A DNA stretch of 64,000 nucleotides from Polyangiaceae bacterium (GTDB taxonomy: Bacteria; Myxococcota_A; Polyangia; Polyangiales; Polyangiaceae). Of this stretch, positions 1 to 64,000 are shown piece by piece (the first letter of the stretch is position 1; each line of letters starts with the position of its first letter). The notes beneath the pieces are model-generated. The model made no database searches, had not been told where the DNA came from, and saw only the letters and a list, made by a program, of their open reading frames with translations. The stretch is taken from NCBI GenBank assembly GCA_020846005.1, contig JADLEQ010000001.1, positions 1 through 64,000 of the forward strand, given 5' to 3'. The position numbers and the translations under genes are program-made.

Positions 1-2
1 CG

Positions 3-372
3 GGCGCGGGCGCGGGCGGGAGCGCTGGCGTGGGCGGGAGCGCTGGCGTGGGCGGGAGCGGGGGCGTGGGCGCGGGCGGGAGCGCGGGCGGGGGCGGGAG
101 CGGGGACGGGGGCGGGAGCCGGGGCGTGGGCGCGGGCGGGAGCGGGGGCGCGGGCGCGGGCGCGGGCGGGGGCGGGGGCGCGGGCGGGAGCGGGGGCGCG
201 GGCGCGGGCGGGGGCGGGAGCGGGGGCGGGAGCGGGAGCGGGGGCGTGGGCGGGAGCGCGGGCGCGGGCGGGAGTGGGGGCGGGAGCGGGGGCGGGGGTG
301 CGGGCGGGAGTGCTGGGGTTGGGGGGAGTGCTGGGGTTGGGGGGAGCGCTGGGGTTGGGGGTACCGCGGGGA
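3..372 (+). repeat. GGCGGG-type low-complexity repeat encoding Gly/Ser/Ala linker
   Basis: A nearly pure run of GGC/GCG/GGG/AGC codons built from hexamers such as GGCGGG, GGCGCG and GGAGCG. It encodes an interdomain linker. The more uniform units at 310-360 (GGGAGTGCTGGGGTTGGG type) look like recent tandem copies. Confidence 0.8.
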
Positions 373-1058
373 GCGGGGGCACGTCGGCGGGGTGCGTCGC
401 GGCGCTCGCGGGGCTGAGTATGGACTTCGAGGGCGCGACGGGTGGGTTCACGCATGCGCCGATCGACGGGCAGTCCGGGTCGAGCTGGACCTTCGATCAC
501 TGGGAGCACGGGACGGCGACCTCCGGGCCGGGCGCCTGCCACGGGGGGACGGGCTGCTGGGCGACCCACCTCGCCGGCAACTACGTCCAGTGCGGCCGCG
601 CGATGCTGCGGTCACCCGTCATCGACCTCTCCGCCTGCGCGGGCGACGCCATCAAGTTCACCTTCTGGCACTGGTACGACTTCCAGAGCCCAGTATGGAA
701 CGGGACGACGTACGCGGACGGCGGGCTCGTCGAGGTGAGCGGCGACGGGGGCAGCACCTGGCACGCCGCCACGTTGACGTATCCGGGCACCATCGAGATC
801 AACGGCGCGATGGGGTGGGGGTACTCGTGCAACGCGCAGAACAGCTTCTACGTCGACGGCCAGCCCGGGTTCATCGGCTCGAGCGGGGGGTGGGTGCTCG
901 CCGAGTTGTCCCTGCCGCCCGCGCTCCGGACGGCGACCGCGCGGGTGCGCTTCGTCTACTCGAGCGGCGTGAGCTACCAGACGACGTCCCAGTCCGTCAG
1001 CATGACGTACACCGCCCCCGGCTGGTACCTCGACGACGTGGCCGTGGTCGCCGAGTGA
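3..1058 (+). CDS. Gly-rich secreted protein with C-terminal jelly-roll domain (5' partial)
   Basis: The reading frame is open to the left edge, so the N-terminus and any signal peptide lie outside the window; the first in-frame GTG is at 30. The first ~120 residues are a Gly/Ala/Ser/Val linker of GG-S/A-G units. After it comes a globular domain of ~225 residues starting near a Cys, with paired Cys (SACAGD, GACHGGTGC), many Trp/Tyr, and the ending GWYLDDVAVVAE. That ending, with W-x-D-D near the C-terminus, resembles the MAM/jelly-roll domains that follow immune-inhibitor-A-type M6 peptidases. No protease motif is visible in this part. Likely a cell-surface or secreted binding domain; the upstream part could still be enzymatic. 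It is convergent with the next gene across a strong hairpin. Confidence 0.7.
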   Translation, partial: GAGAGGSAGVGGSAGVGGSGGVGAGGSAGGGGSGDGGGSRGVGAGGSGGAGAGAGGGGGAGGSGGAGAGGGGSGGGSGSGGVGGSAGAGGSGGGSGGGGAGGSAGVGGSAGVGGSAGVGGTAGSGGTSAGCVAALAGLSMDFEGATGGFTHAPIDGQSGSSWTFDHWEHGTATSGPGACHGGTGCWATHLAGNYVQCGRAMLRSPVIDLSACAGDAIKFTFWHWYDFQSPVWNGTTYADGGLVEVSGDGGSTWHAATLTYPGTIEINGAMGWGYSCNAQNSFYVDGQPGFIGSSGGWVLAELSLPPALRTATARVRFVYSSGVSYQTTSQSVSMTYTAPGWYLDDVAVVAE

Positions 1059-1073
1059 GCGCTCGCCGTCGAC

Positions 1074-1102
1074 GCGACCGCCGCCCCTCGCGCGGCGGTC
1101 GC
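1074..1102. terminator. Bidirectional hairpin between convergent genes
   Basis: A perfect 11-bp inverted repeat (GCGACCGCCGC / GCGGCGGTCGC) with a 7-base loop sits between the stop codons of the two convergent genes at 1058 and 1113. There is no T-tract, as is common at this GC content, but the stem and position fit a shared terminator. Confidence 0.6.
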
Positions 1103-1112
1103 TTGCTACCGA

Positions 1113-3425
1113 TCACTCGAGCGCGCCCCAGACGGTGAGAGCGGCCGAGGTGTCCGCGTCGAGCCCGGCCGCCTCACGGGGGCGGGGCGTGGCCGTGGGC
1201 GCGGTGAAGCCCTGGAACGTCCACGACCACGCGGCACGCGACACCACCAGCGTGCGATCGGCAACGTCGGTGACGCACGCCGGATCGACCTCGAGCTGGC
1301 ACAGCGCCAGGCGCTGGCCGAGCGCGCCGGAGGCGAGCCACGAGCCGACCCGGACGGACAGCGAGTCGCCGAGGCGGGCGACCAGCGGGCGGCCATCGAG
1401 CGGCTCGTGGCCGAGCGCGGCGGGCACTAGGCCGAGCCCTCGCGTACCCGGCAGCGGCTCGAGACCGAGCGCGCCGAGCACCGTCGGCGCCACGTCTACG
1501 GTCGTCGCCTGGGCGGCCGATCGGGTCCCGGCGCCAAGCCCCCCAGGCAGCTTGACGAGCAACGGCGGCGAGAGGAGGTCCTCCCGGAGCGTACCCACCG
1601 GATCATGTGGGATCAGCGGTGGATCCGGGTAGCCCGCGTCGCCGGTGAGGATCACGAGTGACTCGTCCCACACCTCGCGCCGCTTCAGCACGCCGACCAG
1701 GCGACCGACCGCCGCGCTCTGCTCGACCATCGCGGCCTCCTCCAGCGCGCCGAGGCGGGCGCGGTCGGCGTCGTCGAGTCGTCGCGCCCCTCGCCGCGTG
1801 CTGCGCGCTCGCGCGAGCACCATCGCCCCGCGTCGCGGCTCGACCGGCCCCGCATACTCCTCGGGGGGGAGCTTCGCCGCCTGCTCGCGCGGCACGTCCC
1901 ACGGAGGGTGCGCACCGCGGGCGTGGAAGACGACCAGGACGCGCTCGGCGGCGGCCCGCTCGAGCTCGGCGTCGAGCCAGGTCGCCGCGCGCTCGATGGG
2001 CTCCGTGGCGGGCAGATCCACGACCGGCGACACGCTCTCGAAGCGATCCCACTCGCGCGCGAAGCCGAACGCCGCGAACGACGTCGGGACCCCCGTGAAC
2101 ATCGCCGCGCGCCCGCTCGCGTGCTTCACCGCCCCGGCCAGGGTGGGCACGTCCGCCGGGAGCCGCGCGAACGGATCGGCGAGCCCGTGCTCCCACGGCG
2201 GGAGGCCGGTGAGCAGGGTCGCCACGACGCTCGCGGGTACGCTCGTCGGGGTTCGGTAGTGGTCGAACCCCACGCTCTCGCGGCCGAGCTCTCCTACGGC
2301 CGCCAGGTTCCCGATGGGACCCCAGGGCGGGAGGCGCCGGCGGTCGAGCCCCGACAGGACGCCGAGCACCACCACCCGCGCGCGGCGGGCCGGGACGAGG
2401 GGCGCCGGGCGCGTCACGCGGGGCTCGCCGAGCACGACCCGGCCGCCTCGCGTCGCCTCGCGCGCGGAGAGCTCGATCTCGATCATCCTGCCGGCCCACT
2501 CCTCGAGCGAGAGCGAGACGCTGGCCCACGCCGCGCCGTCGCCTCCCGACACGCGGCGCTCGTGCAAGGTGACCGGCCCCTTGCCATCCTCGAGCACCTG
2601 CACCTGGGCCACGCCACGGCCCGCGCCCCAGAAGCCCGCGTCGAGCTCGAGCGTGGCGCCGCGCGCGGGCAGGACGCTGCAGCGCACCGAGGACGGCCCG
2701 CGCAGCGCCAGCGCCCGGAGCGGCCGCCCGCCGAGCGCGACGTCGGCGACCACGTCGCGCCGCGTCGGGGCGGAGTACGTCTCGTCGAGGCGGTCGGCGT
2801 GACCGAAGCGCAGCCAGTCGACCTCCGCGTACGGCACGGACGGGCTCGGGCGCCGCCCGAAGACGAGCTCGAGGCGATGCCGCCCGGGGGTGAGCGTCGC
2901 GCCGAGCGGACCGCTCGTGTGCACCCGGAGCTCGCCCGGCTGGAGCTTCAGCGCCCCGACCGCGCGCCCGTCGATCTCGACGCGCGCGCGCCGGGGCTCC
3001 GCGACGAAGGCGCGGAGCTCCAGCGTCGGCCGCTCCAGCGCCTCGTCGATCCACAGCTCCCAGCCGACGCGGGCGTCGTGGACGCGGAGCACCGAGGCGC
3101 CCGCCCGCTCTGCGCGCGCCTCGGCGCTGACCGCCGTATACCCTCTACGGTACGCTGCCTCGGGCTCCCCGGCGTCGATGGAGTAGCCTCGATGGCGCAC
3201 GCTGCACCCGCCGAGTCGGTCGACGAGCGACACCTCTTCGCGCGGTCGCTCGGGCGTCGCGCCCGCGTCCCCCGCGCTCCGCGCAGGAGCTCCGCCGTCG
3301 CCCGCCGCGCCCGAGGGCGGCGCCCCGCCGCGGCAGGCGATCGCGCCGAGGAGCCCCGCCGAACCTACCCAGCGCGCGCAGGCCTGCCAGCGACAGCCCG
3401 CGCGCCACGCGTCACCTCGGCGCAT
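1113..3425 (-). CDS. Sulfatase-fold lipoprotein, catalytic residues degenerate
   Basis: 770 residues. The N-terminus has a basic stretch, a hydrophobic segment and a lipobox-like GAIAC, then a low-complexity stretch. Residues ~60-340 are beta-rich and may form one or two sandwich domains. Residues ~345-700 have the alkaline-phosphatase/sulfatase fold layout: VVVLGVLSGLD, the LLTGLPPWEHGL helix, VFHARGAHPPW, and TGDAGYPDPP where TSDHGE is usual. The formylglycine motif C/S-x-P-S-R reads S-V-P-A-S, one N-terminal metal Asp is Gly, and the His of DHG is Ala. I therefore infer a non-catalytic or strongly altered member. Its ATG overlaps the 3' end of the upstream regulator gene by 14 bp, so the two are probably co-translated. 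Confidence 0.75.
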   Translation of the reverse strand: MRRGDAWRAGCRWQACARWVGSAGLLGAIACRGGAPPSGAAGDGGAPARSAGDAGATPERPREEVSLVDRLGGCSVRHRGYSIDAGEPEAAYRRGYTAVSAEARAERAGASVLRVHDARVGWELWIDEALERPTLELRAFVAEPRRARVEIDGRAVGALKLQPGELRVHTSGPLGATLTPGRHRLELVFGRRPSPSVPYAEVDWLRFGHADRLDETYSAPTRRDVVADVALGGRPLRALALRGPSSVRCSVLPARGATLELDAGFWGAGRGVAQVQVLEDGKGPVTLHERRVSGGDGAAWASVSLSLEEWAGRMIEIELSAREATRGGRVVLGEPRVTRPAPLVPARRARVVVLGVLSGLDRRRLPPWGPIGNLAAVGELGRESVGFDHYRTPTSVPASVVATLLTGLPPWEHGLADPFARLPADVPTLAGAVKHASGRAAMFTGVPTSFAAFGFAREWDRFESVSPVVDLPATEPIERAATWLDAELERAAAERVLVVFHARGAHPPWDVPREQAAKLPPEEYAGPVEPRRGAMVLARARSTRRGARRLDDADRARLGALEEAAMVEQSAAVGRLVGVLKRREVWDESLVILTGDAGYPDPPLIPHDPVGTLREDLLSPPLLVKLPGGLGAGTRSAAQATTVDVAPTVLGALGLEPLPGTRGLGLVPAALGHEPLDGRPLVARLGDSLSVRVGSWLASGALGQRLALCQLEVDPACVTDVADRTLVVSRAAWSWTFQGFTAPTATPRPREAAGLDADTSAALTVWGALE

Positions 3426-6400
3426 GGGTGACCGAGACCTGCGTCCGGCGCCCGGCGACGACCTCAGCCGTGGCGCCGAGCTCGTCGCCGTCGGTCCGCA
3501 GGCTCACCTGATGCGCGCCGGGCGCCACCGGCAACCGGCGCATGGGACCCTTCCCCATGAAGCTGCCGTCCACGTAGAGGGAGTGAGCGGGCGTCCCCAC
3601 CACCTCGAGGAGCCCCTGCCCGGCCGGGACCGTCACCCCCGGCGGCAGCTCGAGCTCGGTCACCTGGGTCGTCTCCTTCGCGGCGGCGGCTGCGGGCTTC
3701 GCCTGGGCGGCGGTGGGCGGCGGCGCGAGCGTGCTCGGGTCGACCGGCGACTCCGTGCCGAGGACCGCGGCGGAGCCCGCCGCGCTCGGCCCCGCCCCGC
3801 CCGGGAGCGCGAAGCGGAGCCCGACGAAGGAGGCGACCGCGGCGCCGAGCCCGATGACGAGGTTGCGCGTCCGCGAGCCCGTCGCGCGCGCCGCCGCAGG
3901 CGCCGGCGACGGCTCCGGCGCGTCCGGCGCGGACCGGCGGCTCACCCGAGGACGATCCGAGCCAGGCGGCTCGCTCGCCCGGGTCGCCCGTGGGCGCGCC
4001 GCCTCCACCGTGGCGGCGACGGGCGGCGGTGACTCGCTCCGGCTCGCGTCGCGCGCCTCGGGCGCCGCGAAGAGCGATCCGAGGTCGTCCTCGTCGTGGG
4101 CGCGCGGCGAGCTCGCTGAAGCGGGCGCGGGGTCGCGGTGTGCCGGCGCCGGTCGCACGCTGTCGGCGGCGCGCGACAGCGCGTCGCCGAGCGGCGACGA
4201 CGGCGCGCCCTCCGCGTCGAGCTCGGGAGCGGCGCGGCGGGCCTCCGGGCGTTGGGAAGAGGGAGGAGCCGATGGCACGCTCGCGGGGGCCGCGCGCTCC
4301 GGGGCGGCGATCGGGCCGGGCGCAGCGGGCGGCGGGGCGTCGGAGTCGGAGTCGCCGCCAGCCAGGACGGCGAACGCGAGGTCGACCTCGGCGGGGTCGG
4401 TGGCGGGCTGCATGGGGATACCTCCCTTATCGGGTGCGGGCGCGGGCGGCTCGGGGGGCGCGGGGCGCGGGGGCGCGGCGGGCGCGGGCGTGGCCGCGGA
4501 GACCGCGGGCGTGGCTGGCGCGACCGCGGCCGTGGGCGACGCGGCCGGCGCGGCCGCTGGGGTGGCGGGGACGGGCGCCGTGGAGGCAGCGGAGCGCGCG
4601 GGGGTCGCGGGGGCGGCCGGGGCGGCCGCCGCGGCGGCGGGCTCCGCCGTCCCACCGGCGGGCCTCGACGTCTCGGCGGCGGGCGGCGACGCGGACAGCG
4701 CCAAGCTGAACTGCGCGGCGCCCTCGGCCGGAGGGATCCCCGGGGACTCTACGTGAACCGCGGCGGGCGCGCTGGCCGGGGGCGGCGTCGCGCTCGCGGG
4801 ACGCGGCGGGGGCGCCGGCGTCGCGACCGCGGGGGCCCCCGGCGCGAACGGAGCGGGCGGCGGCGCGGCGCGCGCGGGCGGCGCGGGCGGGAGCGCGGGC
4901 GCCTCGCGCGCCAGGCTGGATCCATCCGCGAGGCGGCCGCCGACGAGCGCTCCGCGGCGCGCGAGGTCCGCGAGCGCCGCCGAGACGTTCGCGGTGCGCT
5001 CCGGCGCGCTGGTCACGAGCTCGCGCGGCGAGGCGCCCTCGGCGAGCCGCCGCAGGATCTCCTGCACGCCGGGCGGCGCGACGGAGGCGCACGCCTCGGC
5101 GAGCTCGCGCTCGAGCTCGAGCTCCACGAGGTCGTTCGGCGCCGTCGCGACGAGGCCCCGCTGCACGGCCCTCACCTTGCCGATCGAGGGCGCGAGCGCG
5201 AGCGCGAGCGGCCCCTCGAAGTCTCGCCGGCAGGGGCCAGACGCCGGAACCACGGTGAAGCGCCCCGCCTCGACGCCGAGCAGCGACCGCAGGGCGGTGT
5301 CCCCGCGCGCGAAGCCGCCGTCGCTCGCCGTACGCGTCACGCTGCGCAGGAAGCCCGAGCGCAGCTCCACCTCGTGGAGGAACAGCGCGTCGCGGAACGT
5401 CACCCGGGCGTCCTTGCGGCGCCGCGCCACGAGCTCGAGCACCAGGCGAGGGCTCACGCCGTCGAGGCGCCCTCGCGCCTCCCCGGGAGCCGCCAGGCGG
5501 GCCTCCAGGCGCGCGCGCGGCCAGAGCACCTCGCGGACCCGCGCCACCACCGTCGCCGAGTCGGCCTCCTTGCGCAGCTGTCCCTGCGCGTCCACGCCGA
5601 GATCGCGCATGCGCTGGAGTAGGTCCTCCTTCCACGAGAGGAGCAGCACCGGCACGTCACGCAGCGCTACGTCTGCGCGGAGCCGTTGGCAGAGCGCGAA
5701 GCCGTCGAGACCCGGCATCAAGACGTCGCTCACGACCACCTCGGGCCAGCGCTCCTCCGCCAGCGCGAGCGCGCGCGAGCCGTCGTGCGCCTCGAGCACC
5801 TCGGCGCCGGCCGCGCCGAGCACGCTGGCCAGGAACCACACGACCGCGGGATCGTCGTCGACCACCAGGATGCGCCGCCCGCCGAGCGCGACCGCCGGAG
5901 CTCGGCGCACCGACTCTCCCCGCTGCCCCTCGCGCCGGTCGGGGCCGCCCCACGCCCCCACCGGGAGGGCGCCCGCGGGCCCGCCGCCGCTGAAGCGCAC
6001 CCGCCCCGCGGAGCGCAGCGTGACCAGCTCCCGTACGCGCGCGACGGCCCCCCACACCGCGGCGAGCGCCTCGGTGCCCTCCCCCAGATCGACGGCGACG
6101 CCGCGCGCGCCCGGCTCGACCGCCGCCGCGATCCCGCGCTCGAGCTCGGCCGCCAGGCGCGCGGCGAGGCGCTCGACCGTCCCGCTCCCGAGCGCCTCGA
6201 CGGGCCCGGCCGCTGGCGCCGCGCGCGCCGCCACCTCGAGAGTCGTACGCCGCAGGGTATCCGGGCTCACCGGCTTCGGCAGGACGCGCGTCGCGCCCGC
6301 GGCCGCGAACGCCGCGGCGCGCTCCGGCTGCTCGAACGCGACCACCACCACGAGCGCCGCGGGCTCGAGCTCGGGGTCGGTGACGATGGCCTCGGCGACC

Positions 6401-6972
6401 TGGCGCGCGTCGGGCAGATCGCCGTCGAGCACGACGACGTCCGGCGCGCTCCAGCGCGCCGCGGCGAGCACCTCGCCCGCGGTCGCGACCCGCTGCTGCT
6501 CGAGCGTGCCCGCGGCCGCGTCCGCGGTGAACGGTGCCGCCAGCGCCTCCGGGCCGGCGACGAGCAGACACGGCGGCCAGCCCCCGGGGACGGCCGCCTC
6601 GCCCTCCCCGCTCGCGTCCGCCCCGTGGGAAGCGCCCTCGCCCCCCCACGCGAGCGTCGGCACCCGATCGAGCGCGCGCGCCACCTCCGCGAGCTCGCCC
6701 GGCGCGACGGCGCCCGCGCTGCGTCGCAGCGCCTCCTCCGCGGAGTCGAGCGCGCGCGCGACCGGCTCGAGCCCGAGCACTCGCGCCGCCGCGCCCATCG
6801 CGTGCAGTCGGCGGAGCAGGTTGTCTCGGCGGGCAGCGGACGAGGGCTCCTCCTCGAGGGACCGGAGCGCGGCGCGCTGCGCGTCGAGGCGCCGGGCGAG
6901 GCCCGCGACGAACTCGGCGCGAGCCGGCTCGAGCGGCGGCGACTCGGCTCCTCGGGGCGCGGCGGCGGGCAT
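3412..6972 (-). CDS. HPt - receiver - receiver - PATAN (DUF4388) - TM - PEGA regulator
   Basis: 1186 residues. An HPt-like helical segment has H57 in HAMGAAARVLG. Receiver 1 (~132-250) keeps DVVVLD and the VLPKP Lys but lacks the N-terminal acidic pair. Receiver 2 (~364-482) has ILVVDDDP, VVVSD and RKEAD and looks phosphorylatable. A DUF4388/PATAN-like domain (~499-610, GRLDGVSPRLVLEL) follows. Then come ~350 residues of Pro/Ala/Ser-rich sequence, a single TM helix (~1037-1057) and a C-terminal PEGA domain (~1120-1185, LYVDGSFMGKGP). Likely an envelope-anchored phosphorelay protein with its signalling part in the cytoplasm and PEGA outside; partners are not in the window. The start is the first ATG; an extended -10-like TGCTACGGG lies 12 bases upstream of it. 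Confidence 0.8.
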   Translation of the reverse strand: MPAAAPRGAESPPLEPARAEFVAGLARRLDAQRAALRSLEEEPSSAARRDNLLRRLHAMGAAARVLGLEPVARALDSAEEALRRSAGAVAPGELAEVARALDRVPTLAWGGEGASHGADASGEGEAAVPGGWPPCLLVAGPEALAAPFTADAAAGTLEQQRVATAGEVLAAARWSAPDVVVLDGDLPDARQVAEAIVTDPELEPAALVVVVAFEQPERAAAFAAAGATRVLPKPVSPDTLRRTTLEVAARAAPAAGPVEALGSGTVERLAARLAAELERGIAAAVEPGARGVAVDLGEGTEALAAVWGAVARVRELVTLRSAGRVRFSGGGPAGALPVGAWGGPDRREGQRGESVRRAPAVALGGRRILVVDDDPAVVWFLASVLGAAGAEVLEAHDGSRALALAEERWPEVVVSDVLMPGLDGFALCQRLRADVALRDVPVLLLSWKEDLLQRMRDLGVDAQGQLRKEADSATVVARVREVLWPRARLEARLAAPGEARGRLDGVSPRLVLELVARRRKDARVTFRDALFLHEVELRSGFLRSVTRTASDGGFARGDTALRSLLGVEAGRFTVVPASGPCRRDFEGPLALALAPSIGKVRAVQRGLVATAPNDLVELELERELAEACASVAPPGVQEILRRLAEGASPRELVTSAPERTANVSAALADLARRGALVGGRLADGSSLAREAPALPPAPPARAAPPPAPFAPGAPAVATPAPPPRPASATPPPASAPAAVHVESPGIPPAEGAAQFSLALSASPPAAETSRPAGGTAEPAAAAAAPAAPATPARSAASTAPVPATPAAAPAASPTAAVAPATPAVSAATPAPAAPPRPAPPEPPAPAPDKGGIPMQPATDPAEVDLAFAVLAGGDSDSDAPPPAAPGPIAAPERAAPASVPSAPPSSQRPEARRAAPELDAEGAPSSPLGDALSRAADSVRPAPAHRDPAPASASSPRAHDEDDLGSLFAAPEARDASRSESPPPVAATVEAARPRATRASEPPGSDRPRVSRRSAPDAPEPSPAPAAARATGSRTRNLVIGLGAAVASFVGLRFALPGGAGPSAAGSAAVLGTESPVDPSTLAPPPTAAQAKPAAAAAKETTQVTELELPPGVTVPAGQGLLEVVGTPAHSLYVDGSFMGKGPMRRLPVAPGAHQVSLRTDGDELGATAEVVAGRRTQVSVTHAPR

Positions 6973-7055
6973 GGCTCTGGCTCGCCCGTAGCACCCGCGC
7001 CCCCGAGAGGCGGAATTTTTGGCCGATCCCGGCCGCGCGGTCTAGCGATCGCGAC

Positions 7056-7071
7056 CGCCGCCGTGGCGGCG
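7056..7071. terminator. Hairpin downstream of the esterase gene
   Basis: CGCCGCC-GT-GGCGGCG, a 7-bp perfect stem with a tiny loop just past the stop at 7077 on the minus strand. No T-tract. Possible terminator; such stems also arise by chance in DNA this GC-rich. Confidence 0.3.
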
Positions 7072-7076
7072 CGGGC

Positions 7077-8105
7077 TCAGGGCCGGTGCAGCGTGCACGA
7101 CCCCGGCCAGCCCGTGAGCCCGCCGCTCGCGTACGGGGAGGGCTCACCCGCGCGGTGGTCGCGGAAGAACGAGATCGCCACCCCGGGGCCCACCTCGGGG
7201 TGCGGCTGGTGCCCGTTGGCATGCGCGCACTCGACGACGGTGCGCCCGGCCGCAGTGAGGAACGGCACCGCCGCCTGCGCCGCCACCTCGAAGTCGATCA
7301 CCTTGATCGTACCCATGCCGAAGGAGTCGTTCACGCCGCCGTGCGTGAGCGCCACCGCCCCCCCGTGGCCGGCCTCGAGCTGCGGCCAGGCGAAGTTCAC
7401 CGCCATCCCGAGCGTGTTCACGCTGGACGACTCCGTTGGGTCGGCGAACCAGGCGCCGGAGTACGCGAGCGTCGCGGCGAGGAGATCGGGGTACCGCGCG
7501 TGGAGCAGGTTCGTCATGATGGCGCCCGCGCTGAACCCGATCGAGTAGATCCGCGACGCGTCCACGTCCTCCTGCGCGGCGAGGCAGCCGAGGATCCCCT
7601 CGAAGAGGAGCGCGTCCGCGTTGTCCGCCCGCGTCGCGTCGAACATGTCCCAGTCGAGGCCGGCGGGCGGGAACAGCCCGGTGTCCTCCGGCGTGACCAG
7701 CACGAACGGGAAGCTCGGATCGGCGTCCGGATCGAGGCCGAGCGCCGTGTGGAAGTTGGCGGCGCTGTCCCCGTACCCGTGCCAGGAGAAGACCACGGCG
7801 AGCGGCTTCGACCGATCCGCCGGGAAGCTCACCTCGAAGCTCCGCGAGCCGAGGAAGCCGGAGTTGAGGCCCTCCGTGATCGCGCCGCCCGGGCACGCGA
7901 ACGGGATCACGGGACCAGCGCCGCCCGTCCCCGCGTCCGCGCCGCCGGCGCCGCCCGTACCCGCGCCCGCCGCGCCGCTCGCGCCCCCGCTGCCGCCTCC
8001 AGTCCCGCCTCCGCTCGCGCCGCCCCCGCCCGACGCGGCGTCGTCCCCTCCGCACCCGAAGACCAACAGCCCTGCCACGAGCGCGGCACCACGAACGATC
8101 GACAT
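7077..8105 (-). CDS. LpqC/PHB-depolymerase-like esterase lipoprotein
   Basis: 342 residues. Signal peptide with lipobox LLVFGC at the N-terminus, a Gly/Ser/Ala linker to ~70, then an alpha/beta-hydrolase domain of the LpqC / feruloyl-esterase CE1 / poly(3-hydroxybutyrate) depolymerase type. The oxyanion segment FSWHGYGDSAANF is followed by the nucleophile elbow GFSAGA. Candidate Asp and His are in HGGVNDSFGMG and ANGHQPHPEV. Probably hydrolyses esters at the cell surface; the substrate cannot be told from sequence. No Shine-Dalgarno is seen; TAGGAT stands 8 bases before the ATG, so the mRNA may be leaderless. Confidence 0.85.
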   Translation of the reverse strand: MSIVRGAALVAGLLVFGCGGDDAASGGGGASGGGTGGGSGGASGAAGAGTGGAGGADAGTGGAGPVIPFACPGGAITEGLNSGFLGSRSFEVSFPADRSKPLAVVFSWHGYGDSAANFHTALGLDPDADPSFPFVLVTPEDTGLFPPAGLDWDMFDATRADNADALLFEGILGCLAAQEDVDASRIYSIGFSAGAIMTNLLHARYPDLLAATLAYSGAWFADPTESSSVNTLGMAVNFAWPQLEAGHGGAVALTHGGVNDSFGMGTIKVIDFEVAAQAAVPFLTAAGRTVVECAHANGHQPHPEVGPGVAISFFRDHRAGEPSPYASGGLTGWPGSCTLHRP

Positions 8106-8113
8106 GATCCACC

Positions 8114-8119
8114 ATCCTA
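8114..8119 (-). promoter_or_regulatory. -10-like TAGGAT, 8 bases before ATG of the esterase gene
   Basis: On the minus strand TAGGAT is followed by 8 bases and then the ATG at 8105. The spacing fits transcription starting at or next to the start codon. No clear -35 element. Confidence 0.45.
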
Positions 8120-8267
8120 CGCGCCCGCGCGCGCGCCTTCAACGTGGGAAGGAGCGGCCGGCGCCTGCCCGCCCGCTCGCGCGCCCGCCCGCCGCACCGG
8201 CGCACCAACGGGCTCGTGGCTGAGGAGGGGTGGGATGCGCCCCGAAGTCACCGTGCCACCATCAACC

Positions 8268-8534
8268 AGCCGGCGCGCGCACGCCCTCGCCTCGGGCCAG
8301 ACCGAGGACTGGGTGATCCGCCGCACCGGCCACGAGTCGTCGGCCATGCTGGCGAGGTACCGAAGGGAAGCCGCGACCGCAGAGGAGCTTGGCCTCGGCT
8401 GGCTGAAGCCGATGCACGACACGATCCCAGAGCTTGCGCGTGCCGACACGGCCGCCTCCGAGGTCCAGTCGTCGGGGAACTGTCGGAAGACGGAGCCCGC
8501 TCGGGAACACGCGCGTGGAAGCGATCTCAACTAG
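8268..8534 (+). pseudogene. Tyrosine integrase remnant 1 (C-terminal end only)
   Basis: In-frame residues include SGQTEDWVIRRTGHESSAM followed by ARYRREA, then LGLGWLKPMHDTIPEL and a TAG stop. R-T-G-H and the R-Y of ARYRREA match the conserved His block and catalytic Tyr region of tyrosine recombinases, and the tail matches the usual end of myxobacterial phage-integrase-family proteins (L-G-x-x-x-P-x-x-x-x-I-P-E-L). The catalytic core with the first Arg and Lys is absent and no start is credible, so this is a decayed 3' end. Confidence 0.7.
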
Positions 8535-8550
8535 CCGAGCCGGTTCGCGG

Positions 8551-8563
8551 GTGCACGAGGAGG
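8551..8563 (+). repeat. att-like 13-bp direct repeat, copy distal to tRNA-Leu
   Basis: GTGCACGAGGAGG is identical and in the same orientation to 8837-8849, the 3' end of tRNA-Leu. It lies exactly where homology of the second integrase fragment begins (after it the frame reads ALANGRPEAWV). This is the arrangement left when an element integrates in a tRNA 3' end. Confidence 0.6.
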
Positions 8564-8718
8564 CCCTGGCCAACGGCCGTCCCGAGGCGTGGGTGATGCA
8601 GCGCACCGGGCACACCGCGTCGGCCATGCCGAACCGGTACCGGAGGCACGCCGAGTCGATCCTGGAGTCGAAGCTCGGCTGGTGCGAGCCGCCGCACGAG
8701 GCCATCCCAGAGCCTGCA
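8563..8718 (+). pseudogene. Tyrosine integrase remnant 2 (C-terminal end only)
   Basis: The frame reads ALANGRPEAWVMQRTGHTAS, then NRYRRHAES, then LGWCEPPHEAIPEPA. It is a diverged parallel of remnant 1 (same R-T-G-H, R-Y and tail blocks) but stops matching upstream at the 13-bp repeat. The frame runs on to a TAA at 8884 inside the tRNA gene without recognisable protein sequence. It points towards the 3' end of tRNA-Leu, the normal place for an island integrase. Confidence 0.7.
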
Positions 8719-8836
8719 ACCATGGCCTCCGATTCCGGCGAGGGCGGCGAATCGCCGGTGGAAACGCCGGTCGCCTCTCAGCCCGGCGATCGAAATCCGA
8801 CGCGGCTGCGTGGATGCACCGCAGGATTTCTGCTTT

Positions 8837-8849
8837 GTGCACGAGGAGG
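8837..8849 (+). repeat. att-like 13-bp direct repeat, copy inside tRNA-Leu 3' end
   Basis: GTGCACGAGGAGG read on the plus strand covers the discriminator base, acceptor 3' strand and start of the T-stem of the minus-strand tRNA-Leu. Its exact partner is 8551-8563, 286 bp away. Confidence 0.6.
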
Positions 8850-8919
8850 GACTCGAACCCCCAAGCCTTGCGGCGGCGGAACCTAAATCCGCTGCGTCTG
8901 CCAATTTCGCCACTCGTGC
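8838..8919 (-). tRNA. tRNA-Leu (anticodon UAG)
   Basis: The minus strand folds into a class II tRNA: acceptor GCACGAG/CTCGTGC with discriminator A, a D-arm containing AATTGGCAGACGCA, and anticodon stem GCGGA/TCCGC with loop TTTAGGT giving anticodon TAG. A long variable arm (CGCCGCAAGGCTTG) and a T-arm with TTCGAGT complete it. Anticodon plus long variable arm identify leucine. CCA is not encoded. The gene is divergent from the WYL regulator, and its 3' end carries the att-like repeat. Confidence 0.95.
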
Positions 8920-8967
8920 GGGGCCGCGAGCATGGCGCCGGGGGCGGTGGTCGTCCAGCAGATCGGG

Positions 8968-8973
8968 TAGACT
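8968..8973 (+). promoter_or_regulatory. -10-like TAGACT, 9 bases before ATG of the WYL gene
   Basis: TAGACT, then 9 bases, then the ATG at 8983; no Shine-Dalgarno in between. Fits a leaderless or nearly leaderless transcript. Confidence 0.45.
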
Positions 8974-8982
8974 CGCGCCGCG

Positions 8983-10011
8983 ATGGCGAAGCTCGGTCGC
9001 CCGACGGGCCGGTTCACGCAGCACCGCCGGCTGGAGGTGCTGCGCGACATCCTGACGCGCAACCCCAAGGGCGTCTCGATCTACGAGCTCGCCGACGTGC
9101 TCCACGTCGCGCCCCGCTCGGTGCGACGCTACCTCATCGAGGTGCGGCGGCAGCTCGACCTCGAGGCGGTGCCCACGCGCGGCGGAGGGCGGCTGCTCTG
9201 GCGCATCCCGGCGCGGGACCTCCCGCGCAAGGTGGAGCTGCGGCGGACGCAGGTGTACGCGCTGCTCGCGGCGCGCCGCCTCTTCGACTCCCTCCGTGGC
9301 TCGGCGCTCCACGAGGAGATCAGCGCCGCCGTGGACCGGCTCCTCCCGCTGGCGCAGCGCACCGGGCGAGGCCCCAACGCCGGCGTCGACACGCGCCTGG
9401 AGGAGCGCTTCCTCTACCTCCCGTACGCGCCGAAGGACTACGCCGACAAGCGAGACGAGCTCGACGATCTCTTCCAGGCGGTGAGTGATCTCAGGCCGCT
9501 CGTGCTCAAGTACCGCGCCGTCGGTCGTCCGGACGAAGAGCGCATCGTCATCCATCCGTACGCGCTCGTCTGGCACCGGGACTCCCTCTACTGTGTCGGG
9601 CACCACACGGGCCGCGGCGAGGTCCGGACGTTCGCGGTCGATCGCATGCGCGACACCCAGCTCGCCGTGACCGAGCGCTTCGAGCTGCCCGCGGCGTTCA
9701 AGGTGGACCAGTACTTCCATGGCGAGCTCGGCGTCTGGCGAGCCGAGAAGAAGCAGAAGGTCGTCATCGACTTCGACGCCCAGGGCGCCGAGTACGTGCG
9801 CCACCGCCGCGCGCACTCGAGCCAGAAGCTCGCGCCGCTCGCCGGCGGCGGCGTGCGGCTCACGATGACGGTCGGCAGCCTGACGCCGGTCGTGAGCTGG
9901 GTGCTCGAGTGGGGCGCGCGGGCCCGCGTCGTCGAGCCACCGGAGCTGGTCGAGCGGGTGACGCAGGAGCTCGAGGGCGCGCTCGCCAAGTACGCGCGCC
10001 GGAGAGGATGA
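8983..10011 (+). CDS. HTH - WYL domain transcriptional regulator
   Basis: 342 residues. An N-terminal winged helix (~14-75; GVSIYELADVLHVAPRSVRRYL) is followed by a helical linker, a WYL ligand-sensing domain (~150-235, with LVLKYRA and HPYALVWHRDSLYCVGHH) and a C-terminal WCX-like extension (~240-335). Members bind DNA through the helix-turn-helix and sense small ligands or nucleic acid ends through WYL; many control phage defence or DNA-damage genes. No defence genes flank it here, but it stands next to the tRNA-Leu integration scar. A co-transcribed target is not obvious: a hairpin follows 10 bases after the stop. Confidence 0.9.
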   Translation: MAKLGRPTGRFTQHRRLEVLRDILTRNPKGVSIYELADVLHVAPRSVRRYLIEVRRQLDLEAVPTRGGGRLLWRIPARDLPRKVELRRTQVYALLAARRLFDSLRGSALHEEISAAVDRLLPLAQRTGRGPNAGVDTRLEERFLYLPYAPKDYADKRDELDDLFQAVSDLRPLVLKYRAVGRPDEERIVIHPYALVWHRDSLYCVGHHTGRGEVRTFAVDRMRDTQLAVTERFELPAAFKVDQYFHGELGVWRAEKKQKVVIDFDAQGAEYVRHRRAHSSQKLAPLAGGGVRLTMTVGSLTPVVSWVLEWGARARVVEPPELVERVTQELEGALAKYARRRG

Positions 10012-10020
10012 GCGGCGGAG

Positions 10021-10034
10021 CGGGCCGTGGCCCG
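10021..10034. terminator. Hairpin after the WYL gene
   Basis: CGGGCC-GT-GGCCCG perfect stem 9 bases past the stop at 10011. No T-tract; a possible terminator separating the WYL gene from the DUF4336 gene. Confidence 0.35.
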
Positions 10035-10078
10035 GCGGCCCCTGGTGATCGGGCGCGCCCGGCGCCAGGCTCCGTGCC

Positions 10079-10783
10079 ATGACGGACTGGAACGTCCTCC
10101 CGCACGCCCCGCTCGAGCCGATCGGCGAGGAGCTCTGGCAGGTGGTCGGCGACCTGCCGGACATGCCGCTCAAGCGCATCATGACCATCGCGCGCCTGCG
10201 CGACGGTCGCCTGGTAGTGCACAACGCGATCGCGCTGGAGCCCGTGGAGATGGCGCGGCTCGAGGCGCTCGGGGAGCCCGCGATCCTCGTGGTGCCGAAC
10301 GGCTGGCATCGGCTCGACGCGCCCCGCTTCGCCGCGCGGTACCCGAAGCTCCGCGTGCTCTGCCCCGCCGGCGCCCGGCGCAAGGTGGAGAAGGTGGTGA
10401 CCGTCGCCGGGGACTACGCCGACTTCCCCGGCGGCGAGCGCGTCCGCCTGGAGCGGCTCCGCGGCGTGCGGGACGCCGAGGGGGCGATGATCGTCGAGGG
10501 CGAGGACGGCGTGACCGCCGTGCTGAACGACGTGGTGTTCAACATGCCCCACGTGGCGGGGTCGCAGGGGTTCGTGCTGCGTCACCTCACCGCCTCGAGC
10601 GGCGGGCCAAGGATCTCTCGCGTCGCACGCTGGCTCCTCATCGCGGACCGCCGCGAGGTGCGCGGCGAGCTGGAGCGACTCGCCGCGCTCCCACGCCTGA
10701 GGCAGGTGGTCGTCTCGCACCACGAGCGGATCACCGAGGATCCGGCTGGGGTGCTGCGCCAGGTCGCGGCCACCCTGGGCTGA
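10079..10783 (+). CDS. DUF4336 (metallo-beta-lactamase-like fold) protein
   Basis: 234 residues without a signal peptide. The layout PLEPIGEELWQVVGDLPDM, then MTIARLRDGRLVVHNAI, ILVVPNGWHRLDAPRFAARYP and VLNDVVFNMPH matches DUF4336 proteins, which keep the metallo-beta-lactamase core but usually not the HxHxDH zinc motif. That motif is indeed absent; isolated His residues (NGWH, SHHERI) sit where loops meet the site. Cytoplasmic, function unknown. ATG start chosen because family homology begins immediately after it. Convergent with the Cys-rich lipoprotein gene downstream. Confidence 0.75.
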   Translation: MTDWNVLPHAPLEPIGEELWQVVGDLPDMPLKRIMTIARLRDGRLVVHNAIALEPVEMARLEALGEPAILVVPNGWHRLDAPRFAARYPKLRVLCPAGARRKVEKVVTVAGDYADFPGGERVRLERLRGVRDAEGAMIVEGEDGVTAVLNDVVFNMPHVAGSQGFVLRHLTASSGGPRISRVARWLLIADRREVRGELERLAALPRLRQVVVSHHERITEDPAGVLRQVAATLG

Positions 10784-10860
10784 CGCGGCGGCGCTGCGTG
10801 GCGCGCGTACGCCCAGGGGCCGGGCGCCGCGACGCCTCGACCCGCCGCCGCGGGCTCCGG

Positions 10861-11604
10861 TCAGCCGCCGGGTGCGGGCGCCCAGCAGCCGCCCGCACAG
10901 GCGAGGGAGGTGTCCGTCGGGTGCGCCTCGCCGTCGTTGCAGGTGCAGCAGCCACAGGGCTCCTGGCACCCCACCGCGCAGAGGGGGGGCATCCCACAAC
11001 CGACCGCCGAGCAGTCGACGTCGGCGCCGGCGTCCGCCGGGCAGGCGTCCGCCCTCGTGCAGGCCGGCGAGCGACCGGTCACGCGCGCCGGGCCATGATC
11101 GCTCACCCACACGCCGCCCACCAGCTCCCCCGCGGCGTCGTAGAAGCACTCGACATACTCCCCGGTGAACGACGTCGTGCGGCGTACGCTCTGGATCCCG
11201 TCCGCGCAGTCGCCTCGCTGCGCGTCCGAGGGGCAGGTGGCGGCCGCCTCGGCCTCCGCGTCTTGGCGGGTCGCCTGGCAGCGGGTGACCGGACTCTGGA
11301 ACTCCGCGAGCGTCACGCACTCGCGCGACGCCGGAGGCGGCGTCGGGTCGGGGCACTCGGCGGAGGAGCCGGCGGCGCCGCTCGCGCCAGCGCCGCCGGC
11401 CGCCCCCGAGGCGCCCGCGCCGCCGCCCGCCCCCGAGGCGCCCGCGCCGCCGCCCGCGCTCACGCCGCTCGTGCCCGCTCCGCCGGCGGCGCCGGCGCTG
11501 CCGCCCGTCCCCGTCTGCCGCTGCTGGTTCCCCCCCGCGTCGTCGTCGGTCGCGCACGCAGCGAACGAGAGAGACAGCAGGGCGAGCAGCGCGAGAGTCT
11601 TCAT
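10861..11604 (-). CDS. Cys-rich lipoprotein with Gly/Ser linker
   Basis: 247 residues. Signal peptide with lipobox LSFAAC, an Asp-rich +2 region, a Gly/Ala/Ser linker (~27-85), and a C-terminal domain with about 16 Cys including CTRADACPADAG and CGCCTCNDGEAHP. The Cys spacing suggests a small disulfide-stabilised fold. No enzymatic motif. A good ribosome site (GGAGG, 4 bases before ATG) supports the start. It lies 125 bp downstream of the FNT gene on the same strand. Function unknown. Confidence 0.7.
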   Translation of the reverse strand: MKTLALLALLSLSFAACATDDDAGGNQQRQTGTGGSAGAAGGAGTSGVSAGGGAGASGAGGGAGASGAAGGAGASGAAGSSAECPDPTPPPASRECVTLAEFQSPVTRCQATRQDAEAEAAATCPSDAQRGDCADGIQSVRRTTSFTGEYVECFYDAAGELVGGVWVSDHGPARVTGRSPACTRADACPADAGADVDCSAVGCGMPPLCAVGCQEPCGCCTCNDGEAHPTDTSLACAGGCWAPAPGG

Positions 11605-11729
11605 GTCGCCTCCCTAGCACGCGGTGTGCCAAACCCGGCGACCCGCGCGGTCACGCCCCCGCTAGCCCCTACGGGCCTGGACGAGCCCACGCCGCGTCGC
11701 GCCCGCGGCACACTCTGGCACGGTGCTCG

Positions 11730-12536
11730 TCACGCCGCGCCGCGGTCCGCGCGGAGGTACGCCAGCCAGTAGATCCCCGCGACCAGCGCCGTACCGCCGA
11801 TCACGTTGCCTGCGGAGACCACCGCGACGTTCACCAACGCTCCGCCGAGGAGCGCGGCGTCCCCGCCGCTCAGCGCGAGGGCCCACGGGAACAGGAACAG
11901 GTTGGCGATGCTGTGCTCGGCGCCCACCGCGACGAAGGCGGCGACCGGCAGGACGATGGCCAGCACCTTGTCCGTCACGCTCCGGCCTGCCATCGAGAGC
12001 CACACCGCCAGGCACACCAGCCCGTTGCAGAGCACGCCGAGCGCCAGGAGCTGAGGCGGCGCGAGCGCCGCCTTGTGCCTCGCGAGGGTCAAGACCGTCT
12101 GGCCCACGGCGCCGCTCCCGAGCTCCCCCACCCCTCCCGCCCAGGCGAGCCCCGCCGTGGCGAGCGCCCCGACCAGGTTGCCCGCGTAGACGACCGCCCA
12201 GTGCCGCGCCACCTCGCCGAAGGACACGAGCCCCGAGGCCCAGGCCATCGCGATCAGGTTGTTCCCCGTGAAGAGCTCGGCCCCGGCGACCACGACCAGG
12301 ATCAGCCCCAGGCTGAACGCCATCCCGCCGAGCAGGCGCGTGGGGCCGAGGCCGAGCGTCGACCCGGTGACGACCACCACGTAGAGCAGCGCCCCCAAGC
12401 CGATGAACGCGCCCCCGAGCACGGCGAGCACGGCCGTGGCGGCTACCCCGCGACGCGCCTTCGTGACGCCCACGTCGCGCACGCGCTGCGCGATCTCCGG
12501 CGGTCCGTAGGCGTCGGGGAACGAGCCGTCCGGCAT
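11730..12536 (-). CDS. Formate/nitrite transporter (FNT) family channel
   Basis: 268 residues, close to the family norm, with six hydrophobic helices. The signatures AELFTGNNLIAMAW (TM2-3), VYAGNLVGAL and the central GAEHSIANLF with the pore His are intact. FNT pentamers pass small monovalent anions such as formate, nitrite or hydrosulfide across the inner membrane; the substrate cannot be assigned here. It starts 31 bp after the stop of the RNase PH gene, so it may be transcribed with it. No formate or nitrite enzyme is nearby. Confidence 0.9.
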   Translation of the reverse strand: MPDGSFPDAYGPPEIAQRVRDVGVTKARRGVAATAVLAVLGGAFIGLGALLYVVVVTGSTLGLGPTRLLGGMAFSLGLILVVVAGAELFTGNNLIAMAWASGLVSFGEVARHWAVVYAGNLVGALATAGLAWAGGVGELGSGAVGQTVLTLARHKAALAPPQLLALGVLCNGLVCLAVWLSMAGRSVTDKVLAIVLPVAAFVAVGAEHSIANLFLFPWALALSGGDAALLGGALVNVAVVSAGNVIGGTALVAGIYWLAYLRADRGAA

Positions 12537-12567
12537 GCGTCCGTCCTCGCCTCGCCTCGCCGCCCGC

Positions 12568-13335
12568 TCACCCGTCCCAGGCTGGGTATCTACCGAGATC
12601 GACGCCCGCCCGCTCCAGCGTCACGCGCTGCAGCCGGCAGAGCTCGCCCACGCCCTCGAGCGCGAGGTCGACCATGGCGTCCACGTCGGGCCGCGCGATC
12701 GCCTCGCCCTCAGCCGTCCCCTGTAGCTCGACGATGCCGCCCCGCGCGGTCGCGACGACGTTCAGGTCGACCCGCGCGGCGGAGTCCTCCGCGTAGCAGA
12801 GGTCGAGCGCGTACGCGCCCTCCACGTGACCGACGCTCACCGCCGCGACCTGGTCCCGCAACGAGCGGGCGTCGAGCTCCCCGTGCGCGCGCAGGCGCTC
12901 CACGGCGAGCGCGAGCGCGAGGAAGCCGCCGGTGACGCTCGCCGTGCGGGTGCCACCGTCCGCCTCCAGCACGTCGCAGTCGATCGTGACCGTGCGCTCG
13001 CCGAGGCGCTCGAGATCCAGCGCCGCGCGGAGCGCCCGCCCGATGAGCCGCTGGATCTCCCGCGCCCTGCCACCGAGCGGCTTGTCGCGGCCGTCGCGCG
13101 CCTCGCGGCGGACCGGGTTCGATCGCGGGTGCATCTGATACTCCGCCGTCACCCAGCCCTGTCCCTTCCCCTCGAGGAAGCGGGGGACCACCGCCTCGAT
13201 CGACGCCGTGCAGAGGACGACCGTGCCCTCCGCCCGGTACAACACCGACCCCTCCGCCAGGCGGTGGAACCCCGGGACCACCTCGATCGATCGCAGGGTA
13301 CGCAGCCCGCGGTCGCCACGCTTCGCGCTCTTCAT
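12568..13335 (-). CDS. rph: Ribonuclease PH
   Basis: 255 residues, slightly longer than the usual ~240. RNase PH trims tRNA 3' ends by phosphorolysis. Visible signatures: GSVLYRAEGTVVLCTAS near the N-terminus, GWVTAEYQMHPRSN (normally GWVTAEYSMLPRAT), EIQRLIGRALRAALDL, TVTIDCDVLEADGGTRTASV and the C-terminal VVATARGGIVELQGTAEG. The phosphate-binding GGTRTAS block is intact, so it should be active. Upstream, minus-strand TAGGTC stands 7 bases before the ATG. It lies between a membrane protein gene (36 bp upstream) and the FNT gene (31 bp downstream). Confidence 0.93.
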   Translation of the reverse strand: MKSAKRGDRGLRTLRSIEVVPGFHRLAEGSVLYRAEGTVVLCTASIEAVVPRFLEGKGQGWVTAEYQMHPRSNPVRREARDGRDKPLGGRAREIQRLIGRALRAALDLERLGERTVTIDCDVLEADGGTRTASVTGGFLALALAVERLRAHGELDARSLRDQVAAVSVGHVEGAYALDLCYAEDSAARVDLNVVATARGGIVELQGTAEGEAIARPDVDAMVDLALEGVGELCRLQRVTLERAGVDLGRYPAWDG

Positions 13336-13342
13336 GGCGACG

Positions 13343-13348
13343 GACCTA
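13343..13348 (-). promoter_or_regulatory. Extended -10-like TGC-TAGGTC before rph
   Basis: Minus-strand GTGCTAGGTC ends 7 bases before the rph ATG. The 11-mer CGCGTGCTAGG recurs before the genes starting at 11604 and 33041. Confidence 0.4.
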
Positions 13349-13371
13349 GCACGCGAACGCGCCCGCCGGCC

Positions 13372-14421
13372 TCACACGCCGAGGATCGGGACGAGGACCC
13401 CCAGGCCGAAGGCGGCGATCGCCCCGAGGCCGAACGCGCACGCGAGCGCCAGGCTGACGGCGGCCAGCCAGCGCCCGAGCGCGCGGCCCTGCTCGCGCGC
13501 CACGCGCCAATGGAGCGCGGCGCCGATGCCGAACTCCGCGGCGAGCAGGAGGAGCGAGAGCGCGAGGAGCAGCACCGCGGCCCAGGTGTCCGATCCGGCG
13601 AGGGGCGCCCCGCTCCTGCCTGCCGCCTCCTGGGCGGCGCGCGCGGCGACCGTGGCCGAGGCGGCGAAGAGCGCGACGGCGGCCGTCATCGCCGCGCCGC
13701 GGCCCAGCACCGCGGCGGTGGTGCGGACAGCGCCGCGCAGCGCCGCGGCGAGGCCGCCGAGCCCCAGCGCCGCGCTCACGATCACGCCGCCCAGACCCCA
13801 CAGCAGCGTCTGCGTGCTCTCCGCGATCCGGAGCGAGCTCAGGAACACCGCGAGGCCCACGAGCGCCGAGGCGACGGTCCCGATCCCACAGAGCACGGCG
13901 AGGGCCCCGGCGCCGACCGAGAGCGCCCGAGCGAGCCCGTCGCCCCGCGCGCGGTGGACCCTCGCGTAGAGCTTCGCCGCGTACGCGAGCTCGCCCGTGA
14001 GCACGAGGGACGTGAGCACCGGCAGGGATGTGAAGCAGAGGACGCCGACGACGCCCGCGATCCTGGCCCAGTCCGCCAGCACCATCCCGACGACGGTGAG
14101 CGTCATCAACGACCCGGACGACGACACCACCGCGATCACCGCGATCACCCCCCTCGCGAACACGAGCAGCGTCGAGTCGAGCGCCTGGGTGAAGCGCGGC
14201 CACACGCACAGCGCCGCGAGCGCGGCGCCCACCGCCAGCCCCAGGCACGCGAAGGGCAGCGTGATCCACGCGAGCGCCCGCACCGTCTCCTTCCCGAAGA
14301 GCTGCGGGGTCGCGCCGTTGGCCCACGCGGGAGCCGCCGAGAGGAGCGTCGCCACCGCTGGCGCCAGCGCCGGCAGTGGGAGAGCTGCGCGCCGCCCGCG
14401 CGATCCGATCCGACTCACCAC
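13372..14421 (-). CDS. Polytopic membrane protein of unknown family
   Basis: 349 residues from the GTG at 14421 (a second in-frame GTG follows at once). A cleavable signal peptide is likely (cleavage after APAWA). About eight hydrophobic segments follow, separated by short charged loops such as KLYARVHRARGDG and RIAEST. I do not recognise the family; there are no transporter, kinase or peptidase motifs. TACGCT lies 9 bases before the first GTG and no Shine-Dalgarno is visible. It precedes rph by 36 bp and may share its transcript, and is divergent from the propeller lipoprotein gene at 14521. Confidence 0.65.
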   Translation of the reverse strand: MVSRIGSRGRRAALPLPALAPAVATLLSAAPAWANGATPQLFGKETVRALAWITLPFACLGLAVGAALAALCVWPRFTQALDSTLLVFARGVIAVIAVVSSSGSLMTLTVVGMVLADWARIAGVVGVLCFTSLPVLTSLVLTGELAYAAKLYARVHRARGDGLARALSVGAGALAVLCGIGTVASALVGLAVFLSSLRIAESTQTLLWGLGGVIVSAALGLGGLAAALRGAVRTTAAVLGRGAAMTAAVALFAASATVAARAAQEAAGRSGAPLAGSDTWAAVLLLALSLLLLAAEFGIGAALHWRVAREQGRALGRWLAAVSLALACAFGLGAIAAFGLGVLVPILGV

Positions 14422-14430
14422 GCCGGGGCG

Positions 14431-14436
14431 AGCGTA
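14431..14436 (-). promoter_or_regulatory. -10-like TGC-TACGCT, 9 bases before GTG 14421
   Basis: Minus-strand TGCTACGCT with 9 bases to the first GTG. Same hexamer and spacing as before pxpA (17265-17270). Confidence 0.35.
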
Positions 14437-14506
14437 GCAGGCGGCCCGTGCTCCGCATGGAGCGGCTCCGTCCGTCGATCCCGTCGATCCCGAGCGCGCG
14501 CGCGCG

Positions 14507-14512
14507 TAGACT
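14507..14512 (+). promoter_or_regulatory. -10-like TAGACT, 8 bases before GTG 14521
   Basis: TAGACT, eight bases, GTG; no Shine-Dalgarno. Same hexamer as before the WYL gene. Confidence 0.45.
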
Positions 14513-14520
14513 CCCGCTCC

Positions 14521-15663
14521 GTGACCCGCCGTCGCGTGCTCGCGCTGCGCTCCGCCGTCGCGCGCCGGGCGTCGCCCAGCGGTCGGGTGCTGGCGGTCCT
14601 CGCCCTCGCGATGGGCTGCACGGCCAACGAGGAGAGGTCTGGAGGCGGCGCCGTGAGCGACGGCAGCGCCTCGGGGGGCGCGGGCGCTGCCAGCGGCGGC
14701 GAGAGCGGTGGCGGTTCGGCGGGCGCTGCGGGCGCCGGCGGCGCGGGCGCGAGCGCTGGGGGCGGCGGCGCGGGGTCCGGCGGTGCGGGGTCCGGCGGCG
14801 CGGGCGCCGCCGCGGGCTCTGGCGGCGGCGCGGCGGCGGGCGGCGCGGGGGCGTCGTGCGCGACCTGCGGATCGTGGGGCGCCCCGGGGTCGAGCGCTTC
14901 GCTCCAGCTCCCGGAGGTGGACGAGCTCTCCGGGCTCGCGGCGAGCCGACGTAGTCCAGGGGTCTACTACGCCCACAACGACTCCGGCGACTCGGCGAGG
15001 TTCTTCGCGTTCGGTGAGGACGGCGGTTCGCTCGGCACCTTCGTGCTGCCGGGCGCGACCGCGCGCGACTGGGAGGACATGGATCTCGGCCCCTGCCCTG
15101 CCGGCTCGTGTGTCTTCCTCGCGGACTTCGGTGACAACGCCCGGGCGCGAACGAGCTATCGCATCTACCGGGTGACGGAGCCGGCGGTGTCCGCGGGGTC
15201 CCCGGGAGGGACGATCGACGTCGCGTGGGACGCGTTCGACTACGTGTACGAAGACGGCTCCCACAACGCCGAGGCGCTCCTCGTCCACCCGACGACGGGT
15301 GAGCTGTACGTGATGACCAAGCAGGCCGGAGCGAGCCACGTGTTCCGCATGGAGGCGCCCGGTGCGGCGGGAGCGCAGGTGACGCTCACGCGGATCGCGA
15401 CCTTGACGCTCGGCGCTGGCGCGCTCGCGACCGGCGGCTCCGTGCACCCGTGCGGCGATCGTCTCCTGCTGCGGACCTACGGCGGTCTGCTCGAGTACGT
15501 CGCGACCGGCGCGTTCGAGACGGCGTTCGCCGCGTCGCCCGCTGCGGTCGTCGCGGCGCCGGAGGCGCAGGGCGAGGCGGTGACCTACACCGCGGACGGC
15601 CTCGGCTACCTGACGTTGAGCGAGGGCAGCTCCCCCGCGCTGCACCTCGCGCGCTGCGACTAG
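14521..15663 (+). CDS. Lipoprotein with beta-propeller-like domain
   Basis: 380 residues from GTG. An Arg-rich n-region, a hydrophobic stretch and lipobox LALAMGC anchor it; a Gly/Ala/Ser linker runs to ~112. The C-terminal ~265 residues begin with a Cys pair (CATC) and read DELSGLAASRRSPGVYYAHN, then RDWEDMDLGPCP and FLADFGDNARARTSYRIYRV. This D-S-G / W-E-D / G-D-N pattern is typical of secreted beta-propeller proteins related to esterase-like phytase families; phytase activity is not implied. The start is chosen because the in-frame stretch upstream is not protein-like and TAGACT lies just before it. Confidence 0.75.
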   Translation: MTRRRVLALRSAVARRASPSGRVLAVLALAMGCTANEERSGGGAVSDGSASGGAGAASGGESGGGSAGAAGAGGAGASAGGGGAGSGGAGSGGAGAAAGSGGGAAAGGAGASCATCGSWGAPGSSASLQLPEVDELSGLAASRRSPGVYYAHNDSGDSARFFAFGEDGGSLGTFVLPGATARDWEDMDLGPCPAGSCVFLADFGDNARARTSYRIYRVTEPAVSAGSPGGTIDVAWDAFDYVYEDGSHNAEALLVHPTTGELYVMTKQAGASHVFRMEAPGAAGAQVTLTRIATLTLGAGALATGGSVHPCGDRLLLRTYGGLLEYVATGAFETAFAASPAAVVAAPEAQGEAVTYTADGLGYLTLSEGSSPALHLARCD

Positions 15664-15676
15664 CTCCGCGCGCGGG

Positions 15677-17134
15677 TCACTGCGCCGGCACGTCTACGCG
15701 GAACCGCGGCACGGCGTCTCGACAGTAGCCGAGGACGAGCAAGTCCCCACCGGGCGAGCCGGGCTCGTCGCTCCCGGCGACGCTCACCGTGGTGCGCCGC
15801 CCGAGCGCCCAGCTCACACCATCGCTGGCGTCGGCGACGACGAGGTACGCGGCCAGCTCCTCGGCGCTGGCCCGATCGTACGCGCCGCCGCAACTCGGCA
15901 CGAACCGCGTCTGCGCGCCCGCGCGCGCGCCGTCGACGCTGGCCCGGAGCTCCCGGAGCCAGCGCTCCACCCGATTGAACTCCGTGTCACGCAGGGTCTG
16001 GGTCAGGGCGGGGTACGGCAGGAGGCCGAGCGCCACCGCGGCGGCCACCCCGCCCCGTGCTCCCCGACCCCACCGCCCGGGAGCGAGGGCGCGCGCTGCC
16101 CACCACGTGCCCCGCCTGGGTGCGAGCTCGACCAAGAGCGCGGCGCCGAAGAGGAGCGCAGGGACCAGGTAGTAGTCAGCGAAGTAGAGGCCGTTGAACA
16201 GCCACGGGGCGACCGCGAGCGCCGCCAGCGCCGCCAGCATCGATCGCCGGCGGCGGGCGCCGGTGGGCTCCGGGTCGTCGTGGCGCCGGGCGCCGGCCAC
16301 GGTGGATCCGTCCGCGCGCGCGGCGCGGCGCTCGGCGACGTGCAGCGCCAGCACCAGCAGCGCCGGGTAGAGACCCTCGCGGACCCAGGTGCTGAGGGCG
16401 AGCCCCGTGTTCGTCCAGAGGCGCCCGCCGCCGAACCGCCCGAACCCGGGGATCGTACCCGCCGCGATCGCGGCGCCCGCCGCCACCCAACCCAGCAGCG
16501 CGCCGACGAACACCAGCCGCGACCGGCGCGGACGTGACCCTCCCCCGAGGAAGAGCGCCGCGACGAAGTACCAGGGCAGCGTGCTCACGAGCGTGAGGTA
16601 CTTGGTGAAGAGCCCTGCGGTGAACAGCGCGACCGCCGCGAGGATCCGCGCCCAGCCCGGGCCCAGCGCGCATGCGAACGCGCCCAGCCCGAGCGCGAGC
16701 GCGAGGGCCTGCTGCAGCCCCGAGGCCCAGCGCAGGAGCGCGCACGCCGATCCGGTGCCGAGCGTCAGCAAGGACGCCGTCAGGGCGACGCCGCGCGCGC
16801 ACCCGAGCCCGCGCAGCGTCGCCGCCCCCGCCCACGCGAAGAGCGCGGCCCCGACGGCGTTCATGACGAGGTGAGGCCAGGGGCCGTCGTCCAGCCAGCG
16901 GACGAGCAGGAACGGGAGCTCGACCCCGAGCACTCGCAGCTCGTGGTCGCGCAGGAGCTGCCCCTCGCGAGCGCGCAGCGTGGAGCCGAAGTCGTCGTGC
17001 ACGAAGCGGAAGGTCGCGAAGGCGGCGCCGAGCGCCACGAGGACACGCAGCGCCGCGCCGCCGAGGAGCGCGTCGCCGAGCGCGCCTCCCTGCGCCAGCG
17101 GCGCGCGCTCGTCGTGCCCCGCTCGGGTCGCCAC
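15677..17134 (-). CDS. GT-C-like polytopic membrane protein
   Basis: 485 residues, roughly 10-11 predicted TM helices. An early periplasmic loop holds acidic residues (FVHDDFGSTLRAREGQLLRD), as in GT-C glycosyltransferases and mannosyltransferase-like proteins that use lipid-linked sugars. The C-terminal ~110 residues form a soluble domain with paired Cys (VPSCGG, LGYCRD). The family assignment is by architecture only. GTG start; TAGGAT lies 8 bases upstream. Convergent with the propeller lipoprotein (13-bp gap) and divergent from pxpA. Confidence 0.6.
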   Translation of the reverse strand: MATRAGHDERAPLAQGGALGDALLGGAALRVLVALGAAFATFRFVHDDFGSTLRAREGQLLRDHELRVLGVELPFLLVRWLDDGPWPHLVMNAVGAALFAWAGAATLRGLGCARGVALTASLLTLGTGSACALLRWASGLQQALALALGLGAFACALGPGWARILAAVALFTAGLFTKYLTLVSTLPWYFVAALFLGGGSRPRRSRLVFVGALLGWVAAGAAIAAGTIPGFGRFGGGRLWTNTGLALSTWVREGLYPALLVLALHVAERRAARADGSTVAGARRHDDPEPTGARRRRSMLAALAALAVAPWLFNGLYFADYYLVPALLFGAALLVELAPRRGTWWAARALAPGRWGRGARGGVAAAVALGLLPYPALTQTLRDTEFNRVERWLRELRASVDGARAGAQTRFVPSCGGAYDRASAEELAAYLVVADASDGVSWALGRRTTVSVAGSDEPGSPGGDLLVLGYCRDAVPRFRVDVPAQ

Positions 17135-17142
17135 CAGTTCCG

Positions 17143-17148
17143 ATCCTA
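17143..17148 (-). promoter_or_regulatory. -10-like TAGGAT, 8 bases before GTG 17134
   Basis: Same hexamer and spacing as in front of the esterase gene at 8105. Confidence 0.4.
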
Positions 17149-17264
17149 CTCAACCGCCGCAGCGGAGGCCAGGGTCGCGCCGGGGCGCCCGCGCGCGGGA
17201 TCGGGGCGCCGCGGGTCGGCCGTGGCGGCACGCGTCGCCGAGTGGACTCCCCCCGCGCGCGCTC

Positions 17265-17270
17265 TACGCT
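17265..17270 (+). promoter_or_regulatory. -10-like TACGCT, 9 bases before GTG of pxpA
   Basis: TACGCT then 9 bases then GTG; no Shine-Dalgarno present. Confidence 0.4.
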
Positions 17271-17279
17271 CCGCGCATC

Positions 17280-18047
17280 GTGCCTCGCCCGGCGCCCCGC
17301 GATCCGACCACGGCGCTCGTCGATCTCAACGTCGACCTCGGTGAGCTCCCGGGGGAGTCGGAGGAGCTCTACGCGCTCGCGACCGTGGTGAACGTCGCCT
17401 GCGGCGGGCACGCCGGCGACGAGGCGAGCCAGCGGCTCGCGCGGGATCGCGCGCTCGCGAACGGCGCCCGGATCGCCGCGCACCCGGGCTACGCGGACCG
17501 CGCGGGGTTCGGCCGGCACCCGCGCCACGCGCCGCCGGCGCGAGCCCGCGCGCTGGTCCGCGCGCAGTGCGTAGACCTCGCGAGGATCTGCGCGCTGCGC
17601 GGAGCGCGGCTCGCGGCGGTGAAGCCGCACGGCGCGCTCTACCACGACGCCACCCACGACGACGCGTACGCCGCGGCCGTGCTCGACGCCGTCGGCGACG
17701 CCCTCGGCGGCGGGGTCGCGGTGGTCGGGGCGCCCGGGGGCGCGCTGGAGCGCCTCGCCGCCCGCGCGGGGCGCGCCTTCGTCCCCGAGGGGTTCGCCGA
17801 TCGCGGGTACGACGAGCGGGGCGGCCTGCTCGCGCGCGGCGCACCCGGCGCGCTGCGGACGGATCCCGGGGACTGCGCTCGGCAGGCGCTCGCCCTCGCC
17901 GCGACCGGTCGCTACGGGACGCTGTGCGTGCACGGGGACGGCCCCACGGCCGTCGAGGTCGCGCGCGCCGTGCGAGCGGCGCTGGAGGGCGCCGGGCTCC
18001 TGCGCGTGCGCGATGGCGCCGCTTCGGACGACGGGGTTGGGGCGTGA
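17280..18047 (+). CDS. pxpA: 5-oxoprolinase subunit A (LamB/YcsF family)
   Basis: 255 residues. With PxpB and PxpC it cleaves 5-oxoproline (pyroglutamate) to glutamate using ATP. Family landmarks in order: DLNVDLGE at the N-terminus, VVNVACGGHAGD, IAAHPGYADRAGFGR, VKPHGALYHDA, FVPEGFADRGY and TLCVHGDGP. GTG start chosen because the family begins a few residues before DLN. The stop overlaps the start of the next gene (GTGA), so the complex subunits are translationally coupled. Confidence 0.93.
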   Translation: MPRPAPRDPTTALVDLNVDLGELPGESEELYALATVVNVACGGHAGDEASQRLARDRALANGARIAAHPGYADRAGFGRHPRHAPPARARALVRAQCVDLARICALRGARLAAVKPHGALYHDATHDDAYAAAVLDAVGDALGGGVAVVGAPGGALERLAARAGRAFVPEGFADRGYDERGGLLARGAPGALRTDPGDCARQALALAATGRYGTLCVHGDGPTAVEVARAVRAALEGAGLLRVRDGAASDDGVGA

Positions 18048-19627
18048 TCTCCCGCCGGGGGGAGGGTAGGGTCGGCCGGCTCGGCGCAGGGTGGCTCGCG
18101 GAGCCACCGGGCCTGCCGCCGCCCGGCGTGGAGCGGGTGCGCGCGCTCGCCGCGCTCGCCGCGAGGCTGCAGGGCGGCGCGACCGGCGCGACGATCGACG
18201 TGGTGATCGGGGGTCGCTCCGTCTGGGTCGAGGGCGCGGCAGAGGCGGCGATCGTGGCGGCGCTCGAGTCGGGCGCGCCGGCGGGGCCCTCCGCGCCCCC
18301 GCGCCACCACGAGCTCGAGGTCGTCTACGACGGCCCCGATCTCCAAGCTCTCGCGGAGCTCGCGGGCGCTCCGGCGGAGGAGATCGCGCGCCTGCACGCC
18401 GAGCCGACCTACGTCGCCTGGGTCGCCGGCTTCCTGCCCGGGTTCGCGTACCTCGCCGAGGTCGACCCGCGGATCGCGCGGCCTCGGCTGGCGACGCCGC
18501 GGCGTCGCGTCCCGGCGGGGAGCGTGGGCGTGGCCGGGCGCCTCACGGGTGTGTATCCGACCGCGTCCCCGGGGGGCTGGAACCTCGTCGGGCGGGCGCT
18601 CGACCCGGGGCTCTTCGCGGCCGACCGCGCCCCCCCGCGCCGCATCGCCGTGCTCGACACCGTGCGCTTCGTCCCCCGCCCAATGCCCCCACCGGGGCAG
18701 GGAGCGCCGGGCGGCGGGGACCGGCCGCGCCACGGCGAAGGCGCCGCGCACGAGGCGGCGGCGCTCGCGGTCGTGCGCGCCGGACCGCTCGTCACCGTGC
18801 AGGACCGCGGGCGCCCGGGCCGGCGCGGAGACGGCGTGCCCCTCGGGGGGGCGCTCGTGCCGGCGGGCCTCGCGCGCGCGAACGCCGCGGTCGACAACGA
18901 CCCGCGAGCTGCAGCGCTGGAGCTGTTCGACTCGGAGCTCGAGCTGGCCCTGCTCCGCGACGCGGTCGCGAGCGTCGAGGGTGAGCCCCCACGGCGCCTC
19001 CGCGCCGGGGAGCGCCTGCACGTCGGTCGCGCGCGCGGCGCGGTCCGCTACGTCGCGTTCGCGGGTGGCGTCTCGGTGCCCGTCGTGCTCGGCGCCCGCT
19101 CGACGTCGCCGGCGGTCGGGATCGGGGGCGTGGAGGGTCGCCCGCTCCGCGCGGGGGACCGGTTGGCGCTCGGCCACTCCGCGGCGGCGCTCGGCGGAGG
19201 CCCGCCCGCAGCGCCTCGCGCGTCGCGTGTGGTGGGCGACTACGGCGACCCCGCCGCGCCGGGCGAGCCCGAGGACCCGAGCTCCCCCCTCCGGCTCGCG
19301 CTCGAGCTCGGGCCCGCCGACGCGCGGCTCCCCCCGCGCGCCCTCGCCGCGTTGCTGGAGCACGAGTTCGCGCTCACGTCGGCGCGCGACCGGACGGGCT
19401 TCCGCCTGGCCGGGCCCGCCGTACCGAGAGAGGGTAGCGACCTCGCGCTGCCGGATCCGGTCGTCCCCGGCGCCGTGCAGCTCCCCGGCGATGGCCAGCC
19501 GATCGTGCTCGGCCCCGACTCTGCGGTGACCGGCGGCTACCCCGTCGCCGGCGTGCTCACCGCCCCGGCCCTCGCAGCCCTGGCCCTCGCGCGCCCCGGG
19601 CGCCGGCTGCGCTTCATGGCCCGATGA
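18044..19627 (+). CDS. pxpB/pxpC: Fused 5-oxoprolinase subunits B and C (KipI-KipA)
   Basis: 527 residues. Residues ~1-215 are PxpB/KipI: YVAWVAGFLPGFAYL and VPAGSVGVAGRLTGVYPTAS are diagnostic. A Gly/Arg-rich linker (~215-238) joins it to PxpC/KipA (~240-527), with VVRAGPLVTVQDRGRPG, LARANAAVDNDPRAAALE and the C-terminal GYPVAGVLTAPALAALA block. The two are separate genes in E. coli and B. subtilis; fusions occur elsewhere. With PxpA it makes a complete enzyme. GTG start overlaps the pxpA stop by 4 bp. A strong hairpin follows the stop. Confidence 0.9.
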   Translation: MISRRGEGRVGRLGAGWLAEPPGLPPPGVERVRALAALAARLQGGATGATIDVVIGGRSVWVEGAAEAAIVAALESGAPAGPSAPPRHHELEVVYDGPDLQALAELAGAPAEEIARLHAEPTYVAWVAGFLPGFAYLAEVDPRIARPRLATPRRRVPAGSVGVAGRLTGVYPTASPGGWNLVGRALDPGLFAADRAPPRRIAVLDTVRFVPRPMPPPGQGAPGGGDRPRHGEGAAHEAAALAVVRAGPLVTVQDRGRPGRRGDGVPLGGALVPAGLARANAAVDNDPRAAALELFDSELELALLRDAVASVEGEPPRRLRAGERLHVGRARGAVRYVAFAGGVSVPVVLGARSTSPAVGIGGVEGRPLRAGDRLALGHSAAALGGGPPAAPRASRVVGDYGDPAAPGEPEDPSSPLRLALELGPADARLPPRALAALLEHEFALTSARDRTGFRLAGPAVPREGSDLALPDPVVPGAVQLPGDGQPIVLGPDSAVTGGYPVAGVLTAPALAALALARPGRRLRFMAR

Positions 19628-19631
19628 GGCG

Positions 19632-19648
19632 GGCCCCCCGCGGGGGCC
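19632..19648 (+). terminator. Hairpin terminating the pxp operon
   Basis: GGCCCCC-CGC-GGGGGCC, a perfect 7-bp GC stem 4 bases after the pxpBC stop. No T-tract. Confidence 0.5.
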
Positions 19649-19738
19649 GCGGAGCCAGCCGCCCCGGAGATCGACGCAGCGGCGTGGGCGACCCGCGGGA
19701 GCGCGGCGTCCCCGGACGGGTGGCGGCACGCGCGGGTC

Positions 19739-20380
19739 GGCCGGCGCCCGCGCTGGCCCGCATCGCCGCCCGTGCTAGCCCGCTCGGCGCGCGACCCGCC
19801 ATGACCCCCACCGAGAAGAAGGCCCTCCTCGCCACCCTGCGCGCCCGCTTCGATGCCTACCCCGGGCGGCATGAGGGGGTCGCGTGGTCGGAGGTGGAGC
19901 GGCGCGTGGCGGCGCGCTCGCGGGCGCTCGCGGCGCTCGCGGCGATGGAAGCGACCGGCGGCGAGCCCGACGTGATCGGGCGGGACGCAGGGACCGGCGC
20001 GATCGTGTTCTGCGACTGCTCCGCGGAGAGCCCGGCCGGCCGCCGGAGCCTCTGCTACGACGCCGAGGCGCTCGCCGCGCGCAAGGAGCACCGACCGAAG
20101 CACAGCGCGGTCGCGCGGGCGGCCGAGCTCGGCGTCGAGCTGCTCACCGAGGAGGCGTACCGCGAGCTCCAGCGGCTGGGTGAGTTCGACCGCAAGACCT
20201 CGAGCTGGGTCCACACCCCCGCGGACGTGCGCGCGCTCGGGGGAGCGCTGTTCTGCGACCGCCGCTTCGGTCGCGTGTTCGTGTACCACAACGGCGCGGA
20301 GTCCTACTACGCGGCGCGCGGGTTCCGCGGCGCGCTGCGGGTGTGAGGCGGCGTGGGAGCGCGGTGGGGTGGCGCGTCGC
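19739..20380 (+). repeat. Segmental duplication, full-length copy (DUF4256 locus)
   Basis: This 642-bp segment recurs at 23042-23255 with 428 bp deleted inside and only three base differences over the 214 shared positions. It covers the whole DUF4256 gene plus its upstream and downstream flanks. Confidence 0.9.
19801..20346 (+). CDS. DUF4256 family protein
   Basis: 181 residues, close to the family norm. MTPTEKKALLATLRARFDAY, HEGVAWSEVERR, IVFCDCSAESPAGRRSLCYD and LFCDRRFGRVFVYHNGAESY match the DUF4256 pattern. The paired Cys in FCDCS and CYD could bind metal, but function is unknown. Cytoplasmic. ATG start; TGCTAGCCC lies upstream as an extended -10-like element. A truncated second copy with a destroyed start lies 3.3 kb downstream (23042-23255). 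Confidence 0.85.
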   Translation: MTPTEKKALLATLRARFDAYPGRHEGVAWSEVERRVAARSRALAALAAMEATGGEPDVIGRDAGTGAIVFCDCSAESPAGRRSLCYDAEALAARKEHRPKHSAVARAAELGVELLTEEAYRELQRLGEFDRKTSSWVHTPADVRALGGALFCDRRFGRVFVYHNGAESYYAARGFRGALRV

Positions 20381-20504
20381 ACGTCGCCAGCCGCTCCGGG
20401 GTCGGCGTCCCGCCACAAAGACAACCCCTCGCAATCACGAGCGAAACTCACGACGTACCCCGAGGGCTCGCCACAGCCCGTGCCCGGGGGTATGGTGTCT
20501 CAGG

Positions 20505-20605
20505 AAGGAGGCAAACCATGAAGCGAGTGCAACGCGACGCGATCGTGCGGGAGAGGGGAGGGGGGTGGGGTAGTAGTTCGCCTGCCGATCCTCCTGCTGC
20601 TCGCG
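20505..20605 (+). other. Ribosome site and N-terminal signal-peptide segment out of frame with the downstream gene
   Basis: AAGGAGG at 20505-20511 with ATG at 20518 is one of the best translation starts in the window and begins MKRVQRDAIVRE. That frame runs out of hydrophobic sequence and stops at 20640, whereas the next frame carries the hydrophobic core RLPILLLLAMGAGGC of a lipoprotein signal. A one-base change in the G-rich stretch 20551-20570 (it contains a six-G run at 20560-20565) would join them. Either a true frameshift, a phase-variable tract or a base-call error. Confidence 0.6.
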
Positions 20606-22138
20606 ATGGGAGCAGGCGGTTGTCCGGTGGACCCCGATGACCTCCCGCCCGTAGCTGGCGGCCCCGACCAGCCCCCCACGTCCGAGTTCGAGCAGGCGGA
20701 GGCCGTCGCGACGTGGGCGTTCGGCGAGGAAGGCGCCGTCATCAGCGTGGCGTACAACGACCGCACTCAGGTCCTGCTCGATCCGAAGATCGTCTATCCG
20801 GACGGCCCCAACGGCCAGGAGCGGATCGTGAAGCGGGGAGCGTCCCTCATGGGCTGGTCCTACAGCACGGACGACGGCGCCTCGTTCATCTACGGAGGCC
20901 GCGTCACGCCTCCGCCCGGGTGGGCGGTCATCTGGGGCGACCCGGCGCTGGCGACGCTCCAGTACTCGCCGAGCACGGTGTATCTGGCGAACCTCGCCGG
21001 ATCGGACACCGCCTTCCCCGCGAGCGGCGAGGTGGTGAACGAAGCGCCGAGCCTGGACGGATTCTGCATCGCCCGCTCTACGACCGCGGGGGCCTCCTTC
21101 GCGAGCGTCCACTGCTTCAAGAAGGGGATCTGCTCGAACACCGGGAAGAGCTGTCGCGGCCGGCTGAACGACTGCCTCGTCCCCGGGCCGGTCCCTGAGC
21201 TCGGTGAGTGTGAGGGGATCTTCTACGATGGCACGGCGCTCGCTGCCCACGGTGACGACCTGTACTTCGCGGCGGCGGCGGTGTGGTCTCACGAAATCCA
21301 CGTCTGGCGAGCGCGTGAAGGTCGCCTGGAGGACCTCGAGCTCCTCGCGGACTACTCGCCCTTCGATCGCGAGGGGATGACGTTGCACCCGCGCTTTCGG
21401 GTCGCGCGAGGGAAGCTGTACGTCCTCGCCATGAGAGATGGGTACTACCTGCTGGCCAGTCACTGCCAGCTGGCGGACGGCTGCGCGACTTGGAGCCCAC
21501 CGCTGCGGGTAAGCGCCGAGCTCGCCTCCCGGCCCCCCATCTGGCTCGAGGACGATCGCCGGATCCGAACGGCGAACCAGTTCTCGTTCGACGTCGGGCC
21601 GACCGAGGCAGGCTCCGATGAGCTGAGGATCGTCTACACGCGACTCACCGCGGGCGGGCGCTACTACCTCGAGAGCGCGAGGTGCGATCCGGATCTGCCA
21701 GAGAGCCAAGTGCAGCCGGGCTTCGCTGTCTGCAGCAACCAGAACACCTTCGGCGGCGAGGACCACGCCCACGGAGCGGATGAGTACAACCCGAACCTGA
21801 AGGTCGCGAGCCCTGGCGTGTGGCGGCTCACCTACCTGAGCCGGGCGCTGGGCACGTCGCAGATCGAGGTCAAGCGGGCGAATCTCGTTACTCTGGGCAT
21901 CCCACCGGTGGACCTCCTTCCAGCGTTCCAGCTGGCGCCCCCGCAGGTCCCCTGCACCTATCCGATGCCGAACGGCCACTACTGGGGCGACTACAACGAC
22001 CTCATCCAGATCGCGCCCGGCCCGGCGGGGCCGCGCTTCCTCGCGCCGTTCACCATCAACTTCGACGACGGTGGCGCTTGTGAGTTCGCCGGCCGTTGGA
22101 CGGCCGACATGCACGTCGGCGCGGCGGTGTTCCAATGA
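20606..22138 (+). CDS. BNR/sialidase-like beta-propeller lipoprotein (start frameshifted)
   Basis: 510 residues from ATG 20606, but the true N-terminus is probably ATG 20518, reached by a frameshift; from 20606 only the end of the signal peptide (MGAGGC lipobox) is present. The mature part has BNR-like strands (MGWSYSTDDGASFIYGG; ARSTTAGASFASVHC), paired Cys, and ends with HYWGDYNDLIQIA, a motif common in exo-sialidase-fold surface proteins. No catalytic Arg triad could be assigned, so a binding role is as likely as glycosidase. Base composition is visibly less GC-rich than the neighbours, which suggests acquisition. The stop overlaps the next ATG (ATGA). Confidence 0.75.
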   Translation: MGAGGCPVDPDDLPPVAGGPDQPPTSEFEQAEAVATWAFGEEGAVISVAYNDRTQVLLDPKIVYPDGPNGQERIVKRGASLMGWSYSTDDGASFIYGGRVTPPPGWAVIWGDPALATLQYSPSTVYLANLAGSDTAFPASGEVVNEAPSLDGFCIARSTTAGASFASVHCFKKGICSNTGKSCRGRLNDCLVPGPVPELGECEGIFYDGTALAAHGDDLYFAAAAVWSHEIHVWRAREGRLEDLELLADYSPFDREGMTLHPRFRVARGKLYVLAMRDGYYLLASHCQLADGCATWSPPLRVSAELASRPPIWLEDDRRIRTANQFSFDVGPTEAGSDELRIVYTRLTAGGRYYLESARCDPDLPESQVQPGFAVCSNQNTFGGEDHAHGADEYNPNLKVASPGVWRLTYLSRALGTSQIEVKRANLVTLGIPPVDLLPAFQLAPPQVPCTYPMPNGHYWGDYNDLIQIAPGPAGPRFLAPFTINFDDGGACEFAGRWTADMHVGAAVFQ

Positions 22139-22563
22139 GGCGCCTCGTGTTCACGCTCGGCGTCGGACTCGCCGCGTGCGGCGGCGACGAGCGCGCGGGC
22201 GGCCCGGGCCGAGTGGGATCCGGCGACGCCGCCGCCGCCGGAGCGTCCGGCGCCGCGGGGCAGCTCGACTCCGGCGCGTCGGGCGGCGGCGGAGGAGCGG
22301 GGGCGGCGCCCGGCTCGGACGCCCGAGCCGAGGGGAGCGCCGCCGGAGGAGCTCCCCCGGACGCGCCCGCGCCAGATGACGCCACGCGTTCGGACGCCGA
22401 CACGTGCAGCTCGCCGGTGGGCGGGCACTTCAACTGCTGTGAGGGCGTCGGGTGCCGCGGCTACTGCGTCTCCGTGGGGTGCGCGTGCGGGTCGGTGGTC
22501 GGCGGCTGTCCCCGGCCGCTGATCTGCTGCAACGGCTACTGCCGCGAGGAGGGCGGGTGTTGA
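22135..22563 (+). CDS. Small Cys-rich lipoprotein, paralog A
   Basis: 142 residues. Lipobox GVGLAAC, a Gly/Ala/Asp-rich linker (~20-85), and a C-terminal Cys knot-like domain: NCCEGVGCRGYC, GCACGSVVGGCPRPLICCNGYC. About 12 Cys in ~55 residues. Co-translated with the preceding propeller gene (ATGA overlap) and followed at once by a paralog sharing the same Cys pattern. Function unknown; small disulfide-rich surface lipoprotein. Confidence 0.75.
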   Translation: MRRLVFTLGVGLAACGGDERAGGPGRVGSGDAAAAGASGAAGQLDSGASGGGGGAGAAPGSDARAEGSAAGGAPPDAPAPDDATRSDADTCSSPVGGHFNCCEGVGCRGYCVSVGCACGSVVGGCPRPLICCNGYCREEGGC

Positions 22564-23021
22564 CCGGCGCCGCCGGCAGCCGCGGGTCGCTCCTGGTCGC
22601 GGCGGCGGCGCTCCTCCTCGCCTGTGAGGGCCAGACCGACGACCGCAGCGCCGGCGTTGGGTCGGGCGGCGGAGGAGCCTCGCCTGCGGACGCGGGGAGC
22701 GACGCCAGCGCCGGCCGCGACGCCGGCGGCCGCGACGCCGGCGTGGACGAGAGGTTCCCCGGCATCGTGGACGACGCGCACAGCGAGGGCGCCACGTACG
22801 AAGGCCCAGAGTACGACGGCGATCCTTCCTGCGCGCCGGACGCGATGCCCTACGAACACGTCAGCTGCTGCGAGGGCGTGCCGTGCCTTGGCGCGTGCGA
22901 GCTGCACGGCGGCTCGTGGCAGTGCAGGTGCCGTGGCGTGAGGGGCGGCTGTGGGCCGTACGGGCTGGTCTGCTGCGGCGGAGGCTGTACGACGGACTGC
23001 TTCGACGGCCCAGTGCCGTAG
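22557..23021 (+). CDS. Small Cys-rich lipoprotein, paralog B
   Basis: 154 residues from GTG (a TTG follows as second choice). Signal AAAALLLAC, an Asp/Gly/Ala linker, then SCCEGVPCLGAC, CRCRGVRGGCGPYGLVCCGGGC, matching paralog A block for block with a longer middle loop. Overlaps the upstream stop by 7 bp. The three genes 20518-23021 form one overlapping unit bracketed by the DUF4256 duplication. Function unknown. Confidence 0.75.
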   Translation: MLTGAAGSRGSLLVAAAALLLACEGQTDDRSAGVGSGGGGASPADAGSDASAGRDAGGRDAGVDERFPGIVDDAHSEGATYEGPEYDGDPSCAPDAMPYEHVSCCEGVPCLGACELHGGSWQCRCRGVRGGCGPYGLVCCGGGCTTDCFDGPVP

Positions 23022-23041
23022 CGTGATCCCTCGTCCGTGGT

Positions 23042-23255
23042 GGCCGGCGCCCGCGCTGGCCCGCATCGCCGCCCGTGCTAGCCCGCTCGGCGCGCGACCC
23101 GCCAGGACGCCCACCGAGAAGAAGGCCCTCCTCGCCAGCCTGCGCGCCCGCTTCGATGCCTACCCCGGGCGGCATGAGGGGGTCGCGTGGTCGGAGGTGG
23201 AGCGGCGCGCTGCGGGTGTGAGGCGGCGTGGGAGCGCGGTGGGGTGGCGCGTCGC
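23042..23255 (+). pseudogene. Truncated duplicate of the DUF4256 gene
   Basis: Matches 19739-19906 plus 20329-20380. The ATG has become AGG (23104-23106), and 428 bp are missing between two copies of GGCGCG (19901-19906 and 20329-20334 in the intact copy), which leaves one GGCGCG at 23204-23209 and a frameshift. Only three mismatches elsewhere, so the duplication is recent. Not translatable as DUF4256. Confidence 0.9.
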
Positions 23256-23310
23256 CCCGCGTGAACTCCGGCGCCGCCCGCGGGCGCCCCCACGCGCCTT
23301 GAACTGCGGC

Positions 23311-23326
23311 GCCTCCCGTAGGAGGC
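23311..23326 (+). promoter_or_regulatory. Hairpin that would mask the Shine-Dalgarno of the next gene
   Basis: GCCTCC-CGTA-GGAGGC, a perfect 6-bp stem whose right arm is the AGGAGG ribosome site placed 8 bases before GTG 23334. If folded in the mRNA it would hide the ribosome site. Confidence 0.45.
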
Positions 23327-23333
23327 TCGGCTC

Positions 23334-23747
23334 GTGGCTCAGGGGTCGCAGTTCATTCCGCCGGGGCACCAGGCGTGTGCGAAGTGTGGGCGCGGGATCG
23401 ATCCGGCGCGGGCGCTGTACTCCAACGAGGGCGACCTCGTGTGCGACGGTTGCTTCAGCACGGCGGACATCGCCGCTCGCCTCGATCGCGCCGCGCGCGG
23501 CCTGGCCTACAGCACGGTGGCGGCCGCCGTCTTCAGCTGGATCTGCAACCCGTTCTTCATCGTCTCGGGGATCGCGATCGTGAACAGCGTCGCGGCGCTG
23601 CGTTACCTCGTCCGGGCCGACGTGAAGCAGGCCCTGGGGTCGAGCCACTCGACGCTGTTCGTGCTGGCGATCCTCGGGCTCGCGATCGCGGGCGCGAGGC
23701 TCCTCCTCGAGCTCGCGGCCATCGGCCTGATGATGGCCGCGGGGTGA
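23334..23747 (+). CDS. Zinc-ribbon protein with C-terminal TM helices
   Basis: 137 residues. CAKCGRGIDP and CDGCFS form a four-Cys zinc-ribbon-like or LIM-like module at ~15-42. A helical linker and two to three TM helices follow (~55-85 and ~105-135). GTG start with AGGAGG 8 bases upstream. Such short zinc-ribbon/membrane proteins are common in myxobacteria and of unknown role; the CxxC pairs may sense metal or redox state, or simply hold the fold. No operon partner. Confidence 0.7.
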   Translation: MAQGSQFIPPGHQACAKCGRGIDPARALYSNEGDLVCDGCFSTADIAARLDRAARGLAYSTVAAAVFSWICNPFFIVSGIAIVNSVAALRYLVRADVKQALGSSHSTLFVLAILGLAIAGARLLLELAAIGLMMAAG

Positions 23748-24066
23748 GGGGTCTCGAGCTCGTGACGCGCACGCCGCGCGCTGCGAGCCGATCGCGCCGG
23801 AGCCGTTCGAGCCGGCGCGCCGTGCGCGGTGCGCGCGTCGGGTGACGCTCCCTCGATGGGCTCTGCATCGGCGCCCACCTCCACGGGGCGGCGCATGAGG
23901 CGGCGTCGGTCGGCGCGATCGTCGAGGCCCGCCGAGCGCCCCTGGGAGATCTCCCCACCCTCGGCGTGAGCCCGCCGGGTCGAACGCGGCGCCTGAGCGA
24001 CGCCACGTCCGACGCCGGCTGCGTCCGCGTCGGCGCGGCCGGGGCGCCTGGGCGCGCCCGCCGCCG
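23748..24066. other. 319-bp intergenic region with one hairpin
   Basis: Between convergent genes. The only structure seen is CGCGCCGG (23793-23800) and CCGGCGCG (23812-23819), a perfect 8-bp stem with an 11-base loop that may terminate the zinc-ribbon gene. A 37-codon ATG frame at 23857 looks like chance coding. Nothing else recognised. Confidence 0.45.
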
Positions 24067-25806
24067 CTACGGCCCGGCTCGCAGCCGGGACCTCGAGTAG
24101 AACACCCTCGACGTGGGCACGCCCGCTTCGTCGACCGGCTGCGTCCACACGGCGTGCAGCACGCGGCGCTGCGGGTCGAGGAGGAGCACGTCGTACTCGC
24201 CCCGCCACCAGCTCGCGTGCCGAACGACCCCGTAGGCGGCGAACGGCACGTCGCTCAACGCCTCGTTCGGATCGCAGGCGCCGCCCGCGCCGGGACAGCG
24301 CGTGTACACCATCCGACCCGACCCCCCGCGGTTCTCCGCCCACAGCAGGTGCAGGTCGCCCGTGCGCGGATCGAGCTCGAGCCGCGGCGTCATGTGGTGC
24401 GCGCACGGCGGGTCGTCCTCGGCGTATCGGCGCGACCAAGTCTGCCCCCCGTCGCGTGTCGTGGCGACGACGATACGCCAGCGCAGATCGGGGCCCCCCG
24501 CCGGGTAGGCGACGTGCACGGCGCGGCGGCTCGGATCCGCCACGACCTGCGCGTTGGAGAAGTAGAACGGGACGGGCTCCTCGGCGCCGTTCACGCGGAC
24601 GGGCGCCGAGAACGTGCGCCCGCCGTCGGCGCTCGACGAGTAGCGGACCTCGCTCCGCGCGTCGCCGAACGGGTGCGTCCGCTCGCCGCGCGGGCCGGCG
24701 ACGACCGCGAGGTGCACCCGCCCCGCGGCGTCGACCCGCAGATCGCCGTAGCTGCCGTCGCCAGCCTCGGCCGCGGCCGAGAACGGCTCGCCCGGCGACG
24801 CCGCGTCCGACGCGACCGCGCGCAGGCCGTCCGTCCCCGCGTAGGTGACGAGCCAGTCCGCGCGCGCCCGCCCCGCCCGGAGGACCGCCGCGACCATCGG
24901 CTTGTCGAGGCAGTAGGGCGCGCCGTCCGCGCAGTCCCGCCGCGCGTCGTGGACCGCGCGCGGCGCCGTCCACGCCAGGCCATCGCGCGAGGTCGCGAGC
25001 GCCACCTCGGCGTTCAGATCTCGTCCGCCGCCGTCGTGACCGAGCCACACGAGGGCGAGCTCGCCGCCGCGCGCCGCGAGCCACGGGTCGAAGTGCCGGC
25101 GCTTGCCGGACCGGATCACGATCGTCGGCGACAGGGAGCCGTCGGCACGTACGACGATCGCGGCGAGCGCGTTGTCGGCGTCCTGCTCGTTCATCGCCGT
25201 GTAGACGACCGCGAGCCCGCCGTCGGGGAGGAGCGCGGCCGTCGGCTCGAAGCTGTAGCGACCACGCGACGGCCCCACCGACACGAGCCGGGGCGCCTCG
25301 AACGCCGCCCGCGCGCGCGGCGCTCCTGCGGGGGCGGGGCCCGCCGCGCAGCGCGGTGGCTCGGGCGCGAGGAACCCCGGCGGCGCGCAGGCCCTCCAGG
25401 TCGGATCGCACGCGTAGCCATCGCGGCAGTCGGCGTCGGAGCCGCAGCCGGCGACGCAGAGCTCCCCGGCGCGGTGGCTCGCCGCGCAGATCGCGCCGCC
25501 GCCGCACCGGCTCCCGAAGCCGCACCACGCCGTACAATACCCACCCGGAGCTGGGCTACAGAGGAGACCGGCGGCGCAGCTCCCTCGTTGGAAGGGCCGC
25601 TCGGCCGCGCACGCGGCGCCGACGGCGCCCGGGGGCGCGCTGGCCGCCGGCGCCATCGAGCCCCCCGGCGCCGAGGAGCTCGCGGGAGCGGCCGGGGTCG
25701 GGGGGCTCCCCGGCGCAGGGGCGCCCGCGCCGGCGCAGGCGCCGACCGGCGAGAGCCCGACGAAGAGCCCCGCGAGTCGGCGCGGCCAGCGGGCGACGGG
25801 GTCCAT
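24067..25806 (-). CDS. BNR-repeat (sialidase-fold) lipoprotein
   Basis: 579 residues. Signal peptide with lipobox SPVGAC, an Ala/Pro-rich linker (~25-60), and an EGF-like/Cys-rich segment (~62-130, with CSPAPGGYCTAWCGFGSRC and CGSDADCRDGYAC). Six-bladed BNR-like propeller sequence follows: RDGLAWTAPRA, SSADGGRTFSAPVRV and TTRDGGQTWSRRY are Asp-box motifs. No convincing sialidase catalytic triad, so probably a surface-binding propeller. ATG 25806 chosen as the signal peptide begins there; TAACTT stands 7 bases upstream without a Shine-Dalgarno. Divergent from queE. Confidence 0.8.
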   Translation of the reverse strand: MDPVARWPRRLAGLFVGLSPVGACAGAGAPAPGSPPTPAAPASSSAPGGSMAPAASAPPGAVGAACAAERPFQRGSCAAGLLCSPAPGGYCTAWCGFGSRCGGGAICAASHRAGELCVAGCGSDADCRDGYACDPTWRACAPPGFLAPEPPRCAAGPAPAGAPRARAAFEAPRLVSVGPSRGRYSFEPTAALLPDGGLAVVYTAMNEQDADNALAAIVVRADGSLSPTIVIRSGKRRHFDPWLAARGGELALVWLGHDGGGRDLNAEVALATSRDGLAWTAPRAVHDARRDCADGAPYCLDKPMVAAVLRAGRARADWLVTYAGTDGLRAVASDAASPGEPFSAAAEAGDGSYGDLRVDAAGRVHLAVVAGPRGERTHPFGDARSEVRYSSSADGGRTFSAPVRVNGAEEPVPFYFSNAQVVADPSRRAVHVAYPAGGPDLRWRIVVATTRDGGQTWSRRYAEDDPPCAHHMTPRLELDPRTGDLHLLWAENRGGSGRMVYTRCPGAGGACDPNEALSDVPFAAYGVVRHASWWRGEYDVLLLDPQRRVLHAVWTQPVDEAGVPTSRVFYSRSRLRAGP

Positions 25807-25813
25807 GCCCACC

Positions 25814-25819
25814 AAGTTA
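25814..25819 (-). promoter_or_regulatory. -10-like TAACTT, 7 bases before ATG 25806
   Basis: TAACTT, 7 bases, ATG on the minus strand, with no ribosome site: a good candidate leaderless start. Confidence 0.45.
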
Positions 25820-25900
25820 GTCTGCCCGCGCGGTCGGGGTCCAACCCGGGGCGTCGGGCCCGGGGACCGTCGGCCGCGCTGCCGTGCTACCCCGTCCGCC

Positions 25901-26596
25901 GTGCCGTCCGGTCCCGCGCTCGAGGTGAGCGAGCTGTTCGACAGCCTGCAGGGCGAGGGCGTGTCCGCCGGCGCTCCATCCCGATTCCTGCGGCTCGCCG
26001 GCTGCAACCTCGCGTGCGCCTGGTGCGACACCCGCTACTCGTGGGACTGGGCGCGGTTCGATCGGGGCGCCGAGGCGCGGTGGATGACGCTCGCCGAGCT
26101 CGCGGAGCGCCTCGCGAGCCCACCGGGCGAGCGGCTCGTCGTCACCGGGGGCGAGCCGCTCCTCCAGCGCGAGGCGCTCGCCGCCCTGGCCGAGCGGCTC
26201 GATCCGCGTACGACGATCGAGCTCGAGACGAACGGGACGCTCGAGCCGGGGCCGCAGCTCCTCGGCCGGGTCGACCAGTGGAACGTCTCGCCGAAGCTCA
26301 CGAGCGCCGGGGGCCCCGAGCTCGCGCGCGTCGTCCCGCCAGCGCTCCGGGCGCTCCGGGACAGCGGGCGCGCGTGGCTGAAGTTGGTGGTGCAAGCGGC
26401 CGAGCTCGAGGAGGCCGCCGCGCTGGTCGCGTCCCTCGGCTGGCCAGCCGGGCGCGTCCTGCTGATGGCGCGCGGTGCCACCCGCGCCGCCCTCGCGGCG
26501 CAGGGGCCCGCGGTCGCCGCCGCCGCGCTGGCGAGAGGCTGGCGCTACTCGCCGCGCCTCCACGTGGAGCTGTGGGGCTCGCGGCGCGGCGTGTGA
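25901..26596 (+). CDS. queE: 7-carboxy-7-deazaguanine synthase (radical SAM)
   Basis: 231 residues. Makes CDG from carboxytetrahydropterin in queuosine (preQ0) synthesis. The N-terminal SELFDSLQGEGVSAGAPS and the radical-SAM cluster CNLACAWCDT (CxxxCxxC), with the W-C-D-T typical of QueE, are clear. VVTGGEPLLQ (the SAM-binding GGEP), ELETNGTL and WNVSPKL follow. GTG start gives the normal length; TGCTACCCC lies 7 bases upstream. Other queuosine genes are not in the window. Confidence 0.93.
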   Translation: MPSGPALEVSELFDSLQGEGVSAGAPSRFLRLAGCNLACAWCDTRYSWDWARFDRGAEARWMTLAELAERLASPPGERLVVTGGEPLLQREALAALAERLDPRTTIELETNGTLEPGPQLLGRVDQWNVSPKLTSAGGPELARVVPPALRALRDSGRAWLKLVVQAAELEEAAALVASLGWPAGRVLLMARGATRAALAAQGPAVAAAALARGWRYSPRLHVELWGSRRGV

Positions 26597-26674
26597 GCGC
26601 GGCGTGTGAGCGCGGCGCCGCGTGCCCGCCCCGTGCCTGCCGCGTGTCCGCCCAGTGCCCGCCCAGTGCCCGCG
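26585..26674 (+). repeat. Two short tandem repeats at the queE end and queE-ompA gap
   Basis: 26585-26617 holds 2.5 copies of the 13-mer CGCGGCGTGTGAG, which duplicates the queE stop codon. 26621-26674 holds about five imperfect copies of an 11-mer close to AGTGCCCGCCC. Likely slippage-prone. Confidence 0.65.
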
Positions 26675-26726
26675 AGCCCCTTGCGACTGGCGGGCTCGGG
26701 CTGTAGGTGGGTAAGCTCGTGTGGCT

Positions 26727-26753
26727 CGGGCCGCGGCCCGACTCCCGGGAGTC
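26727..26753 (+). promoter_or_regulatory. Tandem palindromes in the leader of the OmpA-like gene
   Basis: CGGGCC-GC-GGCCCG (26727-26740) abuts the 14-bp perfect palindrome GACTCCCGGGAGTC (26740-26753), which contains the GGGAG ribosome site 7 bases before ATG 26761. Could be an operator or a translational control hairpin. Confidence 0.45.
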
Positions 26754-26760
26754 TCATCAA

Positions 26761-28506
26761 ATGAAGAGCTTGCTTCGCGCCGCGGCGGCCGCCGCCACGA
26801 CGCTCGTCGCCGCCTCGGCCGCAGCCCAGACGGAGGGCGGCTTCTCGCTGGATCGCTTCGACCCGTCCGAGCGCGGCAGCTCGTGGTTCACCGTCGAGTC
26901 GCTCGATCTCCGCGGCAACGGCCGCCCCGCCGTCGGCCTCGTGCTGGACTGGGGCTACCGCCCGCTCGGCCTCTACGACGAGGACGGCGAGCTCCTCGTC
27001 GCGATCGTCGAGCACCAGGTGTTCGCCCACCTCGGCGCGAGCTACGTGCTCTGGGACCGCGTGCGGTTCGGCGTCAACCTGCCGCTCGCCGCGTATCTCG
27101 AGACGAGCGAGGGCGCCGTCGGGAACCAGAGCTTCGACAGCACCGACAGCCAGACGGTCGGCGACGCGCGCGTCGGCGGCGACGTGCGGCTCTTCGGCGC
27201 GCACGGCGGGCTCGTCACGGGCGCGGCCGGGCTGCAGCTCTACCTCCCGACGGGATCGCGCGCCGCCTTCACCGGGGACGGCAAGGTCCGCGTGCACCCG
27301 CGGCTGATGATCGCGGGGCGCGCCGGCCAGCTCGAGTACGGCGCGAAGCTCGGGTTCGCGTACCGCGCGCAGAGCGGCGAGCTCGACGGCGCGGCCTTCG
27401 GCAGCGAGGCGACCTGGTCGGCCGCGGCCGGGGTCCGCCTGTGGGAGGACCGCCTGCTGGTCGGCCCCGAGCTCTACGGCTCCACTTCGGTCGAGGACGC
27501 GGACGCGCTGTTCGGGCGCCGCACGTCGCCAGTGGAGCTGATCGTCGGCGGCCACGCCGACGTGGCGAAGGACTGGCGCGCCGGGGTCGGCGTCGGCCCG
27601 GGTCTGACGCGCGGCCTCGGGACGCCCACGGTCCGAGTGCTCGCGTCGGTCGAGTGGACGCCGAGCGTCGAGGAGGCGAAGGCGCCGCCGCCGCCCCCGC
27701 CGCCGGGCCCCAAGGATCGCGACGGCGACGGCGTCTTCGACGCGGACGACGCCTGCCCGGACGTGGCGGGCGAGGCCAACGAAGACAAGGCGAAGCACGG
27801 CTGCCCGCCGCCGGGCGACCAGGACGGCGACGGCGTGAAGGACGACGCCGACGCCTGCGTCGACGTTCCGGGCGAGCGCACCGAGGACGCGAAGACGAAC
27901 GGCTGTCCGCCTCCGGACACCGACCGTGACACCATCCTCGACCGCGACGACGCGTGCCCGTCCGAGCCGGGCGTCGCAAGCGAAGACAAGACGAAGCACG
28001 GCTGCCCGCTCCCGAAGGACTCCGATGGCGACGAGATCCCCGATCCGGAGGACGCCTGCCCGACGGTGCCTGGCCCCCGCAACGACGACAAGACGAAGCA
28101 CGGCTGCCCGGCGGCCCGCGTCGAGAAGGGCCAGATCCGCATCCTGGAGCAGGTGCAGTTCGCGACTGCGAGCGATCGCATCCTGCCCGCCAGCGATCCG
28201 GTGCTGCAGGCGGTGCTCAAGGTGCTGCAGGACAACCCCGGCATCACCAAGCTCTCCATCGAGGGCCACACGGACAACCGGGGCGCTGCGCCGTACAACC
28301 GCAACCTGAGCCAGCGGCGCGCGCGGTCGGTGATGAAGTGGCTCACCAAGCACGGCATCGACCCCAAGCGGCTCACCTCCGCGGGCTTCGGCCCCGACCG
28401 GCCGCTCGACACCAACGACACGGACGAAGGGCGCCAGCGCAACCGGCGCGTCGAGTTCCACATCCGCGAAGAGAACGGCAAGCCCGTCGAGGCCGCGAAG
28501 GAGTGA
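26761..28506 (+). CDS. OmpA-like outer-membrane protein with type 3 thrombospondin-like repeats
   Basis: 581 residues. Signal peptide (Ala-rich, cleavage after SAAAQ region), an N-terminal ~290-residue beta-barrel-like domain (GLVLDWGYRPLGLY; VRFGVNLPLAAYL), a Pro hinge (~305-317), four or five Asp-rich Ca2+-binding repeats (~318-450, DRDGDGVFDADDACPD and relatives each ending HGCP), and a C-terminal OmpA/MotB peptidoglycan-binding domain (~460-581). The last keeps IEGHTDNRGAAPYNRNLSQR and RVEFHI with the diaminopimelate-binding Asp and Arg. It should link outer membrane and peptidoglycan. The ATG follows a GGGAG site; an upstream frame extension is not protein-like. The next gene starts 2 bp after its stop. 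Confidence 0.9.
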   Translation: MKSLLRAAAAAATTLVAASAAAQTEGGFSLDRFDPSERGSSWFTVESLDLRGNGRPAVGLVLDWGYRPLGLYDEDGELLVAIVEHQVFAHLGASYVLWDRVRFGVNLPLAAYLETSEGAVGNQSFDSTDSQTVGDARVGGDVRLFGAHGGLVTGAAGLQLYLPTGSRAAFTGDGKVRVHPRLMIAGRAGQLEYGAKLGFAYRAQSGELDGAAFGSEATWSAAAGVRLWEDRLLVGPELYGSTSVEDADALFGRRTSPVELIVGGHADVAKDWRAGVGVGPGLTRGLGTPTVRVLASVEWTPSVEEAKAPPPPPPPGPKDRDGDGVFDADDACPDVAGEANEDKAKHGCPPPGDQDGDGVKDDADACVDVPGERTEDAKTNGCPPPDTDRDTILDRDDACPSEPGVASEDKTKHGCPLPKDSDGDEIPDPEDACPTVPGPRNDDKTKHGCPAARVEKGQIRILEQVQFATASDRILPASDPVLQAVLKVLQDNPGITKLSIEGHTDNRGAAPYNRNLSQRRARSVMKWLTKHGIDPKRLTSAGFGPDRPLDTNDTDEGRQRNRRVEFHIREENGKPVEAAKE

Positions 28507-28508
28507 CC

Positions 28509-31500
28509 ATGAGACTCTGTCGATCCTCTGCACTGTTCACCTCGGCCGCCCTCTTCGGGCTGCTCCTCGCCCCCGCCACGAACGCCGCGCAGACGCTCCG
28601 CGTCCAGGTCGATCAGCGCGGCGACTTCGTGATGCTGGGCAACACCCTCGCGTGGGACTGCGGCGCGAGCGCCCCGTCGCCGATCGCCGGGACGGTGCCG
28701 GCGAACAACGTCCTCGGCTGCGGCACGAGCCGCGGCGACACGGCGCCGGACATCTTCTGGCGGGCCGACTCGCCGGCGGACGGCCAGGCCACCGCGTCGA
28801 CGTCGATCACCGTCGCGCAGGCGCGGTCGACGGCCGTGCTCGACCTCCCCGCCGGGGCGACCGTGACGCACGCCTTCCTCTACTGGGCGGCGCGCAAGCC
28901 AGGCGCCGGCGCGGACACCCAGGTCACGCTGGAGCGCCCGGGCGTGTTCTCCGACGCGGTCGACGCGGCCGCGTCCTACGCGATCGCCTCGGGCGGCAAC
29001 ACGACGGTCTACGAGTCCGTCGCGGACGTGACGGCGCTCGTGCAGGCGCAGGGCGAGGGCGCCTACCGCTTGAGCGGCGTGAACGTGCAGAACCTCGTGA
29101 ACCTCGACCAGGAGGTGACGTTCGCCGCGTGGTCGATGGTCGTCTTCTACCAGCTCGACTCCGAGCCGCCGCGAAACCTCGCGCTCTTCGACGGCCTGGA
29201 CATCGTGTCGAACGGCAACCCGTCGCTCGTGCAGCTCTCCGGCTTCCTCGTCCCGAACGCCGGGTTCGACGCCAAGCTCGGCGCGATCACCTACGAGGGG
29301 GACGACTCGATCACGGGCGACTCGCTCCGCTTCGGCACGGCGCCCCTGAGCGACGCGGAGCGCCTGAGCGATCCGCTGAACCCGGTGGACAACTTCTTCA
29401 ACGGCACCCGATCGGTGCTCGGCGTGCCGACCTCCTTCACCGGGGATCTCCCGCAGCTCTCCGGCGCCGCGCGCTCCCACTCGGGCGTCGACTTCGACGT
29501 CGTCGACGTGAGCTCGCGGGTCAGCGCCGGGCAGACGGCCGTCGACATCGAGGCGACGAGCTCCCAGGACCAGTACTACCTCGGCGCGTTCGTCACCTCG
29601 ATCTCGACGTTCCGCCCGGACTTCGAGAACTCGACGAAGGCGGTGACGGACGTGAACGGTGGCTCGGTGCTGCCGGGTGACGTGCTCGAGTACACGATCA
29701 CCGTCCGCAATTCCGGCAACGACGCCGCCGTCGACGTGGTGGTGACCGATGCCATCCCCCCCGGGCTCACCTACGTGCCGGGGTCGACGCGCGTGGGCGG
29801 CACCGCGCAGACGGATCAGGTCGGCGACGATCGCGTCGACTGGGACGCCGGCACCGCGACGCTCACGGCGCGGGTCGGGACGGGCGCGAACGCGACGACC
29901 GGCGGGACGCTCGCCATCGGCGCGTCGACCACCGTGCGCTTCCGGGCGACGGTGAACGGCGGGGCGAGCGGCACGATCTCGAACCAGGCGATCATCAACG
30001 CCGGCGGCCAGCGCGGCGCTCCCCCCACCGACACGCCGACGGACGGCAACGGCAACGGCGGCGGCCGCCCGCCGACCGACATCGTCGTGGACCAGTGCGA
30101 CAGCGATGCGCTGTGCAGCGCGCCGACCCCCTTCTGCCTGACGACCGCCTCTCCGAAGGTCTGCGTCCAGTGCCTCGTGGACGGGCACTGCTTCGCGCCG
30201 ACGCCCTCGTGCGACGCCATCACGAACACCTGCGTCTGCCCGAGCGGGAGCTGCGCCGATACGGACGGCGACGGGCTGACGGACGACGAAGAGACGGCGG
30301 CCGGCACCGATCCGAACGACGCGGACAGCGACGACGACGGCTTGCCGGACGGCGACGAGCCCGCGTGGAACGTCGACACGGACGGCGACGGCGCCATCGA
30401 CGCGCTCGACGCGGACAGCGACGACGACGGCCTCTTCGACGGCACCGAGCTCGGCCGCGACTGCAGCCTCCCCGCGACCTCCGCCGCGGCCCGCGCCTGC
30501 CGGCCGGACGCCGATCCGGCGACGACGACCAACCCGCTCGTGGCCGACACGGACGCCGGCGGCGCCAGCGACGGCAGCGAGGACTCGAACCTGAACGGCG
30601 CGCTCGACTCCGGGGAGACGAACCCGACGAGCGGCAACGCGGGCGACGACTCCTCCGTCACCGACTCGGATGGCGACGGCCTGGGCGACGCGCTCGAGGA
30701 CTTCCTCGGGTCCAACCCGAGCGACGCCGACACCGACGACGACGGCGCCCAAGACGGCGTCGAGGCGAACCCGTCGCAGGACGTGGATCTCGACGGCCTG
30801 GTCGATGTCCTCGACGTGGACAGCGACGACGACGGCCTCTTCGACGGCACCGAGCAGGGTCTGCCCTGCAACGGCCCCGGCACCAACGGCACGGCGCACT
30901 GCATCGCGGACGCCGACTCCGGCGCGACGAAGACCTCGCCGATCCTCCAGGACACCGACTCCGGTGGCGTCCGCGACGGCAGCGAGGACTCTAACCGAAA
31001 CGGCGCGGTCGACTCCGGTGAGACGGATCCGACGCCTGGCCACGGCGCCGACGACTCGTCGATCGCCGACTCGGACGGCGATGGGCTGTCGGACGCGCTC
31101 GAGGGTGACCTCGGGTCGAACGCCAACGACGCCGACAGCGACGACGACGGCGTCCTCGACGGTAAGGAGGCGAACCCGGGCGACGACGCCGACGGCGACG
31201 GCCCCCGCAACGTCGCGGATCACGACGCCGACGGCGACGGCCTCTTCGATGGCACCGAGGTCGGCAACGGTTGCGGCGACGCCGCGACGAACACGACGGT
31301 CGGGCACTGCACGGCGGACGCCGACGGCGGTGCGACGACGACGTCGATGGTCGATCCCGACACGGACGACGGTGGCGCGCTCGACGGCGACGAAGACGCG
31401 AACCACGACGGCGCAGTCAACGGCGGCGAGCGCGACCCGCTGAACCCGGCGGACGACTCCACGACCGGGACGGGTGGCGCGGGCGGCGGCGGAGCCGGTG

Positions 31501-32063
31501 GGGGCGCCGGTGTGGGGGGCGCTGCCGGCGCGGGCGGGAGCGCGGGCGGCGGCGGTACCGGTGGAGGTTCCGGTATGGCCGGCGCGGGCGGCGGCGGCGG
31601 TGCGGGCGGCGCAGCGGGCCAGGCCGGCGCCGCGGGCCAGGCCGGCGCGGCGGGTCAGGCCGGCGCGGCGGGCCAGGCCGGCGGCGCGGGCGCGAGCGGC
31701 GCGGCGGGCCAGGCGGGCGGCGCGGGCGCGAGCGGCGCGGCGGGCCAGGCGGGCGGCGCCGGCGCGAGCGGCGCGGCCGGCCAGAGCGGCGCGGCGGGCA
31801 CCGGCGGCGGCGCGGGCGCGAGCGGCGCGGCCGGGTCCTCGGGCGCGTCCGGCGCTGGCGGGGCCGGAGGGACCTCGGGCGGATCGGGCGCGAGCGGAGC
31901 CGACGGCGGCCTCGCCGACGGCGGCAAGCTCCTCCCCGACGGCGTGCTCGAGGGGGGCGGCTGCGCCTGCTCGGCGCCGGGTGGCTCCAGCGAGCCGGCC
32001 CCGTTCGGGCTCCTGGCCGGCGCGCTGGCGGCGGTGGGCGCGCTCTCGCGCCGCCGCCGCTGA
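28509..32063 (+). CDS. Large MYXO-CTERM surface protein with DUF11 and Ca2+-binding superrepeats
   Basis: 1184 residues. Signal peptide (1-26, cleavage near TNAAQ). An N-terminal ~340-residue beta domain (ATVTHAFLYWAARKPG) resembles DUF3344. Then a DUF11 cell-surface repeat (~370-500, GDVLEYTITVRNSGNDAAV), a Cys-rich segment (~530-580), and three 135-residue Asp-rich superrepeats (584-718, 719-853, 854-988). A Gly/Ala/Ser/Gln linker (~990-1140) leads to the tail: GGCACSAPGG, a hydrophobic helix (FGLLAGALAAVGAL) and RRRR. That tail is the MYXO-CTERM pattern of Cys motif, TM and basic end, processed by a myxosortase in other myxobacteria. Probably a long, Ca2+-stiffened surface adhesin. Co-transcribed with the OmpA-like gene (2-bp gap). 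Confidence 0.85.
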   Translation: MRLCRSSALFTSAALFGLLLAPATNAAQTLRVQVDQRGDFVMLGNTLAWDCGASAPSPIAGTVPANNVLGCGTSRGDTAPDIFWRADSPADGQATASTSITVAQARSTAVLDLPAGATVTHAFLYWAARKPGAGADTQVTLERPGVFSDAVDAAASYAIASGGNTTVYESVADVTALVQAQGEGAYRLSGVNVQNLVNLDQEVTFAAWSMVVFYQLDSEPPRNLALFDGLDIVSNGNPSLVQLSGFLVPNAGFDAKLGAITYEGDDSITGDSLRFGTAPLSDAERLSDPLNPVDNFFNGTRSVLGVPTSFTGDLPQLSGAARSHSGVDFDVVDVSSRVSAGQTAVDIEATSSQDQYYLGAFVTSISTFRPDFENSTKAVTDVNGGSVLPGDVLEYTITVRNSGNDAAVDVVVTDAIPPGLTYVPGSTRVGGTAQTDQVGDDRVDWDAGTATLTARVGTGANATTGGTLAIGASTTVRFRATVNGGASGTISNQAIINAGGQRGAPPTDTPTDGNGNGGGRPPTDIVVDQCDSDALCSAPTPFCLTTASPKVCVQCLVDGHCFAPTPSCDAITNTCVCPSGSCADTDGDGLTDDEETAAGTDPNDADSDDDGLPDGDEPAWNVDTDGDGAIDALDADSDDDGLFDGTELGRDCSLPATSAAARACRPDADPATTTNPLVADTDAGGASDGSEDSNLNGALDSGETNPTSGNAGDDSSVTDSDGDGLGDALEDFLGSNPSDADTDDDGAQDGVEANPSQDVDLDGLVDVLDVDSDDDGLFDGTEQGLPCNGPGTNGTAHCIADADSGATKTSPILQDTDSGGVRDGSEDSNRNGAVDSGETDPTPGHGADDSSIADSDGDGLSDALEGDLGSNANDADSDDDGVLDGKEANPGDDADGDGPRNVADHDADGDGLFDGTEVGNGCGDAATNTTVGHCTADADGGATTTSMVDPDTDDGGALDGDEDANHDGAVNGGERDPLNPADDSTTGTGGAGGGGAGGGAGVGGAAGAGGSAGGGGTGGGSGMAGAGGGGGAGGAAGQAGAAGQAGAAGQAGAAGQAGGAGASGAAGQAGGAGASGAAGQAGGAGASGAAGQSGAAGTGGGAGASGAAGSSGASGAGGAGGTSGGSGASGADGGLADGGKLLPDGVLEGGGCACSAPGGSSEPAPFGLLAGALAAVGALSRRRR
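30258..31472 (+). repeat. Three tandem 405-bp superrepeats
   Basis: Landmarks recur at exactly 405-bp steps: GACxCGGAxGGCGA at 30258, 30663 and 31068, and the CCTCTTCGA of GLFDGTE at 30431, 30836 and 31241. Each unit encodes 135 residues with blocks DGDGL, DADSDDDG, GLFDGTE, ADAD, DTD-GG and GE-x-P. Confidence 0.9.
31618..31790 (+). repeat. 18-bp and 36-bp tandem repeats in the Gly/Ala linker
   Basis: Roughly four units encoding QAGAAG (18 bp) run into about three units encoding QAGGAGASGAAG (36 bp). The longer unit looks like an expanded form of the shorter. Linker length is likely variable between strains. Confidence 0.7.
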
Positions 32064-32079
32064 GCGCGCGCCACCGGAT

Positions 32080-32098
32080 CGGCGCCGAGGGGGCGCCG
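32080..32098. terminator. Hairpin between convergent genes
   Basis: CGGCGCC-GAGGG-GGCGCCG, 7-bp perfect stem between the stops at 32063 and 32118. No T-tract. Confidence 0.45.
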
Positions 32099-32117
32099 GA
32101 TGGACGCGGCGCGGCCC

Positions 32118-33041
32118 TCAGCTCGGCGGCACGAGCGGGGCGCACGTGCTCACGCCGGCGCCGACCACGGTGTACGGCGTCGAGACCATCGGCGCCGTCG
32201 TACTGTCGCTCGGGCGGTGGCGGTGGACCGTCGTCCCCGAGCCCGGCCCGACGAACAGCCAGAAGTCGCCGCCCCAGAACGCGAACGCGAAGTTGGAGCC
32301 GCTCGGGGGCGAGGTGACGCCCTGCGCGGGGACCTGGGAGGCGATGTGGGCGCTCGCGCGCTCGATCTCGGCGACGACGTAGGGCTGGCCCTCGAAGGCC
32401 CCGAAGAGGCGCGCGTCGCCCGTCCCCGTGAGCTCGGCGCGCCGGCCGGCGAGCGAGTCGTACGCGCCGATCGGCACGAGCGCCAGCGACCCCAGATCGA
32501 TCCGGCCGAGGCGCGCGTCGCCGCTCGCCGTCACGCCGGAGACGTAGAGCGTCTCGGCGCTGCTCCCGAGCGCGTCGGTCGCGAAGCCCATGCCGAAATT
32601 GGAGAAGCCCTGCTGGTTCGGGGCGAAGTTGGTGGTGGTGCAGTGCGCGTTCGTGGTGTCGACCCGCGCGAGGCCGCCGAGCTGCCCGTGCACCCACGCG
32701 GTGCCGCCCCGGTCGACGGCCATCGAGTAGGGGGAGAACGTGGCCGGGCAGTCGAGCACGCCGATGACGCTGAAGGTGAGCGCGGGCGGATCGAAGCGCA
32801 AGAGCTGCCGATCCGAGGTCATGAGGAAGACGAACTGTCCGGTGTCGCACGAGGGGAGGCCGGCCTCCGTGATGAGCCCTCCCCCGGATCCCCCACCCGC
32901 CCCGACGCCGCCGAACCCTCCCTGCGCGCCGCTCCCCGAGCTCGCCCCACCGCCGAACCCGGAGCCCGAGGCGGCGTCGTTGGCGGAGCACGCGAGGAGC
33001 GCGACGGGGGCGAGGAGGAGGGCGAGGCGAGGCGGCAGCAC
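32118..33041 (-). CDS. Lipoprotein with propeller-like domain
   Basis: 307 residues. GTG start, signal peptide with lipobox PVALLAC, a Gly/Ser linker (~25-60), and a ~245-residue beta-rich domain: SCDTGQFVFLMTSDRQLLRF, YSMAVDRGGTAWVHGQLGGL, ETLYVSGV. Repeating G-x-L-x-R-V-D strands suggest a beta-propeller of the kind found in secreted myxobacterial proteins. No catalytic motif. TAGGTT stands 7 bases before the GTG with no Shine-Dalgarno. Function unknown. Confidence 0.75.
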   Translation of the reverse strand: MLPPRLALLLAPVALLACSANDAASGSGFGGGASSGSGAQGGFGGVGAGGGSGGGLITEAGLPSCDTGQFVFLMTSDRQLLRFDPPALTFSVIGVLDCPATFSPYSMAVDRGGTAWVHGQLGGLARVDTTNAHCTTTNFAPNQQGFSNFGMGFATDALGSSAETLYVSGVTASGDARLGRIDLGSLALVPIGAYDSLAGRRAELTGTGDARLFGAFEGQPYVVAEIERASAHIASQVPAQGVTSPPSGSNFAFAFWGGDFWLFVGPGSGTTVHRHRPSDSTTAPMVSTPYTVVGAGVSTCAPLVPPS

Positions 33042-33048
33042 GCGCGGC

Positions 33049-33054
33049 AACCTA
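33049..33054 (-). promoter_or_regulatory. Extended -10-like TGC-TAGGTT, 7 bases before GTG 33041
   Basis: CGCGTGCTAGGTT then 7 bases then GTG. Shares the 11-mer CGCGTGCTAGG with the regions before 11604 and 13335. Confidence 0.45.
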
Positions 33055-33064
33055 GCACGCGCCG

Positions 33065-34549
33065 CTAGCGCGCACCGCCAGCCCGCACGCGCACGGGCGC
33101 GAGTACCCCAGCGAGGAACAGCCCCGCCCAGACGATCACCCACCACCGGCCGATGCGCGAGTAGAGCGTCGGCGGGCGCGCCGCCGGCAGGTCGGCGGCG
33201 ACGAGCCCGGTCGCGCCGTGCCCGAGCGTCGCGAGCACCCGGCCGTAGGCGTCGACGGCGTAGCTCGGCCCGAACTGCCCCGCGCGCACCAGCGGCAGGC
33301 CCGCCTCGATCGCGCGGAGCTTCGCCTGCTCCGCGTGCGTCCACGCCATGGGCGACCAGCGCATCCCGGCGTCGTCGGACAGCACGGCGAGCAGCTCCGC
33401 GCCCTCCTCTCGCGCCGCCACCGCGGCCTCGGCGTACATCGACTCGTAGCAGATGAGCACGAACAGCTGCCGCCCGGCGGCCCGCCCCGTGGCCCACCGC
33501 GCCCCGGGCCGATGCCCCGCCTCGATGAAGGGCACGAGGCGGCGCTTCGAGGTGGCCTCGGTGAGCACGGGGAGCCCGCCCTCGCCCGGCTGCAGGAACG
33601 CCACGCCGTTCTGCGAGTCGGCCTGGTGGCGGCCCGCGAAGCTCGCGCCCACGACGACGCTCGTGCGCGCGGGGAGCCGCGTCGCGCCGAGCGGGCCGAT
33701 GCGGCGGATCCCCTCGGTGGTCGCCTGGACGTGCCAGTCGAAGGCCGTCTCCGGGAACAGGACGAGGTCGGGCTTCACCGGCCCGGCGAGCGCGCGCCGG
33801 TAGAGCGCGCCGTAGTGCTCCTCGATGACCCGGCGAAACGGGCCGGTGCCGGTGCCGAGCGAGTAGAGCCACTGCGGGACGGCGCCCTGCAGCGCCACCA
33901 CGCGGAGGGTGGGCGTCGACGCGGGCGCGAGCGCGAGCCGCAGGCCGCCGCCGAGCGCCGTCAGGGCGACGAGCGCGAGCGGCGGCGCCCAGGCGGCGCG
34001 CGCGCCCCAGCGCGGCTCGCCGAGCCGGTCGGCGACCAGCCCCGCCACGGCGAACCCGGCGGCGAAGACCAGCCCGGAGAGCCCGCTCGCGCCGACCACG
34101 CTCGCCGCCTGCGCGATCCACGTCGCCTCGGCGAGCATCCCGCCGAAGTAGAACGGGAACGAGAGCGCGCCCAACCCGCGGACGCTCTCGAGGAACGCCC
34201 AGGCCGCGCCGAGCGCCAGCGGCGCGACGCGCGGCGCCCTCGCCAGCACCCACGCGGCGAGCAGCGTGAACGCGGCCCACAAGACCAGGTGGTAGCCGAT
34301 CACGACGGCGTACACGCTCGGCGCGTAGAAGTAGACGCCCCACAGGTGCGCGCTCGCCACCACGCCCTGTACTGCGCCCATCGCGAGCGCGAGGCGCCGC
34401 GGCGCCGGCGAGCGCGAGGCCACCATCGCCGCCAGCCCCCACAGGACCGGCGCGAGCCACATCAGGTGACCCCAGCTCATCGCCGCGTGCGCCTGCACCA
34501 GCGCGGCCAGCACCGCGCAGGTCCACCCGAAGAGCCGCTCCCGCTTCAC
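33065..34549 (-). CDS. lnt: Apolipoprotein N-acyltransferase
   Basis: 494 residues. Adds the third acyl chain to the N-terminal Cys of lipoproteins in the inner membrane. Five to six N-terminal TM helices (~5-190) precede a periplasmic nitrilase domain (~215-465) with the catalytic triad in place: Glu in LVLFPETAFDW, Lys in SKRRLVPF, Cys in LICYESMY. A last TM helix closes the protein (WWVIVWAGLFLAG). GTG start overlaps the upstream stop (GTGA). It ends an operon led by a double-VWA lipoprotein. Fits the unusually lipoprotein-rich setting; another Lnt elsewhere cannot be excluded. Confidence 0.9.
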   Translation of the reverse strand: MKRERLFGWTCAVLAALVQAHAAMSWGHLMWLAPVLWGLAAMVASRSPAPRRLALAMGAVQGVVASAHLWGVYFYAPSVYAVVIGYHLVLWAAFTLLAAWVLARAPRVAPLALGAAWAFLESVRGLGALSFPFYFGGMLAEATWIAQAASVVGASGLSGLVFAAGFAVAGLVADRLGEPRWGARAAWAPPLALVALTALGGGLRLALAPASTPTLRVVALQGAVPQWLYSLGTGTGPFRRVIEEHYGALYRRALAGPVKPDLVLFPETAFDWHVQATTEGIRRIGPLGATRLPARTSVVVGASFAGRHQADSQNGVAFLQPGEGGLPVLTEATSKRRLVPFIEAGHRPGARWATGRAAGRQLFVLICYESMYAEAAVAAREEGAELLAVLSDDAGMRWSPMAWTHAEQAKLRAIEAGLPLVRAGQFGPSYAVDAYGRVLATLGHGATGLVAADLPAARPPTLYSRIGRWWVIVWAGLFLAGVLAPVRVRAGGAR

Positions 34550-34968
34550 GGCTCCCGCATCACCAGGCCGGAGCCCGGCTCGACGAACAGCGTGCGCGGC
34601 GGACCGCCGCCGAGCTCGAGGGCGCGGTCGCCCGCGCTCACCGGCGCGGCGCCTCGCGCCGGGAGCGCGAGGACGGGATAGTGAGCCCCGAGCCACGCGT
34701 GCAGCTCGGTGACGCTCGCGGAGGCGGCCGGCGGCGCGATCCCCTCGCTCACCACCCAGCGCCCCGAGTCCGCGGCGGGCGCGCGCCACGGCGCCGAGAC
34801 GCCCTTCATCCCCTGGAAGGGTACGGGATCGAACGCCCGGAGCGCCTGTCGCACCGAGAGCCCGCCGAGCGCGAGGATCGCGGCGCCGAGGCCGAGGAGG
34901 ATCCGGCGCCCGGGCGCCATCGGCCGCAGCGGCCCTCGCTGCCGGAGCGCGTCGACCTCGTCGGACAC
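34546..34968 (-). CDS. Small membrane-anchored protein of unknown function
   Basis: 140 residues from GTG 34968, or 124 from ATG 34920. A short basic N-terminus, one TM helix (RILLGLGAAILALGG) and a ~90-residue periplasmic part with VTELHAWLGAHYPVLALPAR and TLFVEPGSGLVMREP. No family recognised. I prefer 34968 because it leaves 14 bp to the upstream stop and gives a plausible cytoplasmic tail; the shorter form is possible. It overlaps the lnt start by 4 bp, so it may assist or be translated with Lnt. Confidence 0.55.
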   Translation of the reverse strand: MSDEVDALRQRGPLRPMAPGRRILLGLGAAILALGGLSVRQALRAFDPVPFQGMKGVSAPWRAPAADSGRWVVSEGIAPPAASASVTELHAWLGAHYPVLALPARGAAPVSAGDRALELGGGPPRTLFVEPGSGLVMREP

Positions 34969-34982
34969 GGTGGAGGCGGCGC

Positions 34983-35627
34983 TCAGAAGAGGGAGCAGAA
35001 CCCGCCGCAGAAGCCGGCGCCGCAGCCCGACGGGCCCGCCAGGGCCCAGAAGATGGCCTGCCCGCTCGGGTGGGCGTTCAGGCAGTCCTGCACGCACACG
35101 CCGTTGAGCGTGCCGCCGTCGTTGGTGAAGCAGCCGGACACCGCGCAGCTCACGATGGCGGCGCACTCGGCGTCGTCCTCGCAGTCGAGGCAACTCAGGC
35201 GGCAGTGGGTGTGGATGCAGCCGTCGCAGCCCGTCTCGCCGACGCCCAGGGTGCACTGCCGGACGGTGCCGCCCGTCCCGCCGCCACCGCCGGCGCCCGA
35301 GAGCCCCGCGGCCCCGGCGACGCCGCCGCTCCCGGAGGCCCCGCCGCTGCCAGCGCTGGCGCCGCCGCCGGCCTCGCCGCCCGTCCCCGAGATCCCGCCG
35401 GAGCCCGCGGCGCCGCCGCCGTCTCCAGCGGCGCCACCGCCGCCCGCGGTACCGCCCGCGCCGCCCGAGGTGCCGCCGCCCGTGCCGCCTGCGCCGCCCG
35501 TCTGCCCGCCCGCGGTGCCGCCCGTCCCGCCGCCGGGGCGGGCCGGGTGCTCGTCGGAGCCGTTGCAGCCGGCGGCCAGCGCCACGCCGAGCGTGAGGAG
35601 AGGGACGAGAGAGAGGAGGCGGTTCAT
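34983..35627 (-). CDS. Cys-rich lipoprotein with Gly linker
   Basis: 214 residues. Signal peptide with lipobox VALAAGC, a long Gly/Ala/Ser/Thr linker (~25-125), and a C-terminal domain with 16 or so Cys (GCDGCIHTHCRLSCLDC; GCGAGFCGGFC). ATG 35627 is preferred over ATG 35633 because GGAG lies at a normal distance from the former. Overlaps or abuts the stop of the VWA gene upstream. The Cys pattern CDGC-HTHC-SCLDC-C recalls small myxobacterial lipoproteins of unknown role. Confidence 0.7.
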   Translation of the reverse strand: MNRLLSLVPLLTLGVALAAGCNGSDEHPARPGGGTGGTAGGQTGGAGGTGGGTSGGAGGTAGGGGAAGDGGGAAGSGGISGTGGEAGGGASAGSGGASGSGGVAGAAGLSGAGGGGGTGGTVRQCTLGVGETGCDGCIHTHCRLSCLDCEDDAECAAIVSCAVSGCFTNDGGTLNGVCVQDCLNAHPSGQAIFWALAGPSGCGAGFCGGFCSLF

Positions 35628-35632
35628 CAGCA

Positions 35633-38600
35633 TCACTCCGCCGGCACGCAGCTCACCTGGAGATCCCAGTCGGTGAGGGTCGGGGTTTGGGCGTTGTCGC
35701 CGCTCGGCGCCAGCCGCGCGTCGATCCGGAGGTAGTCGGCGGAGCGCTGGGTCGTCGTCTCGAGCTCGAGCGTCCGATCGACGAAGGCGTCCCCCGGCGA
35801 ACCGGCGAGGTGCCCGGCGCTCTGCGTGTCCGTCGCGACGGCCGGGTCGCAGACGCTCGCGAGCGAGGCGCAGGCCTGCTTCCCCTTCGGGGGGAAGGTG
35901 GCGCTGTTCAGCCCTGCGCGCGTGAACCAGAGGCTCACCGGGCCGACGAGGTCGGTGACGACGCCCGTGCTGTCGTCCCGCTTGCCGGTGAAGACCTCGA
36001 ACGAGATCTTCGAGGTCGTGGGGGTCGTCGAGGTCCACGACCAGTTGCCCCAGACGGGGTAGTAGCCCGCGGGGCACATCCCGCTCGCGTCGTACTCGAA
36101 CGTCGCCGCGCCCGCGGTGTAGGTGTTCACGCACTGGAAGATGATGTCCGCGCGCGACAGCGGATCTCCCTGCACCATGTCGCAGGCGTGCGAGCACATG
36201 ATCATCTGCGACGGCGTCGTCGGGTTGTCGTAGTAGAAGCAGTTGCCCGTCGGGCACAGGCTCAGGTTGCTGCACTCGCCGGCGTTCGCCACCTGCGTGA
36301 GCGCCGTGGCGCTGGCCGTCGCCGCGAGCGACGAGCACGCGCCGCTCGTTGGGCAGCGCGACGTGACCAGGATCTGCGACCCGGCGAGATCGAGCGTTCC
36401 GCCGAGGGGCGGCGTCGGGATCGACAGGTTGCACGGCGTGGCGAGGTGCCGGATGGTGTTCAGCGCGTCGAGGAAGCCGACCGGGTTGCCGAGCGCGACG
36501 AGGAAGGCTTTCTGCTTGTTGCCGGAGCCGGCGAGCGCCACCTGGTCGAGGTTGGCGAGCGCCGTCCCGCCCTGACACACGCCGCGGCTCATGTCGCACG
36601 TCTGCCCCGAGGGACAGTCCGCGCTCGTCACGCAGCTCTGCGCGCCCACGCCGATGACGAAGACGCTGGTGCCTGCGTTGTAGGCCGTCTGCGCCACGGT
36701 GGCGACGTTCGAGACGAGGTTCGACGTGCAGCCCGTCGGCAGGCCATCCGTGACCAACACGAGCACGCGCCGGCGGCCGGTCGGGTTCGAGACGCCAGCG
36801 AGGTAGTTGTACGAGCCCTCGAGCGCCGGCCGGGTGGGCGTCCCACCCTCGGGGATGACCTCCTTGAAGCGGTTGAACGCCGCGGCCACCACCGGGTCGC
36901 CGAGCCCCGCCGTCGTGATCGTCTGCAGCGCGAGCCCCTGCGTGTTCGACGGGGTCTGGTACGTCGCGACCGTGCAGGAGTTGGAGTTCTCGTTCGAGTA
37001 GTAGTTGTAGGTGGGGCCGGCGGGCGTGGGCGGACAGGTCCCGCCCGTCTTGCCGCCGCACACCGGGTAGGGCGCGTTGCAGGGCTGCAGCCCCAGGAAG
37101 CCGCATCCGCTCGGCGTGCGGCACTTGTCGCAGCCGTTCGGCGCCGGGAAGAAGTTCAACCCGAAGCCCATGCCCTGGCTGTCGTCGCTGGCGAGGAAGT
37201 TCTTGAGGGCGGTCGTCGCTGCGTGCCAGAGCGTCACGCCGTCTTGCTGGGTGTCCATCGAGCCCGAGCGATCGAACACGAAGAACATGTCGACGGGGCC
37301 GGCGTCGCCGCGGGCGGAGCCGCCCGCGCAGGCGTCGACGCAGTCGTAGTCGATCTGGATCGAGGCGGAGAGATCGCCCTTGGCCGTGCTGCAGCTCGTC
37401 GGGCAGAGGGTGACGGTGTTCGCCGTGTTGTCGTAGAAGAAGCCGTCCCCCGCGCAGAGGCCCGGGGAGTCGACGCGCGGGAGCGTCGTCGGCGCGCCGC
37501 CGCTCGTCAGGATGACGGTGGCGCTCATCGGATCGACCACGCCGCCGGGCGGCGGGGCGGGCACCTGGAAGTCGCACGAGAGCGACTGATCGCGGATCGC
37601 GTTCAGCGCCGTGGTGACGTCGGTCGCGGTGCCGCCGTTCAAGATGTACGCGTTGCGGGTGCCCCCGCTGCCGGCGCGCGCCAGCGTGTTCAGGTGCTTG
37701 AGCTGCGCCCCGCCGCTCGAGTCGTCGATGCCGAGGACGAACGTCTCGATCCCGTACGAGTAGTAGTAGTTCTCGATGACCTGCGCGATCTCCTGCACCC
37801 GGCACGCCGCGATGTTCTTCGCGCTCTTGCCCTTCTTGCCGCCGCAGTTGCCGCAGTCGGTGGGCAGGCCGTCCGTGATGAGGACGAGGATGCCCTTGCG
37901 CGGGGTCGCGGCCGTCTGCCACTGGAAGACGGCGTCGAGCGCGCCGTTCACCGCCGGGAGCATCGGGGTCGACCCCGAGCGCGTGATGGTGTTCATCTGC
38001 CCCTGAATGGTCGGCGCGACGCCGGGCAGGAGCGCGATCGGCACGGTGAGGTTCGGGTTCGTGTACTGGGTGCCCAGACACTGATCGCCCGAGAGCGGGG
38101 GGAAGAAGTCGAGCCCCGCCGAGGCGCCGGACAACCCCGACGAGCCGACGAAGGTGTTCGTGCCGTCGCGCACGGCCGTCCACTTGCTCGTCGGCGAGTT
38201 CATCGAGCCGGAGCGGTCGACCATCAGCACCATGCCGAGCGGGATGCGCGTCGCGGCCTGCGGCGTCGAGCCGCAGGTGGGGGGCGGGCCCCCGCCGCTC
38301 GCGCCGACCAGCGTCACGTCGCCGCTCGAGTTGATCGTCGTGTTTCCGTCCGTCCCGGGCGGCGTGGACGAGTCGAAGTGGTGGCACAGCGGGTCGCACG
38401 GCATGTTCACGCACGCGACCGCGCCCGTGGACACCGCGCCGACGCGCCGCCCGACCTGCGCCTTCAGGTCGACCGCCTCGAGGCCCTCCATGCTGCACGC
38501 GCCCCACACGCCGGTCGTGCACACGCGCGTGCCCGTCGCGCAGTTCACCTGGTCGCCGCTCCGGCTCGCCACCTCGCCGCACGGCACCGCCTGCCCCTCG

Positions 38601-38896
38601 GTGGCGCACGGGCAGCCCTCGTTCGGCGTGAGGCAGCGGTAGCAGGCGTCCGTCACGCCCGGATCGGTGTCGTCGCAGTCCTCACCCGAGACACACCGCT
38701 GGCCGAAGCCGTCGCCGTCTGCGTCCACGCAGGTGCCCGGGCCGCCCCCGGACCCGCCCGTGCCCGCCGCCGACGGGGGCGGCGCGAGCGGATCGTCTCC
38801 GCTGCAGGCGGTGCTCACGACGACCGCCAGGACGGACCCGAGCAGCCACAGGAGGAACGCGCGGGCGACTGCGGGGGTAGGGCGGGGCGTCTTCAT
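35633..38896 (-). CDS. Double von Willebrand A domain lipoprotein
   Basis: 1087 residues. Signal peptide with lipobox VVVSTAC, short Gly-rich stretch, and a Cys-rich segment (~55-200; CVDADGDGFGQRC, a Ca2+-loop plus Cys pairs). VWA domain 1 (~218-420) has the MIDAS DRSGSMN and ITDGLPTDC. VWA domain 2 (~533-770) has DRSGSMD and VTDGLPTGC. Each is followed by a Cys-containing beta module ending LCPTSCST or LCPTGNCF. MIDAS residues look intact, so metal-dependent binding is likely at the cell surface. Heads an operon ending in lnt. A related single-VWA protein lies at 41071-43434. Confidence 0.85.
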   Translation of the reverse strand: MKTPRPTPAVARAFLLWLLGSVLAVVVSTACSGDDPLAPPPSAAGTGGSGGGPGTCVDADGDGFGQRCVSGEDCDDTDPGVTDACYRCLTPNEGCPCATEGQAVPCGEVASRSGDQVNCATGTRVCTTGVWGACSMEGLEAVDLKAQVGRRVGAVSTGAVACVNMPCDPLCHHFDSSTPPGTDGNTTINSSGDVTLVGASGGGPPPTCGSTPQAATRIPLGMVLMVDRSGSMNSPTSKWTAVRDGTNTFVGSSGLSGASAGLDFFPPLSGDQCLGTQYTNPNLTVPIALLPGVAPTIQGQMNTITRSGSTPMLPAVNGALDAVFQWQTAATPRKGILVLITDGLPTDCGNCGGKKGKSAKNIAACRVQEIAQVIENYYYSYGIETFVLGIDDSSGGAQLKHLNTLARAGSGGTRNAYILNGGTATDVTTALNAIRDQSLSCDFQVPAPPPGGVVDPMSATVILTSGGAPTTLPRVDSPGLCAGDGFFYDNTANTVTLCPTSCSTAKGDLSASIQIDYDCVDACAGGSARGDAGPVDMFFVFDRSGSMDTQQDGVTLWHAATTALKNFLASDDSQGMGFGLNFFPAPNGCDKCRTPSGCGFLGLQPCNAPYPVCGGKTGGTCPPTPAGPTYNYYSNENSNSCTVATYQTPSNTQGLALQTITTAGLGDPVVAAAFNRFKEVIPEGGTPTRPALEGSYNYLAGVSNPTGRRRVLVLVTDGLPTGCTSNLVSNVATVAQTAYNAGTSVFVIGVGAQSCVTSADCPSGQTCDMSRGVCQGGTALANLDQVALAGSGNKQKAFLVALGNPVGFLDALNTIRHLATPCNLSIPTPPLGGTLDLAGSQILVTSRCPTSGACSSLAATASATALTQVANAGECSNLSLCPTGNCFYYDNPTTPSQMIMCSHACDMVQGDPLSRADIIFQCVNTYTAGAATFEYDASGMCPAGYYPVWGNWSWTSTTPTTSKISFEVFTGKRDDSTGVVTDLVGPVSLWFTRAGLNSATFPPKGKQACASLASVCDPAVATDTQSAGHLAGSPGDAFVDRTLELETTTQRSADYLRIDARLAPSGDNAQTPTLTDWDLQVSCVPAE

Positions 38897-39132
38897 CGCA
38901 CTCTTCGGAGGGAGCCGACTCCGGCGGGTATCTCAAGCAAGATGCGTTCCCGGCCGCCCTGCGGCGGCGGTGGTCCGATCCGGCGGACCCCTGGCGGCGC
39001 GGGGCGGGTCACCCCGCAACTACTTCCTAGCGCCGCAAGCCTTGCGAAGCACCCCTCGGAGGCCTGGGTGGCGCAGGCGGCGCGGCGGGCGCGGCCGAGC
39101 GCGTGACCGTGACGCGCCGCGGCGCGCTTGGC

Positions 39133-39813
39133 TCACAGCTCCAGCGTCCGCCGGAACGCGATGTCGGCCCGATCGACGAACTTCGCCTTGGTGCGCTGCA
39201 GCACCTCCCGCGGCGAGCGGGCGATCCGGCCGGCGAGCGCGACGGCGGCGTCGTCGAGCTCTGCGGGCGGGTGGATCGAGCTGATGAGCCCGATCGCGCG
39301 CGCCTCGGCCGCGTCGATCCGCCGGCCCGAGAGGCACAGCTCGCGCGCGGGGCCGCCGCCGATCAGCTCGCGCAGCGGGGCATACACGACGTCGCCGAAG
39401 GCGATCTCCGGGTGGCCGAAGCTCGCCCGGTCGGACGCCACGCGCACGTCGCAGAGCACGGCCGTGTCGAAGCCGCCGCCGAGCGCCGCGCCGTCCACGG
39501 CGGCCAGGAGCGGCAGGGGGAAGCGGAGGAGCGCCTGGTGGTAGCGATCGCTCGAGGCCCAGAGCCGCGCGTGGAACGCCTCGTCGGTCGCCGCGATCCC
39601 GAACTCTTCGAGATCGAACCCCGCGCTGAAGCTCCCGCCCGCGCCGGCGAGCACGACGATCTTCACCGCGTCGTCCTCGCCGAGCGCGTGGAGCGCGTCG
39701 GTCGTCCGATCGCGGAGCTCCGTCGAGAGGGCGTTGCGCTTCTCCGGGCGGTTGAAGCGGATCCGCGCGACGCCGGGCGCGGGGCGGTCACAGACGAGGA
39801 GGGGCACGGTCAC
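39133..39813 (-). CDS. Enoyl-CoA hydratase/isomerase family protein
   Basis: 226 residues, shorter than the usual ~260, lacking most of the C-terminal helical extension. Crotonase-fold marks are clear: NRPEKRNALSTELRD, VVLAGAGGSFSAGFDLEEFG (oxyanion-hole segment), AVDGAALGGGFDTAVLCDVR and FGHPEIAFGDV. The usual catalytic Glu pair region reads GHPEIAFGDV, so one Glu is kept. Likely acts on a CoA thioester; substrate unknown. GTG start; TAGAGT lies 6 bases upstream. Divergent from the di-iron protein gene. Confidence 0.88.
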   Translation of the reverse strand: MTVPLLVCDRPAPGVARIRFNRPEKRNALSTELRDRTTDALHALGEDDAVKIVVLAGAGGSFSAGFDLEEFGIAATDEAFHARLWASSDRYHQALLRFPLPLLAAVDGAALGGGFDTAVLCDVRVASDRASFGHPEIAFGDVVYAPLRELIGGGPARELCLSGRRIDAAEARAIGLISSIHPPAELDDAAVALAGRIARSPREVLQRTKAKFVDRADIAFRRTLEL

Positions 39814-39819
39814 GGCGCC

Positions 39820-39825
39820 ACTCTA
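39820..39825 (-). promoter_or_regulatory. -10-like TAGAGT, 6 bases before GTG 39813
   Basis: Minus-strand TAGAGT followed by 6 bases and GTG; no ribosome site. Confidence 0.4.
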
Positions 39826-39880
39826 CCGCCGGCGGGTGTCACGGCCGTGAACGAGGGGTGTCCTGAGCCTCCGCATGAGT

Positions 39881-39893
39881 TAGACTGCGTCTA
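39881..39893 (+). promoter_or_regulatory. Promoter-like TAGACT inside an inverted repeat upstream of the di-iron gene
   Basis: TAGAC-TGC-GTCTA, a perfect 5-bp inverted repeat that contains TAGACT, the -10-like hexamer seen before 8983 and 14521. It lies 33-45 bases upstream of ATG 39926. A repressor or activator bound here would overlap the promoter. Confidence 0.4.
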
Positions 39894-39925
39894 GATCATC
39901 GCACCCCGAGCCGCCAGGAGCCCCC

Positions 39926-40948
39926 ATGACGCCCCCGCCCCCGCCCGCCCCGCCCACCGCCGAGCGCCTCGAGGCGCTGCTCGATGTGCACTACGCCTGG
40001 GGCTACGAGCAGACGCGGCGCGACCTGCGCGAGCTCTACTCCAAGGCGAAGCGCGCGCAGTGGGACGGAGAGACACGTCTCGACTGGTCGATCGACGTGG
40101 ACTTCGGCCGCGCGATGGTGCCCGAGTTCATGCACCCGCTCTACGGCTCCGAGGTGCTCGCGCGCCTCACCCAGCGGGAGCGCGACGCGCTCGCGCTCGA
40201 GCTGCCGGCGTGGATGCAGTCGCAGTTCCTGCACGGCGAGCAGGGCGCGCTGCTCGCGGCGAGTCAGCTCGTGAGCGCGGTCCCCGATCTCGACTCCAAG
40301 CTCTATGCGTCGAGTCAGGTGTTCGACGAGGCGCGCCACGTCGAGGTGTTCGACCGCTACCTGCACACGAAGGTCGGGCACTCGTACCCCATCAGCCCGC
40401 ACCTGAAGCACCTGCTCGACCTCATCCTGAAGGACTCCCGCTGGGACATGAAGCTGCTCGGGATGCAGATCATGGTGGAGGGGCTGGCGCTCGCGGCGTT
40501 CTCCGTCACGCGCGACACGGTGGACGAGCCGCTCCTCCGTTCGCTCACCACCTACGTGCTCCAGGACGAGGCGCGGCACGTCGCGTATGGCGTGCTCGCG
40601 CTGCAGGATCTCTACGGCGACATGACGGAGCGGGAGCGCGCCGAGCGGGAGGACTTCGTCTATGAGGCGGCGGTGCTGATGCGGGACCGGTTCCTCTTCC
40701 AGCAGGTGTGGGAGAAGCTGGGACTCCCGATGCAGGAGTGCACCGAGGCGACGCTGAACAACGAGGGACAGCGGCAGTTCCGGCGCATGCTATTCTCGAA
40801 GATCGTGCCGGCGGTCAAGCGCATCGGGCTGCTCTCCGATCGGCAGCGTGCGCGCTTCCACCAGCTGGGCATCCTGGAGTACGAGAGCTGGGAGGATCCC
40901 TTCGAGGCCCTGAAGGCGTCCGAGGCCGAGCAGCCCGCCGCGGAGTGA
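39926..40948 (+). CDS. AurF-like ferritin-fold di-iron protein
   Basis: 340 residues. Four-helix di-iron pattern: Glu in LHGEQGALLA, DEARHVEVF (E-x-x-H), Glu in QIMVEGLALAAF, and DEARHVAYG (E-x-x-H-x-x-x-G). Spacing resembles the AurF/CmlI p-aminobenzoate or arylamine N-oxygenase family and related ferritin-like oxidases. No signal peptide. AGGAG is 6 bases before the ATG, so unlike its neighbours it has a conventional leader. No biosynthetic cluster is nearby and no reductase partner is visible, so the substrate is unknown. Confidence 0.8.
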   Translation: MTPPPPPAPPTAERLEALLDVHYAWGYEQTRRDLRELYSKAKRAQWDGETRLDWSIDVDFGRAMVPEFMHPLYGSEVLARLTQRERDALALELPAWMQSQFLHGEQGALLAASQLVSAVPDLDSKLYASSQVFDEARHVEVFDRYLHTKVGHSYPISPHLKHLLDLILKDSRWDMKLLGMQIMVEGLALAAFSVTRDTVDEPLLRSLTTYVLQDEARHVAYGVLALQDLYGDMTERERAEREDFVYEAAVLMRDRFLFQQVWEKLGLPMQECTEATLNNEGQRQFRRMLFSKIVPAVKRIGLLSDRQRARFHQLGILEYESWEDPFEALKASEAEQPAAE

Positions 40949-41070
40949 GCCGCGCGGCTGGAGGACCCGCCCATTCCGCTCTCCCCGCAAGACTGCGCGG
41001 CGGGTGGAACGGTGCTAGCGTGCGCGCGCGGCGCGCCGGCCGGGCGCCCGGGCCTCACGCGGAGCTTCTC

Positions 41071-43434
41071 ATGCGCACGATGTCGACCTTGGCGGTGGTG
41101 GTAGGGGTATCTGTCCTGGGCACGGTGGCGTGCGGTGACAGCGGGTCTTCGGGCCTGTTCGGCGTCGATGGTGGGGACGGCGGCGTTCCGGACGGCGCGG
41201 CCGGATCGAGCGGCGCCGCGGGCGCCGCCGGCACGGGCGGCGGCACCTCCGGCACGGGCGGCGGCGGCACGGGCGCCGCCGGCGCGGGCGGCGGCGCCTC
41301 GGGCACGGGCGGCGGCGGCACCGGGGGAGGCGGCACGGGCGGGTCGGGCGGCGGCACGGGCGGGTCGGGCGGCGGGCCCTGCACGGGCGACGGCGACTGC
41401 ACGAGCGGCGTGTGCCACCCCACGAGCCAGACGTGCGTCGCGTGCGTCTTCGACCAGGACTGCGCCGGCACGGCGTGGTGCGACGACGGCGCGTGCACCC
41501 CCAAGCGCTCGTGCGTGAACAGCCTCGGCTGCACCGGCACCGCCGACGGCCGCACCGTGTGCGATCCGCTGAGCAAGCTCTGCGTCGGCTGCACGCAGAC
41601 AGCGGACTGCGGCGCCGCCGAGCAGTGCGTCGAGCAGGAGTGCGTCGCGGTCGACACCTGTCAGACCTCGCTCGACTGCCCGACGGGGCGCGTCTGCGAC
41701 ACCGTCGTGGACCAGTGCGTCGAGTGCGTCGGGGACAACGACTGCGCGAGCGGCGAGCAGTGCTCGGCCCGCGCCACCTGCGAGCCGGAGTGCGTCAGCG
41801 ACAACCAGTGCACACCGCTCGGCAAGCTGTGCGACGTGGCGGCCGGCTACTGCGTCGAGTGTCTCGGCTCGAGCGAGTGCGCGGCGTCCGAGCACTGCGC
41901 GGGCGGCTTCTGCCAGCTCGACGTCTGTCGGGCCGGCACCTCGCGCTGCGAGCCGGGCGGGCGCGCGACCTGCGCGTCGGACGGGGCCACGTGGGGCGCG
42001 CCGGCGACCTGCGGTGCGCAGTCGACCTGCGTCGCGAGCGGCGACTCGGCGACCTGCACCCCGTGGGTGTGCACCGCCGGGCAGACGTACTGCGACCCGG
42101 GCGCCGTCGACGAGCGTGTCGAGTGCGCGGCGGACGGCCTGAGCGAGGTGTCCCGCACCGACTGCGCGGCGACGGGGCTGCACTGCGTAGGGGGCGCGTG
42201 CGTTGCCCAGGTGTGCACGCCGAGCGCGACGTACTGCGCCGGGGCCGAGCTCCGGAGCTGCGCGGGCGATGGCCTCTCGTACACCGTCGCCGACACCTGC
42301 TCGAGCAGCGAGTACTGCGATCCCGGGGCGCTCGCCTGCGTGCCGCAGGTGTGCACGCCGGGCCTCGCGGCGTGCGACGGCGCCTACGCGGGCACGTGCA
42401 ACGCCGAGGGCTCGGGGCTGTTGCCCGGCGCCACCGACTGCGCGTCGACCGGCCAGAGCTGCGCGGGCGGAAGCTGCGTCGCGTGCGTCCCCGTCACGTC
42501 GCCGCTCCGCGCCCTCGACCTCGACCTCTACGTGATGGTGGACAACTCCGGCAGCATGAGCGGCGCGTGCACGCTGCCGGCGTCGGCGTCGACGGGTCCG
42601 CTCTGCACGGAGAAGATGGCGCTCGACGCCTTCGCCAACGACCCGGCGACCACCGGGGTCACGATGGCCGTCCAGCGGCACGTGGCGCCGGGCGGCGGAA
42701 GCTGCTCGGGGATCGGCAACGCGCTCGCGACTCCCGCCGCCGGCCCCGTGACGCTGCCCGCCGGCGCGACGACGATCCGCACCTTCCTGAACGGCCTGAA
42801 CCCGACCGGCTCGACGTCCGCCGAGGCGGTGCTGCACGGGCTGGCGACGTACACCACCGGCATCGCCACGCCGGGTCGCGTGGCCGTGGGGGTGTTCCTG
42901 GGAGACGGCGCCACCGCCGGGACGCTGAACTGCACGGAGGACGTGACGACGCTGAGCGGGATCCTCTCCGCGCACCGCGCGGCCACCGGGATCCGGACGT
43001 TCATCGTCTCGTTCCCGTTTTTCACGCCGGACTTCGCGGGCGCGGAGAGCCTCGCGGTCGCCGGGGGCGGCGCGCCCCACGCGAGCCCGTGCCCCGCCGG
43101 GCTGAGCCCGTGCCGCCAGTACCACGTCGGGACGGACACCGACGTGACGACGGCGCGCCAGGCGCTCGAGTCGATCCAGGCGAACTCGGGCGGCTGCACC
43201 TACCGCCTGCCCACCTCGGGCGCGAGCTTCGTCCCGCCGAGCGCCATCACGCTCGCGCTGCGCACCACGATCGCCGGCGGGGCCTCCACCATCCCTCGCG
43301 TCGCCAGCGCGGGCGCCTGCAGCGGCCACGGCTGGTACGCCGACGGCGCGGACCGCCTCCAGCTCTGCCCGACCTCCTGCAGCACCCTCGGCGCCGCCAA
43401 CGCCCCGCAGGCACAAGCCACCTACTGCCCCTGA
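41071..43434 (+). CDS. Cys-rich repeat lipoprotein with C-terminal VWA domain
   Basis: 787 residues. Signal peptide with lipobox LGTVAC, a Gly/Ala/Thr linker (~25-105), then ~370 residues of Cys repeats of the form C-x-x-x-x-x-C-x3-x-x-C (CTGDGDCTSGVCHPTSQTC and relatives, about nine units). A VWA domain (~483-700) has MIDAS DNSGSMS. The tail TIPRVASAGACSGHGWYAD and LQLCPTSCST matches the module after the VWA domains of the protein at 35633. Surface binding protein, related to but not a copy of that one. ATG start; the frame upstream is not protein-like. Confidence 0.82.
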   Translation: MRTMSTLAVVVGVSVLGTVACGDSGSSGLFGVDGGDGGVPDGAAGSSGAAGAAGTGGGTSGTGGGGTGAAGAGGGASGTGGGGTGGGGTGGSGGGTGGSGGGPCTGDGDCTSGVCHPTSQTCVACVFDQDCAGTAWCDDGACTPKRSCVNSLGCTGTADGRTVCDPLSKLCVGCTQTADCGAAEQCVEQECVAVDTCQTSLDCPTGRVCDTVVDQCVECVGDNDCASGEQCSARATCEPECVSDNQCTPLGKLCDVAAGYCVECLGSSECAASEHCAGGFCQLDVCRAGTSRCEPGGRATCASDGATWGAPATCGAQSTCVASGDSATCTPWVCTAGQTYCDPGAVDERVECAADGLSEVSRTDCAATGLHCVGGACVAQVCTPSATYCAGAELRSCAGDGLSYTVADTCSSSEYCDPGALACVPQVCTPGLAACDGAYAGTCNAEGSGLLPGATDCASTGQSCAGGSCVACVPVTSPLRALDLDLYVMVDNSGSMSGACTLPASASTGPLCTEKMALDAFANDPATTGVTMAVQRHVAPGGGSCSGIGNALATPAAGPVTLPAGATTIRTFLNGLNPTGSTSAEAVLHGLATYTTGIATPGRVAVGVFLGDGATAGTLNCTEDVTTLSGILSAHRAATGIRTFIVSFPFFTPDFAGAESLAVAGGGAPHASPCPAGLSPCRQYHVGTDTDVTTARQALESIQANSGGCTYRLPTSGASFVPPSAITLALRTTIAGGASTIPRVASAGACSGHGWYADGADRLQLCPTSCSTLGAANAPQAQATYCP

Positions 43435-43471
43435 CCGGCGCGCCGCGCGCGCCCCCGCGCCCGGGCTCCGC

Positions 43472-44275
43472 TCACAGCTTCGTCATCGCGTTCGTGAGCA
43501 CGTAGTTCGCGATCAAGATCGCCACCGAGCTCTGCACGACGGCGCGCGTCGTCGCGATCCCGACGCCTCGCGCCCCGCCGCTCGCGCTGAACCCGTGGAA
43601 GCACGAGATGACAGCGATGAGGAAGCCGAACACCGCCGCCTTGGTGCCGCCCATCACCAGGTCGTCGACGACCAGGTATTTCTCGATGTTGGCGATGAAG
43701 ACGCCTGGATCGACCCCGAGCCAGTTCACGGCGACGAGCCACGCGCCGGACATGCCGACGACGGTGTAGAGGACGTAGAGGAGCGGGCCCATGAGGAGCG
43801 CGGCGACGAGGCGCGGCGAGATCAGGTACTGGATCGGGCTGACGCCCATGGTCGTCAGGGCGTCGATCTGCTCCGTCACGCGCATGTTCCCGAGCTCGGC
43901 CGCCATCGCGCTGCCCGCCCGCGCGGTGATCATGAGCGCGCTGAAGACGGGGCTGATCTCGCGCGTGAGCGAGATCGCCACGACGGAGCCGACGACGCCC
44001 TCGGCGCTGAACGTCCGCAGGCTGTTCACCGTCTGGAGCGCGAGCACCATGCCGCTGAAGATCCCGGTCAGCGACACGATGAAGATCGACTGGACGCCGA
44101 TGAAGTCCATCGCGAGGACGAGCTGCCCCAGCCGGTAGGGTGGCCGCAGCGTCCAGGCGAGAGTCCGCCCGGTGAGCAGCACGAGGTTGCCGGCCGCGTC
44201 GAGCGCGCCCACCGCAGCGCCGCCGAGGCGCTGGAGGACGCCCGGGTCCTCGTCGGTGCGGGGCGCGTCGCTCAC
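43472..44275 (-). CDS. mlaE: MlaE-family ABC transporter permease
   Basis: 267 residues, normal length. Inner-membrane permease of the Mla/Mce phospholipid transport system. Five TM helices with the family marks [70 protein letters not shown] and [26 protein letters not shown] start overlaps the tsaE stop (GTGA). Partner ATPase (MlaF) and Mce protein genes would be expected beyond; none lies in this window, since the gene downstream on this strand is absent (the next gene is convergent). Confidence 0.92.
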
Positions 44276-44778
44276 CGGGACGGTTCTACACCGAGCCCCA
44301 GGGCGGCGAGGGCGGTGACCGTCGCTTCGGCGCCGCGGCCCGTCGCGGAGACGGTCGCGCGCCTCGGATGCGCCTCCAGGCGGACCAGCACCGCGTCCCC
44401 CCCGAGCGCCTCCACGTAGGGCTCCCCCCACTCGACGATGACCAGGCGCGAGTCCCTCGCCTCGCGCAGCCCGAGGTGACGCAGCTCGGCGGGGCCCGAG
44501 AGCCGGTAGAGATCGGCGTGCGCGATGGCGAGGGCGCCGGCGTGCTCCTGGACGAGCGTGAACGTCGGGCTCGTGATCGGAACGCGCGCGGGGACGCCGA
44601 GCGCGCGGCACGTCGCGCGGGTGAGGAACGTCTTGCCCGCCCCGAGCGCGCCGGACATCACGACCAGATCCCCCGGGCGGAGCACGCGGGCGAGCGCGCG
44701 CCCGAGCTCGCGGGTCGCCCGCCGCGTCGGCAGCGGCACCTCGACCGCACCGCCGCCCCCGGCGAGCGCTCGCGTCAT
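44272..44778 (-). CDS. tsaE: tRNA threonylcarbamoyladenosine synthesis ATPase
   Basis: 168 residues. TsaE works with TsaB and TsaD to make t6A37 in tRNAs that read ANN codons. Walker A is [10 protein letters not shown], followed by [13 protein letters not shown] and the Walker B-like [16 protein letters not shown] near the end is family-typical. ATG start overlaps the upstream lipoprotein stop (ATGA); its own stop overlaps the mlaE start. The coupling of a tRNA-modification gene with envelope genes is by overlap only. Confidence 0.9.
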
Positions 44779-46667
44779 CGGCGCCTCCGCGGCTCGCCGC
44801 CCCGCTCCACCACGCGGAGCACGCGCGGGAGCCGCTGGGCGCCGCCGAACCCGCGGGCGTCGGTCGTCCACAGGGGCGCCTCCGCGCTCGCGAGCGCGCG
44901 GCGCGCCCGCTCGTGCAGCGCCGAGACGCGCAGCGCGTCCTCGGCGCGCTCCTCCGGGAAGCTCACGATGGCGGCGCGCGCGAGCGCGGCGGCGTCGCGC
45001 CCGAGCGCCTCCCACCACCCCGGCGGCGACCCCGCGCGCGCGACCCACGCGGCGTGGGCGGCGGGCGGCGCTCCTCCCTCTCCCCCCTCCGGGTAACTCC
45101 CCGACGTGAGCACCGCGAGCCGCGAGGCCGGGGCCGCGCCCGCGGCCGCCACCGCCGCCTCCAGCCCGAAGCCGAGGGTCGCTTGCAGGCGCGCCTGCTC
45201 GGCCTCGCGGAGCAGCTCGCGGGCGCAGCCCGCCGAGCCGAGCAACAAAACCGCGGGGACGCGCGCGGCCCGCCACGCACCGACGGGGAACCGCGTGCCG
45301 CCGCCCACCGGTCGCGCGCGCTCGCAGTCGACGTCTGCCCCCGGGCCCCCGACGACCGTCCGGCCCTCGCCCAGCGCGGCGCCGAGCGCCCGCCGCTCCT
45401 CCCCCGGCGCGGCGCCCGCCTCGAAGACGAACGGCGACGCCAGTGCGTCGCCCGCGGGCGAGGCGAGCAGCACCAGCGGGACCCCGGCCACCGCGGCCCG
45501 CCGCCCTGCGGCGGCGCTGGTGGCGTCATCGACGCCCGCGATCACGATGAGCGCGCCCTCGGACGCCGCAGCGGCGACGGCGCGCTCGCCGTCCCCCGGC
45601 CCGCCGGCGTCCTCGACCGTCACCAGGTCGACGCCGCGCCCGGCGCCTCGCGGTAGCCCGAGCGCGTGCAGCGCGCCCGACACGATGGCGGACGAGCGGG
45701 CCCGGGTGAGCGCGTCGCGCGTCGCCACGACGACCCCGACCACCCGGCCCTCGACGCGCGCCTGTCGCCCGCCTCCGGCGGCGAGGGCGGCGAGCCGCGC
45801 ACCGCGCTCCGACCTGCGAAACGCCGCGGGCGCCTGATCGAGGAGGCGCCTCGCGAGCTCGCCGTCCGAGCCCGCGAGCGCCGCGTCGACCAGGCGCTCG
45901 CGCAGCGCCTCGCGCAGCCACTCGCGGGCCGTCGTGGCGGCGTCCCGGCGCCCCGGATCCTGGCGCGCCTCGGCGTCGAGATCCGCGAGGGCGCGCTCCG
46001 CCGCGGCCAGCGGGATCCGTCCCGCCAGCGCGCCCGTCGCCGCGCGGACCGCCGCGCGCTCCTCGAGCGGCGCGAGCGCGAGCCAGTCGCGTAGCGCGAG
46101 GACGGCCGTCTGGTACCGGCGCGCGGCGAGCGCCGCCTCGGCGAGCTCCTCGGCGTGGAGCGCGAGCTCGTCGGGGTCGAACAGGCGCCCGCGCAGCGGC
46201 AAGAGGAGCTCGACCGCGCCGTCGGCGTCGCCGCGGCGCCTGGCGATCGCTGCCTCGGCCACGCGCGCCAGATCGCGCTCGCGCCCCGGTCGACCGGCCC
46301 CGACCTCGCGCACGATCGCGCGCGCCTCGACGAGCCCGCTCCCCCCCTGGTCGACGAGCGACCACGCCAGCATCACGCGCGCGAGCCGCGCACGCCCGTC
46401 CTCGGGGTGCGCGGACAGGAACGCACGGAGCGCGGGCTGCATCCCCGATCGATCGTCGCGCTCTCGAGCCCAGCGAGCGCGGAGCTCGCGGAAGGCGCGC
46501 TGCGCCTCCCGCGTCCCGGCGACCTCGACGCGAGGCGCGTGCGCGTCCGGCCCCGGCCCACACGCCGGGCCGCCGAGGGCGACCGCGGCCAGCGAGAGCG
46601 CCGCGGCCCGGGCGCGCGCCCACGCGGCGCGCGCTCGCCTCGCGGGGGCAGGGGACACGGGGGTCAC
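44775..46667 (-). CDS. LppC/LpoA-like lipoprotein (TPR plus periplasmic-binding fold)
   Basis: 630 residues. GTG start, signal peptide with lipobox LGGPAC. Residues ~45-310 are helical and TPR-like; residues ~320-600 resemble a type 1 periplasmic-binding fold ([46 protein letters not shown]). This order matches LppC/LpoA proteins that activate penicillin-binding proteins, though sequence is diverged and the assignment is by architecture. TAGCTT lies 7 bases before the GTG and there is no Shine-Dalgarno. First gene of the overlapping unit with tsaE and mlaE. Confidence 0.7.
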
Positions 46668-46674
46668 GCGCCCG

Positions 46675-46680
46675 AAGCTA
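46675..46680 (-). promoter_or_regulatory. -10-like TAGCTT, 7 bases before GTG 46667
   Basis: Minus-strand TAGCTT, 7 bases, GTG, with no ribosome site; would drive the lipoprotein-tsaE-mlaE unit. Confidence 0.45.
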
Positions 46681-46825
46681 CAGGCGCCGCGGGCGGCAAG
46701 CACGCGCGCCCGCGCGGCAGGGCGCGGAGGTCGCCCCGCGCCGCCCACCCGCGGCCCCCCGCGCGCCCCGGGCGGCCGCGGCGGGGCTTCGCGGCTCCCG
46801 GCGAACCTGCGATGCTGGCCGCCCC

Positions 46826-47845
46826 ATGAAGCGCTCCATCGTCCTCATCACGGGGGTCAACGGCGAGCTCGGCCGGTCGCTGCTCCCCCGCCTCACCGCT
46901 GCCGGCTACGCCTGCGTCACCCTCGACCTCGTCCCGCTCCCCGAGTCGCTGCGGTCGTTCGCGGTCGCGAGCTACGCGGGCAACATCATGGACCGCTACC
47001 TGCTCGATCAGATCGCGGCCCACCACGAGTTCGACGCCGTCTTCCACCTCGCGGCGCTGCTGTCGACCCGGGGCGAGCGAGATCCGGAGCTCTCGCACCA
47101 GGTGAACGTCGAGGGCACGCTGAACCTGCTGCGCGTCGCGCACGCGCAGTCGGCGCGCCTCGGGCGCGCGGTCCGGTTCCTGTTCCCGAGCTCGATCGCG
47201 GCCTACGGGCTGCCCAACCTCGAGGTGAAGCGCGCGGTGGGGCGGGCCCGCGAAGAGGAGTGGAACGTCCCCATCACGATGTACGGCTGCAACAAGCTGT
47301 ACTGCGAGCACCTCGGGCGCTACTTCACGCACCACTTCCGCCAGCTCGGCGCGCTCGCCGGCGCCGCCCGGCTCGACTTTCGCGCGCTCCGCTTCCCGGG
47401 CCTCATCTCCGCCGACACGGTCCCGACGGGCGGCACCAGCGACTTCGGCCCCGAGATGATCCACGCCGCGGCGCGCGGCGAGCCGTACGACTCCTTCGTC
47501 GGTCCCGACGCCCGCATCCCGTTCCTCGCGATGCCGGACGCGGTGAAGGCGCTGGTCACGCTCCTCGACGCCGATCGCGAGCGGCTCACGACGACCGTGT
47601 ACAACGTCGCGTCGTTCAGCCCGACGGCGGGGCAGATCGCCGCGCGCGTGGCGCGGGCGTTCCCCGGGGCTCGGATCGGGTGGGCGCCGGACGCCGCGCG
47701 CGCCCGCATCGTCGACTCGTGGCCGGAGGACCTCGACGACGCGCGCGCCCGCGCCGACTGGGGCTGGGCGCCCGACTACGACGAGGAGCAGGCGTTCTCC
47801 GACTACCTGCTCCCGCGGATCCGGGAGCGCTACGCGGCGTCGTGA
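46826..47845 (+). CDS. NAD-dependent epimerase/dehydratase (extended SDR)
   Basis: 339 residues. Rossmann NAD-binding motif TGVNGELGRS (GxxGxxG) at the N-terminus, FHLAALLS, FLFPSSIAAYG, and catalytic Y-x-x-x-K in YGCNKLYCE. RFPGLISADTVPTGGTSDF and VYNVASFSPTAGQIAA are close to bacterial SDR-type L-threonine 3-dehydrogenases, but threonine use is not proven. No 2-amino-3-ketobutyrate ligase gene is adjacent. Cytoplasmic. The stop overlaps the next GTG by 4 bp, which couples it to a membrane protein. Confidence 0.85.
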   Translation: MKRSIVLITGVNGELGRSLLPRLTAAGYACVTLDLVPLPESLRSFAVASYAGNIMDRYLLDQIAAHHEFDAVFHLAALLSTRGERDPELSHQVNVEGTLNLLRVAHAQSARLGRAVRFLFPSSIAAYGLPNLEVKRAVGRAREEEWNVPITMYGCNKLYCEHLGRYFTHHFRQLGALAGAARLDFRALRFPGLISADTVPTGGTSDFGPEMIHAAARGEPYDSFVGPDARIPFLAMPDAVKALVTLLDADRERLTTTVYNVASFSPTAGQIAARVARAFPGARIGWAPDAARARIVDSWPEDLDDARARADWGWAPDYDEEQAFSDYLLPRIRERYAAS

Positions 47846-48540
47846 CCGAGCCGGCCACCGAGGACGCCCCGCACGCGGGCGACGCGCCGACCGCCGCCCC
47901 CGGCGGCCGCCGCGCCAGCGCCTCGGATCGCTGGCACGCCGCGAGCGCGGCGCTCCTCCTCGTCTTCCTCGCGGCGCACGCCGCCGCGAGCGCGCTCGCC
48001 CTCGGCGGGCGCGAAGCGTACGCCGCGGTGTCGCGACCGCTAGACGGCGCGGCCCTGCGCGCGCTCGCCGAGGCCGCCGCGGTCGCGCTGCTCGTCGGGC
48101 ACGCCGCGAGCGGCCTCGGGCGCTTGGCCCGTGCGGCGCGGCGGGGAGAGGGACGGGGAGGCCGCGCGCGGCTCCTCACCGGGCTCGGGACCGCCGCCTT
48201 CCTCGCGGTCCACCTCCCAGGGGATTGGGCTCCGCGTGTCGCGCGCACGATCCACGGCGCCGACCACTACGACCGGCTGGCGCGCGCGCTGTCGACGACG
48301 GGCGCGCTCGGGATCGCGTGGTGGGCGGCGCTCTACCTCACGGGCGCCGCGCTCGCGTGCGCGCACGCCCACCTCGGGCTGCGCGGGCCGGGCTACCTCG
48401 CTCGTGTCGTCGCGCGGCGCGCGGGGCCCCGCGGCGCGGCCTGGCTCGCCGTGGTGCTCCCGCTCGGGGTCCTCGGGCTCCTCGTCGCGTCGGTCGTCCA
48501 CCTCGCGACCGGCGGGCTGCCCGGAGCGGCCGGCCGCTGA
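47842..48540 (+). CDS. Five-TM, cytochrome b558-like membrane protein
   Basis: 232 residues. After a ~25-residue soluble tail there are five hydrophobic helices, each with a His near its middle or end: LLLVFLAAHAAAS, ALLVGHAASGL, AAFLAVHLPGDW, ALACAHAHLGL and ASVVHLATGG. This fits the SdhC/b558 family of di-heme anchors of succinate dehydrogenase or fumarate reductase, but no flavoprotein or iron-sulfur subunit gene adjoins, so it may be an orphan heme-binding membrane protein. Starts with GTG overlapping the upstream SDR stop. Confidence 0.6.
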   Translation: MTEPATEDAPHAGDAPTAAPGGRRASASDRWHAASAALLLVFLAAHAAASALALGGREAYAAVSRPLDGAALRALAEAAAVALLVGHAASGLGRLARAARRGEGRGGRARLLTGLGTAAFLAVHLPGDWAPRVARTIHGADHYDRLARALSTTGALGIAWWAALYLTGAALACAHAHLGLRGPGYLARVVARRAGPRGAAWLAVVLPLGVLGLLVASVVHLATGGLPGAAGR

Positions 48541-48583
48541 CGCGCTCCCGCGGCGCACCCTTCCGCGAGGCGCAAGCCGGATC

Positions 48584-48598
48584 GCCAACTCGGTTGGC
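48584..48598. promoter_or_regulatory. Inverted repeat upstream of the kinase-sigma54 gene
   Basis: GCCAAC-TCG-GTTGGC, a perfect 6-bp inverted repeat 64 bases before GTG 48662 in a stretch visibly richer in A/T than its surroundings. Candidate operator, or a weak terminator of the membrane-protein gene. Confidence 0.35.
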
Positions 48599-48646
48599 AT
48601 CTAACGCCATGGGCGCCAGCTACTGGAATCGCACGACATGAAGCAG

Positions 48647-48652
48647 TAAACT
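48647..48652 (+). promoter_or_regulatory. -10-like TAAACT, 9 bases before GTG 48662
   Basis: TAAACT, 9 bases, GTG. Supports GTG 48662 over the TTG at 48656 (only 3 bases away) as the start. Confidence 0.4.
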
Positions 48653-48661
48653 CCGTTGACA

Positions 48662-51600
48662 GTGGCCAGGTACACCCTCCACGAGCGGCTGGGCGCCGGG
48701 AGCACCGCCGAGGTGTTTCGCGCCGTCGACTCGCGGGGCGTGAGCCTCGCGCTCAAGATCGCGCCGGCCGACCGCGCGCCGCGCCTCGCGACGGAGGCGG
48801 AGCGCCTGCTGCACGTCGACTCCCCGTGGCTCCCCGCCGTCCTCGACGCCGGCACCGTGCGCGACGCGGTCGAGGGCGCGCCGAGCGGGCTCGACCCGAG
48901 CGCGGTGTTCGTGGCGATGCGCCACTGCCCCGGAGCGCCCCTCGATCCGACCCGCGCCGGGGGAGCGCAGCGGCGCCGCGAGCTCGCGCTCGTGGTCGCG
49001 CGTGACGCCGCGCGCGCCCTCGCCGATCTCCACGCCGCGGGCCACGCGCACGGGGACGTGAAGCCGAGCAACGTCGTGGTCGCGCCCGACGGGCGGAGCG
49101 CCACCCTCGTGGATCTCGACCTGGCCGCGGGGCTCGATCAGCCGACGCCCTCCGGGGGTACCCCACGCTACCTGGCACCCGAGGTCTTCTCGGGCGCGCC
49201 CGGGGACGCCCGCGCCCGCGACCTCTGGGCGCTCGGCGCCGTGGTCGCGGAGACGGCGCTCGGCGAGCGTGTCGAGCCCGGCGAGCTCCGTCGCCGCCTG
49301 GACGCCCCCCTCGCGACGCTGGTGGCGTCGCTGCTCGCGCGCGCGCCCTCGGCGCGGCCTGGGGCCGGCTGGGTGGCGCGCGAAGCGGCGCGACTCGCGG
49401 GGAGCGACCCGGAGCTCGAGGCGGTGGACGATCGCCGCCGCGCGATCCGGCGTGCGTACCTGCGGGCGCGCGGCGCCTGGCTGGCGCGCGCCGCGACGGC
49501 GCGGAAGGTGCGCTTCGAGCCCACCGGCCTCGCCGCGCGCTGGCTCGAGGACGCGGCGCGCCTCGCGCGCGCCGTCGCTGTGCTGCGCGGGGCGGCGGGG
49601 CGGGACGGCGCGCTCATCGTCCCGCGCCTGTCGCCCGCCGAGCGCGATCGGTGGCTGGTCGACCTGGTGGGTCCGCCCGCGTCCCGCTGGGCGCTCCCGG
49701 CGCTCGACGAGTCGGCGCTCGCGGAGCTGCTGATCGAGCGCGTGACGCACGTGGCGCCCCGCTCGCTCCGCCTCGCCGATCTGCTCGGCGCCCCGGCGGA
49801 GCTCCCGGATCCGCCCTCGTCGCCGGTCGAGCTCGCGCTCGCGCTCGGGCGGGGAGCGCCGACCGAGCCGCTGCTGGTCGCCGTCGAGCGCGCGGTCGCG
49901 CGGGGCGGGCAGCCCGCGCTCGCGCTCGCGCTCGCGCTCGCGCACCGCCAGCGCGGGGCGCTCGGCGTGGCGCTGGCGGTGCTGGCCGACATCTCCGGGG
50001 ACGAAGCGCGGGCGGAGGCCGCCGAGACGGCGCGGCGCGCGCGCGACGCGCAGGCCGCGCGAGCCGAGCTGGCGCTCGTGGGCGCGCACGCCTCCCGCGC
50101 GGCCCGGGCGCGCGCCGCCGCCACCACCGCGCGGCTGGCCCTCGAGGCCCGCGACCCGCTCGCCGGCCTCGCCGAGCTCGCGGGGGCGCCGGCGACCGCC
50201 GCCGTCGCCGAGGCGCGCGCGCTCGCCGAGCTCGCCCTCGGGCGCCTCGACGCGGCGGCGGCGTCGGCCGCGGACTGCCGGGCGCTCGCGCTCACCGAGG
50301 AGGAGCGCGCGCGGGCAGATGGCGTTCTCGGGAACGTCACCCACGCGCGCGGCGACTTCGAGGGTGCGCGAGCCGCCTTCTCGCGCGCGGCGGACCACGC
50401 TGCGCACGCCGGGGCGACGCTCGAGGAGGCGACGTACCTGACGGGCGCGGCCGCGGCAGCCGCCACCCTCGGCGAGCTCGCGGAGGCGCTCGACGAGGCG
50501 CGGCGCGCGGCCGTGCTCTTCGAGCACGTCGGTCGGCGCGGCGAGGCGGCGCGCGCGTGGCTCGCGGCGGCCGCCGTCCACGCCACGCTCGCCGCCGCGG
50601 AGGAGACGCGCGAGTGTGCCGGGGCGGCGCTGGCGCACGCGCGCGCCAGCGGCGACCGCGCGTGCGCCGCCTACGCCCACCTCGCGCTCGCCGACGTACT
50701 CCCCCCGGGCGACCGCGAGGCGATCGACCACGTGGAGCGCGCGAGCGCGCTAGTCGAGGGAGATCTGCCACGGCTGCGCGTCGCGGCGCGCCAGCTCCTC
50801 CACGGCGTGGCGACCGAGGTGGACGCGTACGACGCCCTCGCCGCCGCCCCGAGCGCCCCGGCCGAGGCGCGCCTGGAGTGGTGGGGAGCCCGCGCGCTCG
50901 CGTGTGAGCGCGCGGGCAGCGCCAGCGCGGACGCCGAGCGAGTCCTCGCCGCGGTGAGCGCGCTCGTGAGCGCCCAGGTCCCGCCCGCGGCGCGCGGGCC
51001 CGCGCTCGCCGCGGCGGCGCGCCTCGCCGCCCAGCGCGGCGACGGCGAGGTGGCGCGGCGGCTCACGGAGGCCGCGCGGCTCGCAGGGCGGGAGCTGCTC
51101 GGGGGGCTCCCGCCCGAGCTCGCCGTGCGCGCGGCGGCCCTCCCGTGGCTCGCGACGGAGGGGGACGAGGCGCTCCTCTCCCCGGAGCAGATCTCACGGC
51201 TCGGCGCGCTGGTCACCTCACTCGGGGAGCGCGAGGCGACTCGTGTGTTGCTGCAGAACGTGGTCGACGCGCTCGTGCTGTGGACGGGCGTCGAGCGTGG
51301 CGTGCTGCTGCTGCGCGCGCCGGGGGAGCGCCTGGTGCCTCGGGTCGCGCGCAACCTCGCGCGACGCGACCTCATCGGTGAGCAGCTCGCGCTCAGCCGG
51401 ACGCTCGCCGCGCGTGCGCTGGCGGAGCGCGCGCCCGTCGTGGCGGTGGACGCAGCGCGCGATCTGCCGGAGGTCCACGAGAGCGTCCACGCGCTGGCGC
51501 TGCGGAGCGTGCTCGCCGTGCCGCTCGTCGCGCGGGGTGAGGCGCTCGGCGTGGTCTACCTCGACGACCGCATCCGCACCGGCGCCTTCGGTCCCCGCGA

Positions 51601-52735
51601 GCTGGCGTGGGTGCGGGCCGTGGCGGCCCTGGCGGCGCTCGCCATCGCGGACGCGCGCGATCAGGTCGTCCTCCGTCGCGCCCTGCGCAAGACGCGTCGC
51701 GCCGAGCGGCGCGCGATGGAGGAGCTCGCGGTGCGCGACGTCGAGCTCGACGTGGCGTCCCGCGAGCTGGCGCGGGCCCGCGGCGCCCGCCCGACGCGCG
51801 CGCGGTTCGCCGCGATCGTCGGGGAGAGCGAGGCGCTCGTCGGGATGCTCCGGCTGGTCGAGCGTGTGGCCGCGTCCGAGGTCCCGGTGCTGGTCACCGG
51901 CGAGTCGGGGACGGGCAAGGAGCTCGTCGCACGGGCCATCCACGAGCACGGCGCGCGCGCGGCGCGACCCTTCGTCGCCGAGAGCTGCGCCGCCATCCCG
52001 GAGACGTTGCTGGAGACGACCCTCTTCGGGCACGTCCGCGGCGCCTTCACTGGCGCGGTGCGCCCCCGCGGAGGGCTCTTCGAGGCGGCCGACGGCGGGA
52101 CGCTCTTCCTCGACGAGATCGGCGAGATGAGCCTCCCCATGCAGGCGAAGCTGCTCCGCGTGCTGCAGGCCGGCGAGATCACGCCCGTCGGCTCCGACCG
52201 CGCGCGCCGAGTCGACGTCCGCGTCCTCGCGGCGACCCACCGCGACCTGGGCGAGCTGGTGCGCGCCCGACGCTTCCGCGAAGATCTCTACTACCGCCTC
52301 GACGTGGTCCGCGTGCGGGTCCCGCCGCTGCGTGAGCGAGACGGCGACATCCCGCTGCTCGTCCGGCACTTCCTCGCGATGTACGCCGCGGAGCGGCGGG
52401 TCGAGATCTCGCGCGCCGCGCTCCAGGCGCTCGCGGCGCACGCCTGGCCCGGCAACGTGCGACAGCTCGAGAACGAGCTCCGGCGCGCGCTCGTCCTCGC
52501 CGACGACGCCATCGATCTCGCGCACCTCTCGCCCACGCTCGTCGGCCCCGCGCCGAGCGCCGAGGCGGAGCTCGATCTGCGCGCGCGGGTCGATCGGCTG
52601 GAGCGAGAGCTCGTGCGGCGCGCGCTCGAGCGGACGGCGGGCAACCAGACGCGCGCGGCCGTCCTGCTCGGGCTCTCGCGCTTCGGGCTGCAGAAGATGA
52701 TGCGCCGCCTCGACGTGCAGGCGGCCGCGCGCTGA
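48662..52735 (+). CDS. Ser/Thr kinase - helical repeat - GAF - sigma54 AAA+ - Fis activator
   Basis: 1357 residues. N-terminal Hanks kinase (~1-250): GAGSTAEVFRA loop, ALKIA lysine, HAHGDVKPSN catalytic loop, DLD in place of DFG, YLAPEVF. A long Ala/Arg-rich helical, TPR-like region (~380-800) follows, then GAF (~850-1000, VRSVLAVPL-like LRSVLAVPLVARGEALGVVYL). The sigma54 AAA+ domain (~1040-1275) has Walker A GESGTGKE (~1080), intact GAFTGA (~1127), and LAATHRDL. A C-terminal Fis helix-turn-helix (~1315-1350, GNQTRAAVLLGLSR) ends it. Predicted one-protein sensor that activates RpoN promoters. GTG 48662 chosen for TAAACT spacing; TTG 48656 is an alternative. The altered DFG may weaken kinase activity. 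Confidence 0.88.
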   Translation: MARYTLHERLGAGSTAEVFRAVDSRGVSLALKIAPADRAPRLATEAERLLHVDSPWLPAVLDAGTVRDAVEGAPSGLDPSAVFVAMRHCPGAPLDPTRAGGAQRRRELALVVARDAARALADLHAAGHAHGDVKPSNVVVAPDGRSATLVDLDLAAGLDQPTPSGGTPRYLAPEVFSGAPGDARARDLWALGAVVAETALGERVEPGELRRRLDAPLATLVASLLARAPSARPGAGWVAREAARLAGSDPELEAVDDRRRAIRRAYLRARGAWLARAATARKVRFEPTGLAARWLEDAARLARAVAVLRGAAGRDGALIVPRLSPAERDRWLVDLVGPPASRWALPALDESALAELLIERVTHVAPRSLRLADLLGAPAELPDPPSSPVELALALGRGAPTEPLLVAVERAVARGGQPALALALALAHRQRGALGVALAVLADISGDEARAEAAETARRARDAQAARAELALVGAHASRAARARAAATTARLALEARDPLAGLAELAGAPATAAVAEARALAELALGRLDAAAASAADCRALALTEEERARADGVLGNVTHARGDFEGARAAFSRAADHAAHAGATLEEATYLTGAAAAAATLGELAEALDEARRAAVLFEHVGRRGEAARAWLAAAAVHATLAAAEETRECAGAALAHARASGDRACAAYAHLALADVLPPGDREAIDHVERASALVEGDLPRLRVAARQLLHGVATEVDAYDALAAAPSAPAEARLEWWGARALACERAGSASADAERVLAAVSALVSAQVPPAARGPALAAAARLAAQRGDGEVARRLTEAARLAGRELLGGLPPELAVRAAALPWLATEGDEALLSPEQISRLGALVTSLGEREATRVLLQNVVDALVLWTGVERGVLLLRAPGERLVPRVARNLARRDLIGEQLALSRTLAARALAERAPVVAVDAARDLPEVHESVHALALRSVLAVPLVARGEALGVVYLDDRIRTGAFGPRELAWVRAVAALAALAIADARDQVVLRRALRKTRRAERRAMEELAVRDVELDVASRELARARGARPTRARFAAIVGESEALVGMLRLVERVAASEVPVLVTGESGTGKELVARAIHEHGARAARPFVAESCAAIPETLLETTLFGHVRGAFTGAVRPRGGLFEAADGGTLFLDEIGEMSLPMQAKLLRVLQAGEITPVGSDRARRVDVRVLAATHRDLGELVRARRFREDLYYRLDVVRVRVPPLRERDGDIPLLVRHFLAMYAAERRVEISRAALQALAAHAWPGNVRQLENELRRALVLADDAIDLAHLSPTLVGPAPSAEAELDLRARVDRLERELVRRALERTAGNQTRAAVLLGLSRFGLQKMMRRLDVQAAAR

Positions 52736-52808
52736 GCGTCGCGCGATCTCGCGGATCCCGCGGCGCTGCTCGCCGCCGCCCGCGCCTCGCCTACGGCACA
52801 CCTCTGCT

Positions 52809-53681
52809 ATGAGGGTGGCCATGGCTCGGCCCGACCGCGGCGCGTCCGCCCGCCCTCCGCTCAAGTGGGCCGGGAGCAAGCGCCAGCTCGCCGACGAGAT
52901 CGTGAGCCGCCTGCCGGCGACCATCGGCACCTACTACGAGCCGTTCGCCGGAAGTGCCGCCGTGTTCTTCGCGCTCGCGGCCGCGGGCCGCGTCCGGCGC
53001 GCCGTGCTCTCCGACACCAACCCCGAGCTCGTCGCGACCTACCGCGCGCTGCAGCGAGACGTGGAGGGAGTGCTCGCCCACCTCGAGCAACACGCCGCCG
53101 CGCACGGCGAGGAGCACTTCTACGAGGTGCGCGCGCTGGAACCTCGCGGGCTCTCGCTCACGGAGCGTGGCGCGCGGCTCATCTACCTGAACCGGACGTG
53201 CTTCAACGGCCTGTACCGCGTGAACGCCTCCGGCGCCTTCAACGTACCGTTCGGTCGCTACAAGAACCCGCGCATCTACGATCCCGAGCGCCTGCGTGCC
53301 GCAGCGCGCCTGCTGAAGGGCGTCACGTTGCGCGAAGAGGACTTCGAGCGCGCGTGCGCCGCGGCCCAGCCCGGGGATGCCGTCTACCTGGACCCGCCGT
53401 ACCTCCCCATCTCCGAGACGGCGTACTTCTCCTCGTACGCGCGCGAGAAGTTCGGTCGGGCGGAGCACGAGCGCCTCGCCGCGGCGTTCCGCGGGCTGAC
53501 CACGCGCCGCGTCGCCGCGGTCCTCAGCAACTCGGACACTCCGGAGACCCGGCGGCTCTACACCGGGCTGGAGTACGCGAGCGTCGGCGTGACGCGCACC
53601 ATCCACGCGGACGCGTCGCGTCGTGGCGCCGTGAGCGAGCTGCTCGTCCTCGCCCGGCGCGCCGCGCGCCGCGGCCGCTAG
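52809..53681 (+). CDS. dam: DNA adenine methylase, Dam family
   Basis: 290 residues from ATG 52809 (ATG 52821 also possible). N6-adenine methyltransferase of the D12 class: LKWAGSKRQL, the SAM-binding motif YYEPFAGSAAVFFAL, LNRTCFNGLYRVNASGAFNV and catalytic DPPYLP are all present. Closest pattern is Dam (GATC). No restriction endonuclease is adjacent, so it looks like an orphan methylase. It is convergent with the kinase gene, and the two stop codons overlap. Confidence 0.9.
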   Translation: MRVAMARPDRGASARPPLKWAGSKRQLADEIVSRLPATIGTYYEPFAGSAAVFFALAAAGRVRRAVLSDTNPELVATYRALQRDVEGVLAHLEQHAAAHGEEHFYEVRALEPRGLSLTERGARLIYLNRTCFNGLYRVNASGAFNVPFGRYKNPRIYDPERLRAAARLLKGVTLREEDFERACAAAQPGDAVYLDPPYLPISETAYFSSYAREKFGRAEHERLAAAFRGLTTRRVAAVLSNSDTPETRRLYTGLEYASVGVTRTIHADASRRGAVSELLVLARRAARRGR

Positions 53682-55411
53682 GCCGCGCTGTCGGACTCCA
53701 GCTCCTGGAAGAGCCCTCCGAGCTCGGGGCGCTTGCGGAGCGGTTGACAGAACCGCGTCGCCAGATCGAGGAGCTCGGCCTCGAGCAGGTCGGCGCGCTT
53801 GCCGAGCTCGCCGACCTGGGCCTGCGTCTGCCCGAGCTCCGTCTCGATCTCCTCCTGCTGCTTGGCCAGCGCGGCGCGGAGCTCGCGGATCTGAAACTCG
53901 AGGTCGCTCACCTCGACCCGCTTCTGCTGGACGAGATCATCGGCGGTGCGCTGACCGACGCGCGCCGCCACCCAGGTGTCGATGCCCACCGCCGCGGCGC
54001 GGTACGCCTCCGCCAGCTCGCGGTACGGCTCCACGAAGCCGCTGCGTCCCTCCCAGCGGATGATCTCGACGTGCGCCTGGCGCAGCGCCTCCTTGTGGGT
54101 CTCCATGCTCGAGGCCACCTGGGACGCCGCCGCGATGGCGGCCTTCAGCTCGTCGCGCGCCTTGCTCGCGTCGATGCCGAGCGCGTCGACGGCGTGCCCG
54201 AAGCGCTGCCGCCCCTCCCGGCCCCGCTGCTCGAGGATCTCCAGCTCGCGCTGCGCGGCCACGCTGCGCGATCGCAGCTCGGTGACCTCCTGGACGACCC
54301 GCTTCACCTGGCCGAGGAGGCCCGAGAGCTCCGGCGGGCGGGCCTGCGGGTACGACCGCGCGAGCATCTGCTCGAACAGCACCGTCCGGCGCAGCCAGCG
54401 ATCGATCGCGACCGGGGGAAGCGTGCGCGCCGGCTGGCTCTCGCTGTCGGCCTCGGCGCCCACATCGGCCGGGACGCGGATGCCGATCGCCCCCGCCACC
54501 GCCATGAGGTCGGCGTGCACGCGGTGCGCGTCGACGGGGCGATCGGCGGGATCCTTCGCGAGCAGCTCCAGGGTCAGGCGCTCGAGGGGCTCGGGGAGGG
54601 AGGGGTTCCTCGCGCGGGGGGAGGGCGGCTGCTCCTTCAGGTGCTTGATGAACCACCCGGTGATGTCCGGCGAGTGGAACGGCAGCTCGCCGACGAGCAT
54701 CTCGTACATGATGACGCCGACCGCGTAGAGGTCCGCGGCGGGGCCGGCCTCCGTCGACGTGATCCGCTCGGGCGCCATGTACTGTGGTGTCCCGAAGACC
54801 TCGCCGGCGCCGGTGAGGCGGGTGTCCTGCATCGAGCGCGCGATGCCGAAGTCGAGCAGCTTCACCTGATCGCTGCCGTCCGCCGCGCGGGCGACGAAGA
54901 TGTTCTCCGGCTTGAGATCGCGGTGGATCACGGCGAGGTCGTGCGCGCGCGCGAGCGCGCGGGCGATCTGGATCAGGATCGGGATCGCGCGCTCGAGGGG
55001 GACGCGCGGCGTCTCCTCGAGCACGTCGGCGAGCGACTTGCCCTCGAGGAGCTCCATGACGAGGAACAGGCTCCCGTCGCTGGTCTCGCCCTGGTCGAAG
55101 ATCTCGATGATGTTGGGGTGCGCGAGCTTCTGCGCGGCCTTCGCCTCACGACGAAAGCGCTCGCGGACGACCTCGTTGCCCGCGTAGCTCGCGCTCATGA
55201 TCTTCACGGCGCACGGGCGGTCGACCAGGCGATGGTTGGCTCGGTACACCGTGGCCATCCCGCCCTCCCCGAGGACGCTCTCGATCGTGTAGCGCCCCGC
55301 GAGCGTGGTGCCGATCCTCGGGTCGGTGATCTCGACCAGGCGCACGCCGTCGACGAAGCAGGTCGTGCTCTCGCTCGGGTACTTGAGCTTGCACTGCGGG
55401 CACGCCTTCAT
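53678..55411 (-). CDS. Hanks-type Ser/Thr protein kinase with N-terminal zinc ribbon and coiled-coil tail
   Basis: 577 residues from ATG 55411 (an ATG at 55435 would add eight residues). Starts MKACPQCKLKYPSESTTC, a small zinc-ribbon. The kinase domain (~32-300) has GEGGMATVYRA, CAVKI, VIHRDLKPEN, LLDFGIA and YMAPERI, all intact. The C-terminal ~220 residues are charged heptad-like helix (VQEVTELRSRSVAAQREL; DLEFQIRELRAALAKQ), likely a dimerising coiled coil. No TM segment, so cytoplasmic. Likely active. 55411 is preferred since the ribbon family usually starts there. Stop overlaps the dam stop by 4 bases. Confidence 0.9.
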   Translation of the reverse strand: MKACPQCKLKYPSESTTCFVDGVRLVEITDPRIGTTLAGRYTIESVLGEGGMATVYRANHRLVDRPCAVKIMSASYAGNEVVRERFRREAKAAQKLAHPNIIEIFDQGETSDGSLFLVMELLEGKSLADVLEETPRVPLERAIPILIQIARALARAHDLAVIHRDLKPENIFVARAADGSDQVKLLDFGIARSMQDTRLTGAGEVFGTPQYMAPERITSTEAGPAADLYAVGVIMYEMLVGELPFHSPDITGWFIKHLKEQPPSPRARNPSLPEPLERLTLELLAKDPADRPVDAHRVHADLMAVAGAIGIRVPADVGAEADSESQPARTLPPVAIDRWLRRTVLFEQMLARSYPQARPPELSGLLGQVKRVVQEVTELRSRSVAAQRELEILEQRGREGRQRFGHAVDALGIDASKARDELKAAIAAASQVASSMETHKEALRQAHVEIIRWEGRSGFVEPYRELAEAYRAAAVGIDTWVAARVGQRTADDLVQQKRVEVSDLEFQIRELRAALAKQQEEIETELGQTQAQVGELGKRADLLEAELLDLATRFCQPLRKRPELGGLFQELESDSAA

Positions 55412-55554
55412 CGGGGAGGCCGATCCTGCGCCCATCTCCCCGGGGTTTCCAGGGTCAAACCTCCGCCCGGGGCGCGGGCGCCTCCGCGGCGGCCGGTGGC
55501 GCGCCGTTGGCTCGCATTTTTCCCCGACACGCCGGGCGTGGTAGTCGCGACCTC

Positions 55555-56448
55555 GTGGCCAAGGTGCCGACCGCCGTCCGGATCCAGGTCCCGCCCCGCG
55601 GGGCCGACGCCCTGCCCGTCACGCGCGTCGGCGTGATCGCGGCCGTCGGGTTCGTGGTGGGCATCGTGTGGCCCCGGGTGGCGGGCGTGCACCTCGTGCC
55701 GCGCGCGCCGGTCGAGGCCGCCGCGATCGCCTCCGAGGGGGCGAGCGACCCGGCGGCCCCCGCCACGGTGCCCGCGCAGCCGGCTCCCGCCGTGGCGCCA
55801 CCCGCCGCCGCCGCCGCCTCGGCCGAGCCGCCGCCGCCCCCGGACCCTGCGGGACGCTTCTCGGTGGGGGACGCCAAGATCACGAGCTGCAAGGACAAGA
55901 AGGGCTCGACCCGCAACGACTGCGCCGGGCTCGAGGTCTCCGGGTTCCTCGAGGGGAAGCTGCAGGCGCTCGCGACCTGCGAGGGCGCCGACGGGGCGGA
56001 GGGCGTGCTGTCCCTGGGGCTCGATCTCGATTTCGAGGCGGGCAAGGTCGTCGACGTCGTTCGCGGCAAGAGCACGACGATCGCCGATCCCGCAGGGAAG
56101 CGGCTGTTCGAGTGCGCCCGCCGCGAGCTGATGGCCGCGAGCCTCGCGGGCCTCGGCCACCACTACCCGCGCTACGTCGCCTACTTCCCGGTGACGGTGC
56201 GAGCCGCCGCGACCCCCGCGCCCGAGCCGCAGCCCGGTGGCGAGCCCATCGCCGGCGCCAGCGGGCTCGCCACCGTGTCGTTCGAGGTCGCGCTGGTGCG
56301 CGAGGCGCCGAAGGACGGCGACATCGTCGCGCGCCTGCTGCGCGGTACCCGCGTCACCGTGACCGGCAAGAAGGACGACTGGTACCGCATCAAGTACGAC
56401 GCGAAGGGATCCGAAGGCTGGGTCTATCGGACCGCCATCGGGCTCTAG
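55555..56448 (+). CDS. Membrane-anchored protein with C-terminal SH3b domain
   Basis: 297 residues. GTG start, short cytoplasmic tail, one TM helix (VGVIAAVGFVVGIVWPRV), a Pro/Ala stretch (~45-100), a ~110-residue domain with Cys (ITSCKDKKGSTRNDC; LATCEGADG; LFECARREL), and an SH3b domain at the end (VREAPKDGDIVARLLRGTRV then WYRIKYD and GWVYRTAI). SH3b domains bind peptide or peptidoglycan, so a cell-wall role is plausible. TAGTCG lies 7 bases upstream, close to the leaderless pattern. Divergent from the kinase gene. Confidence 0.8.
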   Translation: MAKVPTAVRIQVPPRGADALPVTRVGVIAAVGFVVGIVWPRVAGVHLVPRAPVEAAAIASEGASDPAAPATVPAQPAPAVAPPAAAAASAEPPPPPDPAGRFSVGDAKITSCKDKKGSTRNDCAGLEVSGFLEGKLQALATCEGADGAEGVLSLGLDLDFEAGKVVDVVRGKSTTIADPAGKRLFECARRELMAASLAGLGHHYPRYVAYFPVTVRAAATPAPEPQPGGEPIAGASGLATVSFEVALVREAPKDGDIVARLLRGTRVTVTGKKDDWYRIKYDAKGSEGWVYRTAIGL

Positions 56449-56487
56449 CTGCGCCCGCGTTCGCCTTCGCAGCGCGGCCCCGGCGAC

Positions 56488-56503
56488 GCGGCTCGCGAGC
56501 CGC
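56488..56503. terminator. Hairpin between convergent genes
   Basis: GCGGCTC-GC-GAGCCGC, 7-bp perfect stem between stops at 56448 and 56521. No T-tract. Confidence 0.4.
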
Positions 56504-56520
56504 TCCCCGCGCGCGCCGGC

Positions 56521-56673
56521 TCAGCCCGCGGACTTCTTGCTCGACCGCTTGCTCGCGACGGGCGCGCGGGTCGCGCGCACGGCCTCGGCCCGGCGAGCCG
56601 CGCGGCGCTTCTTCGCGGCCTGGCGCTTGCGGCGCCGCATCTTCATCGAGTTGCGATTGTCGAAGTTACCCAT
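56521..56673 (-). CDS. 50-residue Lys/Arg-rich protein
   Basis: Frame MGNFDNRNSMKMRRRKRQAA, continuing KKRRAARRAEAVRA and ending SKRSSKKSAG. More than a third of residues are Lys/Arg. Start MGNFDNRN and spacing look like a real protein rather than chance; it resembles short basic myxobacterial proteins that may bind RNA, DNA or ribosomes, but no named family is claimed. Minus-strand TAGAAC lies 3 bases before the ATG. It is short enough to be overlooked by a length cut-off. Confidence 0.6.
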   Translation of the reverse strand: MGNFDNRNSMKMRRRKRQAAKKRRAARRAEAVRATRAPVASKRSSKKSAG

Positions 56674-56753
56674 GTCGTTCTACCCATTCGATCGAGCGAG
56701 GTCGCTCCACTAGCCGAGCCCGGGGCCAGAGCACAAGCGGCGCCCGGCGGCCC

Positions 56754-57011
56754 TCACCCGCTCGAGGCGTCGTCGAGCGCGCGCTCGCGGTCGCGCACCT
56801 CGAGGCGGTACCGGCTGTTGACCGTCTCGACGTAGAAGACGTCGCTCGCGGCGAGGCGCAGCACGCGCTTCACCGGCGTCGTCACGTACTCGTGCATGCC
56901 GTCCGAGAACTCGATCACGATCACGCTCCCCTTGCGCGGCGCTCGGACGAGGCGACCCGCGACGGCGCGCGATCCTCGACCGAGCTTGCGGAGCACGACC
57001 TGCACGGTCAT
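56754..57011 (-). CDS. Small conserved-looking protein, function unknown
   Basis: 85 residues: basic N-terminus (VQVVLRKLGRGSRAVAG), then a beta-rich core (GSVIVIEFSDGMHEYVTTPV; VFYVETVNSRYRLEVRD). No signal peptide. I do not recognise the family; the core could be a small SH3-like or Hfq-like barrel, but this is only a guess from strand pattern. TACGCT ends one base before the ATG. It lies downstream of the propeller operon by 120 bp on the same strand. Confidence 0.6.
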   Translation of the reverse strand: MTVQVVLRKLGRGSRAVAGRLVRAPRKGSVIVIEFSDGMHEYVTTPVKRVLRLAASDVFYVETVNSRYRLEVRDRERALDDASSG

Positions 57012-57131
57012 GAGCGTAGCAACGCCTGCGACCCCAGGCTAGCGGTCGCTCCGTCTCCGACGTTGTGTGCGTTCGCCCACCTGGCCATCTGCTCCAGCCT
57101 CCTCCCGCCGACGCCCGGCGCGCGTACGGTC

Positions 57132-57929
57132 TCAGAACGAACCGGCCACGGCGAGCCGGACGGTCCCACCCCGGAGGGCGAGCTCGCCGAGGTCGAGCGT
57201 GGCCATTCGACGCGGAGCAGCTTCGCTCGATTCATCGGCTGCGAGCGGCCGGAACTGGAGCTCCGTGGACCCGGACCAGCCGTAGCCGCCCTCGAGGAGC
57301 GCCCACAGCCGGGCCCGCCGGCTGTCCGCCCGTGTCACGCCGTAGAGCTGGACCGCGCCGCCCAGGGTTGCGTCCGCCGCCGGGAGCCACGCGCCCTCTT
57401 CGCCCCCGGCGTGGAGCGTCAGCCCCGCTACCGAGTCCGCCAGCGTGGCCGAGACGCGCAGCGCTCCCGGGCTGAGCCGGCCGAAGCCGAAGAGCTGCGG
57501 GAAGACGTGGTACCGGCCCTCGATCCCCGCGGTGAGGCGGTGGACGACGAGCTCGCTCTCCTCGCCGCGAGCCTCGCCGGTCACCGCGCCGAAGTCCCAG
57601 CCGCCGACCGCGACCACGGACCAGCGGTCCACGACCAGGAGCGTGCGGCCCCCGGCCAGGCTCGCCTGCGTGAGGACGTCGTTCTCGGAGAAGACGTCGT
57701 AGCCGGCGCTCCGGACGAGGGTCGTGCGGACACCGAGCGTCGCCCACCAGTGGCGCTGGTGGGTGCCGAGCGCGCCGGCGGGCGCCGGCGCCGCCGCGTC
57801 CGCCTGGGGAGGCGCCTCGGCGCTTGCCGGCGCGCCGCCGGGCTCGCCCTCGGCCCGAGCGGCCGCCGCAGAGAGGAGGAACGTCGCGCCAGCCAGCGCC
57901 GCCGCCCCGAGCTTCAGGTGCAGGTTCAT
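57132..57929 (-). CDS. Outer-membrane beta-barrel-like protein
   Basis: 265 residues. Signal peptide (cleavage after AAARAEG region), Ala/Pro linker (~28-52), then alternating beta strands typical of a small outer-membrane barrel: WWATLGVRTTLVRSAGYDVF, RWSVVAVGGWDFGAV, LTAGIEGRYHVFPQLFGFGRL, GTVRLAVAGSF at the end with terminal Phe. ATG overlaps the upstream propeller lipoprotein stop (ATGA). Likely the membrane partner of the three propeller lipoproteins upstream. Confidence 0.7.
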   Translation of the reverse strand: MNLHLKLGAAALAGATFLLSAAAARAEGEPGGAPASAEAPPQADAAAPAPAGALGTHQRHWWATLGVRTTLVRSAGYDVFSENDVLTQASLAGGRTLLVVDRWSVVAVGGWDFGAVTGEARGEESELVVHRLTAGIEGRYHVFPQLFGFGRLSPGALRVSATLADSVAGLTLHAGGEEGAWLPAADATLGGAVQLYGVTRADSRRARLWALLEGGYGWSGSTELQFRPLAADESSEAAPRRMATLDLGELALRGGTVRLAVAGSF

Positions 57930-59620
57930 TGGAGCCCTCCGAGCAACAGGCCGCCGTGGTAGCTCGTGACTCGAGTGCTCGGCGCGGAGGCGTCGAGCAC
58001 GGTCGCGGCCAGGGAGGCGCCTCCCGAGCCGGACAACGACGCGTGCAGCGCTACCGCGGCGTAGCCACCGTCCGCGCGCCGGATCTCGTGGATCGCGGCG
58101 ACGGGTCGCTCGAGGAGGAGCGGGTACGGATGTAGATCGGTGAGATCGAGGCTCCCGAGGTAGCCGGTGCCGACGCTGAGCGCCCACACGCGGCCGCCGT
58201 CCGGGGCGACCTGGAGCTGGAACGTCCCGAGCTCCGTCAAGATCGGGAAACTCTCGCGGGTCTCGAGGTCGAGGACGTAGAACTCGTCGGCGGCCTCGCC
58301 CTCCAGGATCCTGAGCGCCCGCCCGGGGACCTCACGCACCTCCCGCACGCGGATGCCGAGCTCTCGGTCATCGACGCTGAAGAAGCTCGACCCGGCGTTG
58401 TCGATCGACCAGAACGCGACGCCCGTCACCGAGGGGCTGTAGAGGAGCGCCGTCTCACGCCCGCCGCCCAGGTCGCGCGTGACCCGCGTCATGTGCGTGA
58501 AGCCCCGCGGCAACCGGACCGTCTGCGTGAGCGTCGTCGCCGGATCGACCAGCACCGCCTCCGATCGCCCGGGCACCAGCGCCGCGAGCCGCACGCCGCC
58601 ATCGGCCGCGGCTCCGTCGGTCGACACGAACTCGATGGAGCTGGGGAACGCGCCCACGTCGGCGACGTTGATCGTGACCGAGAAGTCGCGCCCGCTCCCC
58701 GCGGGGGCCTCCGTCAGCTCGACGAGCATGACGTTCGAGTCCGAGGCGAGCCGCACCGCGAGCCGAGCGTCGTTCGCCGACGCCTCGTCGTCCGGGGTGC
58801 CGCCGCCGTGGAAGACGACCTGCGCGGGGCGGCCCGCGGAGCCGTTCGTGGCCTGCGGCAGCTGGATCGTGACCTCGCCCAGATCGGCGGACGCCGCGCC
58901 GACCCGCCCGAGATCGATGAGCGTCACCTCGTTCGTCGTCTCGACGACGAGGAAGCGGGTGACGCCGCGCCCGGGGACGAGGAGCGGATCCGTGAAGGTG
59001 AGCCGCTCCGGCGCGCTGCCGTGGCTCCGGATCGTGCGCGGCACGGCGCCCTGATCGGGGTTCTCGAGGTCGACGAAGATGAGCTCGTTCGGGTTCACCA
59101 GGATGCCGCCGGCGTCGTAGACGACCGCCCACCGCCCCGCGGGATCGATGGCGAGCCCCTGGAGCGCATCGGACAGCGGGAAGAGGTGTCGCACGCCGGG
59201 CGCCGCACCGCCGTCGTAGACGGTGAGGCGCGGCGGCTGGTCGTTCGCGTCCCGCTGCGGCACGACGCCGCGCGACAGCACGAAGAGCGTGCTCGCGTCG
59301 GCGCTCGCGACCGTAGTGACCGGGTTCTCGCCGAGCGGGAGGAAGCTCGAGGCGAGCGAGCCGGGCGCGGCCGCGCGCAGCATCATCAGGCGATCGAGCG
59401 ACGGATCGAGCACCGCCACGGCGCCCGAGAGGCCGATGCTCGTCATCGGGAACTGCGCCGGCTCGTCCCACGCGTCCGCGCGCTCCCCCCACAGGTCGCC
59501 GCAGGCCCCGGCGAGCGCGGCCCAGGCGATCAGGCCGAGCCGGGCCAGGCGGGCGCCGGCCGGGCGGGGGGTGCGCGATCCCGGGGGGGGGATCGGCAGC
59601 GGGGATCGAGCTGTTCCCAT
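57926..59620 (-). CDS. Beta-propeller lipoprotein (third of operon)
   Basis: 564 residues from ATG 59620, chosen because GGAGG lies 7 bases upstream; ATG 59644 would extend it by eight residues. Signal peptide with lipobox ALAGAC, then seven or so propeller-like blades: AVAVLDPSLDRLMML, LFVLSRGVVPQRD, GLAIDPAGRWAVVYDAGG, LIFVDLENPDQGAV, EFYVLDLETRESFP. YncE-like. No catalytic motif. Relative of the two upstream lipoproteins but more diverged and without a Gly linker. Confidence 0.8.
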   Translation of the reverse strand: MGTARSPLPIPPPGSRTPRPAGARLARLGLIAWAALAGACGDLWGERADAWDEPAQFPMTSIGLSGAVAVLDPSLDRLMMLRAAAPGSLASSFLPLGENPVTTVASADASTLFVLSRGVVPQRDANDQPPRLTVYDGGAAPGVRHLFPLSDALQGLAIDPAGRWAVVYDAGGILVNPNELIFVDLENPDQGAVPRTIRSHGSAPERLTFTDPLLVPGRGVTRFLVVETTNEVTLIDLGRVGAASADLGEVTIQLPQATNGSAGRPAQVVFHGGGTPDDEASANDARLAVRLASDSNVMLVELTEAPAGSGRDFSVTINVADVGAFPSSIEFVSTDGAAADGGVRLAALVPGRSEAVLVDPATTLTQTVRLPRGFTHMTRVTRDLGGGRETALLYSPSVTGVAFWSIDNAGSSFFSVDDRELGIRVREVREVPGRALRILEGEAADEFYVLDLETRESFPILTELGTFQLQVAPDGGRVWALSVGTGYLGSLDLTDLHPYPLLLERPVAAIHEIRRADGGYAAVALHASLSGSGGASLAATVLDASAPSTRVTSYHGGLLLGGLQ

Positions 59621-59643
59621 GTGCGTGCCTCCGTGCCTTGCCA

Positions 59644-61314
59644 TCAGTCGATGACCTTCGCCCCGAGCTCGAAGCCGGTGAGCGTCCGCGCCGTGCCGTC
59701 CTCGAGATCGATGAACGTGATGCGCCCCTCCGGGTGCTGTTGCGCGACGAAGCCCTTGCGCGCCTCGGGCACCATCCCGGTCGCGAGGGGCTGCCCCGCG
59801 AGCTTCAGGTAGTCCACCTGCAGGGTGGGGAACCGCACCAGGTACGTCCCCCAGGTCTTCTTCGAGTCGTCTCGCACCGTCACCAGCGCGCGATCGCTCG
59901 GCACCCCAGGCGTGAGCACCACGCTCACGGGGATGGCGTCGGTGCCCACGATCTTCGGCGCGCGCTGCTCGTCGGTCGGCACCAGGCTGAACGCGCCCGC
60001 CTTCGTGCTGCCCGCGGCGGGCTGCAGGAGCGCGACGCCGTGCGCGGCGTCGTCCGCGGCGAACACCGCCCGCACGTTGGACTTGAGCGCGACCGTCCGG
60101 TACGCGAGGAACCCCGCGCCGGGCCGGAAGTCGAGGATGGTCAGCCGATCGCTCGGGATGGCGTTGGTGAACAGCAGCCCGACCTCGCCGGAGCGGGAGA
60201 GGGCCACGCTGCCGAACGTCTCGGCCGTGAGCGTCACCGCCGCGAAAGAGCCCGGCGCGGCGTGGATCCCCGGGATGGGGAGGACGGCGACCGTGCTCGC
60301 CTCGCGCAGGACGGCGACGGCGCGGGTGCCGTCCGCCGTGAGATCGAGATCGGTGACCACCGCGCCGAGCTCCACGGTCGAGATCGCGCCCGTGGCGACC
60401 GACACCACCGCCACGCTGGTCGCGCCGTCCCACCGCACCAGCGCCAGCGTGCCGTCTGGCGTGAGCGTCACGTCGCTCGGCGCGGGCGTCCCGATCGGGT
60501 CTGCGCTGAGCGCGACCAGGTCGACGACCTCCGGGCCGCTCGCCCCGGTGAGCTCGATCACGCTGATCCCCGGCTCCGTCACCGCGAAGGCGCGGGTGTC
60601 GTCCGAGGAGAACGCGAGGCGCACCGGGCGATACCCCACGGTGAGGCGGGTGGCGGCCTCCGCGCCGCTCGTCAGATCCAGGACCGTCACGTCCTGGAAG
60701 CCGTCCGCAGGGTCTGCGTTCGCCACGCCGCTCGCGTCCGTCCACGCGATGGCCCAGCGCCCGCCCGGGCTCACGGCCCACGCGTTCGCCCCCCGGTGGG
60801 TGGGCAGCGTGCGGGTCGTCAGCTCGGTCGGCGTCGCGCGGAGCACGGTCGCGTCGTGCGAGCCCACGTTGAGCACCACGGCCGCCGCCGAGTCGCCCGA
60901 GCCCGCGGCGGCGAGGTGCGTCGGCTGGAAGCCCGCCTGCACCGTCCGCACGGCGAGCGTCTCGGCGTCGACGAGCGCCACCCGCCCGCTCTCCGGGTTG
61001 GCGGACCACACCCGCTTCCCGGCGACGACCGGCGCCAGGAACGACCCCTCGATCTCCTGCTCGGGCGGGAGGACGCTCCCGCCCGCTCCCCCGAGCCCGC
61101 TCCCCGCCGTGCCCCCGGCCGCGGCGTCGTTCACGCCGCCGCCTCCGCCGCCCGCGGTGCCCCCCGTGCCCACGTCGTCGCCGCTCGTCGCCCCGGCTTC
61201 GTCGCCGGACGCGCAGTGCGCGAGGCCGACCACGGCGGCTGGCCCGAGCGCGCAGAGCGCGAGCCGCGCGCCCCACGCGAGCACCCGTGAGGTTCCCCGT
61301 GTCTCAGTTGCCAT
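59644..61314 (-). CDS. Beta-propeller lipoprotein (second of operon)
   Basis: 556 residues. Signal peptide with lipobox VVGLAHC, a Gly/Ala linker (~35-80), then YncE-like blades (GKRVWSANPESGRVALVDAE; ATRLTVGYRPVRLAFSSDDT). The C-terminus GFVAQQHPEGRITFIDLEDG, then TLTGFELGAKVID, is nearly the same as in the upstream gene (WVAQEHPEGRITFVDLETG, TLTGFELGARV). Clear tandem paralogs. Overlaps the upstream stop by 11 bp. Confidence 0.85.
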   Translation of the reverse strand: MATETRGTSRVLAWGARLALCALGPAAVVGLAHCASGDEAGATSGDDVGTGGTAGGGGGGVNDAAAGGTAGSGLGGAGGSVLPPEQEIEGSFLAPVVAGKRVWSANPESGRVALVDAETLAVRTVQAGFQPTHLAAAGSGDSAAAVVLNVGSHDATVLRATPTELTTRTLPTHRGANAWAVSPGGRWAIAWTDASGVANADPADGFQDVTVLDLTSGAEAATRLTVGYRPVRLAFSSDDTRAFAVTEPGISVIELTGASGPEVVDLVALSADPIGTPAPSDVTLTPDGTLALVRWDGATSVAVVSVATGAISTVELGAVVTDLDLTADGTRAVAVLREASTVAVLPIPGIHAAPGSFAAVTLTAETFGSVALSRSGEVGLLFTNAIPSDRLTILDFRPGAGFLAYRTVALKSNVRAVFAADDAAHGVALLQPAAGSTKAGAFSLVPTDEQRAPKIVGTDAIPVSVVLTPGVPSDRALVTVRDDSKKTWGTYLVRFPTLQVDYLKLAGQPLATGMVPEARKGFVAQQHPEGRITFIDLEDGTARTLTGFELGAKVID

Positions 61315-62938
61315 CTTGCACCCTCGCTCCCAGCTCGAACCCGGTCAGGGTGCGCAGCGCCCCCGTCTCCAGATCCACGAAGGTGATGCGCCCCTCGGGG
61401 TGCTCCTGCGCCACCCAGCCGCGGTCGGCCTCGGCGACCATCCCCGCCGCGAGCGGCGGGCTCGCCAGCGAGAAGCGATCGGCCTGCAGCGTCGGGAAGC
61501 GCACGAGCCACACGCCCCACGAGCGCTTCACGTCCGACCGCTCGGTGATGATCGCCCGCCGGCTCGCGCCGTCGGTGCCCGCGGGGGCGAACGCGACCTG
61601 GGCGAGCGGCGCGTCCGCGCTCTGGATCTTGGGGGGCAAGGTCTTGCCGACCGGGAGCGCGGCGAACGCCCCCGGCTTGGACGGCGAGTCGAGCAGGGCG
61701 ATGCCGTGCGCGCCGTCCGGCGCGATCAACGCCGAGGCCACGGGCACCGCGACCGAGACCGCGCGATGGGAGAGGAAGCTCGTGCCGGCGCGCAGGTCGA
61801 GGATCGTGACGCGCTCGCTCGGCGCGGAGTTCGTATAGAGGAGCGCGGCGGACGCGTTCTCGGCGGCGACCACGCTGCCGAAATCTCCGCCATCGATCGT
61901 CACGCTCGCGAAGGCCGTCGGGTCGTCGAAGATCTCCGCCGTCCGCACCACGGCGACGTACGACGCGTCGCGTACGACGGCGATCGCGGCGCTGCCGTCC
62001 GCCGTGAGGTCGAGATCGGTGATGGCCCCCGGCAGCGTGATCGAGCGGAGCTCGCCCGTCTCGAGCGACACCAGGCCGAGCTCGCCCACGCCCTCGCGCC
62101 GGACGAGCGCGAGCGTGCCGTCCGGCACCACCGACACGTCGAGCGCCACGTCCTCCAGCGGGTTCGGCGACACGGCGAAATCGCGCGAGACCGACGGGCC
62201 GAGCTCGGGGTCGAGGTCGATCACGCTCAGGCCGGACTCCGTGACGAAGAACGCGCGCGTCTCGTCCGATGCCACGAACGCGCGGGTGGGCCGGAACCCG
62301 ACGCTCAGTCGGATCGTCTCCGGCGGCTCCGCGCCCAGATCGACGACCGTCACGTCCTGGTAGCCCTCCGTCGGATCGGGGGCGCCGACCGCCGGGGTCC
62401 ACGCGATCGCCCACCGCCCGCGCGGGCTGACCGCCCACGCCGTGGCGCCACGATGGACGGCGAGCGTCTCCGTGCTGAGGGAGCCGTTCGCCTCGGCGCG
62501 CAGGAGGGTCGCGTCGTTGGAGCCCGTGTTGATCACGAGCGCGCGGTCCTCCCCCGGGACGTCGGTCGGCACGGCGACCAGGTGGGTCGGCCCGAAGCCC
62601 GCCTGGACCGTCGACACTTGGAAGGTGATCGCGTCGATCCGCGCGACGCGGCCGCTCTGAGGGTTGGCCGCCCAGAGGTACCGGCCGGTGGCCACCGGCG
62701 CCAGGAACGTGCCGTCGCGTTCCTGCTCCGGCGGGCGACCCCCGGCGCCCGGCGAGGCGCCGCTGCCGCTCGTGGGAAAGCCTCCCCCGCTTCCCCCCCC
62801 GCCCGCGGCGCCTCCCGGCGCACCGTCTGGCGAGTCGCTCGGCTCTGCGGGGAACTCCTCTGCGTCGGCCCCGCCGCAGTGCACCAACGCGAGCAGCCCC
62901 GCCGTGCCCACGAGCCCGAGAAGAGAGTATCCGCGCAT
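61304..62938 (-). CDS. Beta-propeller lipoprotein (first of operon)
   Basis: 544 residues. ATG 62938 has GGAG about 6 bases upstream and starts the signal peptide (lipobox ALVHC); an ATG farther upstream gives an N-terminus that is not signal-like. Gly/Ser linker (~25-75), then ~470 residues of YncE-like propeller (GRYLWAANPQSGRVARIDA; ETIRLSVGFRPTRAFVASDE). Paralog of the next gene over its whole length. Probably a surface or periplasmic binding propeller; function unknown. Confidence 0.85.
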   Translation of the reverse strand: MRGYSLLGLVGTAGLLALVHCGGADAEEFPAEPSDSPDGAPGGAAGGGGSGGGFPTSGSGASPGAGGRPPEQERDGTFLAPVATGRYLWAANPQSGRVARIDAITFQVSTVQAGFGPTHLVAVPTDVPGEDRALVINTGSNDATLLRAEANGSLSTETLAVHRGATAWAVSPRGRWAIAWTPAVGAPDPTEGYQDVTVVDLGAEPPETIRLSVGFRPTRAFVASDETRAFFVTESGLSVIDLDPELGPSVSRDFAVSPNPLEDVALDVSVVPDGTLALVRREGVGELGLVSLETGELRSITLPGAITDLDLTADGSAAIAVVRDASYVAVVRTAEIFDDPTAFASVTIDGGDFGSVVAAENASAALLYTNSAPSERVTILDLRAGTSFLSHRAVSVAVPVASALIAPDGAHGIALLDSPSKPGAFAALPVGKTLPPKIQSADAPLAQVAFAPAGTDGASRRAIITERSDVKRSWGVWLVRFPTLQADRFSLASPPLAAGMVAEADRGWVAQEHPEGRITFVDLETGALRTLTGFELGARVQDGN

Positions 62939-63099
62939 CGCCGCTCCGCCGGACCACGACACCGGCAGCTCGGCGAGGTGCAAGCCGCGGGCCACCCGCT
63001 CCCGATCCGAGGTACGCGCGCGGAGGCGCCGAATTCCTCACCGGAGCCCGCGTCGCGGATCCGGCCGAGGTCCCGCACGCGTGACACTGGAGTCACAGG

Positions 63100-63120
63100 G
63101 GTGGGCCCGCGCCGCCCACC
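63100..63120 (-). terminator. Hairpin after the PBP gene
   Basis: GGTGGGC-N7-GCCCACC, 7-bp perfect stem 53 bases past the PBP stop at 63173 on the minus strand and upstream of the propeller operon. Confidence 0.4.
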
Positions 63121-63172
63121 GCGTCGACTCGACGGCCCTCCCGGCCCGAGCGCGCGCTCGGACGGTTCGCGC

Positions 63173-64000
63173 TCAGTCGGCCGCGGCCGACCCGGCGGGC
63201 GCCGCGGGTTTCATGCCCCGCTTGGAGAAGTACGCGTGCAGCGCCTCGCGCGCGAGCTGCGGTCCCTTGATCTGCCAGATCGGGGTGTTGACGACGAGCG
63301 CGGCGACCGCGACCTCCGGGCGCTCGGCGGGCGCGAAGCCGATGAACCACGTGTAGTGGCGGTTGGCCTTGTGTCGCGTGAGCGTGCCCGTCTTGCCGGC
63401 CACCGTGATCCCCGGGAGGAACGGCCGGCCCCGCTCGTCGTGGAAGGTCTTGTACGCCGAGCCGTTGGCCGTGGTCTGCACCATCATGGTGGTGAGCTCC
63501 GCGGCCGTCTCCGCCCGGATGGCGCGCCGCAGCACGCGGGGCGGCGAGGCGTCCTCCCACAGCTTCTCGCCCCCGCGGCTCACGATCGCGATGATGCGGG
63601 GCTCGAGCGCGATCCCGCCGTTGGCCACCGTCTGGGCCATCGAGGCCGCTGCCAGGGGCGACAGCGTCGTGTGCCAGAAGCCGGCCGCCGAGCGCGCGAA
63701 CTCGAGCGGGTCGTCGGGGATGTCGACCCCGGGCGCCTCGTTCGGCACCACGAACGGGATCGGCGCGCCGTAGCCGAACGCCCCCGCCATCGCGGTCACG
63801 TCCTCCGGCGTCAGGTGCTTCTGCGCCATTCGGCCGAAGACGACGTTCAGGCTGCGCCCCATCGCGATGGCGAGCGTCGCGCACCACTTGTCCCGCTTCG
63901 GGTCGTCGACGAGCTCGTCCGCCGCGAGGCGGCTCTTGCCGCCGTGGTAGCACTGCTCGCTCTCGGCGCGCTGCCCGCCCTTCTCCACCAGCGCCGCGCC
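63173..64000 (-). CDS. Penicillin-binding protein transpeptidase domain (5' partial)
   Basis: The frame is open to the right edge, so the N-terminus and probably the SxxK nucleophile lie outside. The visible ~276 residues hold the SxN motif (AMGRSLNVVFGRMA) and the KTG motif (TVAGKTGTLTRHK), with CYHGG upstream and FWHTTLSPLAAASMAQTVANGG between, as in PBP transpeptidase domains. Crosslinks peptidoglycan in the periplasm; class A or B cannot be told from this part. No downstream partner within 230 bp. Confidence 0.88.
   Translation of the reverse strand, partial: GAALVEKGGQRAESEQCYHGGKSRLAADELVDDPKRDKWCATLAIAMGRSLNVVFGRMAQKHLTPEDVTAMAGAFGYGAPIPFVVPNEAPGVDIPDDPLEFARSAAGFWHTTLSPLAAASMAQTVANGGIALEPRIIAIVSRGGEKLWEDASPPRVLRRAIRAETAAELTTMMVQTTANGSAYKTFHDERGRPFLPGITVAGKTGTLTRHKANRHYTWFIGFAPAERPEVAVAALVVNTPIWQIKGPQLAREALHAYFSKRGMKPAAPAGSAAAD

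Follow-up and report, generated by a model that had tools for sequence, protein, structure and literature searches.

The region at 8246–8919 of the window (the whole stretch of 64,000 nucleotides analysed here, from a genome assembly of 5.7 Mb in 119 contigs, designated G000) very probably represents a two-layer scar of tRNA-targeting integrative elements, which were inserted in tandem and then lost; we assign this reading a probability of about 0.8. The scar is an ordinary genomic fossil, for which the known processes of tRNA-targeting integration and decay account well, and it documents stacked integrase tails from repeated insertions at one presumably essential tRNA.

The tRNA-Leu gene and the two integrase remnants

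The integration target, an intact tRNA-Leu(TAG) gene, was identified by ARAGORN at 8837–8919 on the minus strand. No second Leu(TAG) gene is apparent in the assembly, and the gene looks single-copy, since the one further tRNA match to this region was tRNA-Leu(CAA) on contig C81. ARAGORN also called a tRNA-Arg(TCG) at 45365–45462 of the window, which is unusually long (98 bp) and may be a false call.

Two integrase stubs, both on the plus strand, precede the tRNA gene. Stub 1 (8283–8534; element 1), assigned by tblastn and tree, is the C-terminal tail of one tyrosine recombinase lineage and ends at a stop codon. Stub 2 (8563–8836; element 2), assigned by tblastn, tree, and blastn to an integrase on contig G116:C33, is the tail of a Leu(TAG)-specific tyrosine recombinase of another lineage and is 5'-truncated at the codon that begins the ALANG motif. 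Both are real tyrosine recombinase tails with the motif ALANG..RTGH..Y. Homology starts at 8283 in stub 1 (ALASGQTEDW...) and at 8563 in stub 2 (ALANGRPEAW...), and the HDLRATFVT-like residues found just before ALANG in the intact relatives compared are absent from both. The set of catalytic residues is incomplete, GH and Y being kept while HxxR and everything upstream are gone, and the stubs alone fall below the match level of the PF00589 (Phage_integrase) profile; intact relatives match it with E values of 2.8e-13 (G116:C33), 4.4e-10 (G022), and 5.2e-17 (G024). No intact family member, and none with the HDLR half, was found in G000.

At the DNA level, the alignment of stub 2 with the G116 integrase runs from 8562 through the tRNA gene (369 bp, 77% identity, E = 9e-76). 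An earlier note on this DNA had placed the start of family similarity of stub 2 exactly at a short repeat lying distal to the tRNA; this was borne out, as homology to intact integrases begins at 8562–8563 and the stub does not align upstream of the repeat. The intact integrases at this tRNA-Leu that the note proposed to look for are present in relatives, e.g. G116 and G109.

In a tree of integrase tails that rests on about 51 residues, G116 and G109, whose Leu(TAG) integrases are intact, provide the neighbours of stub 2 (support 0.92), and the neighbours of stub 1 come from Leu(TAG) loci in G022 and G014. The sequences nearest to stub 1 by tblastn and tree are the G014:C88 stub, an integrase tail on G119:C37, and the G022 integrase. 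A simple duplication as the origin of the two stubs was rejected: homology stops at ALANG in both, their upstream sequences differ, and they belong to separate lineages. The earlier view of a single tRNA-targeting element that lost nearly everything except its integrase tail stands as regards the targeting and the tail, and the two lineages in the tree replace the single element. Stub 1 had also been described as the more diverged copy, starting at 8268. Its identity to the family consensus box is in fact the higher one (67 vs. 60% for stub 2), and its match starts at 8283, the segment before it (8246–8282, minus strand) being the end of an IS-like repeat.

This 37-bp segment abuts stub 1 and matches, at 87%, the outer end of a multicopy repeat (TGTGCGCGCGCCGGCTGGTTGATGG...) found at eight G000 contig ends (C6, C23, C28, C50, C65, C66, C103, and C119), where the outer ends show 98–100% identity over 126 bp. 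The contig breaks there look like k-mer-limited assembly breaks at a multicopy mobile element. A related repeat end occurs in G025 (L103; 79% over 63 bp) after a gene that is JetD-like by eye. A similar IS-like end in front of stub 2 was also considered and discarded, the similarity there being no better than that of 423 of the 1729 window segments (a quarter).

The same integrase family is present in named relatives that belong to Polyangium, Sorangium, Byssovorax, and other Polyangiaceae or Myxococcales, and the window therefore very probably comes from a Polyangiaceae-like myxobacterium. In a phage contig from a DAMO/AAA enrichment culture (L115; Virus Rctr16k, KX853514.1), the integrase has a C-terminal box with 92% identity to the family consensus, a hint that phages are among the elements of this integrase family.

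Attachment block and islands in related genomes

The 13-mer GTGCACGAGGAGG occurs at 8551–8563 and at 8837–8849 of the plus strand in the same orientation, 286 bp apart, as the earlier note had reported; both copies are exact, and they are the only exact matches in the whole window. With up to two mismatches, 13 matches were found in the window vs. 4.55 expected. The 3' end of the tRNA lies at 8837 (ARAGORN), the very base with which the second copy of the 13-mer begins. When the left flank of stub 2 was shuffled 300 times, no shuffled sequence scored as high as the 13-bp match to the tRNA 3' end.

Islands are present at the same tRNA-Leu(TAG) in six relatives (G011, G014, G016, G021, G022, and G024), each with a second copy of the tRNA 3' half at its border. 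This identical or near-identical block of about 51 bp runs from GTGCACG... (tRNA 3' end) to GGAACCTAAA (anticodon loop). It starts at the tRNA 3' end in five of the six relatives, or within a few bases of it, and identity extends further outward, up to about 17 bp, in G014 and G021. The position of the 13-mer is included in all six blocks: the 13-mer is exact at the distal island border in G016 and G022, and its position forms part of the 51-bp border block in G011, G014, G021, and G024. The islands range from 3.1 kb (G014) to 27 kb (G022) between blocks, and relatives still hold intact islands at the same tRNA. Among the genes of the 27-kb island of G022 (L294–L295, G022:C1, about 540.4–567.6 kb) are type I restriction-modification genes and one for an AriA/Old-like ATPase; an apparent second tyrosine recombinase was also seen in it. 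By eye, the genes of the 3.1-kb element of G014 (L074, G014:C88) resemble an AbiE-type pair; the tRNA-Asp(ATC) called beside its integrase stub is doubtful.

In the window, the tRNA-proximal block spans 8837–8887 (51 bp, plus strand), as defined by the border alignments in the six relatives. Of the displaced block, only the first 13 bp (8551–8563, plus strand) are left of the expected 51, bases 14–51 being missing, and it was therefore identified by position as much as by sequence. Judged from the alignments, the 13-mer can be regarded as an attachment-site remnant that corresponds to the tRNA-terminal outer end of the 51-bp block. The earlier proposal of an att core was thus right about an attachment remnant and wrong about the core. 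The crossover presumably takes place near the anticodon loop, because the block in the relatives ends there; this loop is one of the known tRNA subsites for integration (PMC4383910).

The spacing of tails and tRNA genes was examined in 156 distinct integrase tails of the family, distances being measured from the ALANG codon to the tRNA 3' end. A tRNA 3' end faces the tail (opposite strand, within 600 bp) in 74 of the 156; tails with the tRNA on the other strand (16) were counted apart from these. The distance ranges from 182 to 380 bp (median, 263.5 bp), with a single outlier of 555 bp, which is stub 1. For stub 2 the distance is 274 bp; for stub 1 it becomes 268 bp when the ALANG codon is measured against the 13-mer at 8551 instead of the tRNA. 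The most economical interpretation is that the tRNA ended at 8551 at the time of the first insertion (element 1) and that the arrival of element 2 then displaced this end. The 13-mer at 8551 is in the right place as the distal site of element 2 and, by geometry, also as the tRNA-proximal site of element 1.

Proposed history of the scar

From the geometry and phylogeny, we infer the following order of events. A Leu(TAG)-specific element of the stub 1 lineage would first have inserted into the 3' half of the tRNA gene, so that the tail of its integrase came to lie about 268 bp from what is now the attachment site at 8551. Next, an element of the second Leu(TAG)-specific lineage (stub 2) would have used this tRNA as its target; the 3' half that it brought along would have restored the tRNA gene, and the old 3' end would have been displaced to 8551. 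Finally, element 2 would have been lost by a deletion that joined base 13/14 of the displaced block to the integrase codon ALANG, the junctions of which are seen in the window. Element 1 appears to have been cut at the same codon, where the IS-like repeat end now sits. The tRNA-proximal junction would have survived while the rest decayed because the tRNA is apparently single-copy and presumably needed. The scar is most likely inert, as the stubs lack both the N-terminal half and the HxxR box and no intact integrase of the family was found in the genome.

The suggestion in the earlier note that stub 1 reflects an earlier event agrees with this order; its use of divergence as a sign of age failed, and decay does not confirm the order of events, because stub 2 shows no lower divergence than stub 1. 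A less decayed parallel is found on G014:C88, where the order is outer integrase remnant, displaced block, 3.1-kb element, integrase stub, and tRNA. Neither an empty nor a full homologous site was found, and the deletion cannot be reconstructed from an intermediate because the genes flanking the tRNA in the window are not beside the tRNA in the relatives examined.

Recurrent break of integrase genes at FVTL/ALANG

The 5' limits were mapped for the 156 integrase tails with queries that began at ALANG, and shorter tails are thus under-sampled. Whereas 105 tails reach at least 280 residues upstream and 6 lie at contig edges, 45 scored shorter. Not all of the 45 are real breaks: four are frameshifts (L158, L136, L182, and L185) and one is an insertion (L262), which were excluded from the breaks, and others are weak-scoring continuous genes near −18. 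Upstream of −40, 18 breaks are spread over roughly 240–260 codons; within 8 codons around FVTL/ALANG there are, by our own reading, 12 (L220, L156, L238, L157, L129, L149, L151, both window stubs, L127, L074, and L197), the break calls having an error of a codon or two and several loci being from draft assemblies. At least two of the 12 (L156 and L238) are internal deletions ending at FVTL/ALANG. A Poisson estimate for the clustering is about 1e-12, which is a post hoc count in that the position was chosen after it had been seen; the excess persists without the window's own stubs. Integrase breaks probably cluster at FVTL/ALANG more than chance allows, and this clustering is the only part of the present findings that might be new.

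The left partners of the breaks are unrelated to each other: an apparent kinase gene end (L157), the region before another reading frame (L129), the IS-like end (window stub 1), and a hairpin-rich repeat at a contig end (L151). Sequence of the tRNA 3' end is found at the break only in window stub 2 and, weakly, in L129. L151 (G119:C39) and L279 (G119:C315), both at contig ends, are apparent halves of one integrase that is split at ALANG by the hairpin-rich repeat CCCCGGCTTTGCCGGGG.

Two simple causes were considered. Microhomology cannot alone explain the excess, because other integrase positions score higher than ALANG, where 8-mers are about 1.8 times as frequent as the integrase average in the window. 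Mimicry of the tRNA T-loop does not explain the clustering by itself: CGAAC is commonest at the ALANG codon (36 hits among 105 intact copies), and as a whole, the ALANG site shows no remarkable likeness to the tRNA next to it (mean z, 0.56). We tentatively raise the idea, which we consider rather doubtful, that FVTL/ALANG is a genuine breakage or insertion hotspot at many tRNAs, cut by the integrase itself or by site-recognising insertion sequences and thereby disarming residents. If it were true, the two stubs of the window would be independent cases lying next to each other, and the family would have a recurrent way of having its integrases inactivated.

Alternative explanations

The 13-mer at 8551 might be a chance resemblance within a decayed integrase gene, with only the tails at the tRNA being real. 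The match is indeed only 13 bp long with the rest of the 51-bp block absent, and a clear attachment remnant is missing from most of the other loci that are broken at this point. A coincidence is nevertheless improbable, given that the match begins exactly at the tRNA 3' end, sits exactly where integrase homology begins, lies at the distance from stub 1 that the family geometry predicts, and was not equalled by any shuffle; furthermore, at L129, located beside a tRNA-Leu(CAA), the corresponding junction carries 10 bp from the 3' end of that tRNA. We regard it as still more unlikely that the interval is a non-autonomous mini-element of about 290 bp, made up of an attachment site, the integrase 3' end as an arm, and a second attachment site, and mobilised in trans. 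The retained tail has about the length of a typical attP region (approximately 250 bp; PMC4383910), and similar tails recur at other tRNAs, both of which would suit such an element. Against it, the displaced site lacks bases 14–51 including the crossover in the anticodon loop, so that site-to-site recombination should not work, and no integrase of this family is left in the genome to act on it.

The least probable reading takes its model from phage Mx8, whose attP lies inside int (PMC6070905): if the attachment site of the stub family lay within the integrase gene at ALANG, integration itself would split off the tail at the attachment core, and tails starting exactly at an attachment remnant would be explained. 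The intact relatives at this tRNA, however, read through HDLRATFVT-ALANG with no tRNA-like sequence there or upstream of ALANG; the attachment block of these relatives follows some 260 bp further downstream, where int ends. In Mx8 Int itself, by our reading, the tRNA-like stretch follows the catalytic tyrosine and is not at the ALANG position. The two-layer scar of tandem insertions remains the preferred reading.

Comparison with known systems

Like the stub family, Mx8 has a myxobacterial tyrosine integrase. The int coding sequence of Mx8 overlaps with an attachment site that is tRNA-like, and several integrases of the stub family also read into the tRNA. The site differs in its relation to the break, being located here downstream of the break point rather than at it. 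No close sequence relation of the stub family to Mx8 was found, and Mx8 is absent among the phage matches listed. The closest intact counterpart of stub 2 named above, the integrase on G116:C33 (L245 and L292), comes from a genome of the same family as that of the window and shares with stub 2 the target tRNA-Leu(TAG), the orientation, and the distance; unlike stub 2, it is intact (474 aa, Pfam Phage_integrase). No distal island border was found on contig G116:C33.

The locus can also be compared with the genomic islands in tRNA genes, including tandem arrays, as defined by Islander (PMC4383910). It differs from these in that its integrases are C-terminal tails, the displaced fragment is 13 bp long, and the interval is 286 bp; it would fail both the 2-kb length filter and the integrase requirement of Islander. 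A complete integrase gene between the sites is replaced by a tail that begins at ALANG, and the full attachment block with the crossover is not present at both ends. Because the integrase is represented only by its C-terminal tail, the locus is classified as a remnant of a tRNA-gene island and not as a member of the class. It resembles Islander-type islands in its intact tRNA gene, its displaced fragment of the tRNA 3' end, which lies on the correct (3') side in the same orientation, its tyrosine integrase gene at the tRNA-proximal end, and its tandem layers.
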